35,794 nt of DNA from a virus. Within the stretch, counting starts at the first letter, position 1. The number at the start of each line of letters is the position of its first letter. Shown here piece after piece: positions 1 through 35,794 of this stretch. The position numbers and the translations under genes were made by a program. The stretch spans positions 1 through 35,794 of the IMG/VR virus record IMGVR_UViG_3300039043_000084. One strand, 5' to 3'. The notes beneath the pieces were generated by a model that did not search any database, was not told where the DNA came from, and worked only from the letters and a program-made list of their open reading frames with translations.

Positions 1-73
1 AACTTGCACTATATGAGGCGTTTTTGCCCCAAATAGACTTATTCTGTTTCTTTTTCATATTCCTTTAATCTTT
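1..73. repeat. Direct terminal repeat, left copy
   Basis: The first 73 bases are identical to bases 35722..35794. Genes run through the join without interruption: the 48-residue gene at 35633..35779 starts in the repeat. The simplest reading is a circular or circularly permuted genome of 35,721 bp whose assembly overlap was not trimmed. A true packaged terminal repeat of only 73 bp is less likely but cannot be excluded from sequence alone. Confidence 0.9.
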
Positions 74-287
74 CAACCTTAATCTTTATGGCCATTGTTT
101 CAGATGTTGTCCTAATCTGCATAATTGCAAAAAACAACTCTCTGCGTGTTAATTCAAGATCATAGCTGTTCAATTCTTCACTGTACTCCAGAAGATCCTC
201 ACATTCATCAGATACCTCATCATTCCACTCATCAATGCCAAACCAGTTTGGTACTTTAACTGCTTTCATCTTCTTTTTCGTCATCGT
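39..287 (-). CDS. Hypothetical acidic phage protein (82 aa)
   Basis: I do not recognise this gene. It is a charged soluble protein beginning MTKKKMKAVKVPNW and ending in a Lys/Glu-rich helix. I place the start at the ATG at 287, behind GAGGTTTACG, rather than at the in-frame GTG at 356, because the upstream stretch is already used in another frame by a convincing zinc-ribbon gene (256..375). Its end overlaps the start of the next leftward gene across the circular join: the ATG at 56..58 is preceded by an AAAGGA ribosome site inside this gene. It belongs to the leftward early operon. The start is moderately certain and the function unknown. Confidence 0.6.
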   Translation of the reverse strand, partial: TMTKKKMKAVKVPNWFGIDEWNDEVSDECEDLLEYSEELNSYDLELTRRELFFAIMQIRTTSETMAIKIKVERLKEYEKETE

Positions 288-375
288 AAACCTCGCAATG
301 CTCCTTACAAGCACCGCATATATACGTTTCAATACTGATCCAAACTGGTGAATCACAACACCTACTCCTCTTCAT
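256..375 (-). CDS. Small zinc-ribbon protein (39 aa)
   Basis: This short gene starts MKRSRCCDSPV, has a CGAC (CxxC) pair near residues 20-23 and a further Cys at 27, and ends in an acidic tail at TAA 256..258. Two Cys pairs in under 40 residues are typical of tiny phage zinc-ribbon proteins. GAGAGGG lies 4 nt upstream of the ATG. The start overlaps the end of the HTH gene 362..655 and its end overlaps the start of 39..287, the tight packing usual in phage early operons. Zinc binding is inferred from the Cys spacing; the cellular role is unknown. Confidence 0.72.
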   Translation of the reverse strand: MKRSRCCDSPVWISIETYICGACKEHCEVYDDEKEDESS

Positions 376-655
376 TTTGCCCTCTCGTATCGCCTTTTAG
401 TCTTGGTACAAATATCCTTCTGTGTGGATTGTAACTTATTTGTATGTATTTGCATGCCTTTAATTTACTAATCCAGTTGGATACAGTTACGTCAGTCACA
501 TCGTACCGCTTGGCGAACCACCCATTGCTCGCAAAACAAAAACCATGTTTATTAGACAAAGCCTTTATTTCTCCGTACAAGAGCCGTGCACCAAGCGGCA
601 GTCTGCCGTCGTACCTTATAACGGCAGGAACTATGATGTAGTAGTTGTTCTTCAA
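362..655 (-). CDS. Helix-turn-helix protein, replication-initiator N-domain type
   Basis: The 97-residue protein starts MKNNYYIIVPAVIRYD and has the pattern LPLGARLLYGEI then WFAKRYDVTDVTVSNWISKL (residues about 45-65), followed by a beta-wing segment. This is the HTH_36-like winged helix found at the N-terminus of phage replication initiators and accessory regulators. It lacks the C-terminal helicase-loader domain of a full lambda-O or DnaD type protein. It lies immediately downstream of the Rad52-like gene in the leftward operon. DNA binding is well supported; whether it acts in replication or transcription is inference. Confidence 0.72.
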   Translation of the reverse strand: MKNNYYIIVPAVIRYDGRLPLGARLLYGEIKALSNKHGFCFASNGWFAKRYDVTDVTVSNWISKLKACKYIQISYNPHRRIFVPRLKGDTRGQNEEE

Positions 656-658
656 CGA

Positions 659-1600
659 TTAGAATGGTAAATCGTCATCATCCAGATCATGCTTTTTGAA
701 CTCGTCAGAAAGATTAGCGGATGATCCTTTACTTTGAGGTATTTCTTCATACTCGTACTTAACCTCACCATTAGGCAACGTTTGCTCTGCAATCCATCGT
801 TCCACATCAAGATTAAATTTACCTGATGGCATGGCCACCAAGTCTTTTATCTTACTTTTAGGAACCCAGTAAGGCTTTGTAGCCTCAAAGTCACCTGTGT
901 CGCCTTTAAAGCTACTTGGTATCAGTAAATATGATTTATCAGATTCTCTTACCTTATGAAGATTTTTAATTCTGACATATTCATTTTCTGGAGGCGTACC
1001 TTGCTTTAAATCAGACTTGGGCTTTACCTCTTGGCCCTCGCCACGATCTTCTGCCTGCTTTGCCAGCTTTTTAATCTTCTCTTGGGCCTCATTTACTTCG
1101 GTAGGAGGCTGGGACTCAGTGACCTGAGAAGATGTAGTTGTGGGCTCACTGCTGTTCTGCTGTGCGGAACTGTCCCAGCCTATAGGTTTCCAATCTCTTT
1201 CGACATAGCCATTTGATAAATCGGCCCAATACTGAGGCATTGAATATAAATCACGACCAATACCATAATGGACTGCGGCTCTTTTAAATGCATCTGATAC
1301 TTGGCCTTTCTCAGCATCTACCTCTGTTTCCATACCACAATCAGCTTTAGTTGTACTGGATCCATCTGGCCATTTAATCATTAGCCTGCAAAACAGGTGA
1401 TTGCCAACAACATCATATTCTGTTGACCAGTTCTCTTTGCCTACAGCCTCATCAAGTCTGTCCATTACAAACCTTGCATCCACATACGCAAGCATACAGG
1501 CCTTTGTATTACTTTTATTTTTAAAACCTACCCTAAAGTTTATACGTTCTTTTGGCGTAGGTGCAGATAGTGCATCTATCACTTCTTTATTTTTTGACAT
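659..1600 (-). CDS. Rad52/Rad22-family single-strand annealing protein with SSB-like tip
   Basis: Residues about 15-130 match the Rad52/22 fold found in phage annealases: INFRVGFKNK, then AYVDARFVMDRLDEAVG, ENWSTEY, and a FKRAAVHYGIGRDLY helix. This core anneals single strands during recombination-dependent replication. A low-complexity Gln/Glu/Lys linker (about 145-205) leads to a second compact segment (about 208-285). The last residues are DLDDDDLPF, closely resembling the acidic tip of bacterial SSB (DDDIPF type). The ribosome site AAAAGGATAAAA precedes the ATG. It lies in the leftward operon with HTH, zinc-ribbon and RuvC-like genes, consistent with DNA recombination. Family assignment is confident; the role of the tip is inferred. 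Confidence 0.88.
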   Translation of the reverse strand: MSKNKEVIDALSAPTPKERINFRVGFKNKSNTKACMLAYVDARFVMDRLDEAVGKENWSTEYDVVGNHLFCRLMIKWPDGSSTTKADCGMETEVDAEKGQVSDAFKRAAVHYGIGRDLYSMPQYWADLSNGYVERDWKPIGWDSSAQQNSSEPTTTSSQVTESQPPTEVNEAQEKIKKLAKQAEDRGEGQEVKPKSDLKQGTPPENEYVRIKNLHKVRESDKSYLLIPSSFKGDTGDFEATKPYWVPKSKIKDLVAMPSGKFNLDVERWIAEQTLPNGEVKYEYEEIPQSKGSSANLSDEFKKHDLDDDDLPF

Positions 1601-1615
1601 TTTTATCCTTTTTAT

Positions 1616-1951
1616 TTAGAAATCCAATAACCTTTGGCCATCATCATCAAGCAACCTTTCCTGTGCATCTTCCAGCTTTTTTATTACGTCAACAATGGCC
1701 GCTACACGGCTTTTGAGATCTGCAACGCTTGCATTTAACTCACTTGCTTTCGTGGCGTAATAAAAACCTTTAGATCCACTTCCTATCGGATGGCAATCAA
1801 GACGTAGTTGCCTGATCGTCTGGCGTACTTCGACATCATTAATATTAAACTGCCGTTGTATTCTTTTACTGGTCATTGGCTTTTGTTCACTGCTATCAAA
1901 TTTTAATAAGTTTAAAACTCGATCTTTGTAATAATCAGCCGTATCAGTCAT
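1616..1951 (-). CDS. Winged-helix protein with C-terminal coiled coil
   Basis: The N-terminal half shows a winged helix: KPMTSKRIQRQFNINDVEVR as the recognition region, then a wing GSGSKGFYYA (about residues 56-66). The C-terminal half, SVADLKSRVAAIVDVIKKLE onward, is a predicted coiled coil, so the protein probably oligomerises. It ends QRLLDF. The ATG overlaps the 3' end of the gene at 1944..2132, indicating translational coupling. It is likely a phage DNA-binding accessory or regulatory protein; there is no catalytic signature. Confidence 0.65.
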   Translation of the reverse strand: MTDTADYYKDRVLNLLKFDSSEQKPMTSKRIQRQFNINDVEVRQTIRQLRLDCHPIGSGSKGFYYATKASELNASVADLKSRVAAIVDVIKKLEDAQERLLDDDGQRLLDF

Positions 1952-2132
1952 CTGATTGTAAATGCTGATCTATATATTCTTGCATAAAGTTTTTTAACAC
2001 TTCATTGCCAGATTTATTATTCAGTTTACAAACAGCTAAAAACTTTGATCTCAGCACTTGATCAAGACCAATAATCTGAAATCTATGATCTTTAACTGTT
2101 GTGCTTGGATCAACTTTATATTGCTTTTTCAT
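1944..2132 (-). CDS. Small protein, possibly ribbon-helix-helix like
   Basis: This 62-residue protein starts MKKQYKVDPSTTVKDHRFQI and has a helical C-terminal part ending DQHLQSDD. The layout of a short strand-forming start followed by two helices is compatible with a ribbon-helix-helix DNA binder, but no diagnostic motif is visible, so I leave the function open. An AGGAACAGT element precedes the ATG. It overlaps the winged-helix gene downstream by 8 bases and follows a small membrane protein in the same operon. Confidence 0.55.
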   Translation of the reverse strand: MKKQYKVDPSTTVKDHRFQIIGLDQVLRSKFLAVCKLNNKSGNEVLKNFMQEYIDQHLQSDD

Positions 2133-2140
2133 ACTGTTCC

Positions 2141-2329
2141 TTATGTTGTTATTATTATTATAATTACGACCAACGTAACGACTATCAAAAGTCTATGATC
2201 GTCACTCATTTCAAACTCTTTTTCTATCAAGCTGTCAAAGAATAAATACAGTAGAGGCAAGCTCACTGCTGTCATTGCCAATGAAATTGAAAAGATCAAG
2301 AAGTTTGCGATAAACTCATATATTTGCAT
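2141..2329 (-). CDS. Small two-helix membrane protein, first gene of leftward operon
   Basis: The 62-residue protein has two strongly hydrophobic segments, residues about 6-29 and 47-60 (ending VVIIIIITT), separated by a charged loop SLIEKEFEMSDDHR. It is likely an inner-membrane protein of unknown role, possibly superinfection exclusion or host takeover. There is no Shine-Dalgarno sequence: the ATG lies only 6 nt after a good -10 (TATTAT), so the transcript may be leaderless. It heads the leftward early operon. Confidence 0.55.
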   Translation of the reverse strand: MQIYEFIANFLIFSISLAMTAVSLPLLYLFFDSLIEKEFEMSDDHRLLIVVTLVVIIIIITT

Positions 2330-2335
2330 GTACCT

Positions 2336-2364
2336 ATAATATTTCTGTTATAATTCTAATGCAA
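2336..2364 (-). promoter_or_regulatory. Leftward sigma70-like promoter of the early operon
   Basis: On the minus strand TTGCAT (2359..2364) is separated by 17 bp from TATTAT (2336..2341). The -35 hexamer is the same TTGCAT used by the five rightward modules. The expected transcription start falls at or next to the ATG at 2329. It is arranged back-to-back with the rightward promoter at 2389. Confidence 0.6.
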
Positions 2365-2388
2365 GTTATATTTCTTATAATTATTTAC

Positions 2389-2430
2389 TTGCATCTAATT
2401 GTTATAAGTGTTAGACTTATAAAGGTTATG
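2389..2430 (+). promoter_or_regulatory. Promoter/leader module copy 1
   Basis: TTGCAT (2389..2394), 17-bp spacer, TAGACT (2412..2417), 10 nt, then GTTATGA with ATG at 2428, exactly 33 nt before the start codon at 2461, and GGAG just before that start. The same arrangement occurs at 23336, 30086, 31669 and 32451. In this copy the upstream ATG frame is closed by TAA TAG. Confidence 0.75.
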
Positions 2431-2460
2431 ATTAAAAAATGCAATTAATAGGAGTTAAAA

Positions 2461-2769
2461 ATGACAAAAACAAAATCAAATAACTGGGAAATACGAGTTG
2501 AAGAAAATGGACACAAAAAAACAGCCAGATGTGGTATTGAAAATACAGTATTTATTACTACTAATGATGGTGCTAACTCTCTGATGATACATTTATGTAA
2601 TGATGGCTCTGCTGATGTTCGTGTACACGCACATAAAGAAAACGACAGTCATGCTGAAATATCTAAATGGACACACAAACTTAAAGCAGAAGATGGCACG
2701 CCTTTTACTACAAAAAGTACAAAAGTTTCTTGCCAAAAAACATCTTTGACTTTAGTTAAGTTTGATTAA
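2461..2769 (+). CDS. Hypothetical protein (102 aa), first gene of rightward cassette
   Basis: I do not recognise this protein. It is a soluble, beta-rich looking 102-residue product starting MTKTKSNNWEIRVEENGH, with alternating hydrophobic and polar residues (VFITTNDGANSLMIHLC) suggesting a small beta-sandwich. A GGAG site lies 7 nt upstream and the conserved promoter/leader module drives it. The next gene begins 11 nt after its stop behind another GGAGCTAAA, so 2461..3908 is probably one transcript. Confidence 0.7.
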   Translation: MTKTKSNNWEIRVEENGHKKTARCGIENTVFITTNDGANSLMIHLCNDGSADVRVHAHKENDSHAEISKWTHKLKAEDGTPFTTKSTKVSCQKTSLTLVKFD

Positions 2770-2780
2770 TAGGAGCTAAA

Positions 2781-3104
2781 ATGTCATACATACAAAAATC
2801 CAAAATAAAAGCCCTCGTAAGGAGCGAGGGCTACAGAATAAGCCCAGAGTCATTTGATGGGATAAATCGAGCCATAGAGGGCCTAATTAAAGGCATGCTG
2901 GGTAAGGTTGAGGCTGATGGCATGAAAACGCTTATGAGCCAACATACAGGCGTTAAAAAGGTATCTAATGGCCAGCCTGCTAATGGATCATCCAGTAGCT
3001 GTAAAAAATGTGCTAACATCAAACCTGAGTTTTTAAAGTTTGCCAGAAACACACAGGGATACTGCCATGATCAAGCGTACAAACTTAGCAAGGAGGTTAA
3101 ATGA
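2781..3104 (+). CDS. Putative histone-fold protein with C-terminal Cys cluster
   Basis: Residues 6-55 read like a minimal bacterial/archaeal histone fold: a short helix SKIKALVRSEG, loop YRISPES, a long helix FDGINRAIEGLIKGMLGKV, then EADGMKTL, which matches the GRKT loop that binds DNA in histones (Arg replaced by Met here). A Ser-rich linker leads to CKKCANIKPEF and a later Cys-His pair, a possible zinc site. If correct it would coat or bend DNA. The resemblance is judged by eye and needs a profile or structure comparison. It overlaps the start of the next gene by 4 bases (ATGA). Confidence 0.5.
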   Translation: MSYIQKSKIKALVRSEGYRISPESFDGINRAIEGLIKGMLGKVEADGMKTLMSQHTGVKKVSNGQPANGSSSSCKKCANIKPEFLKFARNTQGYCHDQAYKLSKEVK

Positions 3105-3610
3105 TGATAGAGGCTTGGCAAAAGATGCGAAAGCTCGACAACCCTAATAGGGTAGAGATAACCAGAGAGACTGTTAAAAGGTCGTATAAGCAGTTTAAAA
3201 AGATCCTGAAGGAGAATGGACACCCTACAAAGGATCTTACCCTTGCAGGTATGAGGAGACAGATGGAGCTATCAAATAAAGAGGATGTGTATGTCAATGA
3301 TCTATATGAGGTTCATGTGGATTATGACTTTGACATACCTCATTTAAGCATCAAGAATAAAGAAAAGTCTACTGACATTCCTTGGCAACATAAACAGTGG
3401 ATTAAAAATGATATTCTTGGTGAAGAGTTTGAGGCCTGTGAGTTGTTTCCTGCTGAGTCACGGCTACTAAATACAGCTAATCAATATCATCTATGGGGAT
3501 TTAAAAAAGGCGTGATGAACTTCGGATGGAACGCAAGACTGGTTACAGATAAAACTCCTACAAGCCCTAATGGTAAAGGGACAGGAAAACAAACTTTACA
3601 AAAAAGATAA
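3101..3610 (+). CDS. DUF7694-type conserved phage protein
   Basis: The C-terminal part contains a pattern familiar from a widespread phage family: HLSIKNKEKSTDIPWQHKQW, then IKNDILGEEFEACELFPAES, then LLNTANQYHLWGF (residues about 80-132). The N-terminal 70 residues are basic and helical. The biochemical function of the family is not established. It is translationally coupled to the upstream histone-like gene through an ATGATG overlap. The tail beyond residue 140 is low-complexity and Lys/Thr-rich. Confidence 0.75.
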   Translation: MMIEAWQKMRKLDNPNRVEITRETVKRSYKQFKKILKENGHPTKDLTLAGMRRQMELSNKEDVYVNDLYEVHVDYDFDIPHLSIKNKEKSTDIPWQHKQWIKNDILGEEFEACELFPAESRLLNTANQYHLWGFKKGVMNFGWNARLVTDKTPTSPNGKGTGKQTLQKR

Positions 3611-3623
3611 GGATAAATAAATA

Positions 3624-3908
3624 ATGGAAAAAATAGATTATGGTACAAGTAGCTTATTGGGAATTGACGATAAGCATTTTAAATCAAAAGAAAAGGCCTT
3701 AAAATATGAAAAATGGTATAAAGATAGAGGGTATTCTGCCTCTTATCGTAAAACATTAGATAAGAGATTGATTAAAAAAGGTTTTGTGCATGCCGTAACT
3801 ATTTTACACTTTGGATATAGGGAATCTCAAATATGTAAAACCTGTAAACAGCACTGGAACAGAAGAGTGTCTATTACGAAAAAAGGAAAAAAAGTTTACT
3901 GGAATTAA
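3624..3908 (+). CDS. Hypothetical basic protein with one CxxC pair (94 aa)
   Basis: I do not recognise this Lys/Tyr-rich protein. It has a single CKTC pair near the C-terminus (residues about 73-76) preceded by YRESQI and followed by QHWNRRVSITKKGKKVYWN, which suggests half of a metal site or a dimeric zinc clasp. It is the last gene of the rightward cassette; the GATAAGGATAAATA upstream contains a weak ribosome site. Its stop is followed within 5 nt by a GTTTAAAC palindrome and a long hairpin. Confidence 0.65.
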   Translation: MEKIDYGTSSLLGIDDKHFKSKEKALKYEKWYKDRGYSASYRKTLDKRLIKKGFVHAVTILHFGYRESQICKTCKQHWNRRVSITKKGKKVYWN

Positions 3909-3928
3909 GACTGTTTAAACGCTCCTAA

Positions 3929-3989
3929 ATCATGCCCTTAGATAGCCAAACAGCAGGAGGGATTTTGCTCGGCTTTCTTTGGGCATGAT
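3929..3989 (+). other. Long nested hairpin between convergent operons
   Basis: ATCATGCCC (3929..3937) pairs perfectly with GGGCATGAT (3981..3989). Inside, AGCC pairs with GGCT and AGCA with TGCT, leaving a loop containing GGAGGGATTT. There is no U-tract, so it is not a classic terminator. It lies between the rightward cassette and the end of the leftward tail genes and could stop or stabilise both transcripts, or be a small RNA. Confidence 0.5.
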
Positions 3990-3992
3990 ATC

Positions 3993-5039
3993 TTACCAAT
4001 GCTCTATAAGATCCATTTTAGTTGACCAGACTTTATGGATCGTATGACTCGAACTGAACGTATCACTATCAACCCTGAATAATCCATAATCCCCATTATC
4101 TGTGCTGTCTTTATTTATACTAAATAAGAATGGATTTCTTTGGCCTAAAACTTTATTGTAAAATGAATTATGTAAGTTTGTTGTATCATAAAATTTAGAA
4201 TTATCTGCGTTGCCCATATCCTCTGGCCAGATATTAGTATCTACAATATGGCTAAATGATAGACTGTGCCTCATTCTTCCATAACGCTGTTTAAACACCT
4301 TTGTATCTTGATCTGGGCCAACTGCTACATGCCAAGGCAATGTGTGATCCCAGACAGGGTTTCCCAGATGTGTGGTATTTGCATACATATTACCACCTAA
4401 TGATCTTTGCACTGTAGTGCCATCATATTCTATGTCTGTACTGAATGATAGATCCATAGATGGAAAATCAAAATATTCGCCAAACATGATACTACCTATT
4501 CTTGGATCCTTTAAGAAGTTTTGACCAGTTCCATTTTCGTCAGTAATCGTAATTCTTAAATACTGATTGTTGCTTTCCTGTGTAGGCCATGTAATTAGTG
4601 TCCACCCATCTTCTGCTGGATCTATTTCCCCAGCACTATCATTAGCCGCCGCATTAACTACTTTAGTATGATTGCCAGTAGTGCTAATTGTTGTTGGCGA
4701 TGCAAAATTTGATGCATCATCAGTCTGTACTACAATCACTGCATCAGCCGATGCAAAATTATGATTCATTATGGCTAAAAAATTACTTTCAGCCAAAGCA
4801 TCTGTTGCGTTGCCTGTGTTGTATTGGATATAAAACGACTGATTTTCTTTTTCAATCCTTGTGACGTTTTGAGGTCGTGCATCAAATATATCTGACTTAC
4901 TACCTTCTTGAAAAGTAACAGCAGTTGATCCGTCATCTTGTAACATTGAAATATCGCTTAATGATCTCCAGCCAGTTGCTAAATCAAAAGTAATAAGGTC
5001 AACGTATGCCCTCGGTTGTGTAAATCTGTTATAGCTCAT
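3993..5039 (-). CDS. Tail tip / baseplate-associated protein (348 aa)
   Basis: This is the last gene of the leftward late region, overlapping the 785-residue tail gene by one base (TAATG junction). The protein is beta-rich and acidic with many Asn, Asp and Thr residues. A segment LITWPTQESNNQYLRITITD resembles a galactose-binding-like (discoidin-type) strand pattern, and the C-terminal part is rich in aromatic residues. Position directly after tape measure and the large tail protein suggests a distal tail component. I cannot assign a named family. Confidence 0.65.
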   Translation of the reverse strand: MSYNRFTQPRAYVDLITFDLATGWRSLSDISMLQDDGSTAVTFQEGSKSDIFDARPQNVTRIEKENQSFYIQYNTGNATDALAESNFLAIMNHNFASADAVIVVQTDDASNFASPTTISTTGNHTKVVNAAANDSAGEIDPAEDGWTLITWPTQESNNQYLRITITDENGTGQNFLKDPRIGSIMFGEYFDFPSMDLSFSTDIEYDGTTVQRSLGGNMYANTTHLGNPVWDHTLPWHVAVGPDQDTKVFKQRYGRMRHSLSFSHIVDTNIWPEDMGNADNSKFYDTTNLHNSFYNKVLGQRNPFLFSINKDSTDNGDYGLFRVDSDTFSSSHTIHKVWSTKMDLIEHW

Positions 5040-7396
5040 TATATTTCCCTTGCTGTTATTCCCATCCTGCCAAGTGTTCTATTTGTAGATGTTATCATCA
5101 TCTTTAACCCATCCCATGTACCAGAGTTATGCCCCATCGGTGTGGGAGGGTACATATTGTTTTCATCAAACTCAATTACGTCACCAACCTCTAAAGCATA
5201 AAACGCAGGATTTACTATGTCGCATGATACGATTAATTTTATTGATCCAAAAATTTTATCATAATATGTATAAAAATCATCATTAGGATTAGACGATGGA
5301 GATGCTGGTATTACAGGCGAGACATAAGCATCCAAATCAACGTTTTTTTTGTTCTCGGCACTCTTTATATTGTATTTAACCCTTGAGGCCGAATTTGAGC
5401 AATTTTGCGTAGTTACATAACCACTACCTGTAGGATGTTTTTCATAGTTTACATCCATTTTAGTTAGTAGTTCAGAAAATCGTGTCATTTTTACACTTAT
5501 CTTAGATATATCTGCTTTGCTTAAAATATTACTGGCGGCAGTTGTTCCATAAGAATCTTTAATGTGAATATATTTATTTGATGTTGGTAAATAAATAAAC
5601 CCACCCTCATACTGTAACTTTTCTAATTCTTTTTCCAAAGACACTGGCTCAAGTTGCCAATACCTTACTTTCCAATCTTTACTGGATTGTAGGTCGCTCC
5701 AGCCATCTGGATCAGCGTTATCAAGGTTTGCAAATCTTGATAATAAATCTCTGTGCACTTCATGTATCTCTGTAATAGGTGAAACAGAATTCCATCCATT
5801 ATCAGGCAATCCATCTGCACCACAGTATAACTTAGTATCCATTGCTATCTTTTTTGCACCTACTGGATCATCTGTTGGATCGTTACTGACCTTTACAAAT
5901 AATCTAACATCAAAAACTCTGCCAGTTACGGCAACACTACCTGTGCCTGAGACATAAGTGCTAACCATATCTATAACTATTTTATCTGGCATTTGACCAT
6001 CGTTTAGACTTGATGTCATATCAATAGCACTACTATTCGCTGTTGAGGTTGTTCCGTTTGATGTACGTTGTACTATTTGATCACTACGCCCAAGCGTACT
6101 GTTTTTAAGTGTCACTGAAAAATTTATTGTACCTGTCACTGTTGTCTGCAAATAACGTCTTACTACAATTTCTAATTCTGATATTTTACCAGATATTTCA
6201 GGGCAATCTAATACAAGGCTATCTGTTGCCGTTCCTGTTGAGCTATTTAAAGTTCGTATCTCTTCAGCATAAGTGGTAGTTTCATTTTGTGAAGGATCAT
6301 CTATTGCATTTGCTGGATTAGTTCCCCAGTTGTTATCTGCATGTACAGCAATAGGTTTAAATTTAAAACCCCTAAATAATCCCCCTTCATTTTTTATTGC
6401 ATTACCACCTGCAAAAACAACAGTGGTGTCATTGTAGCTACTTGATGATGCTGTAGGTGTGACAGGTATAAATGCATCAAGGCTCCTTTCATAAATATGA
6501 GGCCTTGCCTCATTGCCACTTGAACCATCTAAAGCCTTATGTACATATCCAGAAGAAATACCACCTCTACTATATCGAACAGAAGGAAACAGCTCTTTGC
6601 CGTTACAATAATCTTGAGAATTTTGCCTCGATGCGTTTGGAGCATAAGATCCATATACAATAGGTAGATAATTATTTCTGTACCCTGACTTACTTTGTGG
6701 AAAGGATATATAATCCCAAGGCCTATGGGCAGTTAAAGAAAGTTTTATATTCTCTCCATCAGTAGCTATATCAATTAATCTAAATGATCCTAATTGGTGA
6801 AGGTCATCCTGATTTATTTTGCAATGTATTTTTACTTCGTGATTAATGTATTGTCTTGTTCCTCCAAATAATTCTTTTGATACTGGACTGCCCTCATAAT
6901 CAAAATCAGGTATCGTTATATTAACGTTTCCTGTTTTTGCTGTTGAATTAGCAAGATTAATTGACTCCCTGATTGATGGTTTATTTAAAATAACACCTTT
7001 ATAATACAAGGTATTATTAATCACATCAGAAAAGGCCATTGGAAAATAATTATTCCAGTATATCTGAACGTTTACTAAATGAGTTGCTTTTGTAGTTCCT
7101 AACTGTGCACGATTTACAGCTAAAGTGTCAGAATCTGTAATTGCAGTTATTTTTAACACTTCGCTATCAATCTTTATAAAATCACCAACAACAAAGACTG
7201 TAGTATCATCCACATCAATGGATGTTGCGTTAGCATCAGTTATAGCAACTTTAACTTCATTAGCAGAGCCATCTGCTTGCGTTACAGCACTAAAACCACC
7301 ATCGCCATTACCTTGTGCATCTCCATTATAAAAACCAAATTCAAAAAGCCAGTTTTCTGTGATGTTTCCAAGGCCTATGCTGTCGCCGTATGCCAT
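5039..7396 (-). CDS. Large tail tip protein (785 aa)
   Basis: The 785-residue protein lies directly after the tape measure gene (one-base overlap), the usual place for distal tail or tail-associated hub proteins. Residues 40-105 contain a small beta domain (VDDTTVFVVGDFIKIDSEVL) of the type seen in phage tail and fibre proteins. A middle region (about 290-530) is Ser/Thr/Asn-rich. The C-terminal part (about 600-785) has VEVGD-type strands (YALEVGDVIEFDENN) common in tail hub proteins. Tail structural role is confident by context; the exact counterpart is not. Confidence 0.7.
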   Translation of the reverse strand: MAYGDSIGLGNITENWLFEFGFYNGDAQGNGDGGFSAVTQADGSANEVKVAITDANATSIDVDDTTVFVVGDFIKIDSEVLKITAITDSDTLAVNRAQLGTTKATHLVNVQIYWNNYFPMAFSDVINNTLYYKGVILNKPSIRESINLANSTAKTGNVNITIPDFDYEGSPVSKELFGGTRQYINHEVKIHCKINQDDLHQLGSFRLIDIATDGENIKLSLTAHRPWDYISFPQSKSGYRNNYLPIVYGSYAPNASRQNSQDYCNGKELFPSVRYSRGGISSGYVHKALDGSSGNEARPHIYERSLDAFIPVTPTASSSSYNDTTVVFAGGNAIKNEGGLFRGFKFKPIAVHADNNWGTNPANAIDDPSQNETTTYAEEIRTLNSSTGTATDSLVLDCPEISGKISELEIVVRRYLQTTVTGTINFSVTLKNSTLGRSDQIVQRTSNGTTSTANSSAIDMTSSLNDGQMPDKIVIDMVSTYVSGTGSVAVTGRVFDVRLFVKVSNDPTDDPVGAKKIAMDTKLYCGADGLPDNGWNSVSPITEIHEVHRDLLSRFANLDNADPDGWSDLQSSKDWKVRYWQLEPVSLEKELEKLQYEGGFIYLPTSNKYIHIKDSYGTTAASNILSKADISKISVKMTRFSELLTKMDVNYEKHPTGSGYVTTQNCSNSASRVKYNIKSAENKKNVDLDAYVSPVIPASPSSNPNDDFYTYYDKIFGSIKLIVSCDIVNPAFYALEVGDVIEFDENNMYPPTPMGHNSGTWDGLKMMITSTNRTLGRMGITAREI

Positions 7397-9432
7397 TAGG
7401 CTAAGTTCATCCTGTTTGCTTTTTCAAGGGCTGGGATAATTGCATCTACAACTGTTTCATCTACTAATGGAGCTGATATATTTAATGTTACACCTCTACC
7501 CTGTGGCCCATTTACATTAGGATCGCCCCCTAATGGCGTTATTTCGACAAGTTCTCGCCCAGATGGGTTATCACCCACCTGAATCATTTGTGGGCCATCT
7601 GTAACAAATTGCCCACCTGTAGCAAATGATGAAAGGCCCTTATCTATAACTCCAGCTACTGTTGCACCTCCTGCGGCGGCTAATGCCAAATTAAATGGAT
7701 ATGGAACACTTTTAAAAATACTGGCAATATAACCAGATACTGCCTCCATTGACTCAGCCCTTACAACTGCTTTTACTGCATTTTTTGCAGATGTTTGCTG
7801 TAAGGCGGCGTTTTTTAAATCCTCCATCACCTGTTTTCTTTTTAACTTACCTGCTTCAATTCTTGCATTAATCTCTTTTACAGTTTCACTCGTAACTGGT
7901 TTTAAAGAGAATAATAAATTATTATTATCTTCAGATATTTTTCTAATCTCACCTGATTGAATACTATATTGTTCATTTAAATACTCCAATATTTCAGACT
8001 GATCAAACCCCATCCTTGTCATATAACTTACGCTGTCTGCAAACTCATTACTTTCCTGTGTGCCAACGTTAGTTTTATTTGCGTGACTATCTAAAGCCGT
8101 GTTTGCTTTATTAATAGCCTCTGCCTCATCCTCAAAGGCTCCTGTTAATTCTAAAATTTTACCCAATAAAAGCCCTGCACCAACGACTGCGGCTCCATAG
8201 CCAGTTTTCACTAATGCCGCTTGTAATGCCTTTGTTTTTACTGCGGCAAGCGTTACTGCGGCATTATATGCAATCACAGCAGTTGTCACTGCCCCAATAC
8301 CTACAGCGTAATTTGCAAAAGATTCAAGTGCCTCTTCATCAATGGTATTTGTTAGTGATGTTATGTCATCCACCATACTCCTTAGTGGCCCACCAACAAA
8401 TTCAAACATCCTAAGGCCAAGACCTTCCATAGCACTGTTTAATAATGTTAGGCTACCATCAAGGTTGTCAAGTTGAGTCTCAGCCATTTCTTGAGCCGCA
8501 CCACCTGCATTTTTTAAACCTTCTGTAAGTTGGTTTGTATCATCTACACCATCAAGCAATATGCTAAATGCTGATACAGCTCTTTGACCAACAAGCTCTT
8601 TCATAGCGGCGGTGTCTAAACCTTGTTTACTAAGCTGTTTAAACGCTTTCTCTAAATCTGCTGTGGATTTAACAGGAAATCCAATCTTCTTACCAAGTTT
8701 AGAAGTTTCATTTCCAAGCTCAAGAAATATTTTTCTTAATGCAGTACCAGCCATTGATCCATCAATACCAGCATTTGCAAGAGTTCCAAGCATTGCAGTG
8801 GTTGACTCCACATCCAGACCAACTTGCTTGGCTATAGGTGCAACATATTGCATTGAAAATGAAAACTTCTCCATATCAAGGGCTGATCTGCTAAATGATG
8901 CGGCCATTGTGTCAGTCACTCTTGACGTTTCTGATACATCAAGGCCAAATGCTCGCAAGGTTTGACCAGCTATCATTGCGGCCTGACCAAGCTCTGTGCC
9001 TGATGCCGCCGCTAAAGCAAGTGTGTCTTTTGTTACGCCTTGAATTTCTTTACTTGTAAATCCCAGCTTTCCAAATTCTACGCTTAGTTGTGCAACTTCG
9101 CTTGCCGTAAATACAGTAGTGCTACCAAGTTGCCTTGCATTACGCTCCAAGGCTCTTAACTCTTCTCCAGTTGCACCAGTAATTGCAGATAAGTTACTTA
9201 TTTGCTTTTCAAAGTTTCTGCCAACGCTAATTACGCCAGAAAATGCTCTCATTGTGCCATATAAAGCACCTGTGGTAAGCCCTAAAGCGGCGACCATACC
9301 TCCTAAAGATTTACTGCCTTTATTTGTGGCTCCCTCAAGGCTCCTTGTTCTTTTTTCTAACTCAGCATATTGCGTTTTTAATTTGGCAATGCCCTTGCCT
9401 TGAAATTCTATGATCTGTTTATTTGTTGCCAC
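7396..9432 (-). CDS. Tail tape measure protein, TP901 type
   Basis: Residues about 75-245 match the phage tail tape measure core: LSAITGATGEELRALERNAR, then GSTTVFTASEVAQLSVEFGK, LALAAASGTELGQAA and LGTLANAGIDGSMAGTALRK. An N-terminal coiled coil is followed by hydrophobic segments near 370-430 and 585-605. Tape measure length sets tail length in siphophages; 678 residues at about 0.15 nm per residue would give roughly 100 nm. The start overlaps the end of the frameshifted chaperone ORF by 14 bases, the classic gene order. It is made in the cytoplasm and packed in the tail lumen. Confidence 0.92.
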   Translation of the reverse strand: MATNKQIIEFQGKGIAKLKTQYAELEKRTRSLEGATNKGSKSLGGMVAALGLTTGALYGTMRAFSGVISVGRNFEKQISNLSAITGATGEELRALERNARQLGSTTVFTASEVAQLSVEFGKLGFTSKEIQGVTKDTLALAAASGTELGQAAMIAGQTLRAFGLDVSETSRVTDTMAASFSRSALDMEKFSFSMQYVAPIAKQVGLDVESTTAMLGTLANAGIDGSMAGTALRKIFLELGNETSKLGKKIGFPVKSTADLEKAFKQLSKQGLDTAAMKELVGQRAVSAFSILLDGVDDTNQLTEGLKNAGGAAQEMAETQLDNLDGSLTLLNSAMEGLGLRMFEFVGGPLRSMVDDITSLTNTIDEEALESFANYAVGIGAVTTAVIAYNAAVTLAAVKTKALQAALVKTGYGAAVVGAGLLLGKILELTGAFEDEAEAINKANTALDSHANKTNVGTQESNEFADSVSYMTRMGFDQSEILEYLNEQYSIQSGEIRKISEDNNNLLFSLKPVTSETVKEINARIEAGKLKRKQVMEDLKNAALQQTSAKNAVKAVVRAESMEAVSGYIASIFKSVPYPFNLALAAAGGATVAGVIDKGLSSFATGGQFVTDGPQMIQVGDNPSGRELVEITPLGGDPNVNGPQGRGVTLNISAPLVDETVVDAIIPALEKANRMNLA

Positions 9433-9871
9433 GCTTTTTCACCTTTCTAACCTCATGCTCATTTATGATTGATCTAATAATAAAATATTTATCAATCCAA
9501 ATTTTTGGCGTATTGCCATACCCTCCCTGAAACGGCGGCGTATTAGTATCTTTTGAATAAGTATAACGCCTTATATCGCTTTGTAATTTAGCATCAAGAA
9601 AGATATTTATATTTGAAAAAAACGGAATCTGTGTGTATGTATCAAGTATTGCACCTGAATTATCTCCGTTATTATAATCTAAAGATTCATAATAAACTCT
9701 TAACAAATAATCATTTACTTGATCTTTATTATGAAATGTAACTGCCTTTTCATCTTTTAAGACAGATATAGTGGTGTATGGAAACGCCTCAAACTCAGGC
9801 CTGCTGTCTGGTGCACCTAAAAGGCTACAAACAGCGTTAATTCCAAATAACAGGCCCTCTACTCCCCCAAA
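9419..9871 (-). CDS. Tail assembly chaperone T extension, made by -1 frameshift
   Basis: This frame is open from just upstream of the chaperone G stop to 9419 but has no ATG or GTG; the first canonical start is a TTG at 9706, deep inside. Read from the slippery site it gives GGVEGLLFGINAVCSLLG and ends EVRKVKKRGNK, adding about 148 residues to G for a 246-residue GT product. In lambda-like phages the GT protein recruits the tail tube and tape measure; here the ORF lies exactly between G and the tape measure gene. A short product from the TTG is possible but would lack about 55 residues of clear coding sequence. Confidence 0.8.
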   Translation of the reverse strand, partial: FGGVEGLLFGINAVCSLLGAPDSRPEFEAFPYTTISVLKDEKAVTFHNKDQVNDYLLRVYYESLDYNNGDNSGAILDTYTQIPFFSNINIFLDAKLQSDIRRYTYSKDTNTPPFQGGYGNTPKIWIDKYFIIRSIINEHEVRKVKKRGNK

Positions 9872-10158
9872 GTTTGAGCATCCTGTATATGAGACATTAG
9901 CTCATCTTTTTCTTCCAGAGTCATTTGTTTAATTACGTCATCTGTTGGCTGATTATTTACTTCTTTGTAGTTTTTAAAGTCACCACCACCAAGGCCATAA
10001 CGTATCCACTGTGTGCGTGCTTTTGATGAGTTTTTAATAGTGCTGATAGCACCATCGTTAAATAAGATCTCAGGTATATCGGTGCACTCATCCATTTGAT
10101 CAACTGTCATAGATTTAATTTGCACCTTACGGCCTGACTTTAACTTTTTTTCAGTCAT
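9859..10158 (-). CDS. Tail assembly chaperone, G-like
   Basis: The 99-residue acidic helical protein starts MTEKKLKSGRKVQIKSMTVD and sits between the tail tube gene and the tape measure gene, the position of lambda G and its many analogues. It ends SHIQDAQTLGE just after a slippery heptamer. The unshifted product is expected to be the major form, with a minority extended into the T frame. Chaperone function is inferred from position, size and the frameshift arrangement rather than from a sequence motif. A GGGGGATTATG region supplies the ribosome site. Confidence 0.82.
   Translation of the reverse strand: MTEKKLKSGRKVQIKSMTVDQMDECTDIPEILFNDGAISTIKNSSKARTQWIRYGLGGGDFKNYKEVNNQPTDDVIKQMTLEEKDELMSHIQDAQTLGE
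9865..9871 (-). promoter_or_regulatory. Slippery heptamer T TTG GGG for -1 frameshift
   Basis: Read on the minus strand in the G frame, T TTG GGG fits X XXY YYZ, and the zero-frame stop TAG follows one codon later (9859..9861). A -1 slip changes TTG GGG to TTT GGG and enters the long downstream frame, shifting codon phase exactly as required. No strong downstream pseudoknot is evident by eye. Confidence 0.78.
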
Positions 10159-10180
10159 AATCCCCCCATGTTATTATTAA

Positions 10181-11215
10181 TTAGGTCATTGTTATTACAG
10201 CAAGGCTACCACTTGCGGCAGGCCCAGTAGTTGCAGTAAATGGTATTTCTACAAACATTCCCTCATCTGCAAAATCAAGGTTGTGCCCTGTCATTCTTGC
10301 TGATGGTATGCTTATATCAAAATTAGCACCATCATTTAATGCCAAGGCATAAGCTGTGTTAGCTTTCCAGTCTGTACTTAATGCATCAGCCATGTTTGCA
10401 TCATATTTGACAGTAATACTGCCACTAATATCAAACAATCCACCTCTAACGTATCCATCTGTTTCTGCACTTGTTCCTTGAAAGCCAACCCTGTTGGCCT
10501 CATTTGTAATAGTCATTGTAAAATCTGTACATGTTACAGCATGACTTCCAACTGTTAAAGCTCCAGATGCAAAGTCAAAAATACTTTTTTCAAAGTCTGA
10601 TGCTGTTGCGGCCCCTGTCACCCCAGAGTTTTTAATTATTGGAGCATATCCAGACATAAATTGACCACTTGCGTGCATACGCCCTGCATCAGTTCCCATC
10701 GAAAAAGAAAGTGTGAGATTCTGTAAAACGGCTGAGTGCATAATCTGATCATCCGCATCAAGCCCTGTATTGCTTGTGCCTGCCTCTAACAAAATAATAC
10801 CAACATTATCTGCGGCGGCTTGGCCATGACTTAGGTTTTCAAAGGCATCATGCACAGCAGAATTAATTGTAATAGCACCAGTGCAATCTGATACACCTGT
10901 TGCAAGGCTTAATAATGTCTGCAACATAACTTCATTTTCTACAAGATAATCAAAATCCCATGTCCATACCCCAGATCCATAATGCCTGATAAAATCGCCA
11001 TCTTCATAGGCTCTTCTGCCAGACCTCATTACAGATGCTGTAGTAAATGCGGCATCATAATTAATATTATTTAATTGATTTAAACGCATAAATAATCTTG
11101 ATCCAGATACGAAATCTGCATCAGCGAGGTCGCCATCTCCACCCAAGGCCAATGCTGATACGTCTTGTTTACCTACAATACATTTATACTCTCTACCTGA
11201 TGCATTAGTTGCCAT
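10181..11215 (-). CDS. Major tail tube protein
   Basis: The 344-residue protein directly precedes the G/GT chaperone genes, the standard position of the tail tube gene. Its beta-rich composition, with segments such as SGSITVKYDANMADALSTDW, AYALALNDGANFDISIP and a C-terminal ITMT, is typical of tail tube proteins; the internal LTLSFSMGTDAGRM and FTMTITNEANRVG segments look like two tandem tube beta-sheets, so a duplicated tube domain or an added Ig-like domain is possible. It should assemble as rings around the tape measure. Role is inferred mainly from context and size. Confidence 0.8.
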   Translation of the reverse strand: MATNASGREYKCIVGKQDVSALALGGDGDLADADFVSGSRLFMRLNQLNNINYDAAFTTASVMRSGRRAYEDGDFIRHYGSGVWTWDFDYLVENEVMLQTLLSLATGVSDCTGAITINSAVHDAFENLSHGQAAADNVGIILLEAGTSNTGLDADDQIMHSAVLQNLTLSFSMGTDAGRMHASGQFMSGYAPIIKNSGVTGAATASDFEKSIFDFASGALTVGSHAVTCTDFTMTITNEANRVGFQGTSAETDGYVRGGLFDISGSITVKYDANMADALSTDWKANTAYALALNDGANFDISIPSARMTGHNLDFADEGMFVEIPFTATTGPAASGSLAVITMT

Positions 11216-11227
11216 ACCAATACTCCT

Positions 11228-11416
11228 TTAAACTTCTTTTATTAGTTGATTTACCAACAAATATCTCATTTGCTTTTCAGGGACATTTTTAAGCTCATCG
11301 GCTTTTCCCTGTGTCAACGCCTTATACTGATCTTTACTCAGCAATCCCTCACCAGACATAACCTTCTTAAACATCTTTGTGGCCTTATAGGCCTTTTTCT
11401 TTACAGATTTACTCAT
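11228..11416 (-). CDS. Small Lys-rich virion-region protein (62 aa)
   Basis: The protein starts MSKSVKKKAYKATKMFKKVM and is basic at the N-terminus and amphipathic throughout. I do not recognise a family. It lies between the tail terminator candidate and the tail tube gene within the late operon, so a head-tail or tail assembly role is possible. A GGCAATAGC stretch lies before the ATG, with no strong ribosome site, which suggests coupling to the gene upstream. Confidence 0.55.
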   Translation of the reverse strand: MSKSVKKKAYKATKMFKKVMSGEGLLSKDQYKALTQGKADELKNVPEKQMRYLLVNQLIKEV

Positions 11417-11436
11417 GCTATTGCCTTTAATTTAAT

Positions 11437-11892
11437 TTAATCTGCTCTACTTAACCTACATGAAAATGCGAATCTGGCCACATGTAGGCCATCTACCTCT
11501 TCTTCATCCTCTGCAAACTCGTTAAATAATACCTCACTAACTTCGCCATCATGCCAAGGAAATGTAGCCGCATCAATCGTTTTATTATTAAAAAGCAACT
11601 GGTTTAAACGCTCTGCATCTGAATAAAACTGCTCATAAAACCTCTCATCTGCTTTTTCTCCCATTACATATAAAACGATTTCCATATTATAAAGTTTTCG
11701 CCATTCATTAGCCATCATCAAATCTGTTTCCATGCTCGTACCCCAGAGCCTAATTGAAAAAGATCCCATGTCTTTATATGATGGCGAAATATAAACTGTG
11801 CATGGCCTATCTGTTGTTATTATGCTACGCATCTTTTTTAAAACGTTTTCATAAAAAACGTTGCTGTAGCTTGTCCCCAGTACAAGAGCCAT
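11437..11892 (-). CDS. Putative tail terminator / tail completion protein
   Basis: The 151-residue protein overlaps the connector gene by one base and precedes the tail tube gene by two genes, the position of lambda U-type tail terminators. It has the size and alternating strand/helix pattern of that family (SYSNVFYENVLKKMRSIITT; later FAEDEEEVDGLHVARFAFSC, a typical closing strand). Terminators cap the growing tail tube and join it to the head. Assignment rests on context and general pattern, not on a specific motif. Confidence 0.6.
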   Translation of the reverse strand: MALVLGTSYSNVFYENVLKKMRSIITTDRPCTVYISPSYKDMGSFSIRLWGTSMETDLMMANEWRKLYNMEIVLYVMGEKADERFYEQFYSDAERLNQLLFNNKTIDAATFPWHDGEVSEVLFNEFAEDEEEVDGLHVARFAFSCRLSRAD

Positions 11893-12914
11893 TAGTATTT
11901 CATTTTCCTGTGTCCAACTCTTTTGTAACCGCCCTTGTATCGCATTTTCCCAACATGATACGCACCACGAGTCATATTTATATTACCTACGTTACTTGTG
12001 CGGACATCCTCACCAACGCCATAAACTTCTATTTCCCATTCGTCATTAGCATTGGCAGTTGTTGCATCTGTTGCACCAGCAAAACGTACCTCAAGACCTC
12101 CAGCACATTGTTGATAATCGCCGTTAATTGTTTCTGCTGATACAATATTAGTAGATTTTAAATCTGTTGATGATTTTTCCCATACAGAATAAGTAGCTGT
12201 GCCTATTGCACCAGAATCAATAATTTTAATTTTTATAAGATCGTATGTACCAGAATACGATCCCCTTGTCTGGATGGGCCTTACCTTACCAGAGGTATAT
12301 GAAACATCCCTTATAACACCATACGGAGAATCCCCTGTAACTGACGTAGGCAACTGTATTTCTCCTGTCCTTAATCCATCCAAATACTCGTTTGCCTCTT
12401 CCATAAACGCATTACCAACGTCATCCATAGGATCTTCAGCTTTTATCATCATCGCTACGGCCACCAATGCAGTTGTGCGTTTAATTATATAAGGGTAAAG
12501 CCCTTCCCTGTCCAGACTTATTTCTGATGCCATTCTTGAATCAAGTTTAGACTCAACATACCTACTGGCGTTCCTTCTGTACCTTTGCGTAAATGTCGCC
12601 GCATCTTCACCAGCCTCCATGACCATATCATTAGGACTTGTTGAGCTGTTATAATAATAAACAGCATCTAAAGTAGATTCATAAAACCATTCATCATTAT
12701 CATTAACTACGCCAGAGTTTGCCTGTGCAGATCCTAAATCTTGACCATTGGCAAATAACTGGGTTGTAAGGCCTGCATTATCAGCCCTATATAAATTTGA
12801 GCTATGCACCACCCAACCATAAATGCGAGTTTTTGAGTCTGCTGATTTTACCTGTGGATATACGTCAAAAATATCCCTATCGGTACAATATTCTATAGTA
12901 GATGTGAGAGCCAT
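11892..12914 (-). CDS. Head-tail adaptor, gp6/DUF1320-like, with C-terminal beta domain
   Basis: The N-terminal half starts MALTSTIEYCTDRDIFDVYP and contains a helical block LVAVAMMIKAEDPMDDVG ... NEYLDGLRTGEIQLP, the pattern of DUF1320/gp36-type head-tail adaptors that dock under the portal. The C-terminal half (about 215-340) is a beta-rich extra domain ending in a Lys/Arg-rich tail. At 340 residues it is about twice the usual adaptor length, so this is an adaptor-plus-decoration fusion. Tail terminator and tube genes follow. Confidence 0.68.
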   Translation of the reverse strand: MALTSTIEYCTDRDIFDVYPQVKSADSKTRIYGWVVHSSNLYRADNAGLTTQLFANGQDLGSAQANSGVVNDNDEWFYESTLDAVYYYNSSTSPNDMVMEAGEDAATFTQRYRRNASRYVESKLDSRMASEISLDREGLYPYIIKRTTALVAVAMMIKAEDPMDDVGNAFMEEANEYLDGLRTGEIQLPTSVTGDSPYGVIRDVSYTSGKVRPIQTRGSYSGTYDLIKIKIIDSGAIGTATYSVWEKSSTDLKSTNIVSAETINGDYQQCAGGLEVRFAGATDATTANANDEWEIEVYGVGEDVRTSNVGNINMTRGAYHVGKMRYKGGYKRVGHRKMKY

Positions 12915-12917
12915 ATC

Positions 12918-13094
12918 TTACCTTTTTTTAATAGCTTTTTTATGTGATTCTGTAAATGTAGATCCTTTTCGCATTGCAGTCACCATTGATCTTAAATGCT
13001 TACGAGTGTGATGCTTTGCATGTTTACGCATTGCAGAGATCTGCCTTTTTGTAAGGCCATTAACACTTACGCCCTTTACCTTAACAACAGCCAT
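12918..13094 (-). CDS. Small very basic protein 1 (58 aa)
   Basis: An ATG at 13094 (overlapping the TAA of the upstream gene as TAATG) opens a 58-residue frame starting MAVVKVKGVSVNGLTKRQIS and ending HKKAIKKR. It is rich in Lys, Arg and His (AMRKHAKHHTRKHLR). The function is unknown; the charge suggests nucleic-acid or capsid-lumen binding. It is the last of six clustered basic genes in the late operon and is short enough to be missed by length cut-offs. Confidence 0.68.
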   Translation of the reverse strand: MAVVKVKGVSVNGLTKRQISAMRKHAKHHTRKHLRSMVTAMRKGSTFTESHKKAIKKR

Positions 13095-13192
13095 TAATAT
13101 TTTCTCATTTTACGTTTTTTCTTACCCTTCATTCCTTTTTTCTTTTTAGGTCGGCCCCTTTTAGAGCCATAAGTACCCTTGCCCATCGGCAT
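13094..13192 (-). CDS. Small very basic protein 2, AT-hook-like (32 aa)
   Basis: A 32-residue frame starts MPMGKGTYGSKRGRPKKKKG with AGGAG 8 nt upstream, and ends in a run of Lys and Arg. GRPKKKK is a close match to the AT-hook core (RGRP) that binds the minor groove of AT-rich DNA. Tiny proteins of this form recur in aquatic phage late regions. DNA binding is inferred from the motif. Confidence 0.7.
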   Translation of the reverse strand: MPMGKGTYGSKRGRPKKKKGMKGKKKRKMRKY

Positions 13193-13211
13193 ATCATACT
13201 CCTTTTTTTCG

Positions 13212-13370
13212 TTAGTCTAATTTATCAAGAATTTTCTTGATTTCCTGTACCGCCTTATCATCTTTTTTTGATGGCGTTACTTTTGCAATCATAGAAATAA
13301 GGCCTAACATTACATGTTTTAAACCTTTTTTCTTTACTTGCCTTCTAATGTAGCTACTTAACAAGCTCAT
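13212..13370 (-). CDS. Small amphipathic protein (52 aa)
   Basis: The frame starts MSLLSSYIRRQVKKKGLKHV and ends EIKKILDKLD, with a central hydrophobic stretch (MLGLISMIAKV). A strong GGGAGG ribosome site precedes the ATG, and its start overlaps the 3' end of the upstream gene by 17 bases. It may be a small peripheral membrane or lysis-accessory protein; nothing specific is recognisable. Confidence 0.65.
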   Translation of the reverse strand: MSLLSSYIRRQVKKKGLKHVMLGLISMIAKVTPSKKDDKAVQEIKKILDKLD

Positions 13371-13515
13371 CTGACCTCCCCATTGCCTTGTATAAGGCTT
13401 TTTTTATTGATGTCCATAGTAAATCATCCCAAGTGCTTGGGCTTAACGCTACGGCTTTATCTATCGCCATTACAGCAATAACAACATACTCCCAGTTCTC
13501 AACCATCCAGTTCAT
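13354..13515 (-). CDS. Small acidic/aromatic protein (53 aa)
   Basis: The frame starts MNWMVENWEYVVIAVMAIDK and ends MGRSDELVK. A hydrophobic N-terminal segment (YVVIAVMAI) could associate with the membrane, followed by a Trp-rich amphipathic part (STWDDLLW). It overlaps genes on both sides by a few bases, consistent with coupled translation. With its downstream partner it lies between basic proteins and could be a small holin-like or scaffold accessory pair; function unknown. Confidence 0.62.
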   Translation of the reverse strand: MNWMVENWEYVVIAVMAIDKAVALSPSTWDDLLWTSIKKALYKAMGRSDELVK

Positions 13516-13760
13516 CTGGCTCTCCTTACTCTTTTTGCAACCCTCTTTGTGTACTTAGCCTTTGCCTTGCCTTTTTTATTAGCTGTTCTCTTCTTTCTAT
13601 TCTCATACGCTTTTTGAGATGCAGTTAAACTTTTTCTTACGCTTGCAGGTAAATACCTACCTCTTTTACGGCGTGGTTTTTTAGAATCACCTTTTGTAAT
13701 GTAACCCCAATCCTGCTTTGTCCATTTTTTTAAACTTTTTTGTGATCTTTTTAGTGCCAT
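13512..13760 (-). CDS. Small basic protein 3, DUF5872-like (82 aa)
   Basis: The pattern SQKSLKKWTKQDWGYITKG, then RYLPASVRKSLTASQKAY and a Lys/Arg-rich tail resembles the DUF5872 family seen in aquatic phages and giant viruses (KSLKKWT ... RYLP ... SLT). The protein is extremely basic. A virion or DNA-compaction role is inferred from charge and late-region position; no enzyme motif is present. It joins neighbours by 1- to 4-base overlaps. Confidence 0.7.
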   Translation of the reverse strand: MALKRSQKSLKKWTKQDWGYITKGDSKKPRRKRGRYLPASVRKSLTASQKAYENRKKRTANKKGKAKAKYTKRVAKRVRRAR

Positions 13761-13963
13761 TATCGGTATCCACCACCACGCTTTTTATATTCTCTGGCAA
13801 GGGCTTGGGCCTTTCTGGCTGTCCATTTTCCCTTCGGCCCATATTTCGATCCAGCTTTTATTTTATTAAAAAGTCTTTTACGCATTGTAGGCTTAGTGTA
13901 GTTGCCTGCGGCATTTACAGTTGACTTTTTACGCTTTGTTTTTCTTTTTCTTTTCCTTGCCAT
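13760..13963 (-). CDS. Small basic protein 4 (67 aa)
   Basis: After an N-terminal run of Lys/Arg (MARKRKRKTKRKK) the protein has a conserved-looking core VNAAGNYTKPTMRKRLFNKI, then KGKWTARKAQALAREYKKRG and ends GGGYR. I recall this Y-T-K-P ... R-K-A-Q ... GGGY arrangement from small proteins of aquatic phages and large DNA viruses, but no function is known. It is likely packaged or DNA-associated. Confidence 0.7.
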   Translation of the reverse strand: MARKRKRKTKRKKSTVNAAGNYTKPTMRKRLFNKIKAGSKYGPKGKWTARKAQALAREYKKRGGGYR

Positions 13964-13966
13964 ATC

Positions 13967-14248
13967 TTACCATTTAACCTTATTTGCCCAATAACTGCCA
14001 CTCATAACACCTTTTTTAATCCCTTTAGCATGCCTTTTTTTAAATGCTCTTCTACGAGCTTTTTCAACTTTTGTCCTTGGATTTTTACCAGCCCCCCTCA
14101 CGCCCTGCTGACCAAATCTAATTAATTTTATTTTACCACTTTTACTTTTTGCCAACACTATATGACTTTTAGTCTTATGTCGTGGCGTTCTTTTAGGCTT
14201 ATTAAAGCCACTAAGGCCAAACCTTTTTAGTCTTGGATCTCTCGCCAT
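13967..14248 (-). CDS. Small basic protein 5 (93 aa)
   Basis: The protein starts MARDPRLKRFGLSGFNKPKR, has a short beta-rich core LIRFGQQGVRGAGKNPRT, and ends with RRRAFKKRHAKGIKKGVMSG then YWANKVKW. This exact style (DPRLKR.G..G.NKPKRTP ... RFGQQGV ... FK.RHAK ... YWANKVKW) recurs in aquatic phage genomes, although the biochemical role is unknown. It lies next to the holin-like gene and upstream of four more basic or small genes. Confidence 0.75.
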   Translation of the reverse strand: MARDPRLKRFGLSGFNKPKRTPRHKTKSHIVLAKSKSGKIKLIRFGQQGVRGAGKNPRTKVEKARRRAFKKRHAKGIKKGVMSGSYWANKVKW

Positions 14249-14249
14249 T

Positions 14250-14474
14250 TTATTTTAAGTATGCCACCAATCCTATAAATATTGTTAGCACACTACCCAC
14301 CAGAGCAGTCATACCTTTCATGTATGCAAAACCTGTTTCCAGAGTGTTTACACGCCCCATATTATGAGTTAATGTTCTATCAATAGATTTTAGGCGTGCA
14401 AATATCTCATCCAGTTTTGCACCATGCTCTGCTAATGTAGCAATAACCTCTTTGTTAAATTCTTCTGATTTCAT
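14250..14474 (-). CDS. Holin-like membrane protein, XhlA type
   Basis: The 74-residue protein has an amphipathic coiled-coil N-terminus (AEHGAKLDEIFARLKSIDRT) and one C-terminal membrane helix (MTALVGSVLTIFIGLVAYLK). That layout matches XhlA/hemolysin-type holin accessory proteins. I choose ATG 14474, whose ATGA overlaps the stop of the muramidase gene, rather than a GTG at 14486. Lying directly after the endolysin, it probably helps release or activate it at the inner membrane. Confidence 0.68.
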   Translation of the reverse strand: MKSEEFNKEVIATLAEHGAKLDEIFARLKSIDRTLTHNMGRVNTLETGFAYMKGMTALVGSVLTIFIGLVAYLK

Positions 14475-14959
14475 ACAGAGTTGCACCTTCTATACCATCC
14501 ATAATAATACTTTTCATACTTATCTGGTCGCTTTAAAACGATAGATGCATAATGCATAAGCCTAAAGGCTCTAAACCTTTCAACCTCTACATTTTGCACA
14601 GCCTTAATAGTATTTGGGCCAATCCTACCATCAACAGATATTGATTTACCTTTTAAATTTTTATGGTTTGCCGCCTTTTGCAAAATCTTTGTTGCACGAG
14701 ATCTGCCCTGATTTACAACGCAATCAAAAAATGCCTCCTGTAAATGATCTGGTAGCTTATCGCATTTTGATGGTTTGTAATATTGATCTCTGTAGATATC
14801 AATAGCTTTACGCTTTGTTAATGCCTTGATATCGTCAGCACTCATATCAGTTCCATGCTCACTAATGCCATATTTAGTAGTACCACCAGTATCTACTACA
14901 ATTTTTTCGCCACCCTCACGCTCAATCAATGGCTCTATAAAATCATCAAATTTGCTCAT
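14471..14959 (-). CDS. Endolysin, GH108-type N-acetylmuramidase
   Basis: Residues 8-35 read IEPLIEREGGEKIVVDTGGT then TKYGIS, the GH108 signature in which the Glu of EGG (E15) is catalytic. A region DCVVNQGRSRATKILQKA and GRIGPNTIKAV corresponds to the C-terminal peptidoglycan-binding domain paired with GH108. It cuts the glycan backbone of peptidoglycan at lysis. There is no signal peptide, so it needs the neighbouring holin-like protein. Its 162 residues match the family's usual length. Confidence 0.9.
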   Translation of the reverse strand: MSKFDDFIEPLIEREGGEKIVVDTGGTTKYGISEHGTDMSADDIKALTKRKAIDIYRDQYYKPSKCDKLPDHLQEAFFDCVVNQGRSRATKILQKAANHKNLKGKSISVDGRIGPNTIKAVQNVEVERFRAFRLMHYASIVLKRPDKYEKYYYGWYRRCNSV

Positions 14960-15363
14960 GCAAACTCTCCTACAGATTCGTTTACGTCTTTATCTCTAAT
15001 GTAACATGCCGCCAGTATAGGCTCGTAATTATTTGCCTTTGCTGGCAACATTGGATATCTATATTTTACAACGTTTAGCCAATGCTTAACCATTAGCTTT
15101 TTATCATCTGGATATACACCAAAATAATCCATCCATTCAGCAGATTCTATTATTTTATAATCCCAATGAAATACATCAAAAATGCCTGACCATCTGCCAA
15201 TATCATACAGATCACCATTGTCAATAATAACACACTTTGCCCTTAGATATTTATAACGTCTAAATATTTCAAGGCTAAAGCTGTCATTTAAATAATAAAA
15301 TGAATGATTGGTATTGTGAATTATAGATATGGATTGATTAGGAACTACAGCAAGATAAATCAC
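14956..15363 (-). CDS. Degenerate RuvC-fold paralogue (pseudo-resolvase)
   Basis: The 135-residue protein aligns along its length with the RuvC-like resolvase at 35142: MIYLAVVPNQSISIIHN versus MIHIGIDAGVNGGIAIL, WSGIFDVFHWDY versus WLGILAAHEVPY, EWMDYFGVYPDDKK versus TWMKFYGAMPKDRK, and PILAACYIR versus AILLANWCR. The first catalytic Asp (D7) is Val here; the second (E53) aligns with D48 and the third (D132) with E114. The start is GTG behind GGAGGAAGT. It sits in the late lysis region rather than the recombination operon. The fold is likely retained and nuclease activity probably lost. Confidence 0.65.
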   Translation of the reverse strand: MIYLAVVPNQSISIIHNTNHSFYYLNDSFSLEIFRRYKYLRAKCVIIDNGDLYDIGRWSGIFDVFHWDYKIIESAEWMDYFGVYPDDKKLMVKHWLNVVKYRYPMLPAKANNYEPILAACYIRDKDVNESVGEFA

Positions 15364-15629
15364 ACTTCCTCCCCTAATGTTTTTATTACGCCATTTACGA
15401 TGGTATGCGTACCAACCTGAAAGCGGCCATGCACATCATCGTAATGCTTTTGGCACTCTGTAGTATATCTATCTTCTGCCGTTAAAAGATTGTCTGTCCT
15501 TAATACAATACCACCTTCAGCCCACACAACATATTTTTTTGCTGTTTCAGTTGGGATATCCTGATCAAAGTCATACGGCTTAAAAAAGATTTTTACATCT
15601 TCACCTTTATGTGATTTTCTATATAGGAT
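15360..15629 (-). CDS. Late protein with no canonical start codon (up to 89 aa)
   Basis: A clean coding frame runs from just after the stop of the upstream gene to TGA 15360..15362, overlapping the next start (GTGTGA). In-frame text begins ILYRKSHKGEDVKIFFKPYD and ends VIKTLGEEV. No ATG, GTG or TTG occurs before a GTG about 35 codons in, although the early part looks coding. It lies in the same frame as the preceding gene, separated only by TAA. Either an AUC start is used (AGAGGAATAA precedes it), or the TAA is read through, or the assembly hides an ATG. Function unknown. Confidence 0.6.
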   Translation of the reverse strand: MLYRKSHKGEDVKIFFKPYDFDQDIPTETAKKYVVWAEGGIVLRTDNLLTAEDRYTTECQKHYDDVHGRFQVGTHTIVNGVIKTLGEEV

Positions 15630-15863
15630 TTATTCCTCTTCTTTTCCCTCTTTAAAACCTTCCACAGCGATTGCCTGATAATGATCACGAAGTACAACGC
15701 TATCATTTAAGGATGCGTTTAAACGCCCTATCTCTGTGTTTAAGGCATTAACTTTCTCACAGGCATATACTTGCTCATCTGATAGCTCATCTGCTGTTTT
15801 TTCGACCTGCTTACCATCTTCAAAGGCCATTGTGTATTTTCTTGGTTCTTGCTGTTCGCTCAT
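15630..15863 (-). CDS. Hypothetical coiled-coil protein (77 aa)
   Basis: The acidic protein starts MSEQQEPRKYTMAFEDGKQV and has a coiled-coil segment ALNTEIGRLNASLNDSVVL, ending KEGKEEE. It starts at an ATG overlapping the TAA of the gene upstream (TAATG). The following reading frame continues directly after its stop. It may be a small assembly or scaffold-type protein in the fibre-lysis interval; no family is recognised. Confidence 0.6.
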   Translation of the reverse strand: MSEQQEPRKYTMAFEDGKQVEKTADELSDEQVYACEKVNALNTEIGRLNASLNDSVVLRDHYQAIAVEGFKEGKEEE

Positions 15864-16204
15864 TATTTGTCTCCTGCATTATTTATTTTATTTAAATCTG
15901 CTAACAATGTTTCAAAATCTGCAACCTCTGAGTCAATCCGTTCTTTCTCTTCCTTCTTGTTTTTTAACTGACTTTCAATAGATTTTAAATCAATTCTTTG
16001 CACCTGATCTTCTAAGGCCTCGCCTGTAGCTGGATCAAATCTTTTTGAAACAATTTGTAATTCTTCATGTGATTGCTCTGGTTGATGTGCTCTAATTATG
16101 TTTTGAGATTCATCTGTTATCTCACGCACCTCTTCACGATCTACAACCTTCTTTTTTCTTACAATTACTTTGCTTTTTGCTTTTAATGTTTTATAACCTA
16201 ACAT
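15863..16204 (-). CDS. Hypothetical charged coiled-coil protein (113 aa)
   Basis: The N-terminal third is basic (KTLKAKSKVIVRKKKVVDRE) and the C-terminal half is a coiled coil (SIESQLKNKKEEKERIDSEV). I do not recognise it. It lies between the fibre gene block and the lysis genes and is followed at once by another small coiled-coil gene, so a fibre-assembly or virion-accessory function is possible. GGAGGATTA supplies a ribosome site ahead of its ATG. Confidence 0.6.
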   Translation of the reverse strand: MLGYKTLKAKSKVIVRKKKVVDREEVREITDESQNIIRAHQPEQSHEELQIVSKRFDPATGEALEDQVQRIDLKSIESQLKNKKEEKERIDSEVADFETLLADLNKINNAGDK

Positions 16205-16222
16205 TAATCCTCCTTAAATTAT

Positions 16223-16525
16223 TTAATCTTCCCCAGATTCTTCTGGCTCAGGTTCTGCCCACGGCAAACTTGAATTAGATGAACTTTCTTCTTCAAGAGA
16301 CTTTGCAGTATCTTCAATGTTCTTAACATTAGATTCTTTTATTGAGCCATCAGCCATTGTGTTTATTGATTTTTTTACATAATTAACAACATCTGATTCA
16401 TTCAAATCTTTATATTCTTTACCATCTGGCAAAACAAAAGCGACATCTCCTTTTACTTTGCCATAAGAATAACTTGCAAGGCAATCACTTCCTGAGTTTT
16501 TTAATTTATGTATTTTCCATTCCAT
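16223..16525 (-). CDS. Hypothetical fibre-linked protein (100 aa)
   Basis: The protein starts MEWKIHKLKNSGSDCLASYS; its first 60 residues look like a small beta-alpha domain (VAFVLPDGKEYKDLNE) and the C-terminus is a Ser/Glu/Pro-rich acidic tail (PEPEESGED). Similar short proteins beginning MEWKI or MKYTI lie beside tail fibres in many aquatic phages, but no function is established. It lies 15 bp after the long fibre gene in the same orientation. Confidence 0.62.
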   Translation of the reverse strand: MEWKIHKLKNSGSDCLASYSYGKVKGDVAFVLPDGKEYKDLNESDVVNYVKKSINTMADGSIKESNVKNIEDTAKSLEEESSSNSSLPWAEPEPEESGED

Positions 16526-16540
16526 AATTATATTTTCCTA

Positions 16541-19500
16541 TTATGCGTTATTTGAACGACTGATTTCTAACCATTTGCTTTTACCAGCACAATATAAAAG
16601 AGTTAGTGTATCTAAACTATTTGTAAAAGTAAAATCTCCTTCAAGTGCCAAATTACCAGTTCCATCTTTTGCAGTAACATCTCTACCATCAGCATCATCT
16701 CTTAATATTAAAAGTTGCCCATCAGAACCACCATTAATAGTGTCAAGGTCATCGGTTCCAGCACCGCCTTCAGTATCTAAGGTGTGATAGTTTCTTGTTG
16801 CTGTTACAGCACCAGAAGATATTGTTAATTCTGTATCTGCTGAAAAAGTTAAAATACCACCAGATAAATTTACTCCAGCACAATGAACTGTAGCACCACT
16901 ATCTACTGCCATATAAACATCAGTTACATTTGCATTACCGAGAAATACACTATCACTTGAGGTGGCTTCAAAATTATTACCAATAGCTGTTACATTATCA
17001 AAGTTTCCAGTATTTACATCAACATTTGCACCTATTAAAGTATTATTAAAACCAGTGCTTATTTGAAACCCAGCTTTATAACCTATTGCGGTTAAATTAT
17101 CACAAGCAGAACTTGTAGCACCATGAAGAGCCTTCCATCCTATAGCAGTATTTTGGCTTCCTCCATCTGGTAAAGAAGTCAATGCTTCGTATCCAACAGC
17201 AGTATTGTAACTACCAGTGCCATTAGTAGTTAAACTTAAATATCCTACTGCCAAATTACCTGAACCAGATGTTAAATTCTTTAATGCTCTAAATCCTACA
17301 GCAGTTGTACCAACATGAGGAGTAACTCCTGTACTCATTATTGCTTCGTGACCTATAGCAACATTACCTTGACTTACAGATGCTCCTGTGTCTGCCATTG
17401 AACCAGCAAGAAAAGCACTATTACCAATAGCGATATTACTGTTTGCTCTTGCATCGTTGTGTACACCAGCATTTAATGAACCCATTGCATCTACACCAAT
17501 AGCAATATTATCAGAACCGCCATTATTACCATCATCACCAGCTAAAGCATCCAATGCTTGATAACCTAAAGCTGTATTGCGATTACCTTGTAACACAGAT
17601 TTTGCACTTTCAAAACCAATCGCTGTATTTTTTTCTCCAGATGTCAATGCTGTAAGAGCATTTCTTCCTATTGCAATTGTTCCATCAGCCGAATCATTAT
17701 TTATTGCATATCCAGCGTTCCTTCCTATCACTACTACATCTTCAGCAGTTGTTGCTATTCCAAGAGCATCACTACCAATTCCAATATTAGAATCTCCAGA
17801 GGTAATATTAGTTAAAGCATCTTTTCCAATAGCCACATTCTGATTTCCAGAAGTCACATCAGTTAATGCTCTATACCCAACGCCAACGTTACCATCAGCA
17901 TCATCAGTTTGTGTTCCAGTACCGCCAGATAACTCACCCACAAAGACATTGAAATCTCCAGCACCATCTGAGTCGCCAGCAGTTTTACCAAATAGCGTAT
18001 TGCTTGTACCACTATCATTATTAGAAAGTGAGATTCTGGAGTTGGCATCAATCACAAGCCTATTAGTTGAACCAGTAAAGTCTGTTCCACTTCTTGATGC
18101 AGTTCTGTATGTTAGTGTACCATCATTGTAAGCAAACATACCTAAACCATCTCCAGATGATTCATAACCAGTATCTTCAAAAACTAATAATGATTGAGCT
18201 GAGTCACTTATAGTTAATACTGTTTTACTACTTCCAGTAATCGGGCTTGTAGTTCCTATACCAACGTGACCTCCGCTTACAACAACTATATCTGCATTAA
18301 AAGCAGAACTGTATGAATGACCTATATATAAGTAATCACCAGAATCATTCCAACCTATATGTCCAAATGCTCCACCAGATAAACCAGATTCACCTACTAA
18401 TATTTTTCTATTTGCACCATCTACATTTAGATTACCGCCAGACACAGTTACAGCACCAGCAAAAGTAGCGTTTTTATTCGATTCAAATTTTAATGCTGTA
18501 TCAGCAATAGATACTGTAGTAGTATCAGCAGTGCTTCTTACCGCAAGGTGCAATTCACCTAATCCATAACTACCAGTTCTTTTCCAGAAGATACCTTGTT
18601 TCCAATAGTCATCATTATTAAATGTTCCAAATGCTATTCCAGCAGATTCATTTAAAGACACTGATGGACTAACATTCATAGATATATGACCATCAGAATT
18701 AGAAAATGAATTATCGTCAGCAATAGAAAAATTCTTTAAAGGACTTGCTCCTATACCAACATTTCCAGAACTATCAATAGTCATCCTTGTACTTGGATTT
18801 GCACCAGTACCACTTGTACCAAAAAGTAAATCACCTCTTGGGTCTACTGATATAAAAGAACTTTCTTCACTGGTATTAAATCTGGATATAGCACCAGATG
18901 TATCAACCTGAGAGTTAGCACCAATAAATACTCCTATACCTACATTACTTGCCTGTCGAACACCTTGCACTATAGCATCGGTATCTACAACTGGGTCTTG
19001 CCATCTGATACCTTGATTGCCTGTAGTGTAAACATCTGGCTCAAATGCTATATCTGCTTCTGGACTTGACGCTCCTATACCAAGCCGACCATCCTCTGTC
19101 AGCCTCATTAACTCTGTGCCAGCACCACTACTACCATTAATACTAAATTCAAAAAATCTGTTAGTGTCATCATTGTCTATGTCAATATTAAAAGACATAT
19201 TCTCAAAAGCATTAATATGACCAGATGCTGTATCAGCTTTACCTATTGTTAAAATTCCGCCTTCTACATTTACTTCACCAGAAAAAGTAGCATTTTGACT
19301 GGAGTCTATAGTGAGTGCAGTAGAATAAACACTACCATTATATCCTCTGATTACTAAACTTCCGTGACTTGAGCCATTTCTAAGGCTTAGATATGTAGTT
19401 GCTCCACTTGTAAGGAGTTCAGATATTTGGTTTGTACCATCTGTGTCTTGAAGTGACAGGCTTGGAGTTGCATTGGCAACAAGAATATCACCAGCAAAGG

Positions 19501-20530
19501 TAGCTGATTGGTCAGAGGATAAGGTAAGTGCAAGAGTGTTTACATTATCTTGAGAAGTGTAGAAAGCAAGAAAGGAATCCATATTATCTGCACTTGATGT
19601 GAAATAATCTGAATCTTTACCAGCACGAATTGCACCAGCGTTTTTGGTTACAAAACTACTACCACCATTTGTAGTGCCTTGAAAATTAAATTCTATATCT
19701 GCTGTCTGCCCTGTTTCAGTATTAGAGGTAACATCATTGTTATGTATTTTTAATAAAGTGTGTGATGCGTTTCCATTGTTGCCTTGTAAATGTAATAAAG
19801 TGTCTGGAGTTCCACCTATACCAATACGCTTACTACTATCTATCATTAATGCTGTATCAGTATCTCCACCTACATTAAATCTAAATCGTGCAGAAGGACT
19901 TGCTTCAGAAACAGCATCAATCGTTATAGATGCAAGTTGCCCTGAGTTTTGAAACAAACCCCATTTAAATACATCTGGGTCGCCTTCAGTATAACCAAAT
20001 GTTCCATAATCACCAGCACTCCCACTAAAGTTTATTTGTGGACTGGTTGCTGATAGTGCAAGATTACCAGAAAAGGTAGCTAAACCATCATCAGCAATTC
20101 TTAATCTTTCTGTTTGGCTACCCATTGCCGCACCAGATGCAGTAAATACTATATCTTCAAAAGCACTTACATATAAACTATTACCATTACTTGCTCTATT
20201 ACTTCCAGATGCTCTTTGTAAACCAACATTATCATCGTGAAATTGTAATTTTTCTAAATTATTTGTGCCTACTACTAAATTACCAGCAATAACAGCTTTT
20301 GAGTTAGTCGTATCTACAACAAATACATCACCGCCATCACCATTCTTGCGTACAAGTAATGCTTCTGTGCCAGTAGCATCTATAATTGTGCTATTAGATA
20401 CAACAGATGTTAAATTAATACTTACATCGCCACCTACGCCCAGTGATCCAGTAACTGTAAGATCTCCATCAACTGTCCCTCCTGTAGATAAATTAGCGGC
20501 TACCGATTTACCAAGGACTGATTCAATCAT
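16541..20530 (-). CDS. Long tail fibre with YadA-like repeat region (1329 aa)
   Basis: The N-terminus (GDLTVTGSLGVGGDVSINLT) and many later units (LTLSSDQSATFAGDILV; ALTIDSSQNATFSGEVNVEG; GHVGIGTTSP) are short beta-prism repeats typical of phage fibres. From about residue 845 to 1207 the sequence turns into degenerate repeats of the form N-x-A-I-G-x-x-A-L, e.g. SGNQNVAIGKDALTNITSG, which resemble the YadA-type left-handed beta-roll of trimeric adhesins. It ends without a recognisable S74 chaperone motif. It probably forms a trimeric receptor-binding fibre. Confidence 0.85.
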   Translation of the reverse strand: MIESVLGKSVAANLSTGGTVDGDLTVTGSLGVGGDVSINLTSVVSNSTIIDATGTEALLVRKNGDGGDVFVVDTTNSKAVIAGNLVVGTNNLEKLQFHDDNVGLQRASGSNRASNGNSLYVSAFEDIVFTASGAAMGSQTERLRIADDGLATFSGNLALSATSPQINFSGSAGDYGTFGYTEGDPDVFKWGLFQNSGQLASITIDAVSEASPSARFRFNVGGDTDTALMIDSSKRIGIGGTPDTLLHLQGNNGNASHTLLKIHNNDVTSNTETGQTADIEFNFQGTTNGGSSFVTKNAGAIRAGKDSDYFTSSADNMDSFLAFYTSQDNVNTLALTLSSDQSATFAGDILVANATPSLSLQDTDGTNQISELLTSGATTYLSLRNGSSHGSLVIRGYNGSVYSTALTIDSSQNATFSGEVNVEGGILTIGKADTASGHINAFENMSFNIDIDNDDTNRFFEFSINGSSGAGTELMRLTEDGRLGIGASSPEADIAFEPDVYTTGNQGIRWQDPVVDTDAIVQGVRQASNVGIGVFIGANSQVDTSGAISRFNTSEESSFISVDPRGDLLFGTSGTGANPSTRMTIDSSGNVGIGASPLKNFSIADDNSFSNSDGHISMNVSPSVSLNESAGIAFGTFNNDDYWKQGIFWKRTGSYGLGELHLAVRSTADTTTVSIADTALKFESNKNATFAGAVTVSGGNLNVDGANRKILVGESGLSGGAFGHIGWNDSGDYLYIGHSYSSAFNADIVVVSGGHVGIGTTSPITGSSKTVLTISDSAQSLLVFEDTGYESSGDGLGMFAYNDGTLTYRTASRSGTDFTGSTNRLVIDANSRISLSNNDSGTSNTLFGKTAGDSDGAGDFNVFVGELSGGTGTQTDDADGNVGVGYRALTDVTSGNQNVAIGKDALTNITSGDSNIGIGSDALGIATTAEDVVVIGRNAGYAINNDSADGTIAIGRNALTALTSGEKNTAIGFESAKSVLQGNRNTALGYQALDALAGDDGNNGGSDNIAIGVDAMGSLNAGVHNDARANSNIAIGNSAFLAGSMADTGASVSQGNVAIGHEAIMSTGVTPHVGTTAVGFRALKNLTSGSGNLAVGYLSLTTNGTGSYNTAVGYEALTSLPDGGSQNTAIGWKALHGATSSACDNLTAIGYKAGFQISTGFNNTLIGANVDVNTGNFDNVTAIGNNFEATSSDSVFLGNANVTDVYMAVDSGATVHCAGVNLSGGILTFSADTELTISSGAVTATRNYHTLDTEGGAGTDDLDTINGGSDGQLLILRDDADGRDVTAKDGTGNLALEGDFTFTNSLDTLTLLYCAGKSKWLEISRSNNA

Positions 20531-20533
20531 AAT

Positions 20534-20872
20534 TTATACCTCAACGATCCTTACGGCCCCTGTAGAGCCTTTGCCTAAGTGATTAAAATATACAGTATTA
20601 CCTAAACCCCTTGGAACTGTCAAAAATACAAGCGTTGACGATGGGATAATTAAATCGTTTGCTGTAGTAATATCTGTCTGAGATGCACTAAAATTAAAAT
20701 ACAATTCTACTGCACTATACACGCCTATCTGTGATGCATTTTCATCTACGCTAAAATGGATCGTGTCTGTGTTCGCAGTACCTCCATGAGTAGCAACTGT
20801 GGCCACTGACCATCCACCACCCACGCTTATGTTCATTGCCTCCTGTACTGATCTTTTATGTAAATCTGCCAT
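20534..20872 (-). CDS. Fibre-adjacent virion protein A (112 aa)
   Basis: The protein starts MADLHKRSVQEAMNISVGGG and is beta-rich (TIHFSVDENASQIGVYSAVE; FLTVPRGLGNTVYFNH). Its overall pattern resembles the next gene upstream (20882..21193): an EAMN/EALNI start, then a beta domain with a late Y-F strand, so the two may be distant duplicates. Between capsid and fibre genes, a decoration or fibre-attachment role is plausible but unproven. Confidence 0.6.
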   Translation of the reverse strand: MADLHKRSVQEAMNISVGGGWSVATVATHGGTANTDTIHFSVDENASQIGVYSAVELYFNFSASQTDITTANDLIIPSSTLVFLTVPRGLGNTVYFNHLGKGSTGAVRIVEV

Positions 20873-20881
20873 GTCTATCCC

Positions 20882-21193
20882 CTATCCAAAATATGCAATC
20901 ACTTTGCCACTGGACAAAGTAAAGTTATTCCAAGAACCATAAATCCAGTCGCCCTGTTTAAACGTATCAGAAAAAGCATCCCCATTGTACTCAGATGCTG
21001 TGCTCGTTCTGCCAAAATATAAATTGCTTTCTGGCGTAAGCGTTGCAAATACAGAATCTGCAACCGCCATAATAGCTACGATCTTTTTTCCTGTAGGAGC
21101 TGAAACAGCCGTAGTGCCGCTTTCATAGACACTACCATTCTGTCCAAGTTGGATATTTAGTGCCTCATTCGCACCAAACTTATTTATTGCCAT
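20882..21193 (-). CDS. Fibre-adjacent virion protein B (103 aa)
   Basis: The protein starts MAINKFGANEALNIQLGQNG and carries beta-type segments (KKIVAIMAVADSVFATLTPE; DWIYGSWNNFTLSSGKVIAY). A strong AAAAAAAGGTGATAAA site precedes the ATG. The shared EALNI-like start and similar size suggest homology with 20534..20872. Small proteins of this type often decorate heads or attach fibres in aquatic phages; I cannot assign a named family. Confidence 0.6.
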   Translation of the reverse strand: MAINKFGANEALNIQLGQNGSVYESGTTAVSAPTGKKIVAIMAVADSVFATLTPESNLYFGRTSTASEYNGDAFSDTFKQGDWIYGSWNNFTLSSGKVIAYFG

Positions 21194-21260
21194 TTTATCA
21201 CCTTTTTTTTAGGTCGCCATTGAAGGACTTAGCTTGTCCATGAACAGGCCGTTAAAACGA

Positions 21261-21497
21261 TTATAGGCGTGCTAAAAGCTGTTTCTTTGAGTCGCCTCTA
21301 TCATAATCTACATCATTATCAGACATCCACTCTCTAATGTCATTTATTTTCCACGCCATCGAGGGTACGTCTTTCTTTGATGCTTTTACTTCAACTGCAC
21401 CATTTGCAAGCAGATCCTTACAGGTATCTTTTCCTCCATCGCTGGAGTCATCAACCTGAAAAGTCTCATCTTCATTGGGCCATTTAAATGTTCTCAT
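21261..21497 (-). CDS. Small head-region protein with SAP-like C-terminus (78 aa)
   Basis: The N-terminal part MRTFKWPNEDETFQVDD looks like a short beta domain. The C-terminal 33 residues (WKINDIREWMSDNDVDYDRG then SKKQLLARL) have the helix-extension-helix form of SAP/HeH motifs often found at the end of small phage head proteins and probably bind nucleic acid or protein. It follows the major capsid gene, a usual site for head-completion or decoration proteins. Confidence 0.65.
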   Translation of the reverse strand: MRTFKWPNEDETFQVDDSSDGGKDTCKDLLANGAVEVKASKKDVPSMAWKINDIREWMSDNDVDYDRGDSKKQLLARL

Positions 21498-21515
21498 AAT
21501 TAATCCTGCTTTGAA

Positions 21516-21543
21516 TTTAGGGCCGTTTAAACACGGCCCTAAA
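21516..21543 (-). other. Strong hairpin behind the capsid gene, with GTTTAAAC in its loop
   Basis: TTTAGGGCCG and CGGCCCTAAA form a perfect 10-bp stem with an 8-nt loop. In the direction of capsid transcription it is not followed by a U-run, so it is not a classic intrinsic terminator; the T-run lies on the other side. It could stabilise the very abundant capsid mRNA or reduce downstream expression. The loop and stem edge contain one of 14 GTTTAAAC sites. Confidence 0.6.
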
Positions 21544-21558
21544 GTCTTTTTTCAGTTA

Positions 21559-22705
21559 TTAACTTGCGTTAGTGAACTTGTAACCTCTGATATTATCAGA
21601 GTCATCAAGTAACTTCACTCCGTACAATGTATGGGCTACTCAAGTGTTGCTGTGAGTTTTTTATCTCACATCCCAGCGTTTCCACTGGGTATCGGCGTAC
21701 CTTTTCATCTCCTGTAGAGATGGTGCGAACTCTTGGGTTGATTATATTCTGCATTGCAGTTTCACAACCTACGCTCTGCCCCTGACCTAAGTTTTTACCT
21801 AAGCCTTCGGTTCGGGTTATCATAGCTTTCGCTTTAGACTCCCCGCTTAATTTCGCACTAATAATCATCATAATCACTTATGCTGACGGCAATTCACTTA
21901 CCTTAGTTCCCAAAACATCAATATCATACTGATTCTTAACGTCAATATCTCTTTGTACTGCCATAGCACATGCACTCTTGTGATAAATCACACCAGATAC
22001 ATTTGTACCGCCTGCACTTAAAGAGTTAGACATTAGCACTGGCATACCCATTAATCTGCCAACAACCCCAGATAGAGCTGGGCTATTATCAGAGTTAAAA
22101 CCAGTGATATCAGACCTGACAAAACTTGCACCAAACGTACCAGCAGGATTAAGCATGTCTGCATATAACGTTGGATTAACAACAAAGAAAACATCACCAG
22201 ATGTATAATCAATGTCATTCTCGCCAAGATTAGCAATAGCGGCCTCAAACTCGGCGGCTGTAATTTGGTCGTCTGTTGTTAAGGTTGCACCATTATTAAC
22301 AGTGATCAACTGTGCCGCAATATCTGAATCAACCTGCTTTGCGAGGGCATAGCCCATAGCTTTGCCGTATGCAGAAATAAGATCATAGGATGACTGAACT
22401 TGTAACACATCAGTAAACAGCTTTGCACTATAGTAGTGCTTGTCTATTGTAAGCTGTGTGTTTGTTTCAGCAGGAGCTACATAGCTAACCTGTGCACCAT
22501 CAGTAAGACTGGATGCAGTCATTTTTGCGATTTCAGGAATATGGATAATTTTTCCGCTACCCTGAACAAGTGAAGAATAATCTTCAACAGTATTTTTGAA
22601 TACTAAACGTTCCTCAAAATATTTATAGATTAAGTCACCCCATAGCTCTGGGATGAAATCCTGAGTTACGCCAGTATCAAAAATGGTTCCAGAAGGAGTT
22701 GCCAT
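21559..22705 (-). CDS. Major capsid protein gene, split by a group I intron
   Basis: Exon 1 is 22705..21900 and exon 2 is 21640..21559. Without splicing the frame ends as LGTKVSELPSA at 21878 (275 aa). Removing 21899..21641 joins AAG GT to A GTA GCC, giving DIDVLGTKVVAHTLYGVKLL and an end IRGYKFTNAS, a 295-residue product with a natural capsid C-terminus. The N-terminal MATPSGTIFDTGVTQDFIPE, LWGDLIYKYFEERLVFKNTV and DAIDV-type core (VQRDIDVKNQYDIDVLGTKV) fit the HK97-fold capsid proteins of this phage group. Scaffold gene lies upstream. Assembly depends on correct splicing. Confidence 0.88.
21641..21899 (-). ncRNA. ORF-less group I intron (IA-like) in the major capsid gene
   Basis: Intron positions 1-259 run from 21899 down to 21641. 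P1 pairs exon GGU plus intron AA with UUGCC, placing the splice-site U in a U-G pair. P3 is GUGCGAA (42-48) with UUCGCAC (171-177). P4 is CGGG/CCCG (55-58, 84-87); P5 carries a GAAA loop; P6 is ACCGAAG/CUUAGGU. P7 is GCGUA (126-130) with UACGC (201-205). P7.1 (GGUUG/CAACC) and P7.2 (CUGC/GCAG) lie between P7 and P3', typical of subgroup IA. P8 is CAUCUC/GAGAUG, J8/7 is AAAAGG, P9 is CCCAGUG/CGCUGGG with GAAA. The last base is G. No homing endonuclease is encoded. Confidence 0.9.
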
Positions 22706-22706
22706 T

Positions 22707-23261
22707 TTAATTTACCTTTTGTTTGCGTGTGGACTTTCGATCATAGGCTTTAAGCAATTCTCCAAAATTTTGACGTTTAAACTTGTCATCATTTTCCATA
22801 AATGAATCAAGATTAACGTTTTGATTAGTACGCCCTTGCACAGCCTCTGCTGGGTTGGATACGTCAGGAGCCTCTTTCTGCCTCACGAAATGTCGTAATT
22901 GTTCTAAATTCATGTTTTCATAATGCACTCTCTCATCTTCAGGAATAGCCTCTAATAGTGACTCTCTCTGAGCCGCTACCTGCTTTTCAAACACGCCCAA
23001 TCTACTTTCCATTGCTTTGTTTTGCTCTCGTAATTCAGCAATTAAATCATCTTTTTTACCTTCAGCAATTAGCTTTGCCTGACGATCTTCCTCTGCTCTT
23101 ACAGATAGTTTTTCGTTTTTAGACTCAGCCTCCTGTGCTCTGGATCTCAAAGATTGTGAGTATTTTTTTTCCTTTTGATATAGTGCCTCGTAATCTACAT
23201 CACCATCTGGTGACATAGTTTGAGCATCCTGCTCTTCAACTTGTGTTGTTTCTTCAGCCAT
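22707..23261 (-). CDS. Capsid scaffolding protein
   Basis: The 184-residue acidic protein is almost entirely helical: DYEALYQKEKKYSQSLRSRA, then long coiled coil to about 115, and a basic C-terminus RKSTRKQKVN. This matches phage scaffold proteins, whose basic tail contacts the capsid inner face. It lies one base before the major capsid gene, the canonical position. AGGGAGATAA precedes the ATG. There is no protease motif, so scaffold removal may be by exit rather than cleavage. Confidence 0.85.
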   Translation of the reverse strand: MAEETTQVEEQDAQTMSPDGDVDYEALYQKEKKYSQSLRSRAQEAESKNEKLSVRAEEDRQAKLIAEGKKDDLIAELREQNKAMESRLGVFEKQVAAQRESLLEAIPEDERVHYENMNLEQLRHFVRQKEAPDVSNPAEAVQGRTNQNVNLDSFMENDDKFKRQNFGELLKAYDRKSTRKQKVN

Positions 23262-23300
23262 CTGGCTTATCTCCCTGCTTTTTTCATATATGAATATAGG

Positions 23301-23318
23301 CTTAAAAATATTTTTAAG
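23301..23318. repeat. 18-bp AT-rich palindrome between divergent genes
   Basis: CTTAAAAATATTTTTAAG is a perfect palindrome lying between the scaffold start and the rightward promoter at 23336. A related but imperfect form occurs near 30051, also between a leftward late gene and a rightward module promoter. It could be a binding site; AT-richness makes chance occurrence plausible. Confidence 0.4.
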
Positions 23319-23335
23319 GGTATATGTTTTTTTAC

Positions 23336-23378
23336 TTGCATCATATATATGTTATGTGTTATAATTGTGTTAGTTATG
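23336..23378 (+). promoter_or_regulatory. Promoter/leader module copy 2
   Basis: TTGCAT (23336..23341), 18-bp spacer, perfect TATAAT (23360..23365), 10 nt, then GTTATGAC with ATG at 23376, exactly 33 nt before the start at 23409; AAGGAG lies just before that start. The upstream ATG is in frame with the gene. The module drives a single rightward gene inside the leftward late operon. Confidence 0.82.
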
Positions 23379-23408
23379 ACAACAGTTAATGAAAATAAGG
23401 AGTTAAAA

Positions 23409-23792
23409 ATGACAAACATTACTTGGAATTATCAAACAAGCAGGATTGCAAGCGAAATAAGCAAAGTTTTTCAAATGGCAGGCGTTGAGGTTTTAAAACA
23501 TAAGCCATGCAATTTGGCAGAAGGCGATATGTACGGAGCATTTATTACAGTTAATGACAAAAACGGCGTAGAGACTATTTTACCAATAAGCGTAAATAAG
23601 AAAGGTGTTATTAATTATAATGGTGGCCCAGATGGATGGAGCGAGTTTGAGGTATTAGGTCATTTAAACATGAGTCATGCAGAGCCTCGCAATTTTTTAA
23701 ACATTAGGAGCTACGCAAGGACAGTAGATTTTATTAAGTATTTTGCAAATTTAGATGGCTTTGGCCAAGACGTAATTTTTAAACGTTCATAA
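23409..23792 (+). CDS. Moron-like hypothetical protein (127 aa)
   Basis: The protein starts MTNITWNYQTSRIASEISKV and has an alpha-beta layout (MAGVEVLKHKPCNLAEGDMY; YARTVDFIKYFANLDGF). I do not recognise it. It carries its own promoter module and is followed by a strong terminator, and runs against the surrounding leftward late genes: the layout of an autonomously expressed accessory gene. I use ATG 23409 with AAGGAG; an in-frame ATG 33 nt upstream near the predicted RNA 5' end would add MTTVNENKELK. Confidence 0.72.
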   Translation: MTNITWNYQTSRIASEISKVFQMAGVEVLKHKPCNLAEGDMYGAFITVNDKNGVETILPISVNKKGVINYNGGPDGWSEFEVLGHLNMSHAEPRNFLNIRSYARTVDFIKYFANLDGFGQDVIFKRS

Positions 23793-23793
23793 T

Positions 23794-23807
23794 AGAACAC
23801 ACCGCAA
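23794..23807 (+). repeat. Post-gene repeat element, copy 1
   Basis: AGAACACACCGCAA begins one base after the stop of 23409..23792 and precedes its terminator. A 13/14 match (AGAACACGCCGCAA) lies at the same place behind 32525..33028. Both genes also share the promoter module, so this is likely a shared cassette boundary. Confidence 0.6.
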
Positions 23808-23812
23808 TACTC

Positions 23813-23841
23813 AAAAAGGCCCTTCATTTAAGGGCCTTTTT
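23813..23841 (+). terminator. Bidirectional intrinsic terminator
   Basis: AAAAAGGCCCTT and AAGGGCCTTTTT form a perfect 12-bp stem with a 5-nt loop and A/T runs on both sides. It ends the transcript of 23409..23792. It is symmetric, so it might also stop leftward transcription coming from the MuF-peptidase gene. Confidence 0.88.
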
Positions 23842-23888
23842 GGGTATAAAGAATTAATGTAAATTACAATAATAACGGAGTTATTTTT

Positions 23889-24137
23889 ATGCCACAATCA
23901 TTACAGTGCTTTGGATGTATCCATTATGAGGGTGCATTTAGTACAGGCACACATTGCAAGGCTTTCCCAAGTGAGAAAGGTGTACCGATTCCTGATGACA
24001 TTATGCAAGGATCGTTTGACCATAGAAATGAATACTTAAATGATAATGGTATTAGATTCAAGCCAAGTGGATTATTAGAGGTGTTTGACGATGAAGATGA
24101 TGATGTTATGGATATGAGCGACCAGCCGCCTTTATAG
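23889..24137 (+). CDS. Small Cys-rich phage protein (82 aa)
   Basis: The protein starts MPQSLQCFGCIHYEG with later THCKAFPSEKGVPIPDDIMQG, then HRNEYLNDNGIRFKP and an acidic tail. The C-x-x-C ... C-x-A-F ... I-P ... G-x-x-x-H ... D-N-G-I-x-F pattern is a recurring small phage/prophage family of unknown function, probably zinc- or Cys-stabilised. CGGAG lies 10 nt upstream of the ATG. Its end overlaps the convergent MuF-peptidase gene by 32 bases. Confidence 0.72.
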   Translation: MPQSLQCFGCIHYEGAFSTGTHCKAFPSEKGVPIPDDIMQGSFDHRNEYLNDNGIRFKPSGLLEVFDDEDDDVMDMSDQPPL

Positions 24138-25575
24138 TGTCAATAAACGCTTTTTTAATACCTTCTGGTACATATAGCCCCATATCCAAAGCTGTGCCAG
24201 TTTCTGCCCATAATTCATAAATAGAACTACCCCCATACTCACTTACATGATACCAATCTAACCTGTCAACATTATGCTTTTTAAGCATCTTCATAAATAA
24301 TCCACCATCTCCACCTCTATTGCCACACAATGCTCCTTTAGGATCAAGCTGATAATCTATTTGATGCCAGCACTCATGTTTTGATGTAGCATAAAGCCTA
24401 TCTTCTACAGATGAGCTAACAGAAAATTTATTATAGTTTTTACTTTTCATCATTTTTATTCTGGCTTTTGTTTCTTTTATTTGACTATCTACATCACCTA
24501 CTATCGTTCCTTTTCTTTTTCCCTCCTCTAATCTTTTAAGTGCGTATTCAGCATTTGCTATTTTTACTTCTTTATTAGAAATAAAAGCATTTCTTGTTTT
24601 TAAATCAATGTTTTTTGGATTTGAAACATAAGATCTTTTCCACCCAATTACATGCTCTGTGTCTCCCCTTCCCCATGCGGCGGCGTTTGCCCTCCTTGTT
24701 TGCATACCTCTTTTGAAATAACCTAAATGATCAACCTTTATTCCATATCTCCCAAGAGTATCCTCAACAGCGTTTGCAATTATTTCTACATTTGCCAATT
24801 TAGTTCTATCAAATTTTACAGAACCATGATCTCTTACAAGTGTTTCAGACCATGATAAAAATTTTCTTGGTCTTTCTCCTTGATGATTTTCATTTAATAT
24901 CTTTTCAACACGGCTATCTTTTTCCTTAATAAATTTTTCTAATCTTTTATTAGGAGGTAATGTTTTATCTGTAACAATTTTTGTTGACGACTTTGCTTTT
25001 GGCTTTTTTCTTATTGTAGCACCTTTTTCAACTACGCCCTCCATCTCTAACCTTGGAGATATTTTACCACTGGGATCCAATATGCAATAACAATACCCCC
25101 TACAAACAGACCATCCAGATGCAGGTAAGCCAAGCTCTTCCCATTCTTTAAGAGTCTTGCGTTGCCCTCCTCTTGGTGCACAATCTTGGCATATTTTATG
25201 GCCTGCTACAGTAATCCATGTAAAAAGTGTGTCTGCCTCTGGATCAAGTGCTTGGAATGTTCCTGCTCTACTTGATTGGTTGATACCCTCTACCAGAGAT
25301 CCCTTAACCTGATTTCTTATTTCGCCAAATACCCTACCACCATTTTGCATATCCTCAAGCAGTCCTGCCTTTATAAGATCATCAGATATGCCTGCAATTC
25401 TCTGGCCTTGTACTGTTTTATTTACCCTTGATCCAAAAACCTCTGCATCAAATAGCATTTTTGCCATAGAGCGATCCAGCAACTCTCTTGCCTCCGCAGG
25501 TAAATTTTGAAGGCCTGCCAATACATCCTGAAAGTCGTCACCAAATAATGCTAATAATTCTGCGTTTGTAGCCAT
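24106..25575 (-). CDS. MuF-type head protein fused to a zincin-like metallopeptidase
   Basis: Residues about 60-180 resemble MuF/SPP1-gp7 minor head proteins: a helical start, then TWITVAGHKICQDCAPRGGQ and SGWSVCRGYCYCILDP, the Cys-rich block typical of this family. The C-terminal domain has HECWH (residues 400-404), an HExxH zinc motif, with YELWAETGTALDMG beyond it giving a candidate third ligand (E458). MuF-toxin and MuF-enzyme fusions are known in phages and may be ejected with DNA. The domain could instead act in head maturation. Portal-proximal genes lie upstream and scaffold downstream. Confidence 0.78.
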   Translation of the reverse strand: MATNAELLALFGDDFQDVLAGLQNLPAEARELLDRSMAKMLFDAEVFGSRVNKTVQGQRIAGISDDLIKAGLLEDMQNGGRVFGEIRNQVKGSLVEGINQSSRAGTFQALDPEADTLFTWITVAGHKICQDCAPRGGQRKTLKEWEELGLPASGWSVCRGYCYCILDPSGKISPRLEMEGVVEKGATIRKKPKAKSSTKIVTDKTLPPNKRLEKFIKEKDSRVEKILNENHQGERPRKFLSWSETLVRDHGSVKFDRTKLANVEIIANAVEDTLGRYGIKVDHLGYFKRGMQTRRANAAAWGRGDTEHVIGWKRSYVSNPKNIDLKTRNAFISNKEVKIANAEYALKRLEEGKRKGTIVGDVDSQIKETKARIKMMKSKNYNKFSVSSSVEDRLYATSKHECWHQIDYQLDPKGALCGNRGGDGGLFMKMLKKHNVDRLDWYHVSEYGGSSIYELWAETGTALDMGLYVPEGIKKAFIDTIKAAGRSYP

Positions 25576-26069
25576 TATTTTTTTAAAGATTGAGAAAGTT
25601 TAAACAGTGTCATTTCTACAAACTTTTTATATTGGGATCCGTTTTTTTGCATATCCTTAGTAATGCCAAACCATTCACGCTTTGGAACTTTTTTATTTGG
25701 GATCATAGAATTTGATGCAGTTGTAAAACCTTCGTTATGATATACGCCATAGTCAGTAACCATAACAACTCTTGAAACCATTTTACTTGGATTAGCAAAA
25801 TCAATTTTAGTGTTTCTCAGCTTTTTTTGCCTTGCTCCTTTCATCCTATCTAAAGGCGTAAAACCTTGGCCTCTTCTGTTTCGTATAGGCAAGGTTGACT
25901 CAGTGCTTAATTTAGCGAATTTGGCCCCTTTTATGTCTGTTTGAGTATCAATCCCCCTTTGGATACTTTCGTTTTGATATCGTGCCATATCATTCAATGT
26001 ATCGGTAATTATTTTGGTTACTCTTTTGGCCGCTTTGTCATAGCTATAATTTCTTTTAGACTTAATCAT
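25575..26069 (-). CDS. Neck / virion morphogenesis protein
   Basis: The 164-residue basic protein contains NESIQRGIDTQTDIKGAKFA and KLSTESTLPIRNRRGQGF, then HNEGFTTASNSMIPNKKVPK and REWFGIT. The order of a Tyr/His-Gly segment (YGVYHNEG) and a P-x-R-x-W/F-x-G motif is characteristic of phage virion morphogenesis proteins (Mu gpG / P2 gpS type) that complete tails or necks. It lies between the MuF gene and the nuclease gene with 1- and 4-base overlaps. Confidence 0.75.
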   Translation of the reverse strand: MIKSKRNYSYDKAAKRVTKIITDTLNDMARYQNESIQRGIDTQTDIKGAKFAKLSTESTLPIRNRRGQGFTPLDRMKGARQKKLRNTKIDFANPSKMVSRVVMVTDYGVYHNEGFTTASNSMIPNKKVPKREWFGITKDMQKNGSQYKKFVEMTLFKLSQSLKK

Positions 26070-26428
26070 TTAAAGGATTTTTTCTTTTCTCCATGATATG
26101 TATAGGCATGCCCTTCATCAATCAGTATCTGGTTTACTGTTCTATTATGGCCATCTACTTTTAAAATACCAAGCACCCTACCATACTTACCAAGGCCCAT
26201 TGATTGCAAAACAAATTTTCCATCGTTTTTATTCAATAGCTCTTTTGTTCTGGCCTTGGCCAGTAAACCTTTTTTCTTTTCTTCTTTATTTCTGGTTCTG
26301 CTTTCCCAAGTATCTACGCCATGAAATCTAATCCGTTTTTTTATCCAGACAGTCATGCCGAGATCAATCATAGCATCAACTGTGTCGCCATCTACAACCC
26401 TATCAAGCCTTGCCTCATATTCGTACAT
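26066..26428 (-). CDS. Staphylococcal-nuclease-like thermonuclease
   Basis: The 120-residue protein has the SNase layout: VVDGDTVDA (D13, D15, D18 for Ca2+), RIRFHGVDTWE (R34, D39, E42, matching R35, D40 and E43 of the staphylococcal enzyme) and GKYGRVLG (R84, matching R87). It lacks a signal peptide, so it acts in the cell or in the virion. It may degrade host DNA or process nucleic acid at packaging. It lies among head-assembly genes, where aquatic phages often carry such nucleases. Confidence 0.9.
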   Translation of the reverse strand: MYEYEARLDRVVDGDTVDAMIDLGMTVWIKKRIRFHGVDTWESRTRNKEEKKKGLLAKARTKELLNKNDGKFVLQSMGLGKYGRVLGILKVDGHNRTVNQILIDEGHAYTYHGEKKKSFK

Positions 26429-26745
26429 CAGTTCCTCCCATAGCGGCTCATAGCACCTTTAAGCTCCATTAAAACATCTGTAACATCGTTAAGCTCAGAT
26501 ACCATTTTTTCATGCCTGCGTGTAGAATCTGAGGATTCAGAGTTCCACCTGTCAACCAGCTTAATCGTAATGCTTTGCGTGTTGTCAATTACTGTACCCA
26601 TTTTAGCAAGTATCTGCTGTATTTCTTCAAGCGATTCATCTTGCTTTTTTTGACTGGCCATTAAATTCATAATCAAGTACACAAATAATCCTACAATAAT
26701 TGCTACTGCACCATATTCTGCGTATAGATTAAACATCTCTTCCAT
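26428..26745 (-). CDS. Membrane-anchored coiled-coil protein (105 aa)
   Basis: A single N-terminal membrane helix (YGAVAIIVGLFVYLIMNLMA, residues 10-29) is followed by a long polar coiled coil to the end (SLEEIQQILAKMGTVID; STRRHEKMVSELNDVTDVLM). The topology resembles BhlA/UviB-type holins or small phage membrane tethers. It lies next to another TM coiled-coil gene and a Cys-containing membrane peptide, so the three may form a membrane complex acting in lysis or superinfection control. Confidence 0.65.
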   Translation of the reverse strand: MEEMFNLYAEYGAVAIIVGLFVYLIMNLMASQKKQDESLEEIQQILAKMGTVIDNTQSITIKLVDRWNSESSDSTRRHEKMVSELNDVTDVLMELKGAMSRYGRN

Positions 26746-26746
26746 A

Positions 26747-27097
26747 CTATTTCCCCTTATCTCGTTTTTTCTTCCACGATAGCGGATTTAATGAGATCCC
26801 TCCAACTTTCACCATTTCAGCCTCGTACCATTTTACCGACTCCTCCAGTGCCGCAATTCTTTGTTCCTCCTCCTGTTCGTGATGAGCAATTAAATCTTCA
26901 ATGTGTTTTTTATGTCGCTCTAACTCATCCTCCATTGCAATTATACGCATTTGATACTGATAGAATGTCCATGTTAGTCCAACAATTAATGCGATTAATT
27001 GACATAGCCATTTAATATTTATAGTCAGACTAAAACTATCTGATCCTATCGTTTGACCTTTAAAACTTCTTGCACCATTTTGTAAATCTTTTGCCAT
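26747..27097 (-). CDS. Membrane-anchored coiled-coil protein with basic tail (116 aa)
   Basis: A short N-terminal cytoplasmic or exposed segment precedes a membrane helix (WLCQLIALIVGLTWTFYQYQ) and then a coiled coil (MEDELERHKKHIEDLIAHHE). The C-terminus is VKVGGISLNPLSWKKKRDKG, ending KGK. I recall similar NPLSW-plus-Lys endings in other aquatic phages but no function. The ATG overlaps the stop of the preceding small gene (TAATG). Confidence 0.65.
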   Translation of the reverse strand: MAKDLQNGARSFKGQTIGSDSFSLTINIKWLCQLIALIVGLTWTFYQYQMRIIAMEDELERHKKHIEDLIAHHEQEEEQRIAALEESVKWYEAEMVKVGGISLNPLSWKKKRDKGK

Positions 27098-27222
27098 TAA
27101 ATTTTATCCAAATCATAACCACAAACCTCCCAGCCACCACCGCATGCATACACAGATAAAAATATTACAAGCAAGACAATCCAACCTGCAAAAACCAGAA
27201 ATTCTTTTTTTGCCTCATTCAT
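27097..27222 (-). CDS. Short membrane peptide, possible lipoprotein (41 aa)
   Basis: Starting MNEAKKEFLVFAGW, the protein has a hydrophobic helix IVLLVIFLSVYAC then GGGWEVCGYDLDKI. A Cys directly after the helix hints at a lipobox (VYAC, imperfect) or a disulphide pair with the second Cys. Its ATGA overlaps the stop of 27219..27455 and its TAA overlaps the next ATG. It could be a small spanin-like or membrane accessory protein; it is too short for usual ORF cut-offs. Confidence 0.68.
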   Translation of the reverse strand: MNEAKKEFLVFAGWIVLLVIFLSVYACGGGWEVCGYDLDKI

Positions 27223-27455
27223 TTATTTTTCTTTCCAAACTTATTTCCGAGCTTGTATGCCTCCAAAAATTTTGGAACCATTTTAGCAAACTCAAGTTCA
27301 ATAAAATCAAGTGCATATTGTTTAGGATCATTAATCACATCATCAATATTCACTTGTGGTATTTCTACTTCAATATCATTCAGCTTCTGGAGTTTGCTCA
27401 AGTAGTCTATTAAATACTGATCGTTCTTGGTTTTCGGTTTGTTGACCTTCGCCAT
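27219..27455 (-). CDS. Hypothetical helical protein overlapping the portal gene (78 aa)
   Basis: The protein starts MAKVNKPKTKNDQYLIDYLS and ends GNKFGKKNK, with a helical acidic middle (VEIPQVNIDDVINDPKQYAL). No family is recognised. It overlaps the 3' end of the portal gene by 80 bases in another frame, which is long for a phage overlap, and is followed by a coupled membrane peptide gene. It may be a small portal- or membrane-associated protein. Confidence 0.6.
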   Translation of the reverse strand: MAKVNKPKTKNDQYLIDYLSKLQKLNDIEVEIPQVNIDDVINDPKQYALDFIELEFAKMVPKFLEAYKLGNKFGKKNK

Positions 27456-28713
27456 TTACTTCCTTGTTTTCGTTTAATATTTTGTCAGCCTCTTCTTCTG
27501 TTAAATGCTTGTTGTATTTTAACAGCAGATCTTTTTGAGTGATTAAGTTATTCTGCAACATAAAACCATCCATTGCTATTTGATCCTGTACAGCCATTGG
27601 ATAATCTGGCTCATTAAACCTCAAGCCCATTTCATCTGGTAGTCTTATGCCATTGGCCTCTGCAATTACTTTTTCAACTGCATACATTTCATGCTCGTAC
27701 AGTTCCCATAGTTCAATATCATCCTGATAATCTTCAAATCTTTCTAAGTCTTTAATTTTTAAAGCAATACCACTGGAAGGCCTGTCTGATTTACCATCCT
27801 CTGCAAAGGTAATTGATAAATGATTATTCTGGGCCGTTAAGTCCAGTATTGCTTTTACCAGATCAATGGCTTCCCTAACGTTTGCCTGTGGCGATTTAAT
27901 GTCCATGCTTGCACCTTCTGGAACAACCATGATCTCAGAGGATCCTGCACGCATTAGTTTTTCTTCTTCATACATACCTGTAATAACGTACTGGCCAAAC
28001 ATCTGAAACCTCATCCCCAGTGCCGCCTCTGTCAGCAATATATTTATTTGCTCATTAGCCGCACAGATGTCATGTGCACCAGCAACAAAAAACTCGTTTA
28101 GATGATGCTCTCTATGCGTAAAGACAAAAGGGATGATTCCATAATTATGTGCCTGCTCAAAAATAATATTTCCATCTTCATCATAGATCATATAATTCAT
28201 TTCATCCCAATATGCATAATTCAGTTTTTCTGTATCTGATATATCATGCACATTCTGCACCATTGGATATGTAATGGCATAAGGAACAAAAGGATCATTG
28301 TCAAAATAAGCATCAAAATAATAAACAGGGTTGTAATTAAAATGAGGCTTGGGAGACTGTTTAAACACTACCTGTGTTGCGATTGTTCCCAGCAATCTTG
28401 TCATTTTTTCCATGTGTTTTAATTTATGAGGTTTATTCTTAATCATTTGATCGTATGTCTCATTTACATTTCTTGTAGCTCCAGTAGTATAGATGCGGCT
28501 CAACCTGTCAATCATTCTTCTGGTCACATTAAATTCTGATACTGGTATTTCCCTGAAAGCATCAGCACCAAACCTGTCCTCAATGTATTGAGCTGTGTTG
28601 TCCCCTGCGTAATAGTCTAATAGCTTATAAATCATGTGCCTGCGATCTTGTGCATATAGCATCTTTTGCTCTTTTAGAGACTCTTGAATTAATAGCTGTG
28701 CTGATTCTATCAT
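27376..28713 (-). CDS. Portal protein
   Basis: The 445-residue protein lies directly after the large terminase, with a 4-base overlap, the canonical place for the portal. Its helical N-terminus (LLDYYAGDNTAQYI), central FEQAHNYGIIPFVFTHREHH and HDICAANEQINILLTEAALG segments, and the DRPSSGIALKIKDLERFEDY region fit SPP1-gp6-like portals. The dodecameric ring at the head vertex forms the DNA channel and docks the terminase and adaptor. The C-terminus is acidic. Confidence 0.85.
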   Translation of the reverse strand: MIESAQLLIQESLKEQKMLYAQDRRHMIYKLLDYYAGDNTAQYIEDRFGADAFREIPVSEFNVTRRMIDRLSRIYTTGATRNVNETYDQMIKNKPHKLKHMEKMTRLLGTIATQVVFKQSPKPHFNYNPVYYFDAYFDNDPFVPYAITYPMVQNVHDISDTEKLNYAYWDEMNYMIYDEDGNIIFEQAHNYGIIPFVFTHREHHLNEFFVAGAHDICAANEQINILLTEAALGMRFQMFGQYVITGMYEEEKLMRAGSSEIMVVPEGASMDIKSPQANVREAIDLVKAILDLTAQNNHLSITFAEDGKSDRPSSGIALKIKDLERFEDYQDDIELWELYEHEMYAVEKVIAEANGIRLPDEMGLRFNEPDYPMAVQDQIAMDGFMLQNNLITQKDLLLKYNKHLTEEEADKILNENKEVNGEGQQTENQERSVFNRLLEQTPEAE

Positions 28714-30032
28714 AGTTGTTCAGTCCTGTATTTTTGCTTTCTAATTGGAAACCTGCCACAGATGCCGTATCTGAGTGCATCTGCTCCATGATCATTGTAA
28801 CCATTTTTAAGAGGTTCGTTTTTTAGAGTGCTGTTTTCTTTATGATCTGGATACCTGTACGCCTCCAAATCTTCTACTATTCCTGTGCATTTATGATCTA
28901 TATGTAGTCTTATTTCACCATCTGCTGTCATCATATACTGCCTAACATGACTAATGCCAGATGCTATAGATCTGCTGTACTTATCCCTCCTGCTTATAAC
29001 AGGTAGGCCCATAATCTGCCTGAATATGTCGGCCTCGCCCATACCTACAGATGACTGCATCTGATACCCTGCTGGATCTCCAAATACTCTGGATATCCTG
29101 TATTTCTTTTTTTGTATCGCCGCACATAGCTCCGATATTTTTAAATTTTTCTCATGTAATATTTCATCAATAATAAATATATGATCCTCACCCTTGTCTC
29201 CAATCCTACCAGTCTGGAAGAAAATCACCGCAGGCATCCGATAGCCAAAATCCACACCCAAAAATACTGGCAACATTGGATTATATGGAAAGTTGCCAAC
29301 ATGGCTTTGCCTTGAAAAATCACTATACACACGACCAGCCAGAGCTGTAAACTCGCCTTTAAATTCCTGATCAAATACCTCTTTTGTCATTGACTCCTTG
29401 GCCTCTATAAGATCAGGATCTTTTTCGCCAAGTGGAAAGCTGTGATGATTTTCCCACGATGGCGAATTAAACGAATCCCACATATCAGATTTTTTTGCAT
29501 ATAAAAAATATTCATAAAATGCATCATATCCTTCTGGCGTAGAAATCATAAGGCATTTGCCTTTTGTGTCTGACAGTGTAGGCCGTAAATACATTTCAAA
29601 TATTTTTTTAAGATTCATCTTGCTGGCCTCATCAATAATCACCAGATGATTTCCAGCACCAATAAGAGATTCTGGATGTTCAGCAGATTTACCTTCTATT
29701 CTGGATCCCCATTCAAATTCAATATACTGATCATTTAATGACTTTCTAAGTGTTGGTAAATTGTGTTTTATAATCAGGTCATCATATACGATCCTAAAAA
29801 TACGTTCAGAGGTTGAATATGTAGGAGCCACGATCCATACATTTTTGTCTGGCTGTGACACCAGAGCCTCTGCCTCCTTGGCCGCCGCCATAGATTTTCC
29901 CCATCTACGGCCACAGCAAGCTACAACAATTCTAACTTTTTCTAATGCCTCATGTACTTTACGCTGGCCCTCATGCGGATCATAGTCCAAAAACTCAAAC
30001 CACTTTTGTTTATATGCAGATATTTGACTCAT
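28710..30032 (-). CDS. terL: Terminase large subunit
   Basis: The 440-residue protein has a Walker A GRRWGKS (residues 41-47), Walker B VIIDE (131-135), a coupling motif SxP-like block (MISTPEG), and an RNase H-type nuclease with D261 (LGVDFGYR), D319 (VFGDPAG) and D418 (NDHGADALRYG). It pumps and cuts DNA into proheads with the portal and small terminase. It is the first gene of the leftward late region and is divergent from the rightward cassette starting at 30086. The ribosome site is weak, so the upstream AT-rich leader may matter. Confidence 0.95.
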   Translation of the reverse strand: MSQISAYKQKWFEFLDYDPHEGQRKVHEALEKVRIVVACCGRRWGKSMAAAKEAEALVSQPDKNVWIVAPTYSTSERIFRIVYDDLIIKHNLPTLRKSLNDQYIEFEWGSRIEGKSAEHPESLIGAGNHLVIIDEASKMNLKKIFEMYLRPTLSDTKGKCLMISTPEGYDAFYEYFLYAKKSDMWDSFNSPSWENHHSFPLGEKDPDLIEAKESMTKEVFDQEFKGEFTALAGRVYSDFSRQSHVGNFPYNPMLPVFLGVDFGYRMPAVIFFQTGRIGDKGEDHIFIIDEILHEKNLKISELCAAIQKKKYRISRVFGDPAGYQMQSSVGMGEADIFRQIMGLPVISRRDKYSRSIASGISHVRQYMMTADGEIRLHIDHKCTGIVEDLEAYRYPDHKENSTLKNEPLKNGYNDHGADALRYGICGRFPIRKQKYRTEQL

Positions 30033-30085
30033 TTAGCTATTTTAATTTACCTTAAAAATAATTTTAAATATTATTCATTTTTTTC

Positions 30086-30128
30086 TTGCATGTTTAATAT
30101 CTGATGTATTAGAATTGTTATAGTTATG
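30086..30128 (+). promoter_or_regulatory. Promoter/leader module copy 3
   Basis: TTGCAT (30086..30091), 18-bp spacer, TAGAAT (30110..30115), 10 nt, then GTTATGAC with ATG at 30126, exactly 33 nt before the start at 30159; GAGGAG lies before that start. The upstream ATG is in frame with the gene. Confidence 0.8.
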
Positions 30129-30158
30129 ACAATAAAATACAAACAAGAGGAGTCAAAA

Positions 30159-30350
30159 ATGACAAAAGAGCATAAAGAATTATTAATTGAACTTGTAAAA
30201 AAAGAGAGAGTCAGGATAACAGTTAAATTGTGTAATTGGTATATTACTGAAGAGCAAAAGCAAGAGCTTGTTAAGGAGAGAGAGTCAGCTAATTCATTAA
30301 TTAATTTTTTGCAAAATGATTTACTACAAGATATGAAGGCAGGTGTGTAA
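30159..30350 (+). CDS. Small charged helical protein (63 aa)
   Basis: The protein starts MTKEHKELLIELVKKERVRI and consists mostly of charged helices (TEEQKQELVKERESANSLIN). I do not recognise it; it could be a small coiled-coil regulator. It is the first gene behind promoter module 3 and the next gene begins 1 nt after its stop. I prefer ATG 30159 with GAGGAG; an in-frame ATG at 30126 near the predicted RNA start would add 11 residues. Confidence 0.68.
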   Translation: MTKEHKELLIELVKKERVRITVKLCNWYITEEQKQELVKERESANSLINFLQNDLLQDMKAGV

Positions 30351-30351
30351 G

Positions 30352-31158
30352 ATGAAACCAAAATTCCATATTAGCCTCGGCGGCGAGCATAAGATTTTTA
30401 CTCTATGGTATCACTATGTAATTGATAATGGGTATATCTATAAAGATGTCTGGCAGTACGTTCAAAACCTATCTATTGATCCAGAAGAGGCTTATGCTAA
30501 AGCTAAAAAAATAGCTGGCAATGTAAATGTAGTCTGGGATGTGGATGAGGATAAAGGCATCCTAAATAAAATGGGCATCAGGGCATCAAATAAAACCTTT
30601 GATGGCACTACTCTTACATGGGGGAAAAAGTTTTATGGTCAAAAAATATCAGATATTATAAAAGATGAATTTGGCATAAAATACATTTCTCTGTCTTACG
30701 GATTCCCTACAAACCCAAGGCAGTGCGATCTTGACTGCTTGGCGTACACATCAAAACTTCCAGAAGTTGCAAAATATCTAAAAGACTTAGAAGATGAGAA
30801 AAAAAGAAAAAACGAGCTTGCTAATCTTTTAGTTGGTACTCTTAAAGAATCAGATCATATTGGAACAGTTGGCGAGTCTATAGATCTGGATGTTACAGTA
30901 AAAAGTGCTTTTTGGGTAGATGGATATTATGGAAGTACGTTTTTAATCAGAATGATGGATAATGAGAACAATAGCATTAGTTGCTTTACAACATCAAAAT
31001 CATTTACTGATGTAAAACAGAATGACACTCTTAAAATATCTGGTGTTGTTAAAAAACATGATATTAGGAATGTAGAGGTAAAAGTAGAAGATGGGCGTGT
31101 AAACGTACCAGATGTAAAATCAACTTTAATTACAAGAATAAAAAGCAGGAGTAAATAA
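30352..31158 (+). CDS. Conserved phage protein with exonuclease-C-like segment (268 aa)
   Basis: The N-terminus MKPKFHISLGGEHKIFTLWY and IDNGYIYKDVWQYVQNL fit a phage protein seen in several aquatic phages. A central segment TWGKKFYGQKISDIIKDEFG then IKYISLSYGF resembles the (F)GKYxGKxxxxIxxxDxxYLxW repeat of DUF3820/ExoX-C domains, degenerate here. The last third (about 165-262) looks like an OB-type beta domain (DLDVTVKSAFWVDGYYGSTF). It may bind nucleic acid. I use ATG 30352; an in-frame GTG lies three codons upstream. Confidence 0.68.
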   Translation: MKPKFHISLGGEHKIFTLWYHYVIDNGYIYKDVWQYVQNLSIDPEEAYAKAKKIAGNVNVVWDVDEDKGILNKMGIRASNKTFDGTTLTWGKKFYGQKISDIIKDEFGIKYISLSYGFPTNPRQCDLDCLAYTSKLPEVAKYLKDLEDEKKRKNELANLLVGTLKESDHIGTVGESIDLDVTVKSAFWVDGYYGSTFLIRMMDNENNSISCFTTSKSFTDVKQNDTLKISGVVKKHDIRNVEVKVEDGRVNVPDVKSTLITRIKSRSK

Positions 31159-31159
31159 G

Positions 31160-31477
31160 ATGAAACAAATAATAGACAAAGTAACAACTATGCTTTATAA
31201 CCATCAATGGGGAAGAGATTTTTTATTAACTCTATTCCAAGCACTTAGGTTTTTTTGGGTTGATTATTACAATGCATCAAAAAATCCTATGCATAAGCCA
31301 CCTGTTGATTGGTATGTTGACTTTTTAAATGCTGGTAATCAAAGCTGGGAAGTGATGCGATCTTTTTCAGATGAACAAAAAGAAATATTAAATTATTTTT
31401 GTACTCAAATTGCAAAAAAGTTTGATTTTTATGAGGCTGACGTATTCCCAGATAACTTGGAGGATAAGAATGATTGA
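31160..31477 (+). CDS. Hypothetical aromatic-rich protein (105 aa)
   Basis: The protein starts MKQIIDKVTTMLYNHQWGRD and is rich in Trp, Tyr and Phe (LFQALRFFWVDYYNASKNPM). The C-terminus is acidic. It may be a small helical, membrane-associated or protein-binding product. No family is recognised. It follows the preceding stop by 1 nt, sharing AGGAGTAAATAAG as ribosome site, so it belongs to the same operon. A short TM peptide overlaps its end. Confidence 0.62.
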   Translation: MKQIIDKVTTMLYNHQWGRDFLLTLFQALRFFWVDYYNASKNPMHKPPVDWYVDFLNAGNQSWEVMRSFSDEQKEILNYFCTQIAKKFDFYEADVFPDNLEDKND

Positions 31478-31556
31478 CAGAATAAGCAAATTCGTGGCTA
31501 ATTGGCTCATATTCGGCTTTTTATGTCATGTGTTATACTTTATATTCACTCACTAA
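31470..31556 (+). CDS. Single-span membrane peptide (28 aa)
   Basis: An ATG at 31470 with a good GGAGG nine bases upstream opens a 28-residue frame starting MIDRISKFVANWL and ending HVLYFIFTH, essentially one membrane helix with a basic N-terminus. It overlaps the end of the preceding gene (stop at 31475..31477). Such peptides often act as holin antagonists or membrane effectors; here the function is unknown. Confidence 0.55.
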   Translation: MIDRISKFVANWLIFGFLCHVLYFIFTH

Positions 31557-31559
31557 TCA

Positions 31560-31613
31560 AAGGCGATTCAAGGTCTTATCAGCCTTGCTCCATTCGTCAT
31601 AACTGATCGCCTT
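31560..31613 (+). other. Branched inverted repeat before terminator
   Basis: AAGGCGAT (31560..31567) pairs with ATCGCCTT (31606..31613), and CAAGG (31569..31573) with CCTTG (31583..31587) inside it. It follows the rightward operon and abuts a terminator. It could be a small structured RNA or processing site. Confidence 0.45.
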
Positions 31614-31641
31614 AAAAGGCCCAATTTTTTTGGGCCTTTTT
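31614..31641 (+). terminator. Intrinsic terminator of the 30159..31556 operon
   Basis: AAAAGGCCCA and TGGGCCTTTTT form a stem around a T-rich loop, followed by more T residues. It separates this operon from promoter module 4. Confidence 0.85.
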
Positions 31642-31668
31642 CTTTTTTATAAATAAATAAAAAAAAAC

Positions 31669-31711
31669 TTGCACTGTTTAAACATTCTGTATTATAATTG
31701 TTATAGTTATG
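31669..31711 (+). promoter_or_regulatory. Promoter/leader module copy 4, with GTTTAAAC in the spacer
   Basis: TTGCAC (31669..31674), 18-bp spacer, perfect TATAAT (31693..31698), 10 nt, then GTTATGAC with ATG at 31709, exactly 33 nt before the GTG start at 31742; AAGGAG precedes it. The palindrome GTTTAAAC (31676..31683) sits between -35 and -10, a typical operator position. Confidence 0.82.
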
Positions 31712-31741
31712 ACACACGAAAACAAAGAAAAGGAGTTTAAA

Positions 31742-32386
31742 GTGAAACAAACTAACAGAGAATCATGGTTGAACAGCATGGCACAGGAACTAAAAAAGCG
31801 TGTATTTGTTAAAGCAGGTCTAAAACTTGACCTTAATACCATCAAAATCAGTGTTGGCTACCCTCCAAAGGGCGGTGCATCAAAGGTTGGTAAGGCGATA
31901 GGCGTATGTTTCCCAAAAGCGGCCTCAGATGCTAACGTAAACGAGATCTTTATTAACCCATGCTTGGATAAAAGTCAGGTTACTAAAGTTGCAGGCGTAT
32001 TAGTTCACGAGCTAATCCACGCTATTGATGATTGCCGTAATGGTCATGGCCCAGTATTCAGAAAGATGGCGATTGCTTGTGGCCTTGAAGGTAAGATGAC
32101 TGCTACTACAGAGTCTGCAAAGCTCAAGGAGATCATCAATAACATCACAAAAAAGATCGGCCCATACCCACACAAAAAGCTCAACTATGAGATAGGCAGA
32201 AAAAAGCAAACCACAAGAAATCTAAAGATTGAGTGCCCTAAGTGCTGGCAGACAGGTGATCCATACTTTGTTCGCATGAGTAGAACTATGTTTCAAAAAG
32301 CCGCACCTACATGTGGTGTATGTGGTACAAAGATGGTGGATGACGTAATCACTGGCTTAATAGATCAAATAGTTACATCATCATAG
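31742..32386 (+). CDS. SprT-like zinc metallopeptidase with C-terminal zinc ribbon
   Basis: The protein has HELIHAID (HExxH, H89 and H93, E90 catalytic) and a third ligand H102 in NGHGPVF, the SprT/Spartan arrangement. Two Cys pairs, CPKC (165-168) and CGVC (191-194), form a zinc ribbon. Cellular SprTN/Wss1 relatives digest DNA-protein crosslinks; phage SprT-like proteins are common but their targets are unknown. I choose GTG 31742 with AAGGAG; ATG 31709 is in frame and would add 11 residues. It has its own promoter module and terminator. Confidence 0.85.
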   Translation: MKQTNRESWLNSMAQELKKRVFVKAGLKLDLNTIKISVGYPPKGGASKVGKAIGVCFPKAASDANVNEIFINPCLDKSQVTKVAGVLVHELIHAIDDCRNGHGPVFRKMAIACGLEGKMTATTESAKLKEIINNITKKIGPYPHKKLNYEIGRKKQTTRNLKIECPKCWQTGDPYFVRMSRTMFQKAAPTCGVCGTKMVDDVITGLIDQIVTSS

Positions 32387-32411
32387 AGGTTGTTTAAACA
32401 CCCTGAAAAAG

Positions 32412-32437
32412 AGGCCCAGAAATGGGCCTTTTTTTTT
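32412..32437 (+). terminator. Intrinsic terminator after the SprT-like gene
   Basis: AGGCCCA and TGGGCCT flank GAAA-type loop sequence and are followed by a run of T. A GTTTAAAC palindrome (32392..32399) lies between the stop codon and this terminator. Confidence 0.85.
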
Positions 32438-32450
32438 ATTCATTATTTTC

Positions 32451-32494
32451 TTGCATGGGTGTTATATATGTTATACATTTAGACAGTTATGATG
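32451..32494 (+). promoter_or_regulatory. Promoter/leader module copy 5
   Basis: TTGCAT (32451..32456), 17-bp spacer, TACATT (32474..32479), 9 nt, then GTT ATG ATG; the second ATG (32492) is exactly 33 nt before the start at 32525 and in frame. AGGAG precedes that start. The -10 is the weakest of the five. Confidence 0.7.
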
Positions 32495-32524
32495 TTAGAA
32501 AATCAAATAATACAGGAGTTAAAC

Positions 32525-33028
32525 ATGAAACAAGACAAACTTGAGTTTTTTAAACCTTATCCAATGACATACGAGGCAATCTTATCTGGTGCAAGCGAAG
32601 AAGAGTATATGAGTCAATTAAATATAGAGATTATGGAGAGGACATTAGAAAGAAGAATGAGGAATACGCTAAAAGATCGCATTACAAAGATTGATGAAAC
32701 AGGCGAATACAGATTATTCGACCTCGTTTTTAGTGGTGATAAAATTGTGATCACAGGTAGGCCTAATGTAATCTCAAGCTCTATAACCATTGAGTACACC
32801 AATACAGACTTTGACTGTGGAACTGAGGTTCTTGCGTTAAATAACTGTGATGCCTCATGGAAATTGTTACACAACATAAATAACACATTTCATCCTGTGT
32901 ATGTACAAGTCTGGGATGAAGATGGTGAGGTATCAAGTGAGGTTCCTTTCTTAGAAAGCAGACCATACGAGTACAGAAACAATAGAGGCCTGTTTGATAA
33001 AAAGAACGAGTTTGGAAACACAATTTAG
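32525..33028 (+). CDS. Hypothetical protein (167 aa) behind promoter module 5
   Basis: The protein starts MKQDKLEFFKPYPMTYEAIL and has a charged helical region (IMERTLERRMRNTLKDRITK) followed by a beta-rich part (RPNVISSSITIEYTNTDFDC). I do not recognise it. It is a monocistronic rightward accessory gene with its own promoter, shared 3' repeat element and terminator. I use ATG 32525 with AGGAG rather than the in-frame ATGs at 32489 and 32492. Confidence 0.7.
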   Translation: MKQDKLEFFKPYPMTYEAILSGASEEEYMSQLNIEIMERTLERRMRNTLKDRITKIDETGEYRLFDLVFSGDKIVITGRPNVISSSITIEYTNTDFDCGTEVLALNNCDASWKLLHNINNTFHPVYVQVWDEDGEVSSEVPFLESRPYEYRNNRGLFDKKNEFGNTI

Positions 33029-33040
33029 AACACGCCGCAA
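33027..33040 (+). repeat. Post-gene repeat element, copy 2
   Basis: AGAACACGCCGCAA overlaps the stop codon of 32525..33028 and matches 13 of 14 bases of the element behind 23409..23792. In both cases a strong terminator follows within about 20 bp. Confidence 0.6.
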
Positions 33041-33044
33041 CCCT

Positions 33045-33078
33045 AAAAAAAGCCTCAGATTTATCTGGGGCTTTTTTT
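33045..33078 (+). terminator. Intrinsic terminator after 32525..33028
   Basis: AAAAAAAGCC(T)CAGAT pairs with ATCTGGGGCTTTTTTT across a TT loop (one G-T pair), giving a long A/T-flanked hairpin that would work in both directions. Confidence 0.85.
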
Positions 33079-33111
33079 GTAAGAAAATATTTTATATCCA
33101 GTATAAAGAGT

Positions 33112-33294
33112 ATGACTGAAACAATAATAGAAAAATTACCAGATGGTACATATAAGGTTGAGGATACAATCTTTGATAACTATGAAGAGGCAAAGATGTA
33201 TGCAGATGATCTTGAAAATGGTCTGGATCGTAATGGCTTTGGGATACCTGATGGCCATCCAGATGCAGAAAGCCCTTATTATGATTTAGATTAG
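33112..33294 (+). CDS. Small acidic protein (60 aa)
   Basis: The protein starts MTETIIEKLPDGTYKVEDTI and ends AESPYYDLD; it is strongly acidic (pI low by inspection) and could be a DNA mimic or inhibitor-type protein, but no family is recognised. AAAGAG lies just before the ATG. A TATATCC/TATAAAG region upstream might give a promoter, though it lacks the shared module. It ends next to an inverted-repeat region. Confidence 0.6.
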   Translation: MTETIIEKLPDGTYKVEDTIFDNYEEAKMYADDLENGLDRNGFGIPDGHPDAESPYYDLD

Positions 33295-33369
33295 TGCTAC
33301 GTTGTTCGCAGATTTCTCAACAGTGCTGATGTCATAATCGGCATAAGGTCTAATCATCCTTGCGTAGCA
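33295..33369 (+). other. Inverted-repeat element after rightward cassettes
   Basis: TGCTACG (33295..33301), directly after a stop codon, pairs with CGTAGCA (33363..33369). The 61-nt interior contains further short pairings. It resembles in layout the closing structures at 3929 and 31560, although the sequences differ. Confidence 0.4.
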
Positions 33370-33374
33370 TTTTA

Positions 33375-33446
33375 TTAAGGCCCAGTGGTTATTAGTTGCA
33401 TGTGTTAATATTTCGAAAACCAACCAAACATTTTACTGGGCCTTAA
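33375..33446. repeat. 12-bp perfect inverted repeat flanking a 48-bp loop
   Basis: TTAAGGCCCAGT (33375..33386) and ACTGGGCCTTAA (33435..33446) are perfect inverses. The right arm includes the stop codon of the small terminase gene. The loop holds an isolated TTGCAT (33396..33401). It may end both convergent transcripts. Together with 33295..33369 this explains the gene-free stretch 33295..33432. Confidence 0.6.
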
Positions 33447-34128
33447 TTCCTTGGGCCTGTTCTCTGGCCACTAATTCTTCCATCCACTCTTCTCTGACGT
33501 TCTTTCTTTGCCTACCTGATGGTAATAAAGGCATACCTACTTTTTCAGCCCTCATCCTTAGATTATACGCCGCCCTACGCTTTGCCAGTGCTCCCTCATT
33601 CTTATAAGATCCATTCTGGATGGACTTTACAGCTTTGTTTTCTTTTCGTGTACGTTCTTTAGGGCTGTCATTACTTGGATCACGCTCTGGCAGGTTCGTA
33701 GATACTGGAATCATATTACCTATTTCTACAGCATCTGATTCTTCAACTACAACAGCATCATCCATACTGCCTATTTTTAAAAACTTCTCAAAAGGGCTTT
33801 CCACTCTTATCGTCAACTTATCTTCCAGCTTGCCATAATGCTTTAGCACTAACGTAGCCGCCTGTACATTGCCTTTTGTAGCCTCTCTGATCATAGAATC
33901 TACTACATCTATTAACTTGCCTCCTGATATCTCCATAAAACGAGAATAAACAGCATCATTAAACGCTGGATCCCTCCTGTATGATCTAACTGTTTCCTCA
34001 GTACACTCCAAAGCCTTGGCGGCCTCTGTTGTTTTCAATGCAGGCCGTGATGCTAACAGCTCTATAGCCAGTCTTTGCCTTTCATTAAATGATTTCATGT
34101 AAGCAGGTAGCTTTATGTTATGTTCCAT
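33433..34128 (-). CDS. terS: Terminase small subunit
   Basis: The N-terminal part contains NERQRLAIELLASRPALKTT and AKALECTEETVRSYRRDPAF, a helix-turn-helix of the small-terminase type, then FMEISGGKLIDVVDSMIREA and QAATLVLKHYGKLEDK, the oligomerisation core. The C-terminal part is basic and disordered, ending MEELVAREQAQGIKAQ. It recognises phage DNA and feeds it to TerL. It lies apart from terL, at the end of the leftward operon that crosses the circular join, an unusual but known arrangement. Confidence 0.82.
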   Translation of the reverse strand: MEHNIKLPAYMKSFNERQRLAIELLASRPALKTTEAAKALECTEETVRSYRRDPAFNDAVYSRFMEISGGKLIDVVDSMIREATKGNVQAATLVLKHYGKLEDKLTIRVESPFEKFLKIGSMDDAVVVEESDAVEIGNMIPVSTNLPERDPSNDSPKERTRKENKAVKSIQNGSYKNEGALAKRRAAYNLRMRAEKVGMPLLPSGRQRKNVREEWMEELVAREQAQGIKAQ

Positions 34129-34361
34129 TACTTAACCCTTTTCCTTAATTTATCCATTTGTAGCTCCTTACCTCTAATCTCTAACATCCTAATCTGTGTC
34201 TCAAGTTCATCTATCTCCTCCATACGCAATATCTTCTCTTCCAATGCCCTGATTCTATTCTCCATTGATACCCAACTATAAATAACGGCTGATAAAGCAC
34301 CAATTAAGTTGAACATGAGCTTTACATTGCTATTAATAGACGTTTTATTGAGCATGGACAT
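34128..34361 (-). CDS. Small membrane coiled-coil protein (77 aa)
   Basis: One N-terminal hydrophobic segment (VKLMFNLIGALSAVIYSWVS) precedes a charged coiled coil (RIRALEEKILRMEEIDELET). It ends one base into the small terminase start. Function unknown; the layout resembles other TM-plus-coiled-coil proteins of this phage (26428..26745, 14250..14474). It may be a membrane anchor or holin-like accessory. The start overlaps a possible small basic gene at 34345..34458. Confidence 0.62.
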   Translation of the reverse strand: MSMLNKTSINSNVKLMFNLIGALSAVIYSWVSMENRIRALEEKILRMEEIDELETQIRMLEIRGKELQMDKLRKRVK

Positions 34362-34458
34362 TGCAAAAGTTATATTTTAAAAAGGGAATAGGCCAAATGG
34401 ACATTGGTATTTTATATTTTCGCCTGTGGCTATAGCACCACCAGTAATGTTTAAACAC
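34345..34458 (-). CDS. Possible small Trp-rich protein (37 aa)
   Basis: A GTG at 34458, behind GAGGGG, opens a frame starting MFKHYWWCYSHRRKYKIP, with SIWPIPFL following. The mix of Trp, Tyr, His and Pro is not what random AT-rich DNA gives, which supports coding. It overlaps the start of 34128..34361 by 17 bases. The GTG coincides with a GTTTAAAC palindrome. Function unknown; existence uncertain. Confidence 0.4.
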   Translation of the reverse strand: MFKHYWWCYSHRRKYKIPMSIWPIPFLKYNFCNVHAQ

Positions 34459-34506
34459 CCCCATACCCCTCTGTGTTATACATAATATAGGTTATGTGCA
34501 ATGTAA

Positions 34507-34644
34507 TTATAGTGTCCATATAGCTGTATGTCCTTGTATATATGAGGATAGAAGGATATCAACTCTAATAGTAAATACATAACCCATTAATCCATCATAG
34601 TTTTGGCCATTGGAAAGAGCTGTATGCCAGAGTGCTTGGCCCAT
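34507..34644 (-). CDS. Possible small protein (45 aa)
   Basis: An ATG at 34644 begins a 45-residue frame starting MGQALWHTALSNGQNYDGLM and ending IWTL. The composition looks protein-like but the ribosome site (GTAGGT) is weak and it overlaps nothing. It lies leftward of the origin-like region in line with the operon. I list it as a tentative gene. Confidence 0.3.
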   Translation of the reverse strand: MGQALWHTALSNGQNYDGLMGYVFTIRVDILLSSYIQGHTAIWTL

Positions 34645-34649
34645 AATAC

Positions 34650-34733
34650 CTACACCCAAAGCATCCATTCCTCTTCATCCTTATACCATGTATCCAAAGG
34701 TGTATTAATTAGCTGTTCATATAAGTTATCCAC
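34650..34733 (-). CDS. Possible mini-protein (27 aa)
   Basis: A GTG at 34733, inside the first DnaA box and behind AGGATAGGA, opens a short frame starting MDNLYEQLINTPLDTWYKD and ending MLWV. The acidic, Trp-containing text looks coding, but the length is minimal. It is only 5 bases from the next tentative frame, consistent with an operon. The DnaA-box overlap could be coincidence. Confidence 0.3.
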   Translation of the reverse strand: MDNLYEQLINTPLDTWYKDEEEWMLWV

Positions 34734-34882
34734 ATTCCTATCCTATTTGTAATATCATATAGTATTTATCTTTAATAGTATTCTTGTACTATTATGTTTA
34801 AAGAATATTTTAAGGGTATCATAAAGTTATCTTTAAGGCTATTTAAATCTATTTGTAAGGCTGTTGATAACATTGTGGATAA
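34726..34882. other. Candidate replication origin with DnaA boxes and AT-rich core
   Basis: TTATCCACA (34726..34734) and its inverse TGTGGATAA (34874..34882) are perfect consensus DnaA boxes facing each other 139 bp apart; TGTTGATAA (34862..34870) is a near match. The interval is very AT-rich, with repeated TATTTATCTTTAATAG and ATATTTTAAGG-type stretches suited to unwinding. The region lies in the only long weakly coding gap (34459..34882), next to recombination genes. The phage has no polymerase or obvious full initiator, so host DnaA-driven replication is a reasonable inference. Confidence 0.62.
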
Positions 34883-35149
34883 CTATTCCTCTTCATCTTT
34901 GTCATTTAATATCCTTTTACAGAATGTACATACAACCCTGTTAAGTCCATAAGTAGGTAAATGATCATATCTTCTTACTGTACCTGTGTGTCCTATCTCC
35001 CAGACCTGATCACAGTTAGGACACAGCTTTAACCTTCTGGCCTCCTTTACATAATGATTGCTGTTGTACTTCTTCTTTACATGATAAGGCTGGCCATACC
35101 TAACGTTTAGCTTATCTATAACCCATTGTATGCCCTCATCATCACTCAT
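34883..35149 (-). CDS. Zinc-binding protein with two CxxC pairs (88 aa)
   Basis: CPNCDQVWEIG (residues about 43-53) and CTFCKRILND (about 74-83) supply four Cys for one zinc. The N-terminal part (VIDKLNVRYGQPYHVKKKYN) is basic. Small two-CxxC proteins of this type lie beside RuvC-like or HNH genes in many phages. DNA binding is likely; no His-Asn-His nuclease core is visible. It overlaps the RuvC-like gene by 8 bases and ends at the DnaA box. Confidence 0.65.
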   Translation of the reverse strand: MSDDEGIQWVIDKLNVRYGQPYHVKKKYNSNHYVKEARRLKLCPNCDQVWEIGHTGTVRRYDHLPTYGLNRVVCTFCKRILNDKDEEE

Positions 35150-35636
35150 CTTTTAATGCCTTATGTACAAAGCCTGTAGATAACTCTGATTCACTAAGGT
35201 CTGGTGCTACCTGTCTGCACCAATTAGCCAATAGGATAGCATCTGCTGTCTTTAACGTTACTTTCTCTGTAGGATACAATGACTGTGCTAAATGCTTTAA
35301 GTGTGCCTTCCTCTTCTTCCTGTCCTTTGGCATAGCTCCATAGAACTTCATCCATGTCTGTGGAGGTACTTCCCTGTAGGGTACTTCATGTGCCGCTAAT
35401 ATACCAAGCCATTCGCCATAGTTCTTCCCAAATGTCCATACAGATCGTACTCCCTGTTTAGGCATAGAGTGTACCTTTTCAATGATACAGAACATGTTTA
35501 AACAGTCCCATTTAGCCAGCTTTATAATATCTGACATGTCTTTTACAGTATCTGGACAGTTATGCGTTTCTATATGCCCATTATCTAATATGGCTATACC
35601 TCCATTAACACCAGCATCTATTCCAATGTGGATCAT
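35142..35636 (-). CDS. RuvC-like Holliday junction resolvase
   Basis: The 164-residue protein carries the RuvC-type RNase H fold motifs: GIDAGVNGGIAIL (D7), FCIIEKVHSM (E53), and TADAILLANW (D132), with SVWTFGKNYGEWLGIL and EVPPQTWMKFYG between them, as in phage RuvC-like resolvases. It should cut branched DNA before packaging, matching the Rad52-type annealase upstream in the same leftward operon. A degenerate relative lies at 14956. The ATG overlaps the stop of the 48-residue gene (ATGA), with CAGGAGGG upstream. Confidence 0.85.
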   Translation of the reverse strand: MIHIGIDAGVNGGIAILDNGHIETHNCPDTVKDMSDIIKLAKWDCLNMFCIIEKVHSMPKQGVRSVWTFGKNYGEWLGILAAHEVPYREVPPQTWMKFYGAMPKDRKKRKAHLKHLAQSLYPTEKVTLKTADAILLANWCRQVAPDLSESELSTGFVHKALKDE

Positions 35637-35779
35637 GTACCCTCCTGTTTTTTTATTTCATAATTAATACCCTTAAAACCTCGTAACGTAAATACCCAAG
35701 CATAAGCATGCTTTCCAGCATAACTTGCACTATATGAGGCGTTTTTGCCCCAAATAGACTTATTCTGTTTCTTTTTCAT
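35633..35779 (-). CDS. Small basic protein crossing the circular join (48 aa)
   Basis: The frame starts MKKKQNKSIWGKNASYSASY and ends IKKQEGT at TGA 35633..35635. AAAGGA lies just upstream of the ATG (35779), which overlaps the end of the gene at 39..287 in circular coordinates, and its stop overlaps the RuvC-like start. The same 5' part is repeated at 58..1. Basic and Tyr-rich; function unknown. Confidence 0.7.
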   Translation of the reverse strand: MKKKQNKSIWGKNASYSASYAGKHAYAWVFTLRGFKGINYEIKKQEGT

Positions 35780-35794
35780 ATTCCTTTAATCTTT
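35722..35794. repeat. Direct terminal repeat, right copy
   Basis: Exact copy of bases 1..73; see the left copy. Removing one copy gives a continuous leftward operon through the junction. Confidence 0.9.

Follow-up and report, generated by a model that had tools for sequence, protein, structure and literature searches.

The window (the whole stretch of viral DNA that was analysed, 35,794 nucleotides long) carries a direct terminal repeat of 73 bases, at positions 1–73 and 35722–35794, and a sister contig, permuted and 35,780 bases long, runs across its junction. It is therefore a complete circular phage genome. No close DNA relatives were found for it among GenBank phages. The gene of interest encodes a Rad52/Erf-type single-strand annealing protein, here called the annealase. 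Its C-terminus reads KKHDLDDDDLPF and is followed directly by the stop codon, the last nine residues being DLDDDDLPF. The features of the locus are collected in Table 1.

Table 1 Features of the annealase locus, with coordinates in the window
Feature	Position	Strand	Basis or remarks
Rad52/Erf-type single-strand annealing protein gene	659..1600	-	313 aa; Pfam PF04098 and phrog_1097
Annealase domain, residues 1–143	1172..1600	-	Alignment of 13 homologues; structure prediction
Disordered linker, residues 144–206	983..1171	-	pLDDT <50 at 145–205; clade alignment
Small folded C-terminal domain, residues about 207–288	737..982	-	Five strands and one helix (predicted); pLDDT; hhalign
SSB-Ct-like acidic tip DLDDDDLPF, residues 305–313, and stop codon	659..688	-	D-x-P-F invariant in 7 clade members
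HTH_36 protein, next gene, 97 aa	362..655	-	Pfam HTH_36 E 1e-8; phrog_19658 E 1e-17
Upstream gene	1616..1951	-	phrog_2113, of no assigned function; acidic ending DDDGQRLLDF
RuvC-like Holliday junction resolvase	35142..35636	-	phrog_1770 E 3e-26

A Pfam scan of the 45 ORFs identified structural and lysis genes, a nuclease, a SprT-like protein, the HTH_36 protein and the annealase, and found no polymerase, replicative helicase, primase or SSB among them. No match to an SSB profile was obtained in the window genome or in related records, which are referred to below by their L numbers. The HTH_36 protein resembles the N-termini of phage replication initiation proteins, and the order of annealase followed by HTH_36 gene is the same in L017, L018 and L307. 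The RuvC-like gene belongs to the annealase operon across the circular junction, and is contiguous with it in L001 and L017. Elsewhere in the genome, a protein of 271 residues (30343–31158, plus strand) has a C-terminal part, at about 140–255, which reads like an OB-type strand pattern. It is tip-less and matches only PHROGs families of no assigned function, and could be a divergent SSB beyond recognition by profiles.

The identification of the protein as a Rad52-type annealase, made in an earlier note from the sequence alone, is confirmed by family matches and by invariant residues. The Pfam profile Rad52_Rad22 (PF04098) matches residues 5–134 over positions 3–150 of its 153, with E 3e-13 and 50.3 bits against a cut-off of 20.3, and the PHROGs family phrog_1097, 'Erf-like ssDNA annealing protein', matches residues 7–200 with E 6e-38. 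An alignment of 13 homologues has a family-invariant stretch KGxxSDAxKRAAVxxGIGRxLY, which is present in the annealase domain; the invariant residues K98, G99, S102, K106, R107, A108, G113, G115, L118 and Y119 are all kept. A search of PDB sequences with the protein gave no useful match, and the annealase profile reached human RAD52 at just E 0.55.

The structure of the full-length protein was predicted from 22 sequences. The predicted layout is an annealase domain (1–143), a disordered stretch (145–205), a second folded domain (about 208–287) and a disordered tail (289–313). The annealase domain is modelled with pLDDT of about 80–95 except in the loop 91–97, and the tail has pLDDT <50. In the clade of close relatives described below, the linker 144–206 evolves fast in both sequence and length. 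The protein had been thought to have a long disordered linker before the tip, as in SSB; the disorder is indeed predicted, but the linker is separated from the tip by the second folded domain.

Most of this C-terminal domain has pLDDT of about 85–93, and it stays confidently modelled when predicted alone (block means of 83–93 for residues 11–90 of the fragment). The earlier note had proposed that the segment at about 208–285 is an OB-like fusion that could replace SSB. A small folded domain is thus confidently predicted, but its modelled order of elements, β-β-α-β-β-β, is unlike the β1-β2-β3-α-β4-β5 of the canonical OB fold. No OB or SSB family of Pfam matches the domain, the OB domain of SSB (PF00436) finds no match anywhere in the annealase protein, and a comparison of the domain with PDB sequences also gave none. 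The relatives that it does have are small uncharacterised proteins, and the OB proposal is not upheld in the form in which it was made.

These relatives came to light through weak matches of the C-terminal region to GenBank phages, one of which led to the family phrog_8389. Its members are stand-alone proteins of no assigned function, homologous to residues about 218–275 (hmmscan E 0.0012); hhalign of the domain against the family gives a probability of 96 and E 2.6e-9 over 47 columns. YuA-like phages and Microcystis phage Mel-JY34 have the phrog_8389 gene next to a DNA polymerase gene, and Stenotrophomonas phage DLP_3 has it next to a helicase gene. The annotation of one homologue reads 'ribosomal protein S1-like RNA-binding domain'. 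The phrog_8389 proteins differ from the annealase in standing alone and in having no tip, and in YuA-like phages they have a Cys-rich N-terminal part. Stand-alone members were seen in L016 (1399–1716), L303 (1381–1695), L304 (1498–1704) and L305 (1396–1611). They share a motif W(I/M)PKSQ...EWIAxxKGL, look like a small replication-associated domain, and have polymerase or helicase genes as neighbours in phages that are unrelated.

The C-terminal module of the annealase was found in the window and in L001, L017, L018, L217 and L220, with L307 added later; this small clade of seven records includes several near-identical pairs. The resemblance of the C-terminus to the tip of bacterial SSB, which had been pointed out earlier, is borne out: acidic residues, a Pro and a terminal Phe stand at the extreme C-terminus after a disordered stretch, and D-x-P-F is invariant in 6/6 aligned members. 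The window and L001 share the form DDDDLPF, and the other four have GEDVPF, EDDLPF (twice) and EDTPF. L307 was retrieved with the patterns DVDAEKG and GYVxRDW from the annealase half, that is, from outside the tail. It was the only new record obtained in this way, and it ends in KVEDTPF, so that tip conservation passed a prospective test. The two EDTPF endings have Thr at a position where other tips have Ile or Leu before the Pro, which might weaken docking.

Only the window and L001 have a spacer of about 20 residues between the folded domain and the tip; the other five lack it, which indicates that it was lost or gained within the clade, and the tip is kept in all seven. The tip codons of the window and L001 have synonymous differences only. 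For an estimate of chance, endings of the form [DE][DE]xPF were counted among those ORFs of the fetched loci that are at least 60 aa long. These end 37 of the 3,360 ORFs on the strand of the annealase operon, against none of the 3,581 on the opposite strand. Since D-x-P-F is kept across the clade despite a variable linker and the loss or gain of the spacer, the sequences indicate that the tip is no chance match. The product of the upstream gene also ends in acidic and aromatic residues, DDDGQRLLDF, an ending that serves as a control because it is not conserved in relatives; it was rejected as a tip on the same ground.

Outside this clade the annealases end differently. The tip is absent from all of about 165 further annealases surveyed, including 11/11 intact annealases of GenBank phages, all 80 in bacterial genome contigs, and the intact viral annealases outside the clade. 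The C-terminus of L019 is truncated where its contig stops. Homologues with unrelated C-termini, named earlier as a possible objection, are therefore the rule among distant relatives and are not found among the seven close ones. In a tree of the annealase domain, six tip-bearers form one clade (SH-aLRT 96) and require one change. The tree points to a single origin of the tip on the annealase, as a clade-specific acquisition. Another difference within the clade concerns a Mu Gam-like gene: in L017 (2478–2993, plus strand; Pfam E 4e-16) it immediately precedes the annealase gene, and L307 encodes at 1941–2501 (plus strand) a protein that by eye resembles its product. Since the window is without it, the gene content indicates that this gene was gained or lost within the clade.

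The sister branch (L020, L021, L022, L025 and L028) has short annealases of 148–154 residues, each followed immediately by a gene whose product ends in DEDIPF, LDEIPF or EDDIPF. These products match no family in the libraries searched, and are therefore called neighbours here and not SSBs. Comparison of the sequences does not recognisably identify the neighbour with the C-terminal domain of the window annealase. The two have just the tip in common, so that the comparison does not show the neighbour gene to have simply been fused to the annealase gene. In ul36 and a Yersinia phage the tip is likewise on an adjacent SSB or OB protein (the ul36 SSB ends in DDDLPF), and in HK75 a short extension follows the DDDIPF of the adjacent SSB. 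Gene pairs of the types erf-ssb and rad52-ssb are reported to be the usual organisation in phages of Firmicutes (PMC8093625). The tip motif occurs once in each record of the tip clade, in L022 and in L028, and twice in L025; in the window its single occurrence is on the annealase. The tip thus appears to have moved onto the annealase in the window lineage, because the nearest sisters and several characterised phages have it on the next gene and the window, with no recognisable SSB, has one tip motif.

Viral contigs were also scanned for DDD(I/L/M/V)PF followed by TAA, which gave at least 120 loci, and 118 proteins were scanned for families. Among the matches listed, the families were chiefly SSB, gp32-like, OB, DUF3127 and DUF669, with a few helicases. 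The Pfam families listed for the 118 do not include Rad52, Erf or RecT. Three of the 118 match the gp2.5-like annealing family phrog_112, and many of the 118 match no Pfam family. A search with the 118-row alignment gave no match; as it had no positive control, it carries no weight here.

The window annealase shares with the phage annealases of the Rad52, Erf and Sak types (ul36 Sak, P22-like Erf, HK75) its annealase domain, the invariant residues and the kind of recombination operon, but those proteins end without a tip. With the C-terminus of bacterial SSB (DFDDDIPF) it shares the acidic residues, the Pro-Phe, the free terminal carboxylate and the preceding disorder; the difference is that the tip is here attached, by way of an additional folded domain, to a protein of Rad52 fold, and that an SSB OB domain is not recognisable. 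Annealing proteins with SSB-like or acidic tails are already known in other folds. T7 gp2.5 and the gp2.5-like proteins combine ssDNA binding, annealing and an acidic C-terminal tail on one chain, and are OB-fold and not Rad52-fold proteins. DdrB of Deinococcus is a cellular protein of unrelated fold, and its purported SSB-like motif is reportedly dispensable for radioresistance (PMC3834827). An annealase is functionally tied to an SSB tip in the case of Sak4 and the SSB of phage HK620: both the arrival of Sak4 on SSB-coated DNA and the stimulation of annealing depend on the last six residues of SSB (PMC5928155). This system involves two proteins acting in trans, and Sak4 reads the tip and does not carry one. 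In the open-access literature, which was incompletely covered, we found no description of an SSB-like tip on a Rad52-type annealase.

On the basis of these observations we hypothesise, with a probability of about 0.55, that the annealase has acquired a C-terminal module, consisting of the linker, the replication-associated domain and the SSB-type tip, and that its tips recruit host proteins that are normally partners of SSB. One protein would then probably do the work of both annealase and tip. At phage ends that are broken or under replication, the Rad52-type domain would oligomerise on ssDNA and anneal complementary strands, and the many exposed tips would dock the host proteins that normally bind the SSB tip. 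Known binders are RecO, PriA, RecG, RecQ, RecJ, exonuclease I and the chi subunit of pol III. Annealing would thereby be coupled to end processing and replication restart run by the host, in a phage with no recognisable SSB or replisome of its own. With the tip on the annealase itself, DNA coated with annealase could call host enzymes directly. The pockets that bind the SSB C-terminus bury the terminal Phe, grip its carboxylate with basic residues and touch the acidic residues, and binding to RecG is weakened when the Phe is removed or the Pro changed (PMC10164576). The window tip has every feature addressed by such a pocket: a terminal Phe with a free carboxylate, a preceding Pro and upstream acidic residues.

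The main rivals of recruitment are autoregulation and the docking of a phage-encoded partner. The tip may act as an internal regulator which, in the absence of ssDNA, fills the annealase's basic DNA groove and so restricts loading of the protein to ssDNA. Autoregulatory tails of this kind have been proposed for SSB, gp32 and gp2.5. Here a flexible linker of roughly 60 residues joins the tip and the annealase domain in a single polypeptide, and contacts between the acidic tails of ssDNA-binding proteins and their own DNA-binding sites have been discussed (PMC5928155). We consider this unlikely: the invariance of the terminal Pro-Phe exceeds what an acidic tail needs, and the low-confidence tail is not placed by the model. 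We regard it as less likely still that the tip docks a phage-encoded partner, be it the HTH_36 initiator-like protein, the RuvC-like resolvase or a neighbouring annealase subunit. L017, L018 and L307 keep the HTH_36 and RuvC-like genes in synteny with the annealase gene, and recruitment of Sak4 by the tip of its cognate phage SSB offers a precedent (PMC5928155), but the tip is of the generic bacterial form, which suits host pockets. Neither autoregulation nor docking of a phage partner need exclude recruitment of host proteins.

A functionless tip, whether a relic or a chance acidic ending, is very improbable. Acidic tails that end in an aromatic residue do occur, as the non-conserved ending of the upstream gene illustrates, but retention of D-x-P-F in 7/7 members through changes in length, and the lack of any such ending on the opposite strand, both speak against it. 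A further reading, compatible with recruitment, is that the C-terminal domain itself binds ssDNA, so that together with the tip the protein would be a full replacement for SSB. The modelled domain is folded and β-rich, stand-alone homologues adjoin polymerase or helicase genes, one carries the S1-like annotation, and the genome is without a recognisable SSB; against this stand the lack of an OB or SSB family match and the non-canonical order of strands and helix, and we regard the reading as doubtful. Tentatively, the Rad52-type annealase may have taken over the hub role of SSB altogether, coating and annealing phage ssDNA and presenting tips to host repair and restart enzymes, so that a phage SSB gene would be needless. 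If this is true, it would be a natural fusion of annealase and hub that replaces the usual pair of annealase and SSB genes.

Phage annealases have been studied, and used for recombineering, largely through the way in which they handle SSB-coated DNA. An annealase that wears an SSB tip, with relatives that have the tip on the next gene, raises the question of whether the partnership of annealase and SSB can fuse into one chain, and of which host proteins have to be within reach of the tip. Such a protein could also offer a self-sufficient annealase that depends less on a matching host SSB.

Some other genes of the window are worth recording. The product of 16541–20530 (minus strand; 1,329 aa) contains many 'AIGxxALxxxTSGxxNxAxG' repeats resembling the head repeats of adhesins, and has no NCBIfam match. 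Two small, very Lys/Arg-rich proteins are encoded near the structural genes (13512–13760 and 13967–14248, minus strand; phrog_14910 and phrog_7595, of no assigned function). The gene at 31709–32386 (plus strand) encodes a protein with a SprT-like zinc metalloprotease domain (Pfam E 1e-6), and SprT-like proteins elsewhere are linked to the repair of DNA-protein crosslinks.
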